Shown here in pieces: positions 1 to 64,000 of a stretch of DNA of 64,000 nt (the first letter of the stretch is position 1; every line of letters starts with the position of its first letter). The stretch is from Tetraselmis striata (taxonomy: Eukaryota > Chlorophyta > Chlorodendrophyceae > Chlorodendrales > Chlorodendraceae). The notes below the pieces were generated by a model. It worked only from the letters and a program-made list of their open reading frames with translations. It was not told the DNA's origin and did no database searches. A program made the translations under genes and the position numbers. The stretch spans positions 1-64,000 of the forward strand of contig VCJN01001228.1 of assembly GCA_006384855.1 (NCBI GenBank). The letters are read 5' to 3'.

Positions 1-552
1 TACTCACCCGGCCAGCGCAGGGGCTGGCGAGGGTAGGGTGTCGGCCGGGGGGGGGGGGGGGGGGGGTGGATACGGACCATATAGTAAATGAGGGCCATTA
101 CCTGGTACTCGTGCCGCTGATGTGAGCAGGCGGAGCTGCGACGGTGATCTGCGCCTGCAGAGTCTGCAGCAGCTGTCGAAGGTGGCGATCTGGCTATTAA
201 CACGAAACGCAGCCGGGAGTTGTCCGGAAATATGGTTGGCCGATAATCTTCCGCGCGTTGTGTGTTTTCGGGCTCCGCGTGAGGTTACAGGTTTGCGGGG
301 CCGGGGGGGGGGGGTGGGGGTTCGGAAGTAGAATATGGACGGGGAGGCAGTCGGCGCGCTGTAATTGGTCGCGACTATTGATCGGCCGTCGGCGTGCTAC
401 CTGTTGCAGTCGATGCTCGAGTCGCCGGGCTCGACGCGACCAGCAGCAAGGATTAGTCGCTACGAGTTGCCACCAGGAATTTGGAGATAGTAGCGACTAA
501 TATTTATATTAATTAAGCGCTTATTTCCACTCATCCTCATCCGTATTGTTCT
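1..552. other. Intergenic stretch, no gene recognised
   Basis: Opens with G-rich sequence and a run of about 20 G (47-66). The short open frames here match no family I know and are interrupted by G runs. From about 340 to 500 the sequence has repeated CGACTA/GTCGC-type words of the kind seen in several other non-coding parts of the window. Nothing functional can be supported. Confidence 0.5.
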
Positions 553-735
553 GATCTAAACTATTTCATGCATGGGGTTGCCTGCTTTCCGCCCAGTAAC
601 CGCTTACTTAAGCTGTGCTGCTGGAGTGTAGCGAGAAATCCTTACCCTGGACGGGTCCCTCTACGTTTACGCGTAGCTGCGCCCCTTCATGTAGTGCGCA
701 GCACGCGAGCAGACATATAATAAAAGCAGCATCAG
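553..735 (+). repeat. Diverged lone copy of the recombinase-element terminal repeat
   Basis: Begins GATCTAAACTA, then the order ATGGGGTT-CCT-CTTT, TAACCGCTT, a TGCTGCTGGAGTG-like word, and ends with GCAGCACG, AGCAGACAT and TAAAAGCAGC. This is the same order of words as the 185-190 bp 'A' repeat that bounds the tyrosine-recombinase elements at 38736 and 41023, in the same orientation. No gag or recombinase lies beside it, so it may be a solo repeat left by recombination. Similarity was judged by eye and is weaker than between the other copies. Confidence 0.4.
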
Positions 736-1889
736 CCGATTCAAACATGAAATCGTCTGGTTCTGCCAAAAAGGGTGCAAAGATTGTTACACAGACGAAG
801 CGCCATTTTATTATGGCTGCTACTGGTAGGAAGGCTCGCCGAAAGCTCCATTTCGACTTTGGAGCATGGTGACAGCATCCCTTTACTTGTATGGTGACAG
901 TGGCGGCGAAATGATGTTTCAGTGCAAGATAGGCAAGGGAGATTAGCCTAGAAGTGCGCAGGCTTAGTTACAGCATGGAAAGCGCGGGGTAAGGATTACT
1001 TGCGGCAAAGAGGGCAACAAAAAAGGGAAGGCTGGGCGGGTTGGTCAGGAGGTCAGGAGGTCAGCACAAAACTAAGAGTGGCCCAGTCTAGCGGGTGATG
1101 ATGCTGTTTGTATGATATTTGATGGGCACCAATTGACCATAACCAATTGACCATGGGTGACCGATGTTTTTGCCGCGGGCGCCACGTTAAGTGCCGCAGA
1201 TCGGCAGTTCAGTGCCGGAGCACCATGACTGCCCGCGGTGGATTATTAGCGACTACAGGTACTACTGGCGTGGTGCATCGGCCGCGGGCAGCCGGTGTCG
1301 ACAACCCGCACACCCTAGGGCGGAGGGAGGGACAACGAAACCCAAGAACACAGCTGTAAACATTTCAAAGGGAGGTAGGCAAGGAATACTAGCCACCTCG
1401 GTCTTCATGACTGCGGATGGGGCGGGGCGGCGCCCAATGGGGCGGGGGGCGCGGGTGAGAAGGATGCAAAGGACACCGTGGTGGAGAGCCAGCCGAGCAG
1501 ACACGCGGCGGTGCGGGTAGAAAGCGTTGTCGGGTCGATGTAGTCGTTGATTACCGCACAATTTATAGTCTAGCCGCCCCAATGGCGGATTCCGTCCTAG
1601 GGCACGCTAGCTGCGTTTGCGCCAGACGTCGCGCCCTTTCGTAAGGAGTGCGAGCCAGGTCCACACGAATACTTCGGGGGGGGGGGGGGGGGGGGGGGGG
1701 ATGGCGGCCCGCGCGCGTGAGCTAGTCGCCAAGGGTGGAGGCGTTCCACATAAGGGCGGGTAACTCCGTTGCCGGGGAGTGCCTAGGATCGGTCAGATTG
1801 CTTGGCGGAGGGGTCTGCTCGGAACGCCGCGTCGTGGTAGGTGATGAAGCGGCGTAGAAGAGCTGTTCAAGTGGGCATGGCGATTTTGT
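736..1889. other. Intergenic, no gene recognised; G25 run
   Basis: Contains a 25-base G run at 1676-1700. A frame at 720-870 is rich in Lys and Arg but matches nothing known and has no splice context. I see no RNA gene, promoter or conserved domain. Confidence 0.5.
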
Positions 1890-3390
1890 AGTTCAAGCTA
1901 CCGGCCATCCTCCTGTGTGTCCTAGCCGCTCTTCCCTCCAACGGGCTGTAGCTAGGACAACATCGCCCCCATGCAGTCCTTACCTACATTGTCCTATCCC
2001 AGTCAGAGCTCAACAAGTAGGATTACGCACGCCATCAGCCAGCTAGCGACGGGCGTCCCAACACAACTACGTGAGACGGGGGAAGAGAGCAAGCCTGAAT
2101 TTCTATGTGATGCTCAGTATTTATCCACCGCTGAGCCGGCTAGTAGGGTTTTGAGGCGGCTGCGATTCCCTCCAACATGGTAATGGGGTGTTGTCATAAT
2201 CGGAATAATTGAAATCTGCTGCGATTCTCAGCAACGTACTCATACCACGCATCGGGGCAGTGCAGTTATAATCGCGGACAATTATTATATATTCGCAATA
2301 CCGGCCCCATGGGTTGGTATGTAGTGACCGGAGTTCTTGGGATATATGGCTGGCTTGCCTATCGCGTCGGCGGACCGCGAGGCCACTACTGCTTATGTGA
2401 GTGGCTGTCGCATCGTCTGTTTTCCACTCGCTTTCAGAGTCGCGAGCACCAGAGACACACGGGTTGCTACTCGTGCTGCGGGTTTGGGCGGCGTTGCCAG
2501 GGGGGCTGCGGTCTCGGGCGGCTCCTTCAGCTTGCGATGTCCAGATGCGGCTACCTTGCCTTTTCTACTCGGCAGGGAACTGTGGGGGGTGCTCGATCTG
2601 GATCGAGCGGCGTTGGGGGTTGCGCAGGCGGGTGCGATTCCGCCGCGAGCCGGGCAAGCTCGGCCCCGAGTGCGGACTTGTTGGCTGGGGAGGACAGCTC
2701 GAGCAGCTCGGCTGTCTTGGTGGGTGAGGTGCTGGATCTGGACCAGTCTTTCAGCCGTGCCGTCGGGGATGCCTTCGCGGAACGTGCTCTAGGACGGACA
2801 ACGTTGGGGGAGTAGAGGGTAACGTCGGCCATAACTTGGTACTTTTGTTGCCCGCGGTGGGCGCGATGTCGTCCACGTCCATTGTGTTGTCGTTTAACAC
2901 GTAGTTCAGTTCGAGCTCGTCCTCGCATAGGCATGTATCGCCGCCAAGGGGGGTCGCTCCCGGGGCGGGGACGGGTGGTGTGGTGGATGCGTGGGCTGCG
3001 CCAGGGATTTGCGCCACGACGGCCTGGCGTTGGTCGAAGGCTGCGACGGCGGTAGGGACCACCACGCGCCTCGGCGCCGCATGTTCGAGCTCATGTGGGG
3101 GGAGGAGGGGGGGGGGGGGGGGGGGGGCGCCTTGCTGGGTTGGCATGGGTTATTGGGATCGCCGTGGGTGGCGGGTTGGCTAGACCAGCTTGCGCTGGCG
3201 CCCGACGCGCTGCGTCGGTTGGTTGCTCCTCGGCCGTCGCCGTAGGTAGCGCTGCCTTGACCCCTCTCGCTCGCCATCAATATCGTCTTGCCCCACTGCT
3301 TCCGTTTTGTCCGTGGCCCGGGTGCGAGTTGATGGTAGGCTGTGATGGTAGGCAGTCAGCTGTATGCTGGGGGTGTAGATCGGGCGCTAG
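1890..3390 (-). repeat. LINE-like dispersed repeat, copy A
   Basis: Shares a long colinear series of words with 59226-60690: CTACCGGCC.TCCTC, GTCCTAGCC, CCTATCCCA.TCAGAGCTCA, GCTCAGTATTTATCCACCGCTGAGCCGG, and later TAGTGACCGG, GGCGGACCGCG and CTCGTCCTCG. On the minus strand both copies keep a coiled-coil-like stretch around ELLxLSSxAxxxALxAELARL (copy A about 2720-2650), with frame changes, so a decayed protein-coding retroelement is likely. Strand is inferred from that frame and from the (CAATTT)n tail of copy B. A G21 run interrupts it at 3107-3127. Confidence 0.55.
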
Positions 3391-6300
3391 TCGACTTGGA
3401 GAGCGAGGGATGCTGGGGGGTCTTCCGAGCCTTCTAGCGGAGGCTCAGCGCCATGCATCAGAGCTGGTTGCGGCCGGTGTTGCTGGATGTGACGGAGTTT
3501 GCGGACCGCGTCTGGCTGAAGGGGTAGGTGTACGTGCAGCTCCTAGGGATCGAAACCCGGACTCCCGTGAGGTAGATGACTGTGGTGGCGAAGGCGGACC
3601 GCACGTAGTTGGCGGCGGGGGTGAGGGCCACAGCCAATAGCAGGGGTGGCTGCGGACCCCTCGTCCTCTTTGCCGAGCGACATGGGCAAGAAGTTGTCGG
3701 CCCCCACGCGTAGCAGCTTCGGCTCATGGTAGTGTTGCGCCATGTCGACGCCAGCAGCCGCCATTGTGTCTGTCAGGCGAGCCACTAGACGTGCAACAGC
3801 TCCGGGAGAGGGGTCATGGTGCGTTGGGGCTTTGTTGATGTGGCGGCGACCGCTCGATCCGCCGCCGATCGTTGTGCCCTCTCTTGTCCACTGGGTCGGT
3901 AGGGCGGTGGCGGTTGTCTCTCGGCGGCGAGTCAGCCTCAGAATGACAGGACCCAGTGGTAGTAGTGGATGCCTAAGTGCCACTTGAGGGGGCGGGCTGA
4001 GGGGGCGGGCCCCCACTCAAAAATGTGATGGTAGGATTTGAACTCCGATTTTGGGGCTGAGGGTGCGGAATGATTAGGTTTCAAACGGTACGGCTGCGCG
4101 ACTTCCTTGTCCATCGCTTGTGTGTTTGACCAGCCAGGTCGCCAAACATCATAGCCACGTGTGTGGCAATCGTCCGAGCCGGCCGGGAGACCGTTACGAG
4201 CAGGAGGGACAGGGCGCTTCAGTAACGCGCGGAGGTGGCGGCGGGTATGTAGCAATTGGAATTGGATTCCTGCGAAATTGTTCGCTGCGATGAGTGTGCG
4301 GATTGCGGACTGTGGGACTGTAACCGCCCGCGGGGGCCGCGAGAGTTGCGGAGAAAGGTCCTTGGCCCTCGTGTTACTTCCTTGGGTCTGGCGACGTCAT
4401 GGTGGGGTGCGATGTAGTCCTAATGGGGGGGAATGCTCCTCACGCGCTGGTGGCGCAGGCTGGCAGGCATGTGAGGTCGTTTGATCGTCGGACGTCACCG
4501 TTTTTGCAGGAGGATTGGCACTACCCGTTTTGGTAGCCGCGCCGGCTCGCCGGATTTAGTACATACGCAGTGCTGTACTTAAACGGCTTTAAGCTTCTCG
4601 GGCAACTCCAGGGAGTGGAAGTACGACGCAGTCAAGTCCAAGTTTCGATACCCCATGTCATTGCGCACAACACAGGTTTTTGTGACACTGACAACACAGT
4701 GCACGGACACGGGGGATAGCGACTGTCTGCTGTGTATTGTTACAACATCGAAAATACGAAATGCCCCCGAGATAATACGGATATCGACACGAAAGAAAAC
4801 TGAAAGCCACACTATGGCTCCTCAAGACGATTACATAAATAGCCATGAAATCCTGATGTAATAATGAATTTAACTTCAAACGGGCGTGTAAAAATCCTTA
4901 AAATATATATCCGAATACTTCACGGATTGATCACGGAACGAAGCTTAAGACGTAGGGCGATTATCCACATCCGTGCGCTGCACAATTTGCAACAACAATT
5001 GTTCCAGAAATGAAGAGGACACTATCAACATGGCCCATCTCGGATTCAAACCTATATATTGTTGCTTAGCATATCAAAAAATATACTCTTATCATTGGCA
5101 ATTGGTACGGGCGTGTGTCTATAGTAGTAGTGCACTGATTGTTAAAAACTGACGCCCTTTGAGTGTAAGCAAGTACAGTGGTTTTTGAGTAGGCCGCCCC
5201 ACACACAACGCGGTGCTCATGGCCCCAGCAAACGGCCCGCTGCGCACCGCCGCTGCCAGAAGTGTGTGTAACATTATGTTCACCTCAAACAAACTGAGGC
5301 CTTGTCTTCGTTCCATTACTTGCACACCTCTTTTGGTCGTGTCTACAAGGCTGGAGACTGTCTCATGTGTCATGCGTTTACGTCTCCTTTTTGAACGCCC
5401 GTTGATGCATCAACAGCAGCGGCCACTGGCCTGTGCCGCCTAGCGCGGCGGCCGCAAGGCGCGATGGCTGACCCGGTGAGCGTGCGCGCGGCCAGGAGTT
5501 TGAGTTTTGTGTTCAAAAGGTCGCAGCCTGCCGGGGGCGCAAAGAAGCGGAGGCGCTGACGCCGCCGAAGAGGATGCTAGCCAGGGCTGCCGCGGTTCAT
5601 GCGAGTGTTGTGTGGGGCGTGGCGCCACTGTGCGCCAATGGCCTTGAGCACACGGCGCAAGGCAGGCCCCCACGCACAGAAGATTGCCCGTGATTTAAAA
5701 GGATGTTCCTCTTCGCCACTGTCCTCCGCCACCGCACGGAGGCGGAGGGACAGGCACAGGCGGGCGGGGGGAGAGGGGGATTTAACTACTGCAAATGCTG
5801 CGCGCTTGAGACCCATGTTGTGCCAAGTGCCTGTGCTGGAAAGTGTGCGAATATCAATGAATGGCTCTGCCAAATGCACCGGATTTGCTGTTCACATGGA
5901 CGCAAGGGGGGGGGGAAGGGGGGGACACAGCACCGTACATCGCCGCCGCACGCTTTGTGACAGGACGGCGCCTATGTTGGAGTCCACGGGCTTTGGCCAA
6001 ACAGCGTGATTCGGAGCGCGTATTGGACGCCAAATAAACATGAAAGACACTACGCACCCATGACTGACCGCATGATGACCACAATGTATTGCATTCTGAC
6101 ATTGCTGCAAACTGTCAACCCACAGTTCTCATCAAGAATGGCAGCACGAATGCAGAACTTTCTGATTTTGCCATTGAGTATCCAGAAGGGATCGGATTTG
6201 CCCATTATTTACGACTGGCAGCAGCAGCACCAAAAGCGCTGCAGATATGTCTGTCGAGCGGCGACTGCAAACCATAATGCGCAGAGAATCAGCATATCAA

Positions 6301-7674
6301 GCAACAGTGCATAGCGCCCGCCCCAGCAACATGCTGCTGACACATCCCTCCAAATACTAAGTAACATGTATATTCTGTCCAATGCATTGCTGATGCGCAC
6401 ATCTAGCAACAGTCGTGCCATCAACGCGCCTGTTTATATTCGTCACTGCGAGGACATGTTTCCTCCCATGATGCACCGGGTGGCTCCTTGCCAAAGCTGG
6501 ACACCTGACGCTCACGGGTGCCAACGCGGCAATAAGACCACTACTGGGAATAAGATCCTGCCCTGCCCATCAGAGGTCAAAAATGAACGAAATTATAGCG
6601 GAAAATAGCAAATAATGCTCGTGTCATAGGTTGCATGTAAGCTCAATCTGAGGCGAACAACAAATATGATCTCCTGTAGTAGTCAGGAAAGTGCGGTTTC
6701 TACAAGCGTAGTTGAAAGCACGCAAGCCCTGCTATAATCATGCATACATGCAGACGCCCACTGATGGCCGCAAATATGCGACATTATATCATAGGAATAA
6801 ATTGAATCCGGGACTAAAAATTTGGGGCGATCAAACAATTGCGGCACTACCTGGGTGATAATTTATATATGCTGATCATCGTGAAGCACTTAGGGGGGTC
6901 GTATACAGGTTCCCCACTTCCCCGTGAATATAGCCAGCCAGACTTATAATAATATATATACAATCACGGGCGGAGGTGATTGATATAACATACTTACAGG
7001 CAGATACAACAGCAAGATTGTCGTCTGATGTAGAATAACAATATCCGAGGTTCCATTTGCCTTAGAACTTAGGTTACTACTATGGGCAGCAATTCCAGTG
7101 CAAATAGTGCCGAGGCCATGAAAACCCCCCATTATAAGGCAGTCCTACCTGCTGCTATCCCGAGTAGGTGTGAAACTATCGGTTACCCCGTGGCAGAGTA
7201 TGCTGTTGTTCATATTAGATACATCAAGTATTCCTCCACGGGAATTATGCCGCGTGCTCATGACGTGCCCCGGCATCGATGCGGCAACATAAATTTCCCA
7301 TGTCGGGTCCATCCTCTCCGGGGCTTCGGGACTTGGCCATTCCAGGGCGACGTCCCCAAAGTTAGCTAACCCCAGACGGGTTAATAAAGGCAGGCCCTTT
7401 GTACGCTAGCTAGCATGCGTTGCTGCCCGGGAAAAACGCGTCCCATTTTCTGTGATTGCGGGCGATTAATTAAACACTGACCTACCGCACAGAATGTCGC
7501 GGGCACAACAGCCCAGTGAAGCGGCACATGCCGCCGAACCTTGGGAAGCACCTTAACCTTGTTGTTTTGGCCTTTTTGAGTGGAGGGGCCGCACCGCCCC
7601 CCTTGCTCCCCCCGGAGCTCAAGCTTGCGAGTCGCCACTGCCTCCATCGCTGCTCTCCCTTCACTGGTGCCGCA
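3391..7674. other. Four kilobases without a supportable gene
   Basis: Minus-strand frames at 4016-3543 and 4255-3938 hold protein-like stretches (MAAAGVDMAQHYHEPKLL; GYDVWRPGWSNTQAMDKE) but match no family I can name and could be transposon remains. A 31-codon plus-strand frame starting at 5464 ends in Lys/Arg-rich AKKRRR. A plus-strand frame at 6089-6277 ends in LSSGDCKP. The part from 4560 to 7100 is clearly more AT-rich than its surroundings. No splice-consistent exon chain was found. Confidence 0.45.
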
Positions 7675-8178
7675 TCACGCCCTGCCTTCGCCTTCCCCCC
7701 CCTCCGCATCTTCCTCCTCACAGCTCTCGCTGACCCTCTCTTCCTCATCGGAGCTGCCGGCCTCCGAGTCGCTCTGCAAGGGGGAGTGAACGCCAGCAGC
7801 CCTCATCAAACGTCCATACCCATAATCCCATGCCCAACACAAGATTGCTTTCACTTTGTTGCCTATCAACTACATGTTTATCTCTTGCATTTTTGTCATC
7901 TTGCGAAAGGGAGTCATGCTTTCGTCGGATAAAAAAGGGGAGACCGACATGCAGACTGCCAACTGTCGCCAACTACAAGGCACAAGACAGTAACGGATAC
8001 ATCATTGCTCTTTTTCCTGGAACAGGGCTGTAATCTGGTTTTGGGTTTGCTATGGATATGATATTTACATAATATACATAATATATGTATGTATATATAC
8101 ATATATATATACATACGTATACATATATATACGTATACATATATATGTATATATGTATTGTGTAATATATACATATAC

Positions 8179-8214
<36 letters not shown>

Positions 8215-11200
8215 GAATATATACATATGTATGTGTGTGTGTATACATGTGTATGTGTGTGTCTTTACCACTTGCGAAGACGGCAACACTAAACTAATTT
8301 AGACAAGTATCCAATGCACCACAAACGCAGCATGGAATATCTGCCTCGGTATGCGACAAATGGAGCCTCGATATGGAGTCGCTGCTTGTGTGATCTGCAA
8401 CCCGAGTACAGCAGGAGCCATACTGCAGGAGCCATAGGAGATAGACGCGATCACAACCTGCCCATGCTGTGTAGCTTAACATGATGAGGCACCAGCAAAC
8501 ACCACATGGAGCCATGGCGGACCGCACCGCGCCCTGCCAGAGCACGAGGTGCTGCAGCACCGCCTTCTTGAACAAAACAAATAGCGCGCGCTCCGTCTGC
8601 GCCACATGCCGGGCGCACTTCTCCCGATACGGCATGTCGCCCGGTGCCCCTGCCGGCTCCTCCCTGCCGCCATATGCCGGACCCATCAGGCCCCCACAGA
8701 GGCAGAGTCAGCATCACCCCAATACAGCAACAACCGGAACCACTCACGGAGCCGACACAAGAAGCACATCTGCAAACTCTGCCGTGACGCCTATCTGCCA
8801 TCACGCGTTTGATAGCTCTAACATTCGCAACATCAGACAACAGTGCCTATTGCCGTGCACGTAAGAAGCAGCACGTTGACAATGAACGGCCGTAGGGCAC
8901 ACGAGTGCCGGCGCGTCTATGCGGCCCCGAAGCGTGAGCCTAACATAGGGGCCTATGCGGGCGACAGCAGCAGTTGCGAAGTAGGTTCGCCTATGTGTGA
9001 CCTCTGGCAGGCTGGGGCCTTGTCAGAAGTGTCTTACTCCGTAGGCGCTCGTGGCTGATACACAATTAGGCCTAAGTAACACGCCAATATTGCAGTGTGC
9101 GTTTCGAGGCCTCAATGAGCCATTGGTTTGCACAGTATAGAGACGATCGTGGCGTAGCCGACAGCGCAGCAGGCCACCCGGCGCTGTTGAGACCTGCCAT
9201 AGAGACTTGAGCTGCCTATCGCAGAGACCGTACTTGGCATTGCTCAGGTTGACGACAAACCACAAATTACCGGATGCCCCAATCTTGCCGGCGACACGAG
9301 TGCGTGCGCATGACAGTATCGTACTTAACATGCCTTGGGCATCTGTTGAGGCACGGGGGGGGGGGGCTGTTTGGGGTCGGCAAGGGTTGCTGTGCCCGTG
9401 AATCGGCTGAATGGCTCGAGCTGCCGTGGTCCAGCGAGCGACGCGCATTGCCAGCCACGCAGTCGCCGGCACACGGCAGCCCGGCCGACGGCGCCGCTGA
9501 GGGCGCCAAACAGCGGCAACAGGTTGTCGCTGCAACAGAGTGCAGAATCAGCAGCCGGCCTTGCCTGTCCAGCTCCCTAATGTGGGTGTCAAAGAGCCGG
9601 ATGAGCATGCCCATCATCGCCCGGAACGCCTCCTCCTCCATGTACTGGAAGTAGTCCTCGCCCAGGCGCACCGGGCCGCTGCCGGGGAGGGCGGGCGCGG
9701 CCAGCTCGGTCTTGGCGTCCTGAAAATGCTCTTCTGGCATGTGCAGCACCTACCGCAACATACAGTTTGGTCAGCGGATCACATAAATTATGGAACGCCT
9801 GTTTTGCTCCACCATTCTGCTCCACTAAATCCGGAGATTCTGGATTCTACTGGTGATGTATCTGGATATAGTTTGAGGGATATGCGGGCAAAGCGGGTTC
9901 CATGCCCAATGTGGCGGGTCAGCCTCCGCAACTGTGGTGGTAATCGCAGTGGCAGGTTCGGCGGGGTGGACGGCGATCGGCGCCTGCAGGAAAGGGGAGG
10001 AGGTGAAGCTCACGATCATGGCGGTGACCATGTCGTCAGGGAGCCTGGCAGCGGCCGACCCGTCCGGCGGCATGCCCAGCGTAAACACCGGCCCTGTCAG
10101 CCCGATCTCAGCCAGCAGTTGCTCCTTCTCCTCCATAGCCTCGTCAGCGCCCACTGCGCCACGAAGCATCCCCGCGCCCGATGCCGTCACGACCCACCCA
10201 ATGTGTGGCGGCTGGCCATCTGGGTGCTGAGTGCTGTTCGCCAAAGCAGGCAGCCCATGCGGGAAGGGATCAACGCGCCCACAGTCGCCGTGGTGTTGCT
10301 GGGGTACGGGTCCGCCAGGGGTGCGGCCAAGGCCGCCGCACCTTCGCTCACCGAGGTGCGGCACGCAACGAGCAGCTCGTTGTAGGTGATCAGGACCTTG
10401 GAATGCGGGTTGGCAAACCCGTCTGGGTGCTGCTCCACAAAGCCGTACATGCGCAGCAGCTCCGAGTCGCCCAGTGGGCCGTACGACAGCAGCAGCTCCT
10501 CGCCTGCCGCGGGCAGCAGCACCGCCCTGCCTCAGCCTCCGTTGCCCCCATTCCTCGCTTATATAGGGCTGCCATCAGTTTGCCTGAACTCACACACCAT
10601 ATACCTTTTGGCAAGCTAAGCAATGTGTGTTGCACGGTGTATGGGCTGGCAACAAGGCCATCAACTCAGATCCCCCCCCCCCCCCCCCCCTCGTGCTGTG
10701 GCATGCCACGTCCCCCTCGCTCTCCCGTCGTGGGTGGGTGGTTGCTGCCGCAGGCAGCGGATGGACCTTCCCGGATGTCTCGTGCCGCCGTGACTCCAAA
10801 GAAGCCGGTGAACTCCGCGCGCTCTCCGCTCGGCAAGTCAATGGACATGGTATCGTCGATCTTGGCCAGCTCAGTGTTGATGCGCTCCGGACGTGAGGAG
10901 TGGTTGAGCATGTCGATGGCGCAGAGCAGGTAGAGCTCGTCCCCTGTAGAGAGAGTGAATCCCCACGCTGGTGTTTTAGACTGCATTTGCACTGCCATAC
11001 ACATACACATACACATGTACATGCGCATGTACATGTACATGTGCATACACATTTACATACCTACCACCGTGCGGTTACGGGTACTGCTGTTGTACACATA
11101 TGTGGCAAACAACGTTAACAAGTAGCAGACAATAAATGTTCTACTAGTAAACAAGGGCTTTACGATCGATTATTGACCCCCGCTAGGTAGGCACCAGGAG

Positions 11201-14200
11201 CGAAATTCAGACTACTCGGATACTCGTGACTATCCCGCGCTGGTGGTCGTATGCATAATCCATAATCTTCTGCCGCCAGTGCTACATTCATTGTATTTGC
11301 CGCAAGTAGTCGTTGTCATGATCACGCAATTTCACGGTCATTCATCTCTTGCAACGATTAATGACTACAGGTACAATTTTCGACCCGATATCACTTTATT
11401 GTACCCACAACGGAACGGTGACACGTATGCATACCCATACACAGAATTGCGGGCGTCGGCGTGGTAATAAGAACATTACTTATAAGAACGTGCCATGCCT
11501 GTTTGCCATTGAATAGGCCCGCTCAGTGACAAGAAGAACTTTAAGAACCTGCCGTGCCTCTATCGTCCATCACTACCGCCCGCACGCGGAGCGGTTGTCC
11601 GTGGCAGCGCACTACTATTATATACTGCTCGCTACTGGTACGACGCTTCTCGTCCGCTTATTTCTCCGCTGTTAAGACTTCTCACTTTCTCTATCTCTCT
11701 CTATTCGCTGCGGCGGACTGTCGGTATCCAGCCTGTCGGTGCCGATCCAGCAGACGGCCTTTTGGCGGCCTTCGCGGCGGGCGATATTAGACCGTCACGG
11801 GTATGGGTACGGGTACGGGAAAATGTAACATAGAAATGTCCGAGGTTCTTACTAATACGGCATCCGTGAATCTCACACCTATAAGAACACTATGCTGGAA
11901 CCCCAATTCTGGGAATTAACATGCAGGTTCTCATAACCGCGCAAGCGCGGTATACATGCAAATATACATACACATTCAGAGGCGCATATACATGTACATA
12001 CACATATGCATATACATAGTATACATAAGCAGATACATATACATAAAAATACACATAGCGCCGGTATGTCCCGGTACATATAAATATATATGCACATAAA
12101 CACGCCCCCGGCGCATGCCCCAAGTAAAGCTGATTTTCTAGTTGGCGAGTATCTGTTCGGTGCTGCAAATGCAACCGGCATTCCGAGTATGACAGGGGAA
12201 GTACGATGCCCTGGTTTGTTTTGTTGTTTTCTTGCGATGTCAGTGTCTGCTTGCATGTCCTACTCCAAATCGGTTTGTAAAACACAACCGAGGGTATGAA
12301 GGTGGGTGCCCTGCCGAGTGCCCTGCCTGGGTAATGGGAAGGGGGGGAGACTGAGGGGCTGTTGCCCGTGTGTTGCGGCTGTCGGGCCATGTGCCTGTCC
12401 CGCATGTGTAACACGGTGGCCAAAGGTTGGGGGGTTTGTTTGAAAGTTGGCAAAATCTTACTCGCTTTCTTTTGTTGCCTTCTTTCTCCTCAGCATCAGC
12501 CCGTACCCGGCGTGGCATCTGCCGCCCTACAGTGTCACTTTCCATTGGTGATGCGGGAGCATCAATCCCCTCCGCATTGTAAGAACATGTTACATACACA
12601 TGTACATTATACTTTTGTAGTTGATTGTCCTTCAGTAAATGTAGCACATGCGTGGGCGTTACATGCATGTAGATGCATGTACACACACGCGCAGGGGCGC
12701 ATGAAGGGCTCGGCTGTAAAGCCCGGGGGCGGACATGCTCTATACGCACATGTCAGCGAACTCTCTCATTCTCCCAGACAGACATGTGTGACACCGCTGG
12801 ACTCTGAACATACTGTCTGCTCCCAATTCCGATGCATACCCCCGGGGAGGGAGTTCACCGTCTTATTTGGATGGCGATTACGGACCGCTGACGTGCTGCA
12901 CCAGCGGGTGTGGACTGCCCCTATGCCCACCACGCGCCCTGCCTCTGCATGCAAGAAGGGGGGGGGGGGGGGGGGGGGGGCACCACCACCCGCACTCACC
13001 TTGTGACACCTCCCCCGTCACCCAGTTCTCTTGCTGCATGCGGAAGCCGCGCGACTGCACCAGCCCGTACGCGTGCCGGAACGCCTCAAACGTGCGCTGC
13101 GTGGGCGGCCAGAGGTCGCCACCGCCTGCCAGCAGCGGCGACACGTCCTCCTCAAAGATGCCCTGTAGCGCCACGTCCGCGGCGGCGATGCTGGTGCCTG
13201 CGGGCCAGCCACGCAGCATGGGGCGGTGACCGTTGGTGCAGTTGCTGTTGGTAGTGAGTAGGCAGAGAGCAGGCATCCCCTCCTGGGGGGGGGGGGGGGG
13301 GGGGGGGGTCGGATATTACTGCACCTGCCAGAGCTCTGCGTTCCGCCGCCGACCAGCTCGCCAGATTGCCGACCTCTTCCGGAAGCGTGGCTAGATACGG
13401 CTGCCGGGGCGCACTAGCTCCTGCTCGTGTGTGTGGAAGGGGGGGGGGGGGGGGGGGGGGGGCAACGGGGGGTGAGCGCGGGGCAGGGTGGGACATTGCA
13501 GCCCGGGTGCGGATTTGCAGATGCTGGCGGGGCTGGGTGTGTATCGCTCCACGGTGGTTGGCAAAGGGGGAGGGTCGATTAGGCTGGTGCACCAATCCCC
13601 CTGCTTAACAGCACACCCCCTCCCCTGACCGCTGTACTTTCCTGATGCTACAAATGCAGAACTTTGTCAGGGAAAGTGTGTTTAAGGTTCGGTATTTATC
13701 ACTTTTAAAGGACTACGACGATTATGCGTTGCTCCTAGCACATGCAGTCAACACTTCCAAAAGTTATGAAGAAGACTATTGAGCGCCTGCGAAACTGAAC
13801 ATGGCCGCTGTAGGCTGGGGGGAGGGGTGGACTAGGGCGCTGTGTAGCCGGCCGTTCACTGCCCGTAGATGCTGCGAGCCAGCGTCGTGCGGGGTGGAGA
13901 GGGCGCCTTCGGCAGCGGACCTTTGCCCGCCTCGTGCATAAGCAGCAGCGTGGTCGCCAGGAAGGGGTTTAACCCGGTGGCAGCGGCCCGCAGGTACGAG
14001 CCCGCCGCGATTAAGTCGCCCTCGGTGTCGGGAATGAACGACGAGGCGCCGGTAGTGCAGGGGTCGCTTCCAGGCGGGGGCATGAATATGCACAGCCGCT
14101 GCGGGATGACGCACAGCTGCTGGCCAGCGCGGATTGCTGAAACGGCCCGCACGCCGCGCTCGCCGCCGCCCTGCTCGGCCATCAGCGACACTGCGGGGGA

Positions 14201-14266
14201 CACATATCCGCCTGCCGCCTGCACCCAGCCGCGCAGCGCCGCCTCCACACCACCAGCGTCTCCCAT
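7675..14266 (-). CDS. SET-domain protein methyltransferase (Rubisco LSMT / SETD6 class), 8 exons
   Basis: Predicted to transfer methyl groups from S-adenosylmethionine to lysine; the substrate is unknown. Exons (minus): 14266-13860, 13244-13000, 10943-10767, 10503-10352, 10226-9972, 9749-9565, 8663-8528, 7773-7675. Phases agree at every join, giving about 551 residues. The SET start ([17 protein letters not shown], residues 35-51) is in exon 1. The cofactor motif DMLNHS (228-233) is in exon 3, and GEELLLSYG with the catalytic-type Tyr284 spans exons 3-4. Exons 5-7 resemble the helical Rubisco-LSMT substrate-binding region, and exon 8 is a short Asp/Glu/Ser-rich tail ending in TGA. Intron 6 appears to be GC-AG (CAG|GCAAGG). 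Intron 2 is about 2 kb. G/C runs sit near the exon 2 borders. Exons 1-6 are firm; exons 7-8 rest on phase and splice consensus. Confidence 0.82.
8060..8270. repeat. TA/CA-rich microsatellite in the last intron of the SET gene
   Basis: About 210 bases built of TATATACA, TACGTATACA and GTGTGTAT words. It lies in intron 7 of the SET-domain gene, and the 60-90-residue open frames over it are repeat artefacts. Confidence 0.9.
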
Positions 14267-15696
14267 CAAGCAATACGGCCGGAGAACAGATTTCTTTACG
14301 GGACACGAGATGATGATGCACGAGGTGCGAGAGCGGGTGGGTTGGGAAGGGCAGGCCAGAGCCGCAACTGATGCACATGCTGGAGCTGTTGATATGTCAG
14401 GATATATCGCGACGCTATCTATCCCTAGGTGGACAGGATCACGCCAGGGATACGCACTGGCAGCCGGGACGATATTTCTGCCGGCATGCAGAAATTATTC
14501 ATAGCGGCTAATAATCCTCAATCCTTTCATCACTACGCGTAGTCGCTACTATACCTATATACAGGTAATAAAACCGGTACCCTGTACGCGTATGCTGATG
14601 ATGCCGCCGCCGCGTGCTGTTGATTTATCTGTATTTGGTTTCGGAGCACATACATAATAGATGAAACGACCCACACAATAGACCCCATGGTCGATATCAT
14701 GGTGCGTCGCCTACATACGCCCCGCCTGGGCGGCCCGGCGCGTGCGCGGCGACAGGAACCTAGACGACACAGACACACACAGACATACACAGAAACAAAC
14801 ACAACCACAAAGACACACACCCTTTCCACATATAACTATGTACCAGGTGCTATTTTTCAGGGTTTATCGACATTTCCTAAAACACATTCGATAGCGCGTT
14901 AAATAAGGATTCAGATGATTATATAGTATGAGATATACGTGTACGTCATATGTTGATGCTGCCGCGTGTAGGGATGTAGCGCGAGTACTGATAACACACA
15001 TAGTGATCATATTCGGACCGCCTATACCGTGCACCGCCATATCACCCTATTCTCATAGCCCCCATCATGTGCGTACGCAGCCAACCTGTGCCTATTGCTG
15101 CATGACAACCACTAGGACGGCCATCAGGTCATCCGCCATCACATGTCCATGGAGGCAGAAATGCCATGCAATGCTTTGATGCTGGCGGTTACTCCTTGTT
15201 CGGCACATGTATGTATGGTGGGATTTAAATCCGCAGATAGGCTCTCGATAAGTGCCCAATGGATACAATAAGAATAAAATATAAAGTGGGACAATAGGTA
15301 TTGTTGTACGGGTACAGACTTGCCAACAATGGTAGGTAACGCTTTCTATATAAGAGCGCAAAATCAGAAGAAACGAAGTGCTGACACACCGATTCTGGGA
15401 GCACACACAGGTGGTCTTCACGTCGCGGCGGCATCCGTACAGCCATCACGCCGTTCACTACCCGTGTGACATCCATCGCGCCATGCCACCCATATCGAGA
15501 TCCGCAGCGGCTTCATCTGCTGCGACATCATTGTCGGCGTTAACACATTCACCCATGGTCATCATGTTGACTCAGAGTGTGCATACAGACGTGCTTATCC
15601 AGGATCCTGCACAATCTTTGTTCGCCAGATATCATGCATCCTGGATATGCAGTTCTACTCCCTCCAGTTCTGCTCCCCCCCCCCCCCCCCCCCCAA

Positions 15697-15781
<85 letters not shown>

Positions 15782-16362
15782 ACTCACACACACACTCGCA
15801 CACACTCACTTGGTAAGGGATTGAGGAGAGGTCTTCAATGGTGATGGTGACTGGACCGTTTCTGCTAATAAGCGGGAAGGAATAACACAGTTTCGTGACG
15901 TGATGATGAAATGATATTCCTTCCCACACGGAGCAGAGGATGTATCTGAAGGAGTCGCAGTGTACCGCTGCACTTCCAGGGGATACTACATGTTGTCTGC
16001 ATATGAATGATTTATTTCTGTGTAGGATGGGACACTGCCGGCAAGCCTGAGAAGGTGCAGAAAGGGGGTGCTGGTGGTTTGTGCGTGCCAACCAGCTGCA
16101 GACAACAAGAGTTGGGAACGCGGCGTTGGACCCAGGCATGTCCTCGCAGCCGTCCTCATCCTTCTCCGCAGGTAAGGCGGCCAGGGTGGTCACAGTAGCG
16201 CCACGCCCTGTGAGGCCACTCCGTGCACACTAGCGCTGAGAATGCCTTACCCTGTGCTGCTATGGCGGCGCAGAGCCTAGTGTGCCGCGGCTGCTGGGAC
16301 TGTGGTTTGGACAACTGTCGAAGGGGGAAGCGATAAGGACTTGATGTTTCAAAGGAAGCATA
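14267..16362. other. Upstream region of the SET gene and spacer to PRA1
   Basis: Should hold the promoter of the SET-domain gene (leftward) but I can point to no clear TATA box. On the minus strand 15967-15810 could be an exon: it starts after a GTGCAG acceptor and ends CAA|GTGAGT, but no family or neighbouring exon supports it. Contains the C20 plus AC repeat at 15675-15815. Confidence 0.4.
15675..15815. repeat. C20 run followed by a long (AC)n microsatellite
   Basis: A run of 20 C (15675-15694), a short CGCG link, then roughly 35-45 CA units with a few TCA interruptions near the right end. The His-Thr and Cys-Val open frames across it are artefacts of the repeat. Confidence 0.95.
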
Positions 16363-16367
16363 TTACA
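16363..16367 (-). terminator. TGTAA poly-A signal for the PRA1 gene
   Basis: TTACA on the plus strand reads TGTAA on the coding strand, about 95 bases after the PRA1 stop codon. TGTAA is the usual polyadenylation signal in chlorophycean algae. Confidence 0.6.
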
Positions 16368-16461
16368 CGGGCGTCGATGCTAGTTGCACATGTTGGGTGA
16401 CAGGCGACTAGGTGTCTGGGCTGTCACGTGGGGTTGAGAGAGGGGAAGGGTAGAGGATGGC

Positions 16462-17222
16462 TTAGGCGCTTGCGGTGACCTGCGCCATCGCGTTCTGCAG
16501 GCTGACGGCGGTGCTCTGTGGCAGGAAGCTAGAGGACTCGACATCGTCTAGGAAGAGCTCATCCGGCGCGCGGAACGCGCCATGCGCGGCGATGATGGCG
16601 CTGCTGACCACCAGCGCGTATATTAGCTCGCTACCGACGCTGGTCAGGAAAAAGACGACCAGCACAGACACGCCGACGCATGCCAGCAGCTGCTCTCTCG
16701 CCGACAGCGTGCGCCCGCTAACCGTAAGCGGCTCCTTGCGCACAATGTACAGGTAAAACCACATTGTGGCCAGCGCCGCGAGCCACACCAGGGACCCGGG
16801 GTGGCTGATAAAGGTGAGGGCGGTCACGAGGAAGGATAGCGTGAGGTAGTTGAACTTGAAATAAGCCACATTCTTGCGCAGCCGGCCCAGTGCCTCGCTC
16901 ACGCTCTCCGGCTTGGACAGTGCCTCGCGGTCCACCATCTCACTCCAGGGCTTCATCTGCGGGGCCACGCAAGCCGGGGTAAGATGCGATCGTCCCTCGC
17001 TGCAGGGCACGGTGGGCGGGCGGGCGATTCCCTTGCGCGTACCTGCGAAACGACGTGCGCCCCAAGGTCCTTAGCGCGCCCTGCCAGGGCCGACAGCTTG
17101 CCGCGCGCGCCTGACGCCGCTTCAACCTCGCCACCATCCGCTGCAGCGGGCGTTGAGATGGGGATCCCAATCACTGGGGCCGCCGCGTCCATCTTGCCCT
17201 CCACGCTGCTGGTCTCAGCCAT
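16462..17222 (-). CDS. PRA1 (prenylated Rab acceptor) family membrane protein, 2 exons
   Basis: PRA1 proteins sit in Golgi/ER membranes and act in vesicle traffic with prenylated Rab GTPases. Exon 1 is 17222-17043 (60 codons, ends CAG|GTACGC). Exon 2 is 16956-16462, after the acceptor CCCCGCAG. Both joins are phase 0, giving 224 residues. Exon 1 encodes an Ala/Gly-rich, probably disordered N-terminus. Exon 2 opens with the family signature (KPWSEMVDREALSKPESV), continues with RLRKNVAYFKFNYLTL, then two pairs of hydrophobic helices separated by IVRKEPLTVSGRTLS, and ends with HGAFRAPDELFLDD. That order and the length are typical of plant and algal PRA1. The start is the first ATG of the exon. 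A TGTAA signal follows the stop. Confidence 0.93.
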
Positions 17223-17685
17223 GGCCGTGGTTCTGCTCACGCTAGCTGCACAGTGGATTGACCTGCTGGATTAGTAGCGCAACCGACCAGTGATGATCCG
17301 AAATATAAACGGATTACTTACGCAATCATGCGAGTTAAACAGATTCGTCCGGTCATACTACTGCCGAGGGTGATTGCCGGGCGGGGGCGGCCAGGGCGCC
17401 CTACCCGGCCAAGCGAGGGAAGAGCTGGTGAAATCTGCTGATTGACGGACTCCACCAGCGCGCCCGTAAGGCGTAGGGCTACGGACAGGCGGCGGGAGCG
17501 AGGGCGAAACAAGCAAAGTACCTGTGGAGCTGCTGCAGTGGCGCGGACAAAAGGTCGCTGACTAGCTAGCGGCGTGTGCTGCGTGGAACAGACGCCGGTT
17601 GACGGGTTTGGTCACACGGCGGGTAGCGACGTCGGGCGCGCGAAGGCACCGCGGGCGAAGAGATCAGCACCTCCTCGGTTCGTTC
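17223..17685. other. PRA1 upstream region
   Basis: Lies between the PRA1 start codon and the first recombinase element and probably holds the PRA1 promoter and 5' UTR. No TATA box or other motif is convincing. Confidence 0.4.
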
Positions 17686-17802
17686 ATTTCAAAGTTGAGT
17701 CTGGTTTTGCCAAAAAGGTCGCGCAGGATGTTTTACACGGTCAAGAGCCGAAATTGGCAGGATGGTTTAGCGAAAGCGTGGAGGGAAAACGGAGTCAGGG
17801 GG

Positions 17803-17992
17803 GCGCTGCGTGGAACGCAGCGAAAACTGGAAGCTGGCAGGCTCAGCTGTTCTGGCTGTTTTTATGTCTACTCGTGCTGCAGCACCCAAAAAGGGCGCAA
17901 CAACAGATGCCTAGTTCCCGTACCACTGAGCAGCACTTGTAGCTAAAAAGCGGTTAGGTCAAGGAGGGAAACCCCATAAACTAGTTTAGATC
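17803..17992 (-). repeat. A2 repeat of YR element copy 1
   Basis: About 190 bases, near-identical to 20710-20893 (A1): both run from CGCTGCGTGGAACGCA through TTTATGTCTACTCGTGCTGCA, CCTAGTTCCCGTACCACTG and AAGCGGTTAGGTCAAGG to CTAGTTTAGATC. It is followed directly by B1 (TTTCAAAGTTGAGTCTAGTT, 17995-18014), whose second copy (TTTCAAAGTTGAGTCTGGTT) is at 17687-17706. Confidence 0.9.
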
Positions 17993-18072
17993 ATTTCAAA
18001 GTTGAGTCTAGTTTTGCCAGTCTTGAGCGAACGGAGAGAGCGGTGGATTGACGGAGAAGAGGTAGCGCCAAG

Positions 18073-19582
18073 TCATGAAGGAGGCACTGGGAAGGCCACC
18101 GCTGCGGAGTCCTGTTGGACTTGGAAGTGGCGGAGGGGGGCGATGTGTCCAAAGAAGAACCACGCGCCAGGGGAAGGAAGAACGTTGGGGTCGATGTAGT
18201 CCAGAACGACGTAGAAGTTAGTGGCCCAACCGCCTTGGTAGCGAATGTGGGACAATGGCACTCCGATGGCGTTTGCCGCAGAAGCTGCGCCCTTGCGAAG
18301 ACTGTGGGAAGTCCAGGAAGTGCCAGCAAGGGGGGCAGCGTTGACTAGACTGATGGCTGCAGACAGCCAGTCTGACATTGTAGCCGCAGTCCAAGGTTTT
18401 GACTGCTCGGCCGCAGTGACAGCCCAGAAGTTTGATGTAGCCAAGCCAACAGTAACCAGGGGGACAGATTGGACGTTGTCGATGAAGTGGTGCAAGAGAC
18501 GTGCCACTCGAGGGTGCTCGGACACCGGAAGGAGAAGTACACGCAGGTCGTCGGGTCCCCGTCGGCCAGCGCGACCCTTCTCGCGGTACACTTGCAGGGT
18601 GATGTTGTAGTCGTCGACATGCACGTCTCGCACTCGACAGGAGACGCCAGTAAGGCCTATGGCAAAGAACATAAAGTTGACAACCGAGGCCAGGAGGGCC
18701 CGGAAGTTGTGGTGGTACTCTGGGAAGGGAGCAGACACAATCAGCTCGGCCTTTGTGACGAAGCGGTAAGCCACATCCGCAGGCAGAGGGACACGCAAAG
18801 GGGCAGCGTCCAGTCGGCGCTAACGCAGCATCGATCAGCCCACGCCTTGCTGAAGTTAAGTGCAGGCTGTCCTTGGCGATTGGGTCGAGGTTGTGCAGCT
18901 CGAAGAACGTGTTGATCGCTGACAGGTAAGGTTGCAGTGACTTAGCGGCGATGTGCCCTCGCTCGCCGATCCGGGCAACGTACCGAACGACAGTCGCAGT
19001 AGTCGCCTCCAGCGGGCTGATGTTCTCGGAGTCGTGGCAGAACTCCGCGAACTGAGACAGCCGGCCGGCATAGCTCTTGAGTGTCTGAGCGCTGAGGGAG
19101 CTGGAGAGTAGGTCGAGCGTCCGCTGCCCCAGCTCGTCTGAGCCGAACGCGTCCTGCAGCCGAGCTCGCAATGAAGCAGCCCAGGGAGCGACAGCTTCGG
19201 GCTCGTCAATTACGTAAGTGCGTCGTTTTACTGACAGAGTTCCACCGGTGCGACTACTGTTCGCAAAGTACTCGGCAGCAGCAGTTAGGTTCCCGGCGGT
19301 TGGCCGGTAGTTGCTGGACGGGTTCGCAGCAGCATCGGTACGGGTTTGCGGGGCTAGGTTCAGGTAAGAGGGCCGCCCCGCGCGCCCTTCGCGCTCGTAG
19401 CGCCTGTCTCGCGCGTAACGTAACCGCGTGAAACTTTGTCGTTGCGAACCAGTTGTAACACGTAGTGTAACAACCGACGGACGCAGTGGTGGAATGGTAC
19501 GGGAGGCGGTTAGTTGAGCCGCCATGTGCAGGTGTGCGGATGGTTGAGCCGCACTCGGCTGTAGCTGTGAGAAGCGCCGCAC
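18073..19582 (-). pseudogene. Tyrosine recombinase, one frame break (copy 1)
   Basis: About 500 residues over two frames that switch near 18815-18830. The first frame (19582 to about 18830) holds an SAM-like N-terminal core (AQTLKSYAGRLSQFAEFCHD; LQPYLSAINTFFELHNLD). The second (18798-18073) holds the catalytic domain. Visible residues are an Arg in SCRVRDVHVDD, a basic YREKGRAGRRG loop, H-x-x-R in TSHSLRKGAAS (His about 18306), a Trp in YQGGW, and the nucleophile Tyr in VVLDYID (about 18198). The set R-K-HxxR-W-Y is complete. In copy 3 this junction reads in one frame, so the break is local decay. The N-terminal start is uncertain: MAAQ, 19 codons downstream, is better conserved among copies. 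Confidence 0.85.
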
Positions 19583-19739
19583 CGAGGAGGGTCTAAAGGA
19601 AGTCTGTAAAGTGGGGGGGGTCAGGCCCTAACACGGGGCGCTCATCTCCCCGTTGAGCTGCAAGGGTGCGTCTTGCGGCGGTCACCGAAAGGTGGCCTCG
19701 CAAAGCTCCAGCAGCTCCGACGAAAGGCGCCCCACACCG

Positions 19740-20594
19740 TCACTCGTGCTCACCTTCGCGGCCACGCCCACGTCCACCGCCACGTCCTCGTCCACGCCCG
19801 CGACCGGCAGCTGCAGCCACCACTCGAGCAGTAGCGGTTGCTTTCGCGCTGCTGGCAACGGTCGCCTCGAAGACACGGCGCTCGCAGTCCCGCATGAGGT
19901 CCCCAAAGATCGCGGAACCCAGATGCTCCGAAGCAGGCTGAAAATGTTGGGCTCGTAGCACATCCAGAACACCTTGGTCACCGTGCACACGCTTGATCTC
20001 GTTTAGCCTCCGCAGGAAGGCCAAACGAAACCGAAACGCCTTGTCGATGGCCTCGGCGTGGTTCCGAGGTCTCGCGAGGTATGGGGTGAAGTCCTGGTTG
20101 GTGGCAAGGACGTAGGGCAGTAGCTCGTCGAGAGCCACGAAAAGTGCGGCCATGTGGGCCCCGAAACACGACATCCACAAATACTCCTCCTGGGCCGGCA
20201 GACGCCGGTCATCCTGCTTGAGGTACTCGTTCGTTAGGTCGGTGCTCAAGGGAAAGAGTCCAGGCACTCGGCTGACCGGTCGAACGGCCTCATAACCAGA
20301 CTCTGCTCTCTGCAGTAATTCTGGCACCGCGAGGTAGTCATCCTCGGCACTCACGGATTTTGCTCCGACACGGCCGCTATGGGCTATCTCTATCAAGTCG
20401 GGGCGCTCTGCGGCTCCCCCGCTGCATGTCGGCTGTCCCGCGATGCGCTGCCCAGAGCGAGAGCCATGTGCCCCTTCTCCATCAACAACACGCTCACGAG
20501 CCGTCAATTGAGCTACAGCCGTAGCCAATGCACGCACATCTGCTTGCAACGACTTTAGCGTCGGCTCAGCGACGGGTTCTTCTCCATCTGACAT
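19740..20594 (-). CDS. Gag-like protein of the YR element (copy 1)
   Basis: An uninterrupted 284-residue frame. The ATG at 20594 (MSDGEEPVAEPT) is chosen because it is conserved in the other two copies. Around residues 15-35 is a predicted short coiled coil (LKSLQADVRALATAVAQL). The centre carries conserved blocks PVSRVPGLFPLSTDL and HAEAIDKAFRFRLAFLRRL. The C-terminus is an Arg-Gly-rich tail (GRGRGRGRGG...) that could bind nucleic acid. I do not recognise a named Pfam family. Its position before a recombinase, the absence of enzyme motifs and the basic tail argue for a nucleocapsid-type role by inference. A related core motif is found in the lone frame at 58258-59100. Confidence 0.75.
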   Translation of the reverse strand: MSDGEEPVAEPTLKSLQADVRALATAVAQLTARERVVDGEGAHGSRSGQRIAGQPTCSGGAAERPDLIEIAHSGRVGAKSVSAEDDYLAVPELLQRAESGYEAVRPVSRVPGLFPLSTDLTNEYLKQDDRRLPAQEEYLWMSCFGAHMAALFVALDELLPYVLATNQDFTPYLARPRNHAEAIDKAFRFRLAFLRRLNEIKRVHGDQGVLDVLRAQHFQPASEHLGSAIFGDLMRDCERRVFEATVASSAKATATARVVAAAAGRGRGRGRGGGRGRGREGEHE

Positions 20595-20709
20595 AGTAAC
20601 GCACGGACGTACGGACGAGAATATCACACTCGGATGGCGAGCCGGGTGTGGTCTTGAACAACCTGGGGTGACCTTGCTCGCAACTGGCTACGAGACAGTT
20701 TTTACATCG

Positions 20710-20893
20710 CTGCGTGGAACGCAACGAAAACTGGAAGCTGGCAGGCTCAGCTGTTCTGGCTGTTTTTATGTCTACTCGTGCTGCACCAAAAAAGGGCGCA
20801 ACAACAGATGCCTAGTTCCCGTACCACTGAGCAGCACTTGTAGCTAAAAAGCGGTTAGGTCAAGGAGGGAAACCCCATAAACTAGTTTAGATC
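20710..20893 (-). repeat. A1 repeat of YR element copy 1
   Basis: About 184 bases upstream of the gag ORF, matching the A2 repeat at 17803-17992 with only a few differences. It marks the 5' end of the element. Direct and not inverted orientation is what separates this layout from DIRS-type ends. Confidence 0.9.
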
Positions 20894-21319
20894 ATATCCA
20901 GCAGGTGAGGGCGCGGTTGCATTTCGTACCGGTACCGGTACGGTACCAGTGCGAGTGTTGGGCGCGGGTTTCAAAGTTGAGTCTGGTGTTGCCAAAAAGG
21001 TCATGCAGGCTGTCTTACACGGACAAGAGCCGAAATTGGCAGGAAGGTTAAGTGAAAGAGTGGAGGGAAAACGGAGTCAGGGGTGGCGCTGCGTGTAACG
21101 CAGCGAAACTGGAAGATGGCAGGCTCAGCTGTTATGGCTGCTTTATGTCTACTCGTGCTGCACCCAAAAAGGGCGCAACGACAGGTGCCTAGTTCCCGTA
21201 CCACTGAGCAGCACTGTAGCCGAAAAGCGGTTAGGACAAGGGAGGAAACCCTATACACACGTTCAGAACATTTCAAAGCGTTGCGAGTGATGAGCGAACG
21301 GAGAGAGCGGTGGATTGAC

Positions 21320-23100
21320 GGAGAAGGGGTAGCGCCAGCTCATGAAAAGAACACCGGGAAGGCCACCGCTGCGGAGTCTTGTTAGACTTGGAAGTGGCGG
21401 AGGGGCGCGATGTGACCGAAGAAGAACCACGTGCGCCAGGCGAAGGAAGGACGTTGGGGTCGATGTGGTCCAGAACGACGTCGGAGTTAGTGCCCTAGCC
21501 GCCTTGGTAGCGAGTATGTGGGACAGTGGAGCTCCGATGGCGTTAGCGGCAGATGCGGCTCGCACATTGCGCGGTATCGCATGCATGCATGCATGCTTGG
21601 CTGCGGATCGGGGCGCCCTCTCATCGCGGAGCACTCGGTGCACCACCCGGGCTCACCAGCAGTCCCTGCTCGCAAGAGATTTCCTCGGGGTCCTGAGCTC
21701 GGTGGCCGCTCGAGAGCGCGCTCCCTTGCGAAGGCTGTGTGAGGTCCAAGAAGTGCCGGCGGGAGGGGCAGCACCGACAAGACGAGCGGTTGTAGAGAGC
21801 CAGTCCGACATTGTAGCGGCGGTCCAAGACTTGGACTGCTCGCTCGGGGTGACCGCATAGAAGTTTGTTTGAGCCAAGGCAACATGAACCAGGGGGGCAG
21901 ACTGTACGTGGTCGATGAAGTGGTGCAGAAGACGCGCAATGCGGGGGTGCTCCGACACTAGAAGGAGTAGTACGCGCAGGTCGTCGGGACCCCGTCGACC
22001 AGCGCGGCCTTTCTCGCGGTACACCTGCAGGGTAATGTTGTAATCGTCGACATGCACGTCCCGCACCCGGCAGGACACGCACCCGGCAACTCCTCTGGCA
22101 AAGAACATGAAGTTGACAACCGAGGCCACGAGGGCTCGGAAGTAGTACTCTGGTACTCTGGGATGGGAGCAGACACAATCAGCTCTACTGCATGCTCGAC
22201 GAAGATGTAAGCGACATCGGCAGGCAGGGGGACTCGCAAGGGGGCAGCCTACATGCGCCGTTGCCGTAGCATCAGGCCACGACGCAATGCAGTAAGGTGC
22301 ATGCTGTCCTTGGCGATTGGTTGAGGTTGTGGAGCTCAAAGAACGTGTTGATCGCGGACAGGTAGCTAGGGCTGCAACGACTCAGCCCCAATGTGCCCCC
22401 GCTCACCAACCCAAGCAACCTACCGGACGACGATAGCAGTGGTCGCCTCTAGCGGGCTAATGTTCTCGGAGTCGTGGCAGAACTCCGCGAACTGCGACAA
22501 TTTGCCGGCATAGCTCTTGAGTATCTGAGCGGTAGTGGGGGAGCCGGAGAGTAGATCGAGGGTCCGCTGCCCCAACTCGTCTGAGCCGAACGCGTAATGC
22601 AGCCGAAACCGGAGTAGTGAAGCAGCCCAGGGGGCGACAGCTTCGGGCTCGTCAATTACGTAAGTGCGGCGCTTGGCCGGCAGAGTAACACAAGGGAGGC
22701 TCATGTTAGCAAAGTGCTCGGTGGCAGCGGTAAGGTTATCGGCGGTTGGCCGGTAGTTGCTGGACGGCAATAGCACCAGTACGGGTTTGCGGGGCTGGGT
22801 TCGGGTAGGAGGGCCGCCCCGCGCGCCCTTCGCGCTCGTAGCACCTGTCACGTGCGTAACGTACACGACCGAAGCTTGGTTGTTGCGAACCGGTAGTAAC
22901 ACGCAGTGTGACAATAACCGACTCACGCAGCGATGAGATGGTGCGGGAGGCAGTTTGTTGAACCGTCATGCGCAGGTGTGCGGATGGTTGAGCCGCACTC
23001 GGCTGTAGCTGTAAGAAGCGCCGCACAAAGGAGGGTCTAAAGGAAGTCTGAAAGGCGGGGGGGGGGGGGGGGGGGGGTCCGGACACATGGCGCTCATTCC
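21320..23100 (-). pseudogene. Tyrosine recombinase remnant (copy 2), with insertion
   Basis: Aligns by eye with the copy 1 recombinase over its whole length but needs several frames. About 165 extra bases (roughly 21550-21715, including a GCATGC repeat) interrupt it directly after the HxxR box (TSWTSHSLRKGA), and the sequence resumes with SAANAIGAPLSHI. A G21 run (23057-23077) lies just upstream of the N-terminal part. Cannot encode an active enzyme. Confidence 0.8.
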
Positions 23101-23191
23101 GCCGTTGAGCTGCTAGGGGTCGCCTTGCGGCGGTCACCGAAAGTTGACCCCGCGAAGCGCCAGCAACTCCGACGAAAGGCGCCCCACACCG

Positions 23192-24077
23192 TCACTCATG
23201 CTCACCTTCGTGGCCACGCCCGCACCCGCCACCACGCCCACGTCCATACCCGCGTCCTGCAGCCGCTGCCGCCACTCGAGCATTAGCGGTTGCTTTTGCG
23301 CTACTGGCAACTGTCGTCTCGAAGACGCGACGCTCGTAGTCCTTCATGAGGTCCCCCAAAATGGCAGAGCCTAATTGCTCAGAAGCATGCTGAAAATGCT
23401 GGGCTAGCAGCACGTCCTGAACGCCTTGATAACCGTGCACACGCTTGACCTCGTTAAGCCTCCTTAGGAAGACCAAACGAAAGCGAAACGCCTTGTCGAT
23501 GGCTTCGGCTTGATTCCGAGCACGGGCGAGGTAGGGGGTGAAGTCTTGATTTGCAGCAGGGACATAGGATAACAGCTCGTCGAGAGCTACAATAAAAGTG
23601 CGGCCATGTGGGTTCCGAGCAAAACACGACATCCAAAGATAGTCCTCCTGGGCCGGCAGACGCCGGTCATCTTGCTTGAGGTACTCGTTCGTTATTAGGT
23701 CGGTGCTCAAGGGGAAGAGTCCAGGCACTCGGCTGACTGGTCGAACGGCCTCGTAACCATACTCTGCTCGTTCCAGTAGCTCTGGCACCGCGAGGTGGTC
23801 GTCCTCGTCACTCACGGATTTTTGCTCCGACACGGCCGCTATGGGCTATCTCTAGCAAGTCGGGGCGCACTGCGGCTCCCCCGCTGCATGTCGGCTGTCC
23901 CGCGATGCGCTGCCCGGAACCGGAGCCATGTGCCATGTCTCCACCTACAACACGGTCACGAGCTGTCAACTGAGCCAACGTTGTTGCAAGCTCGCGCAGC
24001 ACTGTAGACTAGGCCTTCACGTCTGCTTGTAGCGATTCGAGCGTTGGCTCAACGACGAATTACGCTCCATCTGACAT
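23192..24077 (-). pseudogene. Gag-like ORF remnant (copy 2)
   Basis: Same gag as copy 1: ATG at 24077, then an early stop (MSDGA-stop), the coiled-coil block (LRELATTLAQLTARDRVV), a frame change near GAK/SEQKSV (about 23820), and an open 213-residue frame to 23192 with QAEAIDKAFRFRLVFLRRL and the Gly-Arg tail. Confidence 0.8.
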
Positions 24078-24374
24078 GGTAACGCACGGACGTGCGGATG
24101 AGAATTTCACACACGGGTGGTGAGCCGGGTGTCGTCTTGGAGAACATGGGGTGACCTTGCTCGCAACAGGTTACGAGACAATTAATTGTGGGGTGTAACG
24201 CAGCGAAAATGGAAGATGGCAGGCTCAGCTGTTATGGTTGCTTTATGTCTACTCGTGCTGCACCTAAAAAGGGCGCAACGACAGGTGCCTAGCTAGTTCC
24301 CGTACCACTGAGCAGCACTGTAGCCGAAAAGCAGATAGGGCAAGGGAGGAAACCCCATAAACACGTTTAGAACA

Positions 24375-25639
24375 ATATTGTACACTCATACACTTGGGTA
24401 CTGGTGTGAATTTCAAAAAGGACAGTAACACATCCACCTAATGCTAAAAGCAATAACAAAGGCCCTAAGGTGAAAGTAAACTTAAGTTCGGCCCTGAGGT
24501 ATTAAAAGATCAACACATCAAGCCGCCTAAAAGCCCGTATACTGTACGACTGGTACCGTAGTCGCTATTGACGGGCGCACGCGCCGCAGAACAAGATGAG
24601 CGACATAGATGATATATACCTAGTCTAATTTTTAGGGGGGGAGGGGGGGGGGGGGGGGGGTTACCGATGTGCCCTCCAGTCAAGGAGGCACTGTTGTGAC
24701 ACAGTACAGAACTGTATTATGTAGCCTCAGTGTGTACCGAGAATAAACCCCCAGCGGGAGCCCCCCTATACCCCCCATCCCGATCCCTCCCACCCCCACT
24801 CTTGGGTTCTCGTTGCATGTTATTTGTGGCAGTATCATGAGCCGCCGTTGCGGCAGTGCTCGTGCCCCCCCCCCCCCCCCCCCCCACACCCCCACGGCTG
24901 CCCAAGCCCAAGCCCGCGTAGGTATTTTATGGCGTGCTGGTGCAACACTTCATAATCATGGCGGGGCAGCACCCGCTTCCCATGCAGCTCATGGACGTGC
25001 TGACCAGGCAAGCACGTGCAAGCCAAAACGGCCGAGGTGACGCGGCTTATGCGGCTTTCATTACCACTTTTCTGCCCCGGAATGAAAAGGGCAGAATGGT
25101 TCATGGGTAACCATAACCTGTCAACACAAAATTCAATAAGGTGTACACCGTCGTCAAGAGCAAGTAGGCGTCACCAAGTAGAAGTGTCCCAAGAAGGAAT
25201 CTCAGAGTGCTTGTAGCGCTGCATGCTCTCATAGGTGACCTACCATTGGCCGACCCTACCGACTTCCGGCTAAATGTTGACAAACAATAGTTGTCCAACA
25301 ATTCCACACTCGCCCAGAAGAAGCCGTAACCGATGCCCAACAAATCGCTACGACGTCTCAAGGTCAAGCAAGCGCCTATCGATCACGGTTCCGCCGGCGG
25401 GTCGAGTGTCATATTACGCTGCTACACCGCCCTTGAGAATGGGCACCTTATAGGATGAGGGCCTTCAACGTTCTTGTGTTGCTTTGGTTGTTGTAGTCTG
25501 CAAAAGTAGACTCACTGTCGTACATCGGTGACCATATTGTGGTTGGCAACATGCAGAGCGCCACTGATGCCGAGGAAGCATTATATGTTGCTTCAAGGTC
25601 CCGATCACAAGACTGAACTCGGTGCAAGGATCTGGCACT
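24375..25639. other. Spacer between YR copy 2 and the MULE remnant
   Basis: Contains a G18 run (24643-24660) and a C21 run (24865-24885). A minus-strand frame at 25104-24835 has a protein-like stretch (LPGQHVHELHGKRVLP) before it runs into the C tract; I do not recognise it. The 25100-25640 part could be the 5' end of the MULE. Confidence 0.4.
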
Positions 25640-27170
25640 GGACAACAAATGGATGGTCAGCCATAAACTTATTTTTGAGCACCGGAACTGATTTGGCCGC
25701 TCAAAGCCCAAGACTTGTGAGCTGGTGTCGGCGGCTGCAACGCGTAGCTCTGCGACTACAAATAGTCTTGGAATCAAAGAAAAAAAACCATCCGAGATCG
25801 GCTACTCTCAAGGGCGGAGGGGGCTCAATGTAACATGTGGACAAGCTATTGGCCGAGAACACAATTCTCCGTGAAGACGACGCTTCGTATATGTGGACGA
25901 CTACCAGCTCATTGCGCCATGGCTGCCGCAATGGGAGGCAAACGGGAACGGCCGTGGCATCATGGTCGTGGATGCTGATGGTGCATTTGCGTATTGCATC
26001 CTGGTCAATCGCCAAGCGGTCAAGCGTTGTGTTGGTATTGGCATGCGCGTTTCTGGCATGGACGGCGCGCACTTCAAACACACGATTTACACGTGAGTTA
26101 TGCTCGCACTGGAGGGTCGAGATGGAAACTAAAAGAATGTTCTGGGTTGGCTACGCTTAATGTCCGGTGAAGAATTCAGAATTTTACAGCAAAATTTTAC
26201 AGCAAGAGCTGAAGAAGCTTGAGCTGCACGTCAATGGCAAGAGCCTAAACCTTGGTGACTGGTTGGACTAGGTAACGGTATATACATCTATACTGGAGTT
26301 GTGATGTTGTTGTGTGTTTCTCTGTGTTTTGGCGCATATTGTTTCTAACGCGTGATTGCCACACGCAGCACTCCGTGATTTTTGATCGCCAAAAAGGACT
26401 TGATGTAGCGGCTATTGACAATGAGCTACCCAACGCGCACAAGACAAACTGCTGCCGGCACATGTTCGACATACTACTCCTGAACCCCAAGCAATGCATG
26501 GTGTGGTTGGGACGGCAAACTATTTTGGTCATTGCAGCAAGCGCCGAATGCTAAACTGTGCTGCCAAGCGCTAGCGGACTTTGCCAATGCTACCCAAAAG
26601 GCTGCGGACAACTTCGATTCATTCTATTCCGACCGCACGAGCGTTGGGCTCGCTACAAGTGGGTTGACGAAGCTATAATCATGTATGGCATATTGACTTC
26701 CAACTTTGTGGAATTTGAGGACAATCCCCTTCTGCCAGCTCGCCACTACTCTCCTCTCGTTGCCTTGGACATGGTTGCTGAGCTTATGGCGCGTGAGACA
26801 AGCAACGCGAGAGAGACTGCTGAGAGCATGGTGGAACGTGGGTCATGCCTCACGCCGCACGCGGAGACCAAGCTGGGAAAGCAAATTTGTCTTGCTAGCT
26901 ATTGTTAGGTGCAACGGTGCTCTCACATTGATGCCGTCGTCAAGGGTACCTAAAACCCGAGGAGCGGACGCACACGCACGCACAATTGGCTTCAACAAGA
27001 GGGTACATTGATGTGGTTATTGTCCATCATAAGTGGGAGCAGGATGGCAGGCCGTGCCGCCACGCTGTGGCATTTGCGCTTGTGTATTTTGGGCGCGCAT
27101 CAATGGATATCAATCCTATGGAATGGTATGAGCTAGGATGGATAGCTGCTTCCGACCTACTATCAGACAG
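25640..27170 (+). pseudogene. MULE (Mutator-like) transposase remnant
   Basis: Fragments in different frames follow the order of MULE transposases. (1) Upstream block WEANGNGRGIMVVDADGAF and the first DDE Asp in GMRVSGMDGAHFKHTIY (about 26040-26094). (2) HSVIFDRQKGLDVAAIDNEL (about 26371-26430) with the second Asp. (3) NCCRHMFDILLLNP. (4) MYGILTSNFVEFEDNPLLPAR (about 26682-26745). (5) A SWIM-like zinc finger half-site KWEQDGRPCRHAVAF (about 27031-27075). Stops and frame shifts occur between blocks, so it is inactive. Terminal inverted repeats were not found. The order and spacing make the family call fairly safe. Confidence 0.75.
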
Positions 27171-28279
27171 TGGCAGACTTCTCTATTGTCCCTCCCAACC
27201 AAGACGCCTTGCAGCATGACCTGGTGACACTGCCCGCCAAGTTTATCAAACAAGATGGGCGTTCCCGCAATAGAGGCGCATATACAGTGAGCTCCAGACT
27301 TGGAAGGCATAAACAAGAGGACCGGCAAACCGCTCCGGGTCCAATATTGAATAATGTCTCAATAACTGTGAACAAGCTGGGCACAAGGCCCCCGCCACAT
27401 GCACCATGCCCATTGTGATAGAGTGAAAGCGAGAACTCGCACCCCATCAATGCCATAATGCTGTCGGAATCATCGGTCGCCTCCCACCCGGCCTTCGTAG
27501 AATTTTCCTCTTTCTAGCGCTGTGTCATCCGGCCAATTACAGCTAGCCGCGCACCGACAGTGCCCTGCCCCTCAGCCCCTGTGTGAGACCGGGCTCGTCG
27601 AGTAGCCGTAGCTAGTATGTAATTGACCCAATGTAACAAATAATGCTATCTTTACATTGGTGTTTTGTTTTACTCTGTTGCGCCGTCCATGACGCCGCAA
27701 TGCTGCGCGCCCCCCCACCCCCCCCCCCCCCCCCCCCCCCGCTTTCCCACTGGGTCCCACATGTGTGCCCGCAATATGGCGCTACTTTGCGGCGCCGCCC
27801 ATGACGCCGCGGCGCTGCGGCCTCCGCCACTGCGCCCCATATCTGCGCCCCACGACTCTACTTGTGATGCGGGCACACTGCCCGTGAGAGCCCCCCCCCG
27901 GCACGCGCAGCAATCCCATACTGCCGCCGCCGCCCACATATGGATAGCATATATGGTTGGAGTAGAAGCAGAGACACGCAAGACCTAAAAATATTAGCAC
28001 ATACAAAGAATACACGTGCAACAACGATAACACATTAGCATTGGAATGAAGTGTGGAACTACTACATGTCGCCGCAGCACTGTCGTTACCTTCTTGTAGC
28101 GACCACCCGCCGGTCAAAGCAGCCGCGAGATGTTTGCTTGCTTGGTAGAATAGCTACTCGCTCGCTAGATTTTTTATAGTCGCACTCCGCAGATCGCAGA
28201 TCGTAGAGCGCTGTCTCCTAGATCGGCAAAATTATGCAGAAAGTCGGATCTACGACTAGAAATCTAGCGGATTGTCGAA
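27171..28279. other. Spacer before the copia element
   Basis: Contains a C23 run (27718-27740). A CC-TGACGCCGC-GCTGCG segment appears twice (about 27686-27710 and 27797-27822), a small local duplication. No coding signal is convincing. A TATAAAAAA word on the minus strand (about 28179-28170) lies outside the LTR defined below. Confidence 0.4.
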
Positions 28280-28284
28280 TATGG
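28280..28284. repeat. Left 5-bp target-site duplication (TATGG)
   Basis: TATGG directly flanks the left LTR end (LTR begins TGTCGG on the plus strand). The same TATGG occurs at 33992-33996 directly beyond the right element end (CCAACA). Five bases is the usual Ty1/copia duplication length. Confidence 0.85.
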
Positions 28285-28753
28285 TGTCGGAGGGAGATTG
28301 TCGAAGTGATGGCTGAGTGGCACTGTCACTGGGGGCGGGGAGAGTCGGCGAGAGTCGGCGTGCACGTGTCGAATCACGTCGATTGTCAGCAAGCAAGATG
28401 CAAACTGGGAAGGCAAAGGGCTGTGTGAGCCGTGGGCGATGGGCGAAAGGTAGTCGCTGTCGCCTTAGTGATGGATGAGTGGCACTTGCACTGGAGAGTG
28501 TAGCAGGAAAGTCGGGACTTTCTGGGAAGACTAGCTGACTGAATTTACAGGAGCCGAGGCTGACAATTTATACCAGCCGGCTATGTGTCGATTAGGGCAG
28601 ACACCGCTCCATAAAAGAAGGTAATCTGGCAAAGAAGTCTAAGTGCCGTACTCTGGTAGCATCTGGGTGTCGTACATCTTAGGCACGTGTACGGCAGCCA
28701 ACACTTCACTGGAAAATGCGGATTCAGGGTACCGGGGTACGCTGGGTCCAACA
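28285..28753 (-). repeat. 3' LTR of the copia element (469 bp)
   Basis: On the element strand it begins TGTTGGACCCAGCG and ends CTCCGACA. A TATA-like GGTATAAAT lies at about 28573-28565. The start is repeated at the right end of the element (TGTTGGACGCAGGG), with 3 differences in the first 42 bases. It is bounded by the target-site duplication on the left and by a purine-rich tract on the right. Confidence 0.88.
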
Positions 28754-28770
28754 CCCCTCCGTCCTCATCC
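28754..28770 (-). other. Polypurine tract
   Basis: GGATGAGGACGGAGGGG on the element strand, directly before the LTR start TGTTGG. This is the expected place and composition for the plus-strand primer of an LTR retrotransposon. Confidence 0.75.
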
Positions 28771-28789
28771 TGTAGAATCCCGCGGGCGA

Positions 28790-29290
28790 TGGCGGAAGAG
28801 GCGCAACGGAAGGCTCCCCGGATGACCCGACCAGAAAAGCGTGGAAATGAAGAAAGGTAGTCAGTGGCAGCGCCTTAGTGAAGAAGTCGGCGAGCTGGTC
28901 TTTGGTAGGCGTGTAGTGCATGTCGATGATGCCGTCCTGGCAGAGTTGGGCCGCTTACTGAAACTTGAGGTCAATGTGGCGTTGCGTGCCATATTCATAC
29001 CATGTTTCACCTGAACGATGCACGCATGGTTGTCCTCGCATACCCGCACTGGGTCAGTGGTGGGGTGGCTGAGCTGGCGCAGAAGAATGCGAATAAATGC
29101 TAGGCACTTGCGCTTGCAAGTCATGTAGAGCGCCACGAACTCCGCCTCGGCAGTAGACATGGCCACGCTCTTCTGAACTTGCGCGCGGTATAGGGGACTG
29201 GGGTGCCGTGCACCAGGGCAAGATAGCCGGTAGTGGAGCGGCGTTTGGGCATGAAGGTCGCCCAGTCAGCGTCCACAAAGAAGATGAAGT
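28790..29290 (-). pseudogene. Copia RNase H domain
   Basis: Follows the reverse transcriptase: FFVDADWATFMPKRRSTTGY (first Asp), STAEAEFVALYMTCK (Glu), PVRVCEDNHACIVQVKHGMN (Asp) and, near the end, HYTPTKDQLADFFTKALPL, the usual C-terminal copia motif. The blocks lie in different frames, with a frame change near 29150 and a stop before the last block, so it is broken. Confidence 0.88.
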
Positions 29291-29439
29291 TAGGTGCTCC
29301 GTTGTCCAGTTGCTTCCGGAAAATGAGGCCATGGCTGGGGGTGCCCTTGAGGTAGCGCAGCACCGAGATGGCGATCTGCCAGTGACGCTCGGTGGGGGAC
29401 GCCATGTAGGCGCACAGTCGGCCGACCACGAAAGCATTA

Positions 29440-30334
29440 TCCGGACGCGATGCCACAGCCAGCCAGATAACGCTGCCAACGAGATTGGGATAGGGGAAGA
29501 GTTTGGTGTCGAGAGGCGCGCCTGTAGGGTCATGAAAGACGGTATCCGGCGTGCAAGGCAGGCGGCAAGGCTTGCACTCCGTCATGTTGAAGGTAGTTCC
29601 AATCTCGTTTATGTATTTCTCCTGATGGAGGTGGATCACGCCTCTCGGCTTGCGGTCAATGGCCATTCCAAGAAGCCAGGTGCATAGGCCGTCAGTGGTC
29701 GCATCAAACGTAGTGAAGAAAGAAGTTTGAAAACGCCCCTGGATGTTGGACGATGGGGAGGTAGCCAACATGCTTTCATCAACGTAGACGCATAGGATGG
29801 CCAACAGGTATCCATCGGCGGCAAGCAGCGTCCATACGCCGGGATCGCACTCGGAGCTGATGAAGCCGAAGTCACGGAGAAAGGAAGACAAGCATGCCTT
29901 GGGTGCCTGCGGCAGGCCGTAGAGTGCCTTAACGAGTTTCCAAGCCTGGTCCATGCGGCTGTAGCCGGGGAGGGGGGGGGGTAGACGTAGACATCTTCAT
30001 CGAGGTTAGCGTTGAGGAAGGCACATGTGACGTCAACCTGGTATAGCTCCCGGTCGAGTTGAACTGCGAGAGCAATAGTGGTGCGCAAGGCGATGAAGCT
30101 CACGACTGGGGCATAGGTCTTGGTGTCATCATAGTTCTCGCCGGCGGTAAGTTGATCGCCGCGGAAGACCACTCTGGCCTTGCGCTTGACGAGGTTGCCA
30201 TCCTTGTCGTGTTTCTCCGCGAAGGCCCACGCCGTCTGTATGATGATCGCTGATGGGTTGTCGCGTCGAAGCTCAGGGACGCTGATCCCGACAAAAGTCT
30301 CCATTTTGGTGATAGAGTCGATCTCACGGTCCAT
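29440..30334 (-). pseudogene. Copia reverse transcriptase, active-site box YVDE
   Basis: The first frame (30334 to about 29970) holds IIIQTAWAFAEKHDKDGNLV, KRKARVVFRGDQL and motif A (LYQVDVTCAFLNANLDEDVY). After a frame change in a C/G run (about 29968-29980) the second frame continues with WKLVKALYGLPQAPKA and motif C, read as LCVYVDESMLA (29801-29769). Copia enzymes normally have YVDD; here the second Asp codon is GAA (Glu). Later blocks LLGMAIDR, HLHQEKYINEI and YLKGTPSHGLIF are typical of the family. Copy broken by the frame change. Confidence 0.9.
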
Positions 30335-30482
30335 GGAATGTTACCAATCATCGGGTGATTGCTGGAGATGGCCTCCGAGTAGTTGCGTGGCGCCTTGGAA
30401 ACGCGGACAGTGGGTGATTGTAGGGCGAGGGCGGCCATCTGTGCTGAGTAGGGGCGCACAACCGCCGCGATGGCGGATGCCA

Positions 30483-31673
30483 TTAGCGTGGGGTAGTAGT
30501 CGCTGAGGTCGATATAAGGGGAAGGCAGTTGCGCCGATCCGTTGAAGTGAGGAGCTGGTAGTGCTGTGGCGACCCTTTCCTGATGACGCGGAAAATAATG
30601 CTCGGCGTGATGTGGAGGTGGGGCCCCCTCCTGTGCCGAGGCAAGCGCCGCTGATGTGGCATGGGTGGCGGTGCTTGGGGCCCCTCCTGCTGGTCCGAGG
30701 GTAGCGGCTCATCCAGCAGGTGATCATCGTCGAGGAACTGGAAGACATGCATATAGAAAGCCGGTGTGTTGGAGAAGGGCCGTGTTACCTCGACAAAGAT
30801 GACATCGCGTGTCACTGTTTCGCGCCTGGTAGCTGGGTTGTAGATGCGGTAGCCAACGGAGTCCTCATGATGGCCAACGTAGATACCCGGCCAAGATTTA
30901 GGTGTCATTTTGCCATGGCTGCCCTCATAGTCACAGAGATGTTGACCCATGCCACTCATCCGAAGACATGTAGGTCGGTGAGGTCGGGCTTGCGGCATGT
31001 CATCACGGTGTAGGGTATGGCGTTGACGGACGAGCTCCACTGGCGGTTGCAGAGATAGACGGCGTGAAGATACGCCCAATCCCAAAAGGTGCGGTCGAGG
31101 CCGGCGTGGAGGAGCATGGCTTGGGCACACTCACCGATGGTGCGGAAAGAGCGCTCCGCCATGCATGTATGATGATGAGAGTGAGAGGCGGTAAACTCAA
31201 GCCCGATGTTGAGGTCGGCGCATGCTTGACGAAACGGAGAGTCGGTATAAACCGCGCTGCGATCGGCACGTATGCGTTGGATGGCGTGACGACCCATGCC
31301 GAGCACTGCCGCATGAAGTTGATGGATGGCTCGGACGGCCTCGTCCTTGGTGCGCATATGACCCTCACGCCATTGTAGGAATCCACTGCGCCGAAGACAT
31401 TGCATGCTGCGCCCCCGTTACCGACGGGCAAGGTCCCTTCCACTCGTCGATGACCACGAGCACGTATGGCGCTGTCGCGCGTAAGGAGGGCTGCCGGTTG
31501 ACCGACTGCTTGTGGGACTTAGCCCGGATGCATGCTGGGCTGATGGCCTCTGGTGTTGGGCCGAGTTTTGGGATGCCGATGGCATGCTGCTGGGTGAGCA
31601 GTGCCATGTGGCGTGCGCAACCAAGTCGAAGATGCCACAGGGAGTAGAAAGCCGTCGGAGATGGCAGCGCCAT
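30483..31673 (-). pseudogene. Copia gag-pre-integrase and integrase
   Basis: 31673-31560 has the HHCC-like zinc-binding start (LWHLRLGCARHMALL ... ACIRAKSHKQS), with Ser in place of the expected first Cys. The catalytic core begins YVLVVIDEWKGP (first Asp), changes frame near 31400, continues RIRADRSAVYTD (second Asp) and MAERSFRTIGECAQAML (Glu), and ends with WPGIYVGHHEDSVGYRIYNP and RRETVTRDVIFVE in yet another frame. All DDE positions are visible, but at least two frame shifts break the ORF. Confidence 0.88.
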
Positions 31674-31782
31674 GACCCCATGCGAGGGATCGCGGATGGG
31701 AAGGAGCTGGATGCCGTATAGGCATGTGGTGCCGGGGTAGGGCTAAAGGTGGATGACTGCGCCATCCGGGGTGATCACGGTG

Positions 31783-32100
31783 TTAAAGAGGCGGCTGAAT
31801 TAGAAGGAGAGACCCTGCTTGCTGAGTTGATGGGTGCTGAGGAGACGGCTGATGTTGGTGAGACCGACATTGGAGGTGATGTTGGAAGTATGGTAACAAT
31901 CTCGCGCCACAATGGTATGTGGCATGCCGGTGATGTCCAGTGTTGGTGCTAGTGTGGTGCCGATGCCGATTGCTGATTGCCCGAAACCGCCAAGCAGAAC
32001 TTGCTCCGCTGCAGGAATATCCATGTAGTAAATGTAGTCGGTGCGGTGGGTGATGACGTGAGAGGATGCGCCTGAGTCGATGAGCACCCATGCCCCCCGT
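31783..32100 (-). pseudogene. Copia aspartic protease
   Basis: WVLIDSGASSHVITHRTDY (catalytic DSG at about 32078-32070), followed by GGFGQSAIGIGTTL and a typical spacer ending SKQGLSF. It lies in a different frame from the methyltransferase region upstream: a run of six G at about 32095 differs by one base from what would keep the frame. An in-frame TAA at about 31800 precedes FSRLFNTVITPDGAVIHL. Confidence 0.88.
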
Positions 32101-32164
32101 CGCTGTTGATGGAGTTGCCGTTCGATATGTGGCAGACAACGATGACTGGTGGGGCAGTGGCGAC

Positions 32165-33125
32165 GCCCGAGACGACAGCCTTGATGTAGTTGCGCATGAC
32201 GTTGAGATCGATAACTCCGCCGAGAAGGTTGCGTAGTGCCGCCTCGGAAAGGTGAGATGTGGGCAGCTCATCCAAAGTGAAGCCCATGGCGCGAGCGCGT
32301 AGAGCTGCAGGGGATTCGCGCCATTTGCCGTAGTCAGTCCATGACCAGGGGCCATCATGTTCGTAGCCCATGCCAACGCCCGGCTGACCATGGGTATGTA
32401 TACGAAAGGCGTATGCGCCGGGGCGGGCGACGAACTTCGGAAAATAGTCGGTTGTCACCACTGGAGTAAAGTGGGGGAACTCGGAGAGGCAGTGGCCCCA
32501 CGCGCAGGGGCCGGGGTCGGTGAGCTCGATGGCGTTGATGTTGTTGATGTAGTTCTGGATGTCTGGTTGTGGAGCGATATTGGTCCACATTAGGGTGTCG
32601 CGGTGAGCTGATGAGCCGAAGGCGGTCGCGCGCATGACGTTGCCGGCTCCAAGTGAGGAGAGTATTTCAGGGAAGTCAAGCGCGCCTGGAACATTCTCCA
32701 CAATATAGCGCACTGGTGTGGGCTGTGTAGTCAAGTACATAGAAACGGATGAGACCGATGACGGAAGCGAAGGCCCGAGAGCGATGGTCCTGCCAGCCAA
32801 GGCGTGAGCCCGCGCGTGACCATGTTTGACACGGTGGACCTGACACGATGAGGGTGACTGGGCGCACGTGCTCCAGCTCCGTGATGGTGATGTCGTTGAC
32901 GTCCATAGGGGTCCTGGCATGACAGTCATGAAATGTTGATGGAGGCAGACGGTCCGGGTACTTGTTGCTGATGACATGTAGGCGATGTGTCCACATAGTG
33001 CGAGCCTCGGTTGATGGGTCGGAGCCAATGATCTTGTGGATGGTGAAGCCGTATTCTACCAGAGCCTTCACCCCATATGTTGATGGTCCATGGCACAGCG
33101 AAAAAAGATGGTCATCGATGACCCG
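32165..33125 (-). pseudogene. DNMT3-like C5-cytosine DNA methyltransferase domain inside copia polyprotein
   Basis: About 320 residues with the ordered motifs of C5-cytosine methyltransferases. Motif I (HLFSLCHGPSTYGVKALVEY, 33110-33051) binds AdoMet; then GSDPSTEARTMW and VNDITITEL. Motif IV is IVSGPPCQTWSRAG with the catalytic Cys (about 32831). Motif VI is YIVENVPGA with Glu (32698-32690). Motif VIII is SSAHRDTLMWTN, and motifs IX-X are LRARAMGFTLDEL ... LRNLLGGVIDLNVMRNYI (32299-32177). The AHRxxxxWxN form of motif VIII and the short target region resemble DNMT3/DRM more than DNMT1. Motifs I-IV share one frame with the gag zinc knuckle. One frame break near 32745 separates them from VI-X. 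The family assignment is firm; the subfamily is by eye. Confidence 0.87.
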
Positions 33126-33266
33126 AGCGAGAGGTTGGCATCTGGAGGATCGGGGCAGCGGTGAGGAGCGGTAGCGCTGATGGCGGTCATAGTGAGGGTC
33201 GTTCATGGTGCTGGTTGGCGTGGTGTCACCTAAGACACGCATGCCGTTGGCATGGCACCTGGCCAC

Positions 33267-33930
33267 ACACAGCTGTTGGGTATGGCCTGGACGGTCACAC
33301 CTTCTGCAGACGACGTTGGGCCTGGTGGCGTGCTGCGGGTCCCCGGGGTTGTAGGAATTGAGGTTTGGTGGGCACGCGAGGGCGCGCTGCTGACGCTGAC
33401 GCTTGCGCGCCTCCATGTTTTGTCCGGCGTTGATGATGGTTGCCAGCTTCTCGTTGACAGTGGCCGCCGAGATGGCGATGTCGACGATATGTTCGTAGTC
33501 TGGGCGAAGTCATGGGATGAGGTTGTTGGTGGTCACGTACTCGAAGGTCCATTGGCCATGTGCCTTGTTCAATAGATCGAGGTTCTGGTAGCGCCAAACA
33601 TACACCTTGACTGGCTCATTCGGGACCTGGCCTGCTGTGATCTCCTGGCTCCTCCAAGCGCGCTTGCGCTGCTCCATGGCCGGGCCCTGAAGCTCAATAA
33701 GACGGGCCTTCCAGGCTGCATATCCACACTTCATGGAGTCCATGATGATGCGGTTGACGATGGCCAGTCCCATGCATGGGATAATTCGTTGTTGCGTGCG
33801 TGACGCATGGCTGCTAGGAGAATAATTTGTTCCTGACGGGTGCCTTTGCCCTTGGTGGTGTCCAAGTAGCCGGCGCTGCCGAGAGAGATCTTGATGGCTT
33901 GAGCGTTGTCCCGCCAGCACTTCACTGAAA
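33267..33930 (-). pseudogene. Copia gag with CCHC zinc knuckle
   Basis: Gag starts abruptly within VLAGQ/KCWRDNAQAIKISLGS, directly joined to the LTR remnant, so its N-terminus is missing. It continues LDTTKGKGTRQEQIILLA, AWKARLIELQGPAMEQRK and VKVYVWRYQNLDLLNKAHG over several frames. The zinc knuckle VCRRCDRPGHTQQLC (C-x2-C-x4-H-x4-C) is at 33308-33267. The same frame runs on without a stop into the methyltransferase, which supports a fused polyprotein. Confidence 0.85.
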
Positions 33931-33939
33931 AATGCGGAT

Positions 33940-33991
33940 TTCACAAAGAGAAAATGCGGATTTAGGGTACCGGGGTACCCTGCGTCCAACA
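33940..33991 (-). repeat. Remnant of the 5' LTR
   Basis: Only the first part of the LTR remains (TGTTGGACGCAGGGTACC...ATTTTC), then an 18-20 base partial duplication containing AAATCCGCATTT, then AGTGAAGTGCTGGC, where gag begins. The intact LTR has AGTGAAGTGTTGGC at the equivalent place, so the internal deletion joined LTR and gag at about 14 bases of near-identity. Confidence 0.8.
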
Positions 33992-33996
33992 TATGG
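33992..33996. repeat. Right 5-bp target-site duplication (TATGG)
   Basis: TATGG follows the right element end CCAACA and matches 28280-28284. Its survival shows that the 5' LTR loss was internal to the element. Confidence 0.85.
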
Positions 33997-35423
33997 GCTA
34001 TTATCTTCTTGTTTTTGGCTGGTATTTAGATTTCTTTCTTTACATCGGTGCGCATGCTTTAACATACGCGCAGTACAAAACGAACTAAAAGCAACTATGA
34101 AAGGTTGTCAGCAAGAGAGAGAAAGGTAATCCTTATTTGCTTCTTGTTTTTTGGTATTACGGGGTGGCCGCTAAATATATAGCTCAAATTAGATAGCTCT
34201 CGACATCGCGCCACGTCGCCCGCATCACCGTACTTTACGTAATTTATCGCCGCTGTGCTACTCCGCAGTTGCTTTACCTCCGCCGCGTCTGCGATCGCGT
34301 CCTCGTCGGGCGCCCGAGGGTCCCCCGCCTCATCCTCCCACTCCACGTCCACCCAAGCCGTCAGCTTCAGCCAGTTCCGCATGTCACTCCACTTCTTGAA
34401 CCCGGCCTCGCGCTTTTTCAACACGACCGTGGGATCGCGCTGTTGGTTCTTGACCGCCGACCCACTGACTGTCGTTCATGTCGGCCTTCCGCTCGCTACT
34501 CGCCCGCCACACCGCCACCATGGCCTTCACCTTCTCCGACAGGCTTTTCCCACCGGCAACTCAATGTCCGTTGCAGGAGCAGATCCTCGCGCAGCTTGGA
34601 CTCTAGCTATGCCTAACCCCCCCCTGCTTCGACCGCCAGTACGCGGGGACGCCTGCGTTGTCGGCGGCGCGCCGCAGCTAGGATCCACGGGAGGTCGCTG
34701 TCCACCGCTTTGACCAAGCGTACCCGGATGAGCGAGTGGTTGCAGGTCTTCTCGGCTGCGCGGGACATACTGGACACCAGGGCGCGGGTCACTGGGTGTT
34801 GAGTGGGTGTGCGTGTAATTATGACAAGCGGTTGCGGCGGACGTGGGTTGCTGGAAGATGCAGAGTGGACCTCCCCAGCACTCCCACGGGCCGCGGAATT
34901 TAAGAGCTATCCAATTTATTTTACCGGTCATAACACAAGCTATCTAAATCGCCAGAAGCCGCGGCGAGCTATCTATTTGCTTGCGAGCAATTAATATAGA
35001 TACTAGCTCGGAGAGCTACCTAATTGCGCGCACGCGGCGGTTAGGCGCTGACGTGTTACTGAAGTGCTATCTAACTAGAGCTAAATTTTGGCGGGAACCC
35101 GCTATTGGCTGCTCTTCGATGGTCTCGAATGTCGATGAAGCTGTGGCCGGCACCTCAGACCTCGAGCAAACACTGCAATGTAAAGTGTTCTCAGAGAACG
35201 TGGGCCAGCCCCTCTTAAGAATATGGGCTTGGCGGGTTTTTGTGTACAGGCGGGCTGGCCGGGCTAGGCCGTGCGATCGAGCAGCTTCATAGGGAGTAAC
35301 GCCCGACCGACCCCTGGGTGCGGCCCTCAGCAAAGAGGCAAAGGGACCGAGAGCCTGTGCATAGTTGCGCTGCTACAGCCGTGTTACGAACTCGTAACTC
35401 ACTCCTATACGCGGGGGGGGGCC
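33997..35423. other. Spacer upstream of PI synthase; AGCTATCTAATT repeats and an unknown minus-strand frame
   Basis: A minus-strand frame at 34424-34095 encodes KKREAGFKKWSDMRNWLKLT and an acidic stretch WVDVEWEDEAGDPRAPDEDA; it looks protein-like but I do not recognise it. A related upstream frame (AMVAVWRASSERKADM) suggests one frame shift. Words like AGCTATCTAATT recur on both strands. The pair at 34185-34202 and 35009-35026 is roughly inverted (about 15 of 17 matching), so a non-autonomous DNA transposon of about 840 bases is possible. The PI synthase promoter should lie near 35100-35420. Confidence 0.4.
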
Positions 35424-37029
35424 ATGGCGACGGAGAGCTCCGCAGCGGCAGCGGCAGGCTTCTGGGGGCGTCACGAGAACGTGTACGTGTACATCCCTAA
35501 CCTCATCGGTGGGCAGGCCCCCGCCCAACTACCGCTTTCTCACGCTGCGTGTTCGCGATCCTGGCCTGCTTTGCAACCCCTGGACCTAACACCCTCCTGG
35601 TCCGCCGCGGTTCAGGGTATGTCCGGGTGGTCGTGATGCTCATCTCATTCACAGTCGCCAAGACGAGCCCCCTCACCTGCGTTGGGCTCTACTTTCTAGG
35701 GTACCCCTCCCCATCAATCTCCCGCACTCGGCCGTGCCTCAGGAGATGAAAACATAGGAGCTAGCGCCACTTCGGGCCTGTAATACCGCGAGCTAAGCTG
35801 TCTGGGGTGCACCTGCCCAGGTTTGCGCTAGACGAGACAGACGGCCGCGCGGCTCGGGCGTTCAACCAGACCTCGACATTTGGTACTGTGCTGGACATGG
35901 TGACAGACAGGTGCGGCCACGTGCGGCTTTGACCTTTCCCCCATCCTCTCACCCCCTGGCGACCTATCACCCATCCCTGCATGCGCGCGCATAGTCGACA
36001 CGACCGCCACCCCTCACCGACGGCTGTGCAGTTTGTTTACAGTGCGCCTGGCGTGCCTGTGCAGGGTGGCCACCTCCGGGCTGCTCATGGTGCTGTGCAT
36101 TGTCTACCCTGACGGTCTGCTGCTCTTCCAGCTGCTGCTCATCCTGGACATCTTCAGCCACTGGCTGCAGATGTACGCGGCGTCGCTCACAGGCGTCACC
36201 CACAAGGTGCGGCCGCGGCCACAGAGGAGGCGGCCTTACCTGGGTTGCGAGAAAGGCCGCCCACAGCGCCACCTGTTGACGTCCAACCTTGTGCACATTC
36301 ATCAATCAACTTGCAGCCGCACCCGCTTATCAGCACCACTATGCCACCTCGACCCCTGTTGAGCATGAGCATGACGAGTCGCGATGTTGGTGAGCAGGAT
36401 GCAGAGAGCAAGAGCTGGCTGGTTCGAATATACTACAAGTACCGCATTTTCATGGGCTTCTGCTGCGTCTGCGTCGAGGTGCTCTACCTGTCGGTGGGCA
36501 CCTCTCCCGATGCGCCAACTTTGAGTTGCTGATTGGGCGAGGTGATCCTGTGATGTAGACGTGTTGTTCCGAGGAGGCCGTCTTGCCTGCTCACGCTGCT
36601 CATGCTGTGGTGGTGCGGTTTGATTGCCTGTAGGCCTACCTGCTGCACTGGCAGCACGCAGAGCACAAGCCTTGGGGGACGGTGCCGCTACCATTCATCA
36701 AGTCGCTGCCGGGGGGCGCAGAGCTCTTGAGTCAGGCCATCCCGCATTACTGGCGTGAGGTGTGCCCCCCTTCCCACGTGTCTCATTGCGGTGAGCCTTA
36801 AGCCCTGTCAAAGTCGTGCTCCGACCTTTCTGTCATCCCAGGGATTGTGCCTGACCCCCAATGGGTGCCTTGCCCTGTCTGCTTGCCACAGGAGGGCATC
36901 CCTGTGCTGTTTTTCGTTGCGCTGGCCGCCACTCCTGGATTTATCATCAAGCAGGCGACCAACGTGTTCCAGATTAAGGCAGCGGCGCGCAAGATGGTGG
37001 CATACGATAATGGCAAGAAGGAGCGCTGA
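35424..37029 (+). CDS. PIS: Phosphatidylinositol synthase (CDP-diacylglycerol-inositol 3-phosphatidyltransferase), 7 exons
   Basis: Joins CDP-diacylglycerol and myo-inositol to make phosphatidylinositol in the ER membrane. Exons: 35424-35508, 35616-35700, 35821-35910, 36065-36206, 36398-36493, 36634-36759, 36892-37029. All phases agree, giving about 253 residues; introns are 107-191 bases. The ATG is followed by ENVYVYIPNLIG, the usual N-terminal start of the enzyme. The CDP-alcohol phosphotransferase signature D-x2-DG-x2-AR-x8-G-x3-D-x3-D is perfect at residues 61-86 (DETDGRAARAFNQ...LDMVTD), spread over exon 3. Later blocks LDIFSHWLQMYAASLTG, YYKYRIFMGFCC and LLHWQH are typical PI synthase. 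Exon 6 is rather long and makes the protein somewhat larger than plant homologues. TGTAA follows 38 bases after the stop. Confidence 0.95.
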
Positions 37030-37066
37030 GGAAGCCTCAGCCCCTTGCATCCAGAACGAACCTACA

Positions 37067-37071
37067 TGTAA
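37067..37071 (+). terminator. TGTAA poly-A signal for PI synthase
   Basis: TGTAA lies 38 bases after the TGA stop. The oppositely oriented RPB11 gene has its own TGTAA (TTACA on the plus strand) at 37119-37123, so the two 3' ends lie within about 50 bases of each other. Confidence 0.7.
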
Positions 37072-37118
37072 CAGTCCGGCGTAAACATTCCAGCGTAAAA
37101 ATAAACAGTCTAACATGC

Positions 37119-37123
37119 TTACA
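37119..37123 (-). terminator. TGTAA poly-A signal for RPB11
   Basis: TTACA on the plus strand, about 148 bases after the RPB11 stop codon on the coding strand. Confidence 0.55.
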
Positions 37124-37270
37124 GGGAACAAAATCACCATGCTCCTGTTTTGTGCACTTTCTACTCATATGGTACTCATATGGTAATTGCACAAAAGGGG
37201 CAAGTGGGCCATCCTCCAGTCTAGGTTGCATGGGTATCTTCTGTCACACCAGCCTCGATACGATGCTGGC

Positions 37271-38271
37271 TCAGTACGTCATGGCAGAGCGCTCCGCCTC
37301 CTCCTGCAGTGTGGCACACCATGTCTCAAGGTCAGTCCGACAGCATCTCAGGGCACTGGCCCAGGTGGGTGTGCGCTACCTGTGCACGAGTAAGCGAGGG
37401 TTGGAAGTTGGGGGACGGTTGGGAATTGGGGGGGGGGGGGGGGGGGGGGACCTGGAACTGTTTCTTGATGTCTTTCAGCTCCGCTGATAGATCAGACATC
37501 GCCGAGGAGACCGCTTGAAGGGGTGTGATTTCCCCGTTTGTCTGTACCTGGGAGGCCAATCAGTCCAATGCAACTCAGCCTATTGGGAGCGGGCACCAGC
37601 AGCCCGCGGCATCGCCTACGCTACTGCAGCCTGGGTTCAGGGTCAGGGCTATCTTGCAGAGAGGAGGGCCCATTGAGGAGAGTTGCCTTGATCTCTAGGC
37701 GGTGCTCCAGCGGGTGCGGGATACGGTACCCGGCGAAGTTGACATCCTTGTCACGATGCAGCTGCCTGTGAACACAAAGCGTCGGCGCCGCAGGGTGTGT
37801 GAAGGCGGTGACACGGAGCGGAGGGAAGCGACTAAAAGTTAGCGGAGGAGGTGTGTGCCGGGCGGGGGGTAGCTGAGGAGGCGCACATCCGCACGATGTT
37901 GCCGACAGTGTGGTCCTCTCGCTGGATCTCCACCGTCGCCGCGTTCTGTGTCTTGGTGTCCTTCTTGTAAGTGACCCTGCCACATTCAGAAGTGCGTGCC
38001 AGAGCGGCCGCTTAGTTTGGCTGACGGGTGGCTGACTTGTGAGTGGGGCGCCGGCGTTGTCCCCTGACATGTAGGCAGTCGGCGCGGGGTGCTGAAGGGA
38101 AGGACGGGTGCATGTGCCATGCGAATATGGGGATGAGGTTGAAGGCGAGGAGGCTCCAAGGACGGCACATGGGGAAGAAGAGGGGGGGGGGGGGGGGGGG
38201 GGGGGGGCAATGTCCTACTTCTTCAGACCATCAGGGATGATGAACTTCTCGTATCTGCCCGGCTGGTTCAT
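37271..38271 (-). CDS. RPB11: RNA polymerase II subunit RPB11, 5 exons
   Basis: RPB11 pairs with RPB3 as the alpha-like assembly dimer of RNA polymerase II in the nucleus. Exons (minus): 38271-38219, 37976-37887, 37765-37687, 37547-37452, 37303-37271. Phases agree throughout, giving 116 residues, the normal family length. Exon 1 encodes MNQPGRYEKFIIPDGLKK. Exon 2 carries KDTKTQNAATVEIQREDHTV, with the DHTxGN motif of the alpha-like fold. Exon 3 gives LHRDKDVNFAGYRIPHPLEH and exon 4 the C-terminal helix (LQAVSSAMSDLSAELKDIKK). Intron 3 starts with GC (AAG|GCAACT). Intron 1 holds a C26 run on the coding strand, and intron 4 begins GT then directly a C22 run. The last exon (EEAERSAMTY) rests on phase and acceptor only. 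Confidence 0.94.
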
Positions 38272-38735
38272 GGTGCCCTGTCACAGCTGCGCAGCCGGCG
38301 TCCGCGTCCACGCGGGTGCTATGTGCTTGCTCCTTGCGCGGAAGGCTGCGGTCCCGGTGAAAGAAGGGAGACCTTTGGTGCTTCCGGGGGGTGAGGGTGC
38401 GGGCTGCTGAGTGGGGGGGCGGCACAGACCTCACAAGAGCTCAGCAGCACTTGCGGCTGGAGGCGCAGTGGGGAATCCTGACGCGCACCGGGGCGGCGCT
38501 CGTGCCTTTGGCGCACCTGACAACACGCAGCCACCAGCAGCAGGCCACCGGGCCGTTTATGTTCATTTTGTGGATGCCGACGAAGGCGGCGACGCTGCTC
38601 TGCTGATGCTCCATGATAAATGCGGCGCTGCTAGTCCCAAACCTACTAAACCCTATAGAACCCCAGCAGCAGCAGCAGCAGCTGCAGCAGCAGTCGGCGG
38701 GCTCGTTTGCTACCGTGTACGACGACTTGTATTAT
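38272..38735. other. RPB11 upstream region, cut by YR element copy 3
   Basis: Probably RPB11 5' UTR and promoter. It contains a CAG repeat (about 38665-38694). Plus-strand frames give a stretch such as YVHFVDADEGGDAALLML but match nothing I know. The YR element begins about 465 bases upstream of the RPB11 start codon. Confidence 0.4.
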
Positions 38736-38922
38736 GATCTAAACTAGTTTATGGGGTTTCCTCCTTTGACCTAACCGTTTTTCGACTATAGGTGCTGCTC
38801 AGTGGTACGGGAACTAGGCACCTATCGTTGCGCCCTTTTTAGGTGAAGCACGAGTAGACTTAAAAGCAGCCATAACAGCGGAGCCTGCCATCTTCCCGTT
38901 TTCGCTGCGTTACACGCAGCGA
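38736..38922 (+). repeat. A1 repeat of YR element copy 3
   Basis: About 187 bases, matching 41023-41210 in direct orientation, with shared words GGTACGGGAACTAGGCACCT, CGTTGCGCCCTTTTT and GCCTGCCATCTTCCCGTTTT. Confidence 0.9.
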
Positions 38923-39033
38923 TGTTAAAACTGTCTCGTTACCCGCTGCGAGCAAGGTCACCCCAGGTTGTTCAAGACCACATCCGGCTCACCACCCATG
39001 TGTGATATTCTCATCCGTACGTCCGTGCGTTAC

Positions 39034-39320
39034 CATGCTAGATGGAGAACCCGTCGTTGAGCCGACGCTCGAGTCGCTACACGCAGACGCTAAGGCCCAG
39101 TCTACGTTGCTGCGCGAGCTTGCAACAGCGTTGGCCCAACTGACGGCTCGTGACCGTGTTGTTGATGGAGTTGGGGCACATGGCTCCGCTTCCGGGCAGC
39201 GCATCGCGGGATGTGCAGCGCATCGCGGGATGCGGGCGTGGCCGCGAAGGTGAGCACGAGTGACGGTGTGGGGCGCCTTTCGTCGGAGCTGCTGGAACTT
39301 TGCGAGGCCACCTTTCAGTG
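39034..39320 (+). pseudogene. Gag-like ORF with central deletion (copy 3)
   Basis: Starts MLDGEPVVEPTLESLHADAK as in the other copies and keeps the coiled-coil block to SASGQRIAG. Roughly 600-700 bases present in copies 1 and 2 are then missing, and the frame jumps to the end of the Arg-Gly tail (GRGREGEHE). At the junction an 18-base word, GCAGCGCATCGCGGGATG, is present twice in tandem. Confidence 0.8.
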
Positions 39321-39478
39321 ACCGCCGCAAAGCGTACCGTGGCAGCTCAACGACGGGATGAGCGCTCTGTGTCAGGACCAGACAACCCACCTTACTGACT
39401 TCATTTATACCTTCCTAGGTGCGGCGCTTCTTACAGCTACAGCCGAGTGCGGCTTAACCATCCGCACACATGCACATG

Positions 39479-40944
39479 GCGGCTCAACCAACCGCCTCCC
39501 GTACCATTTCATCACTGCGTCCGTCGGTTGTCACACTTCGTGTTACAACTGGTTCGCAACGACCAAGCTTTGCGCGCGTACGTTACGCGCGCGACATGCA
39601 CTACGAGCGCGAACGGCGCGCAGGGCGGGCCTCTTACCGGAACCTAGCCCCGCAAAACCGTATCTACTGGTGTTGGTGCAAACCCGTCCAGCAACTACCG
39701 GCCAACCGCCGGGAACCTAACCGCTGCTGTCGAGTATTTTGCTAACAGTATCGGCCCCACTGTCACTCTGTCGACAAAGCGCCGCACTTACGTAATTGAC
39801 GAGCCCGAAGCAGTCGCCCCCTGGGCTACTTCACTGCGGTCTCGGCTGCAAGATGCTTTCGGCTCAGACGAGTTGGGGCAGCGGACCCTCGACGTGCTCT
39901 ACTCCAGCTCCCTCACTGCTCAGACACTCAAGAGTTACGCCGGCAGACTCTCCTAGTTCGCGGAGTTATGCCACGACTCCGAGAACATCAGCCCGCTGGA
40001 GGCAACCACTGCTACTGTCGTCCGGTACGTTGCCTAGATTGGTGAGCGGGGGCACGTTGGGGCTAAGTCGTTGCAGCCCTACATGTTTGCAATCAACACG
40101 TTCTCCGAGCTGCACAACCTCGACCCAGTCGCCAAGGACAGCTTGCACCTTACTGCAGCTCGGCGTGGGCTGATGCTACGGCAGCGTCGCTTGGAGGCCC
40201 CTTTACGAGTTCCCTTGCATGCTGATGTAGCTTACAACTTCGTCGAGCGGGCGCAGTTGATTGTGTCTGCTCCCACCACAGAGTACTAGTACCACTTTCG
40301 AGCCCTCGTGGCCTCGGTTGTCAACTTCATGTTCTTTGCCAGGGGACTTACTACTGGCATGTCATGCCGAGTGCGGGATGTGCATGTCGACGATTACAAC
40401 ATTGCCCTGCTAGTGTACCGCGAGAAAGGTCGCGCTGGCCGACGGGGTCCCGACGACCTTCGCGTACTGCTCCAAGTGCTCCTTCCCGTGTCAGAACACC
40501 CCCGCGTTGCACATCTCATGCACCACTTAATCGACCACGTACAGTCTGTCCCCCTGGTTCATGTTGCCTTGGCTGAAACAAGCTTCTAGGCGGTCACCCG
40601 CCCAAGCGAGCAGTCCAAATCTTGGACTGCCGCTACAATGTCGGACTGGCTCTATGCAGCCGTTCGTCTTGATGTCGGTGCTGCCCCTCCCGCCGGCACT
40701 TCCTGGACCTCACACAGACTTCGCAAGGGAGCAGCGTCTGCCGCTAATGCCATCGGAGCTCCATTGTCCCGCATTTGCTACCAAGGCGGCTGGCCCACGA
40801 ACTCCGACGTCGTTCTGGACTACAGCGACCAACGTTCTTCCTTCACCTGGCGCGTGGTTTTTCTTTGGCCACATCGCGCCCCTCCGCCACTTCCAAGTCC
40901 AACAGGACTCCGCAGCGGTGGCCTTCCCGGTGCCTCCTTCATGA
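39479..40944 (+). pseudogene. Tyrosine recombinase with stops (copy 3)
   Basis: Same protein as copy 1 from MAAQPTASRTISSLRPSVV to FPVPPS-stop. CAG-to-TAG type stops occur near 39955 and 40036, and there are several frame changes. HxxR reads TSHRLRKGAASAANAIG, with the Trp and Tyr regions recognisable in other frames. Useful as a check: the junction that is broken in copy 1 is in one frame here. Confidence 0.8.
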
Positions 40945-41022
40945 CCTGGCGCTACCCCTTCTCCGTCAATCCACCGCTCTCTCCGTTCGCTCATGACTGG
41001 CAAAACCAGACTCAACTTTGAA

Positions 41023-41210
41023 ATGATCTAAACTAGCTTATGGGGTTTCCTCCTTTGAACTAACCGCTTTTCGGCTACAAGTGATGCTCAGTGGTACGGG
41101 AACTAGGCACCTGTCGTTGCGCCCTTTTTGGGTGCAGCACGAGTAGACATAAAAGCAGCCATAACAGTTGAGCCTGCCATCTTCCCGTTTTCGCTGCGTT
41201 ACACGCAGCG
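41023..41210 (+). repeat. A2 repeat of YR element copy 3
   Basis: About 188 bases, direct copy of 38736-38922, immediately downstream of the B1 word. Confidence 0.9.
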
Positions 41211-41290
41211 CCCCCTCTGATTCGTTTTCCCTCCATGCTTTCACTTTATCTTCCTGCCAGTTTCAACTCTTGACTGTGTACACTCGTCGA

Positions 41291-42864
41291 AACGGGGTCC
41301 GCTTAACCACGCTTAATACGGTACTTCCACTGTATTTGTACTCTTTTTTACTGTAATAGTACCGTATTTCGTATCCTTGACGACTACTCCCGCTTAACGT
41401 GAGCTTATCCTCGCTTATCCATGCATGCCACCAATATCTGTGGCGCGAGGTCTCAACGCCACAACAGTACCCGTACGTGAAACGGTACGTGATGCCCCTC
41501 CCGCCGGCCCACGCAAGCGTACTTCGCCATGGCGCGCATCCGCGCGGCAGGCCTGACGGAGCTGATGCGCACGCGGCGGCGGAGCGACTACCTTTATCAT
41601 CCCCCGTCTCACATGCTTACCATCCGCCGCTCTCGCCATAATCGAACCACTCTCTATCCCACAGCCGCCCCCCTCAGCGCACCCTCGTCGCGGTGCCTCG
41701 GGGCTAAGCGAGATCATGCGGCAAGAAGAGCGTCTTCGATGTATGCGAAAATCCGAGCGGCCACCTTACGGTCCAATGCCGTGTGTGCAAAGTCACCTTG
41801 CCGGGAATAGCCGCCACTTCAAAGTACAACACCTCCGACACCCAGCTAACGACGCATGCTCGGGAGCAAGCCCGCTAACTGTCGGTGAGTGCCTGCGAGA
41901 GTGCGGATTCCAGCTTGCCATGGCAATCTTAGCCGACTGTTATGTACTCTACACTGCTGTACTTTGTACTGCGGGAGCCGACGAAGGAGCGAAGAACTGG
42001 CGACTGAGGCGGACGAGAACGAGTGCAAGCCAAGCGAAGTACGAGTATGAGCATTGCGAGTGCGAGTACGAGTGAAGGCGAAGTACTAGTACGAGGACGA
42101 CGAGGCGTCAGTACGCGCGACTACAAGGCGACTAGTACTGCAGGACAGTATTACGAGTACCCACATGGGGTGCAAGTAACCTGTACTTACGCCTGCGTAC
42201 AAGCAAGAGCGCGATTGTTGTACGCACTGGTAAAATACCTAGAGTTAAATAGAGCGCTGCCTTAGGAGCGTATTACCAGTAGGTACTAGAACCTACCGGA
42301 ACCATCTAGAACGCTACAACATTTGCTATAGCAATAGTAGAAAAATATTGTATCACTGTGCTGCGGACAGACGAAGGTGCTAGCAACCTGTCTGTAGTTA
42401 GTTGTGTGTTACTAAAATAGCGACGGGCCGCGGGTTAGGACCGCACACGTCGATTTTAGTATTAGTATAGTAGTTACACGCAGCACAAGTGGTGGGAATT
42501 GGAATCTATACGCAGCGCACGGGATGACGGAAACCATCGACTATCAATAGGCCGGCAAAACCACCGCCGGGCCAGTCACCCAGGTTACCGGTATTCCGGT
42601 ATTGTAAGAATCCCTTTTCCCAAATCTCCGCTCATTATTCCTGGCCGTGTGGAATAACGATCCAATGGGCCCTCAACTCAGCTCCTGCTTTAGGACTATC
42701 TATGGCTAGACGTCTATTCGGCCTAAATCCTAAGGGGGCTGTAACACTTGGTTTCGGAGCGGTGACCGGAGCACATGGTTCCGGATTCCACAAGAGAAGC
42801 GGCATAGCGACGAGAGCGAGAGGCGAGATAGGGACAGAAGAAGACTTCAGATGTCAAGGATCCT
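41291..42864. other. Intergenic, no gene recognised
   Basis: Short frames around 41530-41720 are Arg/Ala-rich and unrecognised. From about 42000 to 42480 the sequence is a patchwork of CGAGTACGAG, ACTAGTACTG and GTACGAGTAC words. No coding or RNA signal. Confidence 0.45.
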
Positions 42865-45094
42865 ATGGCGGGGACGCCCAGCAGCCGGCCATTGTTGCGC
42901 GACCTAGTAATTCGTCGGTGTTTCCAGAAATTAGACAGTACCTCGGACGGTTCTGGCAGCGATATAGACATCGACGATACGGCTGGCAGCGACAGGGGCA
43001 TGGTCCAGAGCCCGCTTGGCAGTCCTTTAACGAAGGACCGGGCGGACGGCGATGAGGAGAGGGCGGATCGGGGTATGGCTATTTCTGACGGCGATGCCTT
43101 TTGGGAGGGCGACGACGAAGAACGCGAACCGACTGGATTCCTCTCTAGCCTCAACGGCAGTGACAAGGACGAGACGGGGGGACAGGAGGAGGGACATGAG
43201 GGAGAGGAGGAACGGAAACCGCGCCTTCAAGGCACTGTTGAAGGCGGTGCCAAAGAGGTAAGCCGTATTACACATTTGCTGCTATTCACAGCGCGCGCCG
43301 TCACCAAGGTGCACTTGGCCAGAACCATATCCCGTCTACTTGTTGCTAACTGTGGTGTTGCTGTGTGCCCTTGAAAGGGTAGTGGCGGCGAGCCTGAGCA
43401 TGGTCCCGAGGATGACAAGCGCTACGAAGGGCGCTACTGCCGGACTGCTTATCCCACGAGTTGTTGGGTAAGCCGCCCCCGATTCCCCGAAGCGTCCGAG
43501 CATCGGGGCTGCGCTCGTCGACATGCTTGGCGTCAAGGCGGACTACGAGCTGCCTATCGCCAAGATATGTGAGCATATGTGCGATGGTAACCGCCTGATG
43601 TGTAGCAATATACACGTGCTGGTTTGTAGGTTGGCGGCTAAGGAGAAGCGTGGTTGCACATCGCGTGAGGTGGAGATATGCCTCGAGAGGGGGTGAGGCC
43701 CCCAAGCCCCTTCCACACACCATGTGCCTCAAACGAGGCATCTTGTGTATCCATTCATCATCTTATATAATCCTTCTATATTGTCTGTGTGTAGGTTAGG
43801 TTCTTCTGGAAGACAATTGTCGGCAAGTGCAGCAAGGGTCCGGAGAGAGCTTTTGCCGTCGAGGTCGTGAAGCAGGTGCGCCCCCCCCTTTCCTCTGTGC
43901 ATTGGCCCACTAGTCGTGTGTAATTGCATCAAATGCTTTCTCACTCCTAGCTGTTGGCGCGGACAGATGCGACCGGAGGACTTCAAGCTCCTCTTCAATG
44001 ATTTGCTCGTCAGCATGCGGCGGGATCGGGGCAGTGTGAGGGGATCTGCAGCGGCGAAGAATCGCACGCACCGCAAGATGCAGTGGGACGCGCAGTCAGC
44101 GCGAAGGTGGTTGAGGAAGCTTTCTACGAGGAGGGCGTCAATGTGCATGACCACAATGCCGCTCTCTTCGAGCAGTATGTTGATGAGTATGCCCCCGGTG
44201 GGCTGCGGGTACGGCACCTAAGGGCTGATACGGCGAACATCAAGTAAGTGCTTTAGCTTTCTGCCCGCATGCATGTGTGCCTTGTGTGATAATGTAGCAG
44301 CATTAAAAGCGCACTTACATCAATCATCCGCCGGACTGCTACATGCTGACGTACTATGGCCGGATGGTAGCGATGAAACCGGACCATGAACCCTACAATG
44401 TGTTTTTCTTGCGCGAGTACAAGCGCTTGCCGGAGGGCAATGCATGGGTGTACACAGCCCGGCGGTGGGAAAACTTGGGTGCAGCCCTTGTGCCCCTAGA
44501 CTATTACATCCCGCATACTACTCATCCGAGAGCCAGTATGGACGTTGGGGCTGCAGAGGGAGAGAACCATGATAGGTTTCAAGAGATCTTCTAGGTTGAG
44601 GTAGGTTTTGTTCGTTGAGGGAGAGTGCTACGCTTTAGACACCCCCTTGGCTTCGCCTCCAATTGTCTTCGCAGTTGGAGACGCTTACCGTGGGAGTCGG
44701 CTTCCATCGGCCCCAATCAGCACCAAGATCTGGGTAGGCGCTGTGAACGCAGTCTTCCGGCCGGACTTCGTCTTCCCACTCATCATCGCGCAAGACATGC
44801 TGGTCACATACACCTGGACAGAGGCAATTTCCGCCAGCACTGCTGGCAGGGGTCGGCGGCGCGAGATGGCCGTTGCTGATGCATGCTGCGACCATGCGGA
44901 TAATGAGGTATGTCAGCAACGCCCCGTAGCTGCCCTTTCAGTTATCTCATGTTTCGTTTGGACACTGACATGATATTGTTGGTTTTGCTTTCACCAGGTG
45001 GGCTTCCTATGTGAAGTACTCTCATGCCAAGGACACAGCCGTTTGCCACGATGATCTGGACAATGGCGACGGCGGCGCTGCAGAGCAGCCGTAA
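42865..45094 (+). CDS. Unknown multi-exon gene (or transposon-derived locus)
   Basis: Good splice signals flank several protein-like blocks, but no family is recognised. The first block (42865-43257, 131 codons) is very acidic (SDIDIDDTAGSDRGM; EGDDEEREPTGF) and ends AAAGAG|GTAAGC. Next is 43378-43467, ending TGG|GTAAGC. A block around 43798-43876 (FFWKTIVGKCSKGPERAFAV) ends CAG|GTGCGC. A block ending at 44243 (EEGVNVHDHNAALFEQYVDE) ends CAA|GTAAGT. A block at 44343-44594 encodes VYTARRWENLGAALVPLDYY. The last exon, 44998-45094 (WASYVKYSHAKDTAVCHDDL), follows TTTCACCAG and ends in TAA. I could not build one continuous reading: a stop falls between 43467 and 43560 in the most likely frame. It may be a pseudogene. 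Confidence 0.4.
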
Positions 45095-45992
45095 CAACAT
45101 CATCGTGTTTGTTCCGCATGCATTGCGGCTCATAAGCATGCATGATTAGCGCTTCAAATGTCTATGGGGGCATGGCAGCGCAGGGTAGCCTAATGCCCTG
45201 AGTGTTAGTACATCAAGTTGCTGTGCAGTATGTTCACGTAGAATAATATGGCTGGCGCAGGAAATATAAATATAGGCGCCGGGCGGGTCTGGGGTTTCCA
45301 ATTGTAACGGAAAGACATATTTCTTTCCCAAACCTTGTCTGCCAATTGCATTCATTTAATTCTGCATCATTAATGAATTTTCAGGCATGTCATACATGAG
45401 ACATCATGCCGCGCAATGTGCGTTGACATTCCGGGTGCCGCGATAGAGCGTAATATCATACCTCATCGAGCGTTGTAACCAAACAAGGAGATATGTGCAT
45501 GTACCCTGCAGTATTGATCTTTTCATGTCATGCCATGATTGTTTTGATCGTGTGTTGATGCATCTCCATATTGCTAGTAGTTCACAGCATTATTTAAGGG
45601 TTGTGATATTGTGCGTCAGTATGCATGACTGATTTGTGTCGGCCCGGGTACCCAGGTACCAAGTACCGTAATCACCATAAGGTATTGCTATATAGTACAT
45701 TAATACTGCACCGCATATCACTTCTTACCGGGTTCTATATCACTTGGTCACTACCCGCCGTAAGTGATAATGACATCAACAGTAGTATTGACTGCTATAC
45801 CGCCCGTAGTCGTCGCACGACCTGCAGGAGTCCACCAGCACTCCAGCACCATCCCCCCCCCCCCCCCCCCCCGGCACCACGACGACGTCGGGAGGCACAA
45901 CGTTTCTCTCCGCCGGCGGAGACAGCCCCCCCCCGGAGTATGGGCCGCCTCAGGACCTTCCCCTACCGCACGGGCCGCCCCTCCTCCACTGT
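45095..45992. other. Intergenic, AT-richer, C20 run
   Basis: Holds the likely 3' UTR of the preceding locus and a C20 run at 45853-45872. Nothing else recognised. Confidence 0.45.
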
Positions 45993-46347
45993 GTGACGTG
46001 CGTCAGGTTGTCGTCAGCCGAGGATGCCGAGGTCAAGGTAGGCGGGCCGTTGAATCATGCACGCCTCTGCGCTTTCAACAACACCGAACGCGAGGCAGTG
46101 CAAGGCATGAACGTGTGCACGTGCCTGAAGGACGCTGAAGACTCGACGGACGAGGGCGCTACGAAGCACGTGTCGTGTGCCACTGGGGTAAGGAGCAGCT
46201 GCTGGCAGCTGAATTTCGCTTTGCTGCCGGCAATAGGTTCCAGCACCCCCCTACTTGACCGAGGCCGAGGAGGCTGCCGCTTTGATCAGTAGTGCTCTCT
46301 CCCCGGCGGAGAAAGGCGAAGCCAACCCTACCAGAACCCCCGCCTAG
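45993..46347 (+). CDS. Possible two-exon fragment of an unknown gene
   Basis: A frame beginning at 45993 encodes RLSSAEDAEVKVGGPLNHAR and CLKDAEDSTDEGATKHVSCA, then meets a donor-like ACTGG|GTAAGG near 46187. A second block, 46237-46347, follows GGCAATAG and encodes YLTEAEEAAALISSALSPAE before a TAG stop. Both are Ala/Glu-rich. No domain is recognised and the upstream part is unclear. Confidence 0.3.
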
Positions 46348-47649
46348 AAAGGTGAGTCCGAGATTTCAGTGTAGTTGGTGCTGACTTCGTGCACGCGTGC
46401 TGCCGTACGCATGTGGTGACGACGTCACAACGACTGAATTATTTATCTTTCGTTATTTTAACTTAGGTCCAGCATCAAAATGAACGGCAACCCACTGCAT
46501 GAGCAATCTACCGGCTTCAGCTTCCCTCCCCCGTTCAGTTGTCCAGCTCCCGTACCCCGTGCTGCTCGAGCCCCCCCCCCGCTGCATGACACGACCAACA
46601 TGCAAACGGCTTCAACTGGGCGTGTGCATGTGACCTCCAACTTCGTTGATACGGCGAGGATGCAAGCTGGGCGTCAACAAAAGTAAGCGCATCTGCGAGC
46701 GGCAGCAACAGGTAAGCAGCCCATGAGCAGCCAACACCTTAGCCGTGGGCAGCGGATGACAGGCATGCATGGTACTAGAAAACACCACCCCACAAGCCGC
46801 AGCCACAGGGGCGAGGCAGACCGAGCAGAAGAGGCCCGCCGCAGCGCAGCCCCCGGGCAGCATAGCAGGCCGCCGCGCCGCGGCGGCAGCCGCGGGCACT
46901 AGAGGTCCCATGTAATTACATTTTCTGGTTTGTTTCCCAGTACTTTCGCACAGTGTCCGACCCTACCTACATAAAACTGAAAGTGATCGACACTCACATG
47001 TTAAATTTGCCAGATGGGATCAAGCGTGCGTAAATGCGCTGAACTATAGTTAGAAGCTCCACTTTCATTTGTTGTTGGGTTGGCAACATCCAGCATGGCG
47101 CTTCTGCTCTGATAAAACCTCAAACCATCCGTCGCCCGCGTGAAATTCATTTCCGCTGTCTTTATCACGTTGTCGGTATGTGGCGAACAGTAATACAGCT
47201 CCCGCCGGTTATGTTTGAACCCCCGCGACTACTCGCGAGTAGTCGCGCTTACTGCCGCGCTTTTGTAATTTGCTATATTATCGCAAAGTACTGTACTCGT
47301 GCCACTCCCGCCGTACCTTATAGTGATGACTCGCGACTACTGGTAATGCTAGTGCCCTATAGTGATGACTCGCGACTACTCGTCACGCTACTCGTCACGC
47401 TATTCTCTAGTACTCAGTGCAAGACATCGCTGCCGTACACATGCCTCCAGCCAGAAATAAAGTACTGCGGCGCTTAACGTTAAGCGGGGGTTAAGCTTGC
47501 TACATACACGCGCTTACTCGAGCTTACTATTTGGTAAGCGCGGTTAAGCGCACCACGTTTCGACGAGTGTAAAAACAGCCTGCGCAACCTTTTTGACAAC
47601 ACCAGACCTACCAGAACCCCGTCACATGTACATGCACTGCGGACGGAGA
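46348..47649. other. Intergenic with palindrome and short tandem repeats
   Basis: A plus-strand frame at 46480-46686 and its minus-strand counterpart are Pro/Ala-rich and not convincing. The 47220-47420 part contains a perfect palindrome and repeated GTGATGACTCGCGACTACT words. Confidence 0.4.
47225..47246. repeat. Perfect 22-bp palindrome
   Basis: GCGACTACTCG followed directly by its reverse complement CGAGTAGTCGC. The half-site recurs nearby (CTCGCGACTACT at about 47331 and 47369), within two copies of a CCTATAGTGATGACTCGCG unit. Confidence 0.85.
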
Positions 47650-49434
47650 GCTCTCCTGAGCGGCGGGCCGACTATCTTTTAAGGCTCAAGCAGCACGTGG
47701 CGGCGGGGCTCGCATGCATGCGCAACGAGTATCTCGGCTGCTTGGTGGGCGAATACGCCCCGGCGTAAGGGCTTGCGGTGGTCCGCGCCATCTTGGAGCC
47801 AGATCGCCTCAATGTACCTCCAAGGTCGCCTGCCCGGGCTACTCAACCGGCTCTTCGCCTCTGCTAGGCTTATGGCCCATGTCAAGAAGCTAGCCGAGGG
47901 CCGGGCCCCGGACGTGCGGCACGTGGCAGTCGGGTAGGCGGAGCGGCGCGCAACGGAACGGGCGGTGGTGGACAACATGAAGAAGGCGTATGTGTCGGTG
48001 CTTGCGCCGTCTCAGCTAGGCGTTGGCATCTCCGATGCGGACTATGTGCTCATCCACGGTGTCCGCCTCATCGCCGAGAAGCTGTGCCCGCGTGCCGTCA
48101 TCGTCCTCACCGACCTTCACAACGCTTACAACGAGGCGTAGCGCCGCACCATCCTTCGACGCCACATCGATTGTTCTCGCCCTCTACACTCAGTCATCCA
48201 TGCGCTCATAGCGTCCCTCTCCCCAACGGATATTCGTTTGTGCTCGTGGATGATCGGGCCGCCCCGCCTCTCCGGTCGGAGGACGGCGTACAATACGGCG
48301 CACCGTTGGCCACGACATCCTTCTGCGTCGCGATTCATATCGAGGTGTACGAGTGCGACTAACATCACGTTGGAGGTCGCAGCCATGGCGGCACGCTTCG
48401 TCAAGGTTGACGATGAATATTTGGTGGGTCTCTCGGAGCACGTTTGGCCGGCCCTTCACGGCTTGCGCACGTCTATGAAGGCGTATATGTGGGGCTTGAG
48501 GTGCGCTTCGACAAGATGTATGCGTACAATGCGGCGGGACATAGAGGCCGCACGGCATGAGCCCCCGGCCAACATCGAGTAGGCCGAGCTTGATGACCAC
48601 CACGGCATCCCGGTCCTCAACGTGCCGCTTGGATCGCCATGGTATGTGCATGCATGGATTGCCATGGTATGTGCATGCATGGATCGCCAGGGCATGTGCA
48701 TGCATGCATGCATGCATGCGCGGCAGAGCGGAGGAGCTAGAAGAGGAAGTGGACGCCGGCCTGAGCAAACTCCTATCTGCCAAGCCCAATGTCGGTACAC
48801 CCACGCCCAGCATCACCACGCATGGGCCATGCTGAAGCACAGCATGCAACACATGGCGGGGTTTTGGTTCCGCAACTGCCTCCCGTCCGAGGTGGAGGCC
48901 TTCGCGGAGGCGGTGGATGCCACCGTCCTCACGTCGGTCGAGCGGATGCTATATATATATTTCATCCTTCCACGTACGGCACCGACACAAATCTGGTGGT
49001 CATCGATTTCCTGGCGGAGCTTATGCACGACTTTATTTGACCCCACGGCAGATGAGCCGGCTACTTTGAGCGAGGGTGCAGGGGCCAGAGCGCGCAACAG
49101 ATTTCACCTCCCCACTCAGTTAAAGGGCGTTGGCATTCGCCGCATAGCTACCGTTCGGGATGCCGCCTTCATTGGCTGCATAATAAAGGAGATCCTCCCG
49201 AGGTTCCTAAATAGGAACTCGGACACCAACACCCCCACCCTTGGTTTCTATGACTCGCAGCTTGAGTCCGTACTCGGCCGAGGCAGCTTCATCGCAACTT
49301 CTTCCGCATGCCAGTATGACCACTTCCTCAACAATGCTCGTGGGTCGGCCAGCTACGCCGTGGCGGTGTGCGAGGCGTGGGGCCGCCTCCAGGCTGCTAC
49401 TGCTAGCCCCTCCGCGACGCGGATGCCCGCGTGA
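47650..49434 (+). pseudogene. Non-LTR (LINE) reverse transcriptase, C-terminal half
   Basis: Blocks in several frames match non-LTR reverse transcriptases. Upstream: MKKAYVSVLAPSQLGVGISD. Motif A is VIVLTDLHNAYNEA (about 48100-48140). Motif B is DGVQYGAPLATTSFCVAIHI (about 48283-48342). Motif C is read as FVKVDDEYLVGLSEHVW (about 48396-48446), then a thumb-like region with VPLGSPWYVH. Later RFHLPTQLKGVGIRRIATVR followed by DAAFIGCI resembles the conserved LP-x3-GG(I/L)G-x-R region near the end of such proteins. A stop and frame shifts occur throughout, and a GCATGCAT repeat lies at about 48700-48720. 5' part missing. Confidence 0.75.
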
Positions 49435-49499
49435 TGGAGCGGGAGGCGGAGGTTGCGTCGGGCTACTCGCAAAAGGAGATGACGGCATTTCTAGACCAG

Positions 49500-50356
49500 G
49501 CCAACAACTATCGGCTTCGGAATGAGGTGGGCACTCTCCATGTAGAGCTCGCATGCAGAGAACGGATCTTGTTCGGCCACAGCTCGACGCGGTATCGGGC
49601 ATATGTGGACGGTGGCCATCCCCACCGCGCGGACGGTCATAACTCCGCATGAGCTGCGGGAGATCGCTGCCGGGTATTTCTTTCTGCCTCGCCCATGCCC
49701 GGCCCCGGTGGTTGGGAACAAGATAATTCTGCCCTCGACATAGCACAACCCCGTCACTGCCGACCTCCATGGCGGCGCGCTCGTGAACTTCCCGGCATCT
49801 TGAGACGCTCACTAGCGTGTACAGCACGACGCTATCGCAGACGCCTTCCGCGATCACTGTGTTCACGACATGGGTATCGCGGGCGGTGTATGACTTGTTC
49901 CAGCATGCACTATATAGGTGCGCTCCCTCACCCACTTGGCAGCTGAGAATGCCATAGTCCACCTCCAGATGGGCACGCACGTTCATGGCGTGCATCATTG
50001 TGCATGCTGCCTCCCCGAGTGTTCGCAGCGGCCTCTCAGCCTTGCCCAGCATGTTATGCTGATGTGGTGCTGACCACAGTGGGCCAAACCCCTCAGATGC
50101 CACCATCTCTTGCACAAACTCGGCGCAGAAGTAAGGATCTTGATGAAACTTAAGCAACAGCGCAAAAGATTTCTCACCATGATGCAACTGATGCTGAAAT
50201 TTGATCTTACGCAAAACAATGCGCGGAGATGCCGTCAACCTCCTCTGCTAACTTGTACTTGAGATATGTCTGAGCATTTGCTTGTTTGTGTAGTGATCAG
50301 TGACAAGCAATGCATAGCGCAGACCATGCGGTGATGACACCCGGACTGGCCCCCAC
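49500..50356 (-). pseudogene. Copia integrase fragment
   Basis: Minus-strand blocks: NLWGPVRVSSPHGLRYALLV (about 50356-50300; the GP-x5-GxRY part of the integrase core), then HQDPYFCAEFVQEMVASEGF with the second Asp, and APHQHNMLGKAERPLRTLGE with the Glu (about 50070-50010). The rest drifts between frames to about 49500, where it meets the LINE remnant. It belongs to a copia family different from the 28-34 kb element and is only about 0.9 kb long. Confidence 0.7.
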
Positions 50357-50520
50357 AAATTGAAATTCAAATTGACTACAACATGAAAGTCAGCTGCTCT
50401 CCACCGCCCAGATTGAGTTGATCTTAGGGTCTGCCATCTCTGACCATAGTAGGGACACATTTGTTTATTACAACTCAGGCTACCGGCCATCCTCTTCCTT
50501 TCCCTCCCCGCCCCCTTCCG
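50357..50520 (-). repeat. 3' tail segment of the LINE-like repeat
   Basis: AAATTGAAATTCAAATTGAC at the left edge, then CAGATTGAGTTGATCTTAGG and CTACCGGCCATCCTCTTCC, in the same order as 59103-59270. The left edge is the same AAATTGAAATT word in both, though the DNA to its left is unrelated (integrase here, gag-like there). Confidence 0.65.
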
Positions 50521-53500
50521 TCGCAGCCTTGGGCCGCTCCTCGTGTTTGTTGTCTCTCACTTCGCGGCATCTCCGACTTCCGCGCCCAGTTCATTCCAGA
50601 CCTCTAGGCATCCTCTGGGTGTTTGGCCTCTATGTGCAACTTCGACCCGTTGCTCGGGTAGGCATCTAGCTAGGGCGGCGCCGTGTTGCCGTCCATTCTC
50701 ATTGGTGAGGTATGTCCCGCAGAGGAAGTGCGGGCGGACTGAGGCAGCCGAGGCGTCCCGCCCTGCCCCGCGCTGCGTACATGGGTCTTCTCCACCAATA
50801 GAGGTGCCGTCTCAAGCCTGTGGTAGTGGTGGTTGTGATTGGGGGAGTATGGTAGATGACGCGAGGGCATCGGAGGTTGCGATTGGCGCTCCGTTGGGGC
50901 GCATGGGGGTTTTGTGTGGGCAAGTGGGGCTTAGAGGCCTTCCCCGTCTGCGTCCATGTAGTCTTCTTCTTCGACCAAGTCGTCGAGCTAGGCGCATGGG
51001 TCTGGTTCTTCGTCGGTCATCCGCTCGTCATCACTGGGGAGAGCGGGTGAGGGAGATGGATAGAGGGAGTGGAGCGGGCCACCCGTGCTGAGGGAGGCAA
51101 TTCTTTTTGCGATGCGGATGCGTCTGCGGGGGAAGCTGCGGTTCATTCGGTCGATCGCTTCTTGGACGAGAAGGGTGCGGAGGACATCCTCGGGGGCGGT
51201 GTCTCTGGGGGTGAGGTCTTCCGAGAACGAGGCGGGGTTTGGCCCGCGGGGAGCTTCCGGAGTGGGGGGAGGGCAAGACCGGAGTTGACCGGGCGGGGGG
51301 GAGGGTGTGTTTGTGCGCCACGCGCCTCTCCCGGGGACCGGGGCCGTGGCTTTAGGCGGGTTATGGGCCGCCCCCGGTGGTCATGCCTCTAGCGATAAAC
51401 GGGCGGGTTGATTGGGTGCGGATGCGAGTGGAGAGGGCCACGTCCGGTGCCTCTTCGCGAGGTGGGCTGTGTTGTGTCTCTGACTCGGAGGCGATGGCTT
51501 GGGTGGCGGGATGCAGCCGCGGCCTTGCCCATGGCCTCTCCCCAGACCGGAGGTGCGGCCGGAGCCGTCGATCGGGCCGCAGCCTCTGCCGCGACCGGTG
51601 TGAGTCGTACGGGCCGGGGGGAGGCGTCCGGGATGTGAGCGTCTGGGGTCCACAAACCTTTGTTTCTCGGTGTGGCGGGTAGATTCCACGGTGGTCCCGA
51701 CCGTAAGCTGGAACATCATCGCAACGCTTTCTGGAACTCGGTGCGTTCGGCCTCGGTGTGTGTGGACTTGGTGTATGCCTCAAGGGCGCCGCCTCCGTAC
51801 GCGCCCAAAGAGACATCAAGGAAGCGGAGGTCGACGTTGCTGCATGGGGTGGCGTTGAACAACCACGCTGGACGTCAGGAGAGTTGCCCGCGGCTGTAGT
51901 GGGAGGGGTCTTAGGGGGAGGAGGACACACCCCATAGCGGCCAGGGGCCTCAAGGTCATCCTCTATGCGGAGGCGAACGTGCGTCGAGTGGACCGCAAAG
52001 ATGACGGCAGAAGGGACATGGCAAAGCGCGAAGCCCCGGGTTCATTGGAGATGGGACGGCGATGTATTGCGGTGGCCCCGGACCGGCACTTGTGCATGTC
52101 AAGGATAGCTGGGTATAGGTCTGGGTCAACACCGGCCTCCCGGAGTTCCTCAGGCAGGCGGGCCATGGTGTGTGGGCTCCCCTCTGGGAGCGCCGCGTGC
52201 TCGCGGCGGAGTGCATCGACCACCGCCTCAGCCCGCTTTGTAGGGTCGGGCAGGGGTTTGGTGGAGGCGGGGGGGGGGGGTTCTAAAGGAGAAGTGTGGC
52301 AGCCGACAACGTAGGTGAAGAAGTCGTCGCTGACTGGATTGGGCGGTGGTTGGCCATAGTGCGAGGTGTCTGGCAATGAAGTTTAACCAAGTTGCAGATA
52401 GAGCTTGGACATAAAAGCTGTTGCCGGCGGGAGGCAGATGACCGCCCCTTGGGCAGCCATAACCAGCAGGTCGGCAGCTTTGGTAGTGGCTAGCTCTAGC
52501 CGGGCCGTGTGGGCGGGGAGGCGAGGTTTGTGAATGTGAACAACTTCGAGGAGCTCGTATATGGCAGGGTATGGGAGGCAATTCTCCACCGTCGGGTTGA
52601 TCGGTGTGCCGTCTGGGATGGTGTTGGCGGGGGAGTCATGCTCGTCCCAAGCCTGGGCCGTGTATGTCTCTACCATTTTGGAGAGGTTTTTCGGGCGGCG
52701 GGTGGTGCCCCTGGCATTGGCGGCCCTTTTTATGTCGTGCATAGGAGTGAGGATGCTGGTCAGCCACGCATGAAGCTCTGGGCCGGACTAGTACTCGAAC
52801 ATGGGGCTGGATATGAATATTGTGCGTTGTGCACGGAGGTCTAGAGATAGCTGGGGCATCGATGCGGGGGAGCACCGGAACTCCGGCATTGGTGTGTAGT
52901 TTGTTGGCGGGGTCGCGCGGCAGATCCCCCCCCCCCCCCTGCGATAGGGAACGGCTGACCGCCGCGTACTGTGCATGGGCGGCTTGTGGTGCGAGGCATT
53001 GCTGCACAGCCACCAGCCGGCGATGTCGCGCGTCACCCGAGGCAGCAGCGGTGAGAGTCGCCTCCCCTTGTGCTGGGGTCCGTCTGCAGGCGGATGGCCT
53101 CGATAGCGTCCACCTTGGGTAGGGAGAGTTTATTTACGGTGCCCGTCGTGACGTCCCGTTTGTCTTTGTGGCTTGGCATCGGGAGGCGTTTCGTATATAC
53201 ATGACGGTCAGTGGCTGTGGCCGTGATGTGCGTCCATGTCTTTTGACCGGAAGATGGTGAGGTTGGCGCCGCGGCGCTCAATCTCGGTTATGATGTCAAT
53301 GCCGGGGTTAGAGTAGTCGTTGAGGACTAGGGCGATGATGTATTTGGGCGGTGCGTTCATCGCCACGCCCGTGAGGGTGGTGTGAGGAGGTTCCTCCGGG
53401 GGGAGTTTTGGGATTTGGTATAGGCAGACGGTGCGGCGGCCGCCCCCTTGTGGGGAGGGGCTCGCGACGCCATGAGGGCCCATGAGGGTTTGGAATAAGG

Positions 53501-54499
53501 GTCTGCTGTCCCTTGGGTGGGTTCGCGATGCGAGAGTTGTGCCGGATGGGCGGGTGCTTTGCCTTTAGCGGCCGCGCGGAGCGCGTCCACATTAGCCGCG
53601 ACGATGCCTTGTGGGATAGAGGGTGGCGAGCGCGCGGGCGCGCGGGCGGATGGGGGGGGGGGGGGGGGAGGGGGGGGGGGCGGCGGCGGCGAGGGGCTGG
53701 GGAGCAGTGGTGCCGGCAGCAACGGAAATGCCCGCGGCCATGGAGTGGGCGCGAGTAGTTATTAGGTGTTGTGGTGCAACTGGCTGGGTGGCCCGAGGAC
53801 CCTTTGGGGTCTGCCTTTCGGGGCGCTGGCGGTGCGGCGTCGCCGGATATGGCCGCTTCCGGGTGGGCGGTGGGGGATGTGGCGGTCGCCGTCGCATCGT
53901 CGTCATCGCCAGCGCCGCGACCGACCCGGCGTCACAAGGTGTGGCCTCAGCCAACGCTTTTTGGGCGGCTCTGGCGGTTGAGCGAGGCGTGTTTGTTTTG
54001 ACTTAAAGTTTGCCGAAGCTTGTGGGCTCTGCGACAGGTGGTGCGGCGACGGCGGGTGGGGACCCTTTTGACTATGCCTGCGCCCTTATGAACCGGCGGG
54101 GGGTGATGGGGAACGGATCAACCGGTACGGGACGGCCTGCCGAAACTTGCGGGACTGCCATGGCCCCGTCGCCCGGGAGTTCGTTCGCTTCGACCGCCAT
54201 GACTTCGTCAAAGGGCATGCGGTCTGGGCTGGTATGACCTGCGGCCACAAGAGCGGTGGTGTGGGTTGTGGGGTGTGAGGGGGCGGGCGGGACGGCCGCG
54301 CCGCCCGTGGGGTGATTTCGCGCCGGATCTACGATACCGACATCCGCGTCGCGCGGTGCATGTCCGCCCTGCAACACCTCGTTCCCCTCCTCCATGTCCT
54401 CTGCGGAGGGCACAGATTTGGCCGTGTTTGCATGCTTGCGGCGGGCGGACTGGCTGCGGGTGGCTCGTGGTGAAGGCATGGCAGAAGCAGGCGACCGGT
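50521..54499 (-). other. Decayed 4-kb region with protein-like minus-strand frames, unidentified
   Basis: Minus-strand frames succeed each other with little overlap: 54479-54072 (starts MPSPRATRSQSARRKHANTA), a Pro-rich stretch broken by the G17 run at 53652-53668, then AKGKAPAHPAQLSHREPTQG, 53483-53208 (YIIALVLNDYSNPGIDIITE), about 53215-53035, 52742-52383 (KMVETYTAQAWDEHDSPANT) and 52376-51963 (EAVVDALRREHAALPEGSPH). They could be one ORF of over 800 residues with several frame shifts, perhaps the first ORF of a retroelement. No enzyme motif or zinc knuckle was seen and I do not recognise the family. Confidence 0.35.
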
Positions 54500-54539
54500 G
54501 GCGGCGGGACTACGGATCGACCGGCCACAATGTATTTTA

Positions 54540-55580
54540 CCCTGTGTTGTGGTTGGCGGGCGGGGGGATTTGCACAGTACCGGTGATTTCGTCGTCCGAA
54601 GCTAGTGGTGAGCTTCGGTACGTACCGGTACCGTTCAGTGAGGGAAAGTGTGAAGTGTGTTGGCCCCCACATATCGATATAGAAGCGCCGGAGCGGGCCA
54701 TCTCGCCGCTTCGCAAGCTACATGTTCGGCGGCGCTGCGCATGCCTTACTTGTTCATGAGGCAGTCGTGACATAGTTGTTGTGTGATGTTACAAGGAAAC
54801 TTGGGAATGCCAGTCACCCCATGTCCATGTTGCATCTGAAGACCACCCATGTGTAGAAGTGGCACAGCCGTCTATGCCACAGGGCAGCGAGAGAGACTGA
54901 TCTGATAGCAATGTCACATGGTCTATGCCATCTGATCCTGACCCGTCATCATCATCATTTTCATCATCATTTTCATTTTCGATTTCAGTTATCATTTTCA
55001 TCATTTATCAGTTATTATTGTTATAATTTATAATTGTTATTTTCAGCTATTATTTATCAGTTATCATTTTCGTCATCAGTTTCAGCAGTGTTAGCGGTGT
55101 CTGAGGCCTTAGCTACAGCAGCAAAGGCCTCGAGCTGAGTCGCCGCAATGGCGCGCACTGCCTCCGCATGGTCCGGATAGCTCTCCGGGAAGCTTCATCG
55201 GAGCCAGCAGGCAGAATGATGTACTAGCCGTTCTCCACCGTTAAGCCTGCCATGCATGCATCCATTAGCACCAGACCGTGATCCTTAGACTTGGGATAGA
55301 TAAAGGTAATGTCCCGATGTTGCTGAAGCCATGATTGGCTAAGCAATCGGGTGACCCCCTGCTGTGATAAAGCAGGAGTGTAAAAATATGTTGTCTAAAC
55401 AAACTCGCAGCCCCCAATTCTGAGAGGAAATGCAACTTCGACTATCCCGATCCCGGCGATGCCGACGTCCGCACCAGAAACTGAGCGTTCCCCCTTCAAC
55501 GATCGCAGTTATTGGAACTCGTCGCGATGGGCGTTAAGGTTCAGATTGCAGCCCCCGTCCATGACGCCCCATCGACCACG
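54540..55580 (-). pseudogene. Copia protease to integrase start (second element)
   Basis: WGVMDGGCNLNL at about 55573-55538 sits where copia proteases have D(S/T)G; here it reads DGG. Then VTRLLSQSWLQQHRDITFIY and GLVLMDACMAGLTVENG, typical of the protease/pre-integrase spacer. An Asn/Asp/Glu-rich linker is encoded by the TCA-rich repeat. LWHRRLCHF and AKRRDGPLRRFYIDMWGP mark the start of integrase. Stops and frame changes break it. Confidence 0.65.
54940..55085. repeat. TCA/TTA-rich simple repeat
   Basis: About 145 bases of TCATCATTTTCA, TTATCAGTTATC and TTATAATT words. On the minus strand part of it encodes the acidic linker NENDDENDDDD of the second copia fragment. Confidence 0.8.
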
Positions 55581-55687
55581 TCGAGCCGAGACGCCGAGTT
55601 GGGAACATCAATTTCGTGAGATCGAGTCGCCACAACGGCTGTGGGTGGGCTATGACTTCGACTAGGTGTGTCGATGGGGATCTGGGG

Positions 55688-55691
<4 letters not shown>

Positions 55692-55733
<42 letters not shown>

Positions 55734-55737
55734 AAAA
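55692..55737. repeat. C32-A14 compound homopolymer
   Basis: Thirty-two C followed directly by fourteen A. It lies between the gag C-terminus and protease of the second copia fragment and disrupts the frame. It is the longest homopolymer pair in the window. Confidence 0.95.
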
Positions 55738-55739
55738 CG

Positions 55740-57710
55740 GTGTGGTAGGCGGGTTCGGCAATACCCGCACCTCCTCTACTTGTTTAGCTTGGTCAATAGC
55801 AGAGAAGTCGGTGTGGTCCTCCTCGTCAGTAAGTCCGAGATCGTCGTCACACTCGTCCAAGGCGGTGAAGTGTGCATCAGCTCGACCCGCGAGCAGCTTG
55901 TCCTTGCGGCCGTACTGCTTGGTATGGAAGGCACGCCTCCCGTCATTCCATGCTCCCTGCTCGGCACGCGAAGCTATGCAGTCACGACTGCCATGGTTCC
56001 GAGATCCACACCAGCTGCAGCGTCCAACAGTGAAGGAGGCCATGGGTGAGTTTCTCCGTCCACTGGCTCGCTGACCGGCATCCATGAAGGCTTCCGGTGC
56101 GACGACGGTGTGCTTGCTGCGGCTGCCACATGACAATCCCGAAGAATTGTCGACATGCACAAGAAGTTGGTGGCCGATTCGGCGCGGGTCTAGTAGCTCG
56201 CGGACGCCGTCATTGGCAGAGAGCACATCTCGCTTACCAAGACCGATGGCAAGGTGGTCAGCCGGTAGTCCGCCGAGCAGGACAAGCCCCAAAAAGTGCT
56301 CATGCACGAGTGACTGGCTGGCCGGTAACAGACCGGCGACATAGTCATCCAGCTCGCGGAAGGCTTTGTGTTTCGTGGCAAAAAGTTCTCCACACTCTGT
56401 TTGCTGGGGTCGAGCTTGTCGACGAGGTTGTCAGCTAGCTCAACGCTGCAAGCCACAAAGTAGCGGTCGAGTTTCTCATGTAGGAGGGTCCAAGAGAGTG
56501 CTCCTCTACTGTTGTCAGCCGAGCGAGGCACCTCCAGAAGAGCGTTCATGCCCTTCTTGGACTTGTTCATACTGATAGTGAGCAGGTTGAAAAGAGCGTC
56601 CTGCACACCACGATCGACATCATGCTGTCCGGTAGGAAGGGAGGCCTGGAATAGGAGATGCGGAGCCTTGATGTCAAACCACGCTAGACAAAGATTCTTT
56701 CGCTCGGTCCAAGAAAGATGTTCCCGTACTACGGAAACTCGAATTTCTCACGAGCGAGCGTCGTCTGCACTGTACCCTCGCTAGGCGTGCTACAGGAGAC
56801 AGCGGCACGGCGAGCCGACTTGATTTCGAATGGTGAGAGAAACTACCAGCAATGCGATTGGCAGTTGCTACTGCCGGCGGAGTCGGCCTTCGTGCGGCGA
56901 GGTATGTAACGAAACCCGTGAGTTCACCAAGTCTCTCGTCGTATTTGCCAAACTGGTGCGAGGTATACTCGGCGCCACTTGACGGCTCCTTGCCAATGCG
57001 ATTTATGTCTGACCGCCACCACACGATGGCTTCCATGATCGTGTCGGAGTTGCCAGCGGGGAGCTCAGTCGCCACCGTCGCTTGCTCATTAGTTCGGTGT
57101 CGGCTGCTGCCGGCACCATAAGTGCCGCGGCTACCATGGGTGCCTTGTTTACCGGAATAAGACCCTCGACTGGTCTGACGACTGCCATGGCTCCGACTAC
57201 GAGAAGTAGTGAAGCCGGGAGGAGGCGAGACTGAGGAATCGTTGTCGTTTCCCGCCAGTGGAAGTCCCTAGTGGGTGCCAGGTACAACTCGGTCGCTTGT
57301 GTAGCATGCGGGAATCTGTGAGCGACGGCCCACAAAGGGTCCGTACCGCCGACCCTTCGCCCTTCGCCCAGGGCAGCCAAGCTCTCACGATCCATTTTCA
57401 TGAGGGTGGATACACAGTCGAGTTTGAAAGCACCACATGTCGTCGGCTGGCATAACGCTGATTGAGCTGACGTGCAACCTGTTGTGATGCCACCGCCAAT
57501 CCCACCCGGTGCGCCCACTTGTTCCCGCTGGCCACCTGATAGTGCAACATGTGTAATAGCTCCGGCTGTCCCAAAGATACCAAGGATTGGGATGACAATG
57601 CGGTTGGAGGCCTCAAGTGGGTCAGAACGACACCACGAGTCCCTCCAGAAGACTGAGAATGTGTCTTTAAGTCTGTTCAGTTTGTGAAATCCTACGAGGC
57701 TCCGAGTCAT
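55740..57710 (-). pseudogene. Copia gag with zinc knuckle (second element)
   Basis: N-terminal frame from 57710 (TFSVFWRDSWCRSDPLEASN), then AVVWWRSD-like IMEAIVWWRSDINRIGKEPS and QFGKYDERLGELTGFVTYLA, then LFNLLTISMNKSKKGMNALL and LSWTLLHEKLDRYFVACSVE (about 56600-56450), and a CCHC knuckle RCSWCGSRNHGSRDC (about 56022-55978). The order and the W-x-x-L-x(n)-Y-type blocks fit copia/UBN2 gag. At least three frames are used. Confidence 0.65.
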
Positions 57711-58257
57711 GTGCTCAGAGCTCCGTTTAACGTCGTTAGGCGACGGACTTCTGCTTGGCTAGGTCTAATGCCGTTGACGAAAGCACAGTCTTGGAGGGCC
57801 CATAACCTCTGATGCGCAGAGTTATGTCCACTTGTTTTGGTAATAGGTGTGTGCCCACAAGAGCGAGAGGCTTTGCTGGTGAGATCGAAGAAGTGAGCTT
57901 ACATGGAGGTGGAGCATACAAATGAGGTTCCAGCGACGAGCCGGAGCTCCTAGTGATTCAGTCATAGCTACCAATAGTACTAGTGCGGCGCTCGCCCCCC
58001 GACGCTAACTACTTGCATGTCGCGCGCGCTCGCACAATAATTTGATGATAGCATCGCATCATTGTAATCTATGTATAAATCAGACGACATTAGCAGTCCG
58101 TGTCAATAAGCTGTCGTCAACAAAGACGGTAGGGCAATGTAGCCGCTAATCTCGTAACGGGCGTTGCGCGAGTGCATGGCCCGTTGGGCCGCCCCAAAGT
58201 GGCCGCTGCGCGAGCGACGGCTATAGAGGGATAGTGCGATGTGTCGGGGCGGGCGCA
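57711..58257. other. Spacer between copia gag and gag-like fragment
   Basis: May include the 5' leader of the second copia fragment, but no LTR pair was recognised. No gene seen. Confidence 0.4.
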
Positions 58258-59102
58258 TTAGAAAGGAGGAGTTGGTGTACACTTGTGATGTGGAAGGACA
58301 GAATACGGTTGGAGAGGTTGATTCCGGCGAGGGTAGGGGGAGGACAACGACCACAGCCGGGGGTTCAGTGGTGAGGGAGTCCCGCTCATGCCAACGACTC
58401 TAGTGCAGCGTTGCTTGGAAGTCGCGCCCGGAGGCGTGCCTCCGAAACGCAGCTGCCTGGGGTCGGCACGGCGGAGCGCTCCATCACTCGGACTTGTCGA
58501 CCGCGGGGCTTTGACCTTCATCTTGCCCTTCCCATAGTCCTTGGTGACGTCCTTGGTGAAGGTGGCTCGCGGCGCCGCGGCCTCGCGCCCATGGCGCGCG
58601 TTCTTGAAGCTGTCGTGGTTTCTCCCGCCGCCGTCCCGGTCGCGGTCGTTGCGCCGGAAGACGCCGCCGAAGCGCTGACGGGCTGTCATCTTCGCAGCGC
58701 TTTCGATGTTTGCGTCGTAAACTACGCGGTCCTTGTAGAGCTCCAGCAGCTCGGTAACTCGGGCGACTCCAAGTTCTCGGTGCCGGGGCGGAGGTAGCGC
58801 TCCCACACGACGTCGACGTGCGTGCCCCGTTGCGCATTTGCGTGCCCCAATACTTGCGGAGGCAGGCCAAGCGAAACCGATGACCGTCGTCGATGGCCTC
58901 GACGTTGTGGACGACGGCCTCGAGCCGTTGTCCAAAGGCCGGCGTCATCCCATCGGTGACGCATGCCGCAGCGGGCAGCTTCCGTAACTCGACGGCTGAG
59001 CCGGCGATAAAGGCCCCGTAGTACGCGGACTGGTAGTATTCATCCGTTGCTGGCTGAAAACGAGGGTTACCGAACATGTACTCGAGCACACGGTCGAGGG
59101 CG
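58258..59102 (-). pseudogene. Gag-like fragment related to the YR-element gag
   Basis: Contains NVEAIDDGHRFRLACLRKYW (about 58890-58830), close to EAIDKAFRFRLAFLRRL of the YR-element gag, and continues in two more frames with AHVDVVWERYLRPGTENL, TELLELYKDRVVYDANIESA and a basic RRNDRDRDGGGRNHD stretch. The order (helical core, EAID-RFRLA motif, basic tail) matches the YR gag, but overall similarity is low. No recombinase is nearby. The apparent N-terminus (INFNFNF) belongs to the adjoining repeat. Confidence 0.55.
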
Positions 59103-60690
59103 AAATTGAAATTGAAATTGATTAAAACTGCTAGTATGTTCATTTGATGCATCCCTTGGCTCAGACTGAGTTGTTCTTAGGGCTTGCTTCCTTTTAACCA
59201 TGGTAGGGAACACTAGGTGTAATTCAAGCTCAACCTACCGGCCGTCCTCTTGCGTGTCCTAGCCCCTCCTCCTTCCAACGAGCTGTAGCCGGGTTTGCAG
59301 CGCTCCCTTGCTGTCCTTACCTAAGTCAGGCCTATCCCATTCAGAGCTCAGCATGTAGGCTTAGGCAGCTAGTGGCGCCCGCCTACGATTACTAAGGTGA
59401 GATGGGGGGAGGGAGCTGACCGGAATAGCTAAGTGTTGCTCAGTATTTATCCACCGCTGAGCCGGCGCTAGTAGATTTAGTGGGGGCTGCGATGCCCTCC
59501 TTCACAGGAGTAATAATTGTTATATGCGGCGGGGAAGATCCGGCAAAGGTAATCAGCAATGGGGATGTCCCGTGTTTCGGGCGGTACTGTCATTCTTGTG
59601 TGCAAGCATGGTAGCATAACTGGTCACATGGGTTAGTAGTGGCCGGTGTACTTGGGTCAGCTGGCCTGCTTGTCGCGGCGGCGGATCGCGCGGCCGGTAC
59701 TGGTGTGACCCGCTGGATGGTTGGGCTGTTTCGTCGTCCGTTTCCCACTCGTTATCGGAATCGCGAGTGCTAGAGAGGCGCAGCTTGCTCCTGCTGCGTT
59801 TGCGGGCGGTGCCGCCTGAGCGGCTACGACCCATGGGCTGCTCCTTCTTGTAGTTGCTAGATGCGGCTGCCTTGCCGGCTAGGCGGTGCTGGCAAGGGTG
59901 GTGCTAGAGCTGGATTGAGTGCCGCTGGGGGTTACGCAGTCGATGTGACTCCGTTGTGAGTCGGGCGAGTTCGGCCGCGAGTGCCGGTTGACTAGCCGAG
60001 GAGGACAAGGCGAGTAGCTCGGTAGTGACAGAGGTGGTGGGGTGCTGAAGCTCGACCAATCTTTCTTTGGTGCCGTCAGGTGTGCCTTCGTGGAATGTGC
60101 GTTGCGCTAGTGAGCGCTAGGGGGAGTCCAGAGTATCGTCCGCCAGACCTGGTACCTCCGCTGCTCTGCGATAGGCGGTGTCCACATCCATATGGTGTTG
60201 TCGTTCTCCTCGTAGTTCATTTCAAGCTCATCCTCGTCTTGCGCCTGTACTCCCGGCATGGCGGTCACCTGTGAGGTTGTGGATGTAGGCGCAGGGGCTG
60301 GGTGGGCTGCTCCGGGGGCGTGCTCATCCGTTGCTCTTCGGCGCTCGTCGATGGTTGCGACGGCAGTAGTAGCGACCGCCCAGCGCCTCGGTATTATGTG
60401 CTCGAACCCTGGGGCGGGATTGTCGTTGACCTGAGGCTCGGCCTGGGCTGCTGGGGTAGCTATTATTGTCAGTTGGGCTGGGCCGTCTTTCGGTGGTGCT
60501 GGCGTTGTGCCCGCTGGCCGCCCCTTGGCCGGCGCCGGAGCTGGCGCTGCCTTACCTTGATCTTCCCACTCGCCGTCGATTATGTCTTACGCCACTGCTC
60601 CCTTCTAACAGTTGTGCGGGTGCCGCCGATGATTGGTGGTGGGAGGTCAGCTGCAGGGTGAGAGTGTAGAGCGGCGCCCAAGATATGTCC
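59103..60690 (-). repeat. LINE-like dispersed repeat, copy B, with (CAATTT)n tail
   Basis: Homologous to 1890-3390 over about 1.5 kb and to 50357-50520 at its left end. The left end on the minus strand is CAATTTCAATTTCAATTT, a simple tail of the kind found at the 3' ends of many non-LTR retrotransposons. Minus-strand frames keep an ELLALSSSASQPALAAELARL block (about 60040-59980) and, upstream, ELEMNYEENDNTI. It abuts the gag-like fragment. Confidence 0.6.
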
Positions 60691-62084
60691 CGGAAATGCG
60701 CGTGCGCCCCCTCCCTCCCTTGACATGTTTCCTACTCGTAGTTGGGTTTCCTCTTCCCTTGTCTACTTATCAGGCGCGGTACGGCACAAATATGTCCACG
60801 CGGCGTGCCCGTACCGCCCGAGGAGCTGCATCGACCCAGTAGCACCTCAGTACCATCCTCCGACGGAACTTGCCGTATGCCCCGTGACCCGACGTGTATG
60901 TGGTTTATGGATGCGCGCCGCTTGCGACGTGCAAACTATTACCTGCAAACGAGCTGCTGATTATTCGCCCAACGCGAGGAGAGGACGAAGTTGCAGCACT
61001 TCCCACTCAGCGGAACACGATCCAAGCCCTTCGACCAGTGTCGACCAACAATAGCCCCTGCCTGCCCCTCCTGTGTGGGCATGGCTCGATCCGTACTGGC
61101 CCTTATGCCGGACGCACACCCCTACTCACGCGGTGACCCGACGCGGCCATCCTGGGTAGAGCTGCCCCCGCAGTCTGCTTCGTCTTGTGCTCAAGAACAC
61201 CATGGGGCCTGCCTGTCCCCACTTTTGTTTGTCCCGGCGCACCCATCATGGGGTGGCGCTGCGACAGCCACACCCACCCTCCCCTCCCTCCGTTCATTTT
61301 GGCGGGTCTGCCTCGAAGGCTGTTCCGGCCTCTCTAAAAAGCTTGTAATGAAGCCATGACATCTTTTCGGGACTGTGCAAGCGGCCCCTCGCCCCTTACG
61401 GCTCCCGCCTTGAAATTGCGCACAATCCGTACGAGGATTGCCCAGCTTCCCTTGCAGAACTCATATGATGCTGCCACGACACTATGTGCTGTCAGCGCTG
61501 TCGGCATGGTCGAAATCTCACCGGCGATTCGGCTTTGTCCGATGGGACTGCGGGGAAACGCGTGGCATCAGTGCATGGCTGCGTCGCTGCGACACAAAGC
61601 CACGCGACGACGATTAGCGACTATTAATCCTTACGACTATTACCGCGTACGTAAGATTAATGCCCAGCTACTGTATACGCATTTTTTAGCGAAGACTCGT
61701 CGATTACCGTATCCCCCCTACAGGGACAGGTACCCGTACGAGTGTCAGCCTGCAAATAGGTGTACGTGTGTACGTATAAGCATTTTATGTGGATACACAT
61801 ATATATGTGGATGTACGTACACAGACACACATATATGATGGATACATCTATATATAATATAAATCGGTATCATCCAGGCGATATATTTATTCTATTTTTG
61901 CTACTACAGTACCCCGAAATGTACACCTCAAGGGCTCCTCCCCCGCCTCTTCATCGCCCCTCTGCCGAGGGCTGGCCCCACTTCTACCTTCCTGCCCACC
62001 ACCACTCGCTCACCCAGCGACACGTCAGATTTTTTTGTATTTTTCCGGAATCCCACGCCACACGCAGTTGCTTTACACGGAACC
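60691..62084. other. Region upstream of the PreP protease, no gene recognised
   Basis: Plus-strand frames at 60725-61360 are Pro/Ser/Arg-rich and unrecognised. At about 61755-61870 there are TATA/CATA-rich words. The promoter of the protease gene should lie just upstream of 62085. Confidence 0.4.
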
Positions 62085-64000
62085 ATGAGCAGTGGCAGAT
62101 TGGCGATTCGGCTGGCCGCCTCCGCCGCGAGCCCGGCGATATCTCGCCGGGTGCTTAAGGGCGCCCGCTCGAGGCGCGCGCTCCCGCAGGCAGCCTGCTC
62201 GCCGTCGACTCTCCGGCTCTCGCCTCGAGCTGCGGCGCCCCGTCCCGGCCGCCAGCAGGGCCTTCTGCTGACCAAGTCAGGCGAGCTCGGGGCACACGGT
62301 GCGCCTTAATCCCCGACAACCCGCACCTGCCTCTCGTCTCTGGACTCCCCGCCCTACAGCGTTGGAGGCTTGTACGGATGGCGCTCGGAACCCGCCCGGC
62401 CGGGCGAGTTGGCGGGGGACAAGCAGCGGCTGCGCAGGCTATTCCCAGCCCGAGAGGCGCCTGCCACGGCTCTCGCAAAGCATGTTTGTTCCGGCCAGGA
62501 AGTTGTATCTCGTAGGCACACGCAAGTCAACTGAGTGCAGGAAGCGGCTATGCCACGAGGCATAATACTAATCAAGGGATGGACTCACAGTAATAATGTG
62601 CTGCACGATAATATCATCAGGATAGTCGCTAATTGAGTTTTTCTTTTGGATCCAGCTGTTATTTTTCGTAATTAGCGTTCCATATCTGCCATTTGTACCG
62701 CCCAGTTATTGCTACAGTATTATCACAGTGATTCTCGCTCTGTTAACAGCTGTCTGTACTGCTGCACTGCCCATTGACTTCCAAAGCTGTGAATGGGCGG
62801 GCACACCGGTTAACTGCACCTGCTCTTAGTCCCACTCTGCACAAGCACACAGCGTAGACATCTGAGAGTGCTTGGACCAGCGGCAGCGGAGGCGTGTCAC
62901 CTAGCCCTCCTTGCACATGGCGCACTGACATGCTCTGATTCGGCACTGAGCCACTCCACCGCTCCGGCCGACAGGCGTGTCGCGGTCTGTGACAATGCGC
63001 GCTGCTGGCGTGGGTGCAGCCGCAGCAAGTATGCCGGCCACAGAGATGGCCGCGCCCGTGGCGGCGGTGGCGGGGTTGCGCCCGGGGCAGACGCTGGTGG
63101 ACGGTGCGTTTGAGGTGGTGTCGGTGGAGGAGGTGGGCGAGTACAACGTGGCGGCGGTGGAGCTGGTGCACCGCAAGACGGGGGCGCGCTGGATGCACGT
63201 CGGCGCAGACGACGAGAACAACGTGTTCAACGTCGCGTTCCGCACCACGCCCACTGACGACACCGGGGTGGCGCACATTCTGGAGCACACCGCGCTGTGC
63301 GGCTCCGAGAAGTTCCCCATCCGGGACCCCTTCTTCAACATGCTTCGCCGCAGCCTGTCCACCTTCATGAACGCCATGACCGCCGCGGACTTCACCTGCT
63401 ACCCCTTCTCCACCATGAACGCCGCCGACTACTTCAATTTGCTCAGCGTGTACCTGGACGCGGCCTTCTTCCCCAAGCTCGCCCGTGAGGACTTTCTGCA
63501 GGTATGCCTGATGTTTTTTGGGGCCAGCCCATCTTGCCCCTGCGGCCCCCTTCGCTCCGAAACCACTACCTTTTTCTAATTGCTGTAACAGCCAATTGGT
63601 TTCGCGGGTCACGAAAATATTGAGACCATTTTTACCAGGAAATCTGAGATTCCGTGCACCGCAACAACAGCTCGATTTCTATGGAATTGTAGTTATGCTC
63701 CATCGCGCGGGCACAGGGGGATAATAGATACGAAATGTAGTAAAGCCTGGACACGGTAAAGGATGAAGATTCACACTTCACAAGCACCAGGCAAGGATTA
63801 ATGCGACTGCCTAAGGGATGTGCTGACTCTCCTAGCTGCTGATGCCCTCCTCCCGCAGGAGGGCCACCGCCTTGAGTTCAAGGACCAGGATGACCCGACC
63901 TCGGAGCTGATGATTAAGGGCGTGGTCTTCAACGAAATGAAGGGCGCTATGGGCTCGCAGTCGGCGCGCTTCGGCCGCGCGCTGGGCGCCGCGCTGTTCC
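62085..64000 (+). CDS. Presequence protease (PreP/PITRM1, M16C metallopeptidase), 5' part
   Basis: PreP degrades cleaved targeting peptides inside mitochondria (and plastids in plants) in a closed zinc-peptidase chamber. Exon 1, 62085-62298, encodes an Arg/Ala/Ser-rich transit peptide (SSGRLAIRLAASAASPAISR) and ends CACG|GTGCGC. Exon 2, 63020-63501, follows GTGGGTGCAG and ends CTGCAG|GTATGC. Exon 3 starts at 63859 (CTCCCGCAG|GAG) and runs off the window. Phases agree. The inverted zinc motif is HILEH (63274-63288), followed by LCGSEKFPIRDPFF, STFMNAMTAADFTCYPFST and, in exon 3, the distal zinc-ligand Glu in FNEMKG (63934). LLSVYLDAAFFP is typical of the PITRM1/CYM1 branch. Exon 1 is less certain: a start at the ATG at 62995 without intron 1 is possible. 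Confidence 0.88.

Follow-up and report, generated by a model that had tools for sequence, protein, structure and literature searches.

A C5-cytosine methyltransferase domain between the zinc knuckle and the protease of a Ty1/copia family from the chlorophyte Tetraselmis striata

Introduction

C5-methyltransferases have been described inside several kinds of retrotransposon. The accessible text of de Mendoza et al. (2018; PMC5890265) reports DNMTs in LINE and DIRS elements of Symbiodinium and in a Gypsy element of Klebsormidium, and gives the Copia elements of Symbiodinium as having no DNMT domain. In yeast, CG methylation is shown for the enzymes of SymbioDIRS, and no activity was seen for those of KnitGypsy and SymbioLINE, a negative result that the authors deem inconclusive. 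Published captures in dinoflagellates and charophytes had been mentioned in the first-pass annotation of the present locus. A 2025 survey (PMC12344493) refers, in its accessible text, to DNMT3s 'embedded within ... LTR Copia and DIRS' and cites the 2018 paper; 'Copia' is possibly a slip, because the LTR element of the cited paper is a Gypsy. Because the survey drew on EukProt, the sequences described below may have been available to its authors; Tetraselmis is absent from its main text. DNMT5a and DNMT6 are recorded in Tetraselmis transcriptomes (accessible text of PMC9998398), some DIRS1-type elements bear a catalytically inactive adenine methylase (accessible text of PMC3537659), and the accessible text of PMC11453091 holds nothing further on Copia methyltransferases. 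The open-licence literature yielded no description of a Copia methyltransferase from Tetraselmis.

The element considered here lies in a 64-kb stretch of Tetraselmis striata DNA (GCA_006384855.1, contig VCJN01001228.1, positions 1-64,000), hereafter the window. Its methyltransferase sits between the CCHC zinc knuckle and the protease of a Ty1/copia polyprotein, and as far as the literature was searched such a Copia capture in a chlorophyte is new. KnitGypsy-Dnmt3 of Klebsormidium nitens, as described in the accessible text of PMC5890265, is likewise a green-lineage algal LTR retrotransposon with a C5-methyltransferase in its polyprotein, but it is a Gypsy element with the domain in Pol and a charophyte host. 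SymbioDIRS-Dnmt3, from the same source, also joins methyltransferase and reverse transcriptase in one ORF and exists in many copies; it differs in being a dinoflagellate DIRS element with a tyrosine recombinase and an enzyme active in yeast, whereas the Tetraselmis enzyme is known from sequence. SymbioLINE-Dnmt shares the many copies and a methyltransferase upstream of the reverse transcriptase, but is a LINE that encodes an orphan enzyme class in a separate ORF. The survey has in common with our case that Copia is named as a carrier. The DIRS1-type adenine methylase offers a parallel for the second Tetraselmis subfamily described below, in that a retroelement has kept a methylase after catalysis was lost, but it belongs to an unrelated family and to a tyrosine-recombinase element. 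The comparison with KnitGypsy, SymbioDIRS and SymbioLINE covers the retroelement machinery, and there the Tetraselmis family stands apart. Its machinery is not of the Gypsy, DIRS or LINE kind; the reverse transcriptase is of the RVT_2 type and is preceded by an integrase, which is the copia order (seen in P0037, a predicted T. striata protein). The capture differs from the published LINE, DIRS and Gypsy cases, and on this point the first-pass reading is supported.

Architecture of the element

The element is broken and occupies the minus strand from 33991 down to a 3′ LTR beginning at 28753; all element coordinates below refer to that strand. Its parts follow in the order Gag, CCHC knuckle, C5-methyltransferase, DSGAS protease, integrase, SH3-like domain, RVT_2 reverse transcriptase and RNase H. 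A pair of LTRs is suggested by a TGTTGG repeat at both ends and by a purine run, likely the polypurine tract (28754..28764), 5′ of the 3′ LTR; no target-site duplication was noticed on cursory inspection. The truncated 5′ LTR remnant (33914..33991) directly abuts a truncated gag and agrees with the start of the 3′ LTR at 39/42 and 26/28 bases; for the 3′ LTR we give the initial bases (28697..28753), its far end and the LTR length being undefined.

The Gag and knuckle region (33174..33913) is delimited by open reading frames and by tblastn matches to P0037 (77-92% identity), and the knuckle itself, CRRCDRPGHTQQLC, lies at 33267..33308 in the frame 33509-32676. The methyltransferase domain (32135..33125), identified by PF00145 and by family relatives, is followed by the aspartic protease LIDSGASSH (32058..32084), which matches P0037 and lies in a frame (32267-31802) with a Pol_BBD score below cut-off (E 0.0022). 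The pre-integrase and integrase (30908..31742) also score below cut-off (gag_pre-integrs E 0.18, rve E 0.0062). In the window these three calls therefore depend on the match to P0037, residues 1175-1323 of which align with the integrase region at 87% in tblastn. An SH3-like domain lies 3′ of the integrase (30657..30914; SH3_retrovirus E 4.1e-12), and a copia reverse transcriptase split over two frames (29517..30355; RVT_2 E 1e-18 and 9.8e-16) precedes the RNase H region with its STAEAEFVAL motif (28954..29202), located by tblastn of P0037 and a second relative, P0051. The Ty1/copia order protease-integrase-RVT_2 occurs in P0037 and in the window too, where the integrase is the sub-cut-off match just given.

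The family member in the window is a dead copy. The methyltransferase is frameshifted between motifs IV and VI (~32736-32740), the frame changes again between motif X and the protease (~32095), and Gag is interrupted by a stop ending at 33510. Gag moreover lacks its start, beginning at residue 77 of P0037, and the 5′ LTR is mostly absent.

The methyltransferase domain

The frame 33509-32676 runs uninterrupted from Gag through the knuckle to beyond motif IV. In this unaltered, natural frame the domain matches PF00145 (DNA_methylase) with an E value of 4.3e-8 (33.4 bits, cut-off 22), and reading through one frameshift gives E 1.3e-9 (38.4 bits) over motifs IV to VI. The first-pass annotation had placed a C5-methyltransferase between the CCHC knuckle and the DSGAS protease, with knuckle and motif IV in one open frame and the domain hence part of Gag-Pol; both points hold, and the profile comparison that it proposed comes out positive with either version of the sequence. 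The PF00145 match spans only positions 44-116 of the 324 in the profile and begins after the motif I region. The second methyltransferase frame by itself has neither a Pfam nor a PDB match.

Motif IV, GPPCQTWS, contains the catalytic cysteine (32817..32840) and is followed by motif VI, YIVENVPG (32684..32707), by a motif VIII region (32576..32614) in which SSAHRDTLMWTNI aligns with SAAHRARYFWGNL of DNMT3A, by a motif IX region (32399..32428) and by a motif X region, NLLGGVIDLNVMRNYI (32183..32230), assigned through hhalign to DNMT3A. The usual motif I of C5-methyltransferases, the AdoMet site, is F-x-G-x-G. The corresponding region here reads LFSLCHGPS (33081..33107), and the aligned copies that hold it have LFSPCHGPS or something close to it. 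Of the ordered motif series originally claimed, the IV, VI and VIII-X regions are in place and motif I is degenerate.

The order through motifs VIII and X is colinear with known enzymes, since hhalign aligns 200 columns to DNMT3A and 217 columns to an enzyme from a phage. Of 20 reference C5-methyltransferases, 19 give the family profile a higher hhalign score than any of 60 shuffles does, so the similarity exceeds chance. We regard membership in the C5-cytosine methyltransferases as firm.

Nearest enzyme class

The label 'DNMT3-like', given at first pass, fares less evenly: its C5-methyltransferase part stands, and its DNMT3 part is plausible but unsettled. Instead of a eukaryotic DNMT3, the ancestor might have been a C5-methyltransferase of phage or bacterial type, perhaps delivered by a virus; we consider this origin possible but less likely than not. 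Four of 18 phage enzymes outscore DNMT3A in hhalign, but the other 14 score below it, even in a phage set that is favoured by having been chosen through the best phage matches. VIA-align has M.HhaI tied with DNMT3. Searching the PDB by sequence with the first frame returns HaeIII as the best match (E 7.6e-4), and the A1 profile finds no convincing PDB match, its best (E 0.028) being an unrelated protein.

Structural comparison points in the DNMT3 direction, with matches taken cautiously on account of the models. AlphaFold reaches pLDDT 38 and pTM 0.24 from the family alignment alone (24 rows), and pLDDT 45 and pTM 0.46 with 15 phage and 8 family rows. For this weak model (pLDDT 45), all 25 Foldseek matches in the PDB at E 0.001 or better are DNMT3A, 3B or 3L entries, which argues against the phage or bacterial derivation, as does the similarity of the motif VIII and X regions to DNMT3A. 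In a viral structure library, a cytosine methyltransferase from a phage is the one match that reaches E 0.001. The N half of the domain matches no phage record at 1e-5; at an E limit of 10, the P0037 methyltransferase matches 259 phage records, the best at E 1e-3. No relative turns up with the family profile in scans of IMG/VR contigs and of GTDB genomes, two short peptide patterns having been used for each.

Relatives in the family

Three protein searches of EukProt return 31, 29 and 15 matches, together 50 distinct proteins; the first two cover lengths of ~180-580 residues and the third ~800-2560. All 50 come from T. striata, in agreement with the proposed chlorophyte copia lineage, and the protein searches give no relative from any other source. 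In tblastn the window matches P0037 and P0051 at 55-92% identity, as expected of a host that is Tetraselmis or close to it.

The most complete relative, P0037, is an unbroken protein of 1948 residues from a cluster of 31 members, with the same domain order as the window copy: PF00145 at 659-734 (37.1 bits), gag_pre-integrs at 1058, rve at 1136 (just under the Pfam cut-off), SH3 at 1294 and RVT_2 at 1550-1782. It is a gene model that may contain introns, and its end past the RNase H motif differs from that of the relatives. Knuckle and motif IV occur within one protein in 8/50 relatives, and 4/50 combine them with the protease; the knuckle-methyltransferase-protease order is that of P0037, P0038, P0039 and P0044.

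These proteins bear on one alternative, namely that a host gene had landed by accident in a single copy. The window holds just one copy of the element (the 31 relatives from the first protein search, used as queries, reveal no second one in its 64 kb), as such an accident would have it, but the same order recurs in the 31-member P0037 cluster and in P0038, P0039 and P0044. A single-copy accident is ruled out for the family by that cluster, and we judge this reading exceedingly improbable. Recurrence of the domain within a copia family is thereby confirmed. The first-pass annotation had also named copies lacking the domain as a sign of chance insertion. None is seen, a piece of methyltransferase being present in 50/50 relatives, including 21/21 with Gag, but all queries held methyltransferase sequence and the figure therefore leaves room for copies without it.

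Nine proteins were compared with P0037 region by region, gene-model gaps reducing the number of columns. P0051 is 81% identical in the methyltransferase (156/193), 53% in the linker (77/146) and 88% in the reverse transcriptase (203/230); the values for P0041 are 89% (255/288), 79% (127/160) and 82% (95/116). The better conservation of the methyltransferase relative to the linker is a hint of constraint.

Intact and decayed subfamilies

Motif patterns allow 34 of the 50 proteins to be scored for motif IV or motif VI; because the patterns miss some variants, the subfamily counts are lower bounds. At least 13 of the 34 readable proteins, standing for 43 members and including the largest cluster, keep both PCQ and ENV. 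In at least 13 others of the 34, standing for 35 members, ENV is replaced by QN- or a similar sequence; PLQ, with leucine for the catalytic cysteine, is present in 5 of the 13. P0040, P0042 and P0043, among others, form a multi-member subfamily (5, 6 and 10 members) with decayed methyltransferase motifs. In 12/50 proteins, all of the second subfamily, the domain ends after motif VIII and continues into the SH3 region (DPGPFSG to RIYNP), a joint that may represent a deletion or a predicted intron. Gene models of the P0040/P0042/P0043 type continue in this way to the SH3 region and have neither protease nor integrase; the subfamily is possibly a non-autonomous derivative.

The decay lends weight to a reading in which the domain has ceased to be an enzyme and is retained because it helps the Gag precursor to bind nucleic acid or to assemble, catalysis being irrelevant. 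The aligned copies have a degenerate motif I, the replacement of ENV and the leucine for cysteine recur as counted above, and the inactive adenine methylase of some DIRS1-type elements (accessible text of PMC3537659) provides a precedent. Motif I and the decayed subfamily make this inactive, structural role a serious rival, but we consider it unlikely on balance, at perhaps one chance in a few, since PCQ and ENV are kept in the largest cluster and recur across divergent copies.

Proposed role

The capture is real, it recurs in the family, and one form of it looks intact. Our working model is that a Tetraselmis Ty1/copia lineage captured a C5-methyltransferase, fixed it between knuckle and protease in Gag-Pol and uses it to methylate its own cDNA; taken as a whole, we see the chances for and against this model as evenly balanced. 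The enzyme, being placed upstream of the protease, would be produced with each Gag-Pol chain and would enter the virus-like particle together with the template RNA. After proteolysis, released or still tethered, it would methylate cytosines of the new cDNA prior to integration, and the methylated copy would then resemble host DNA or be preset for chromatin of a kind tolerable to the element. The self-methylation step is one that we infer. The degenerate motif I and the loss of ENV in a subfamily of 35 members weigh against it. Nor does the window copy show the CpG depletion that would be its footprint: the observed/expected ratio of CpG is 0.934 for the element against 0.935 for the remainder of the window, and TpG/CpA is slightly higher in the element (1.272 vs 1.174).

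The enzyme could also act chiefly on RNA, either the element's genomic RNA or the tRNA primer, rather than on DNA. The domain adjoins the nucleocapsid knuckle, and RNA methylation is raised as a possibility for SymbioLINE in the accessible text of PMC5890265. Against this, the domain has no particular DNMT2 likeness (PDB matches to DNMT2 reach just E 0.35-0.41), and we regard an RNA target as improbable.

Returning to cDNA methylation, an extended form of the model would have an independent, DNMT3-like capture on the Gag side that puts the enzyme next to the template in all particles, cDNA methylated before integration, and a derived subfamily whose catalytically dead domain is still spreading and serves the active form as decoy or partner; this combination is speculative, and we think it doubtful. 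The Tetraselmis family would extend methyltransferase capture by retrotransposons to another superfamily, to chlorophytes, and to a position flanked by nucleocapsid and protease that is new for such an enzyme. Capture repeated in unrelated elements argues strongly that the enzyme aids retrotransposition. With many gene models of the family in T. striata, both intact and decayed, the function of the domain is testable.

Other features of the window

Several further features lie outside the element. A PRA1 family protein (16465-17070, minus strand; PF03208 E 3.3e-39) is a host gene of eukaryotic kind. On the same strand, a 469-aa open frame (18221-19627) contains a tyrosine-recombinase N-terminal SAM-like domain (PF02899 E 1.8e-7), and the 315-aa frame ahead of it (19743-20687) has no Pfam match; together the frames of 18221-20687 are perhaps a tyrosine-recombinase mobile element. 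A weak M16 peptidase match is found on the plus strand at 62950-63576 (PF00675 E 1.6e-5, 25.3 bits, cut-off 22.3). Finally, 53087-54506 on the minus strand matches the end of protein P0021 from T. striata at 59-85% identity; in P0021 this end is fused to a methyltransferase fragment, and the region looks like another repeated sequence, outside the copia element.
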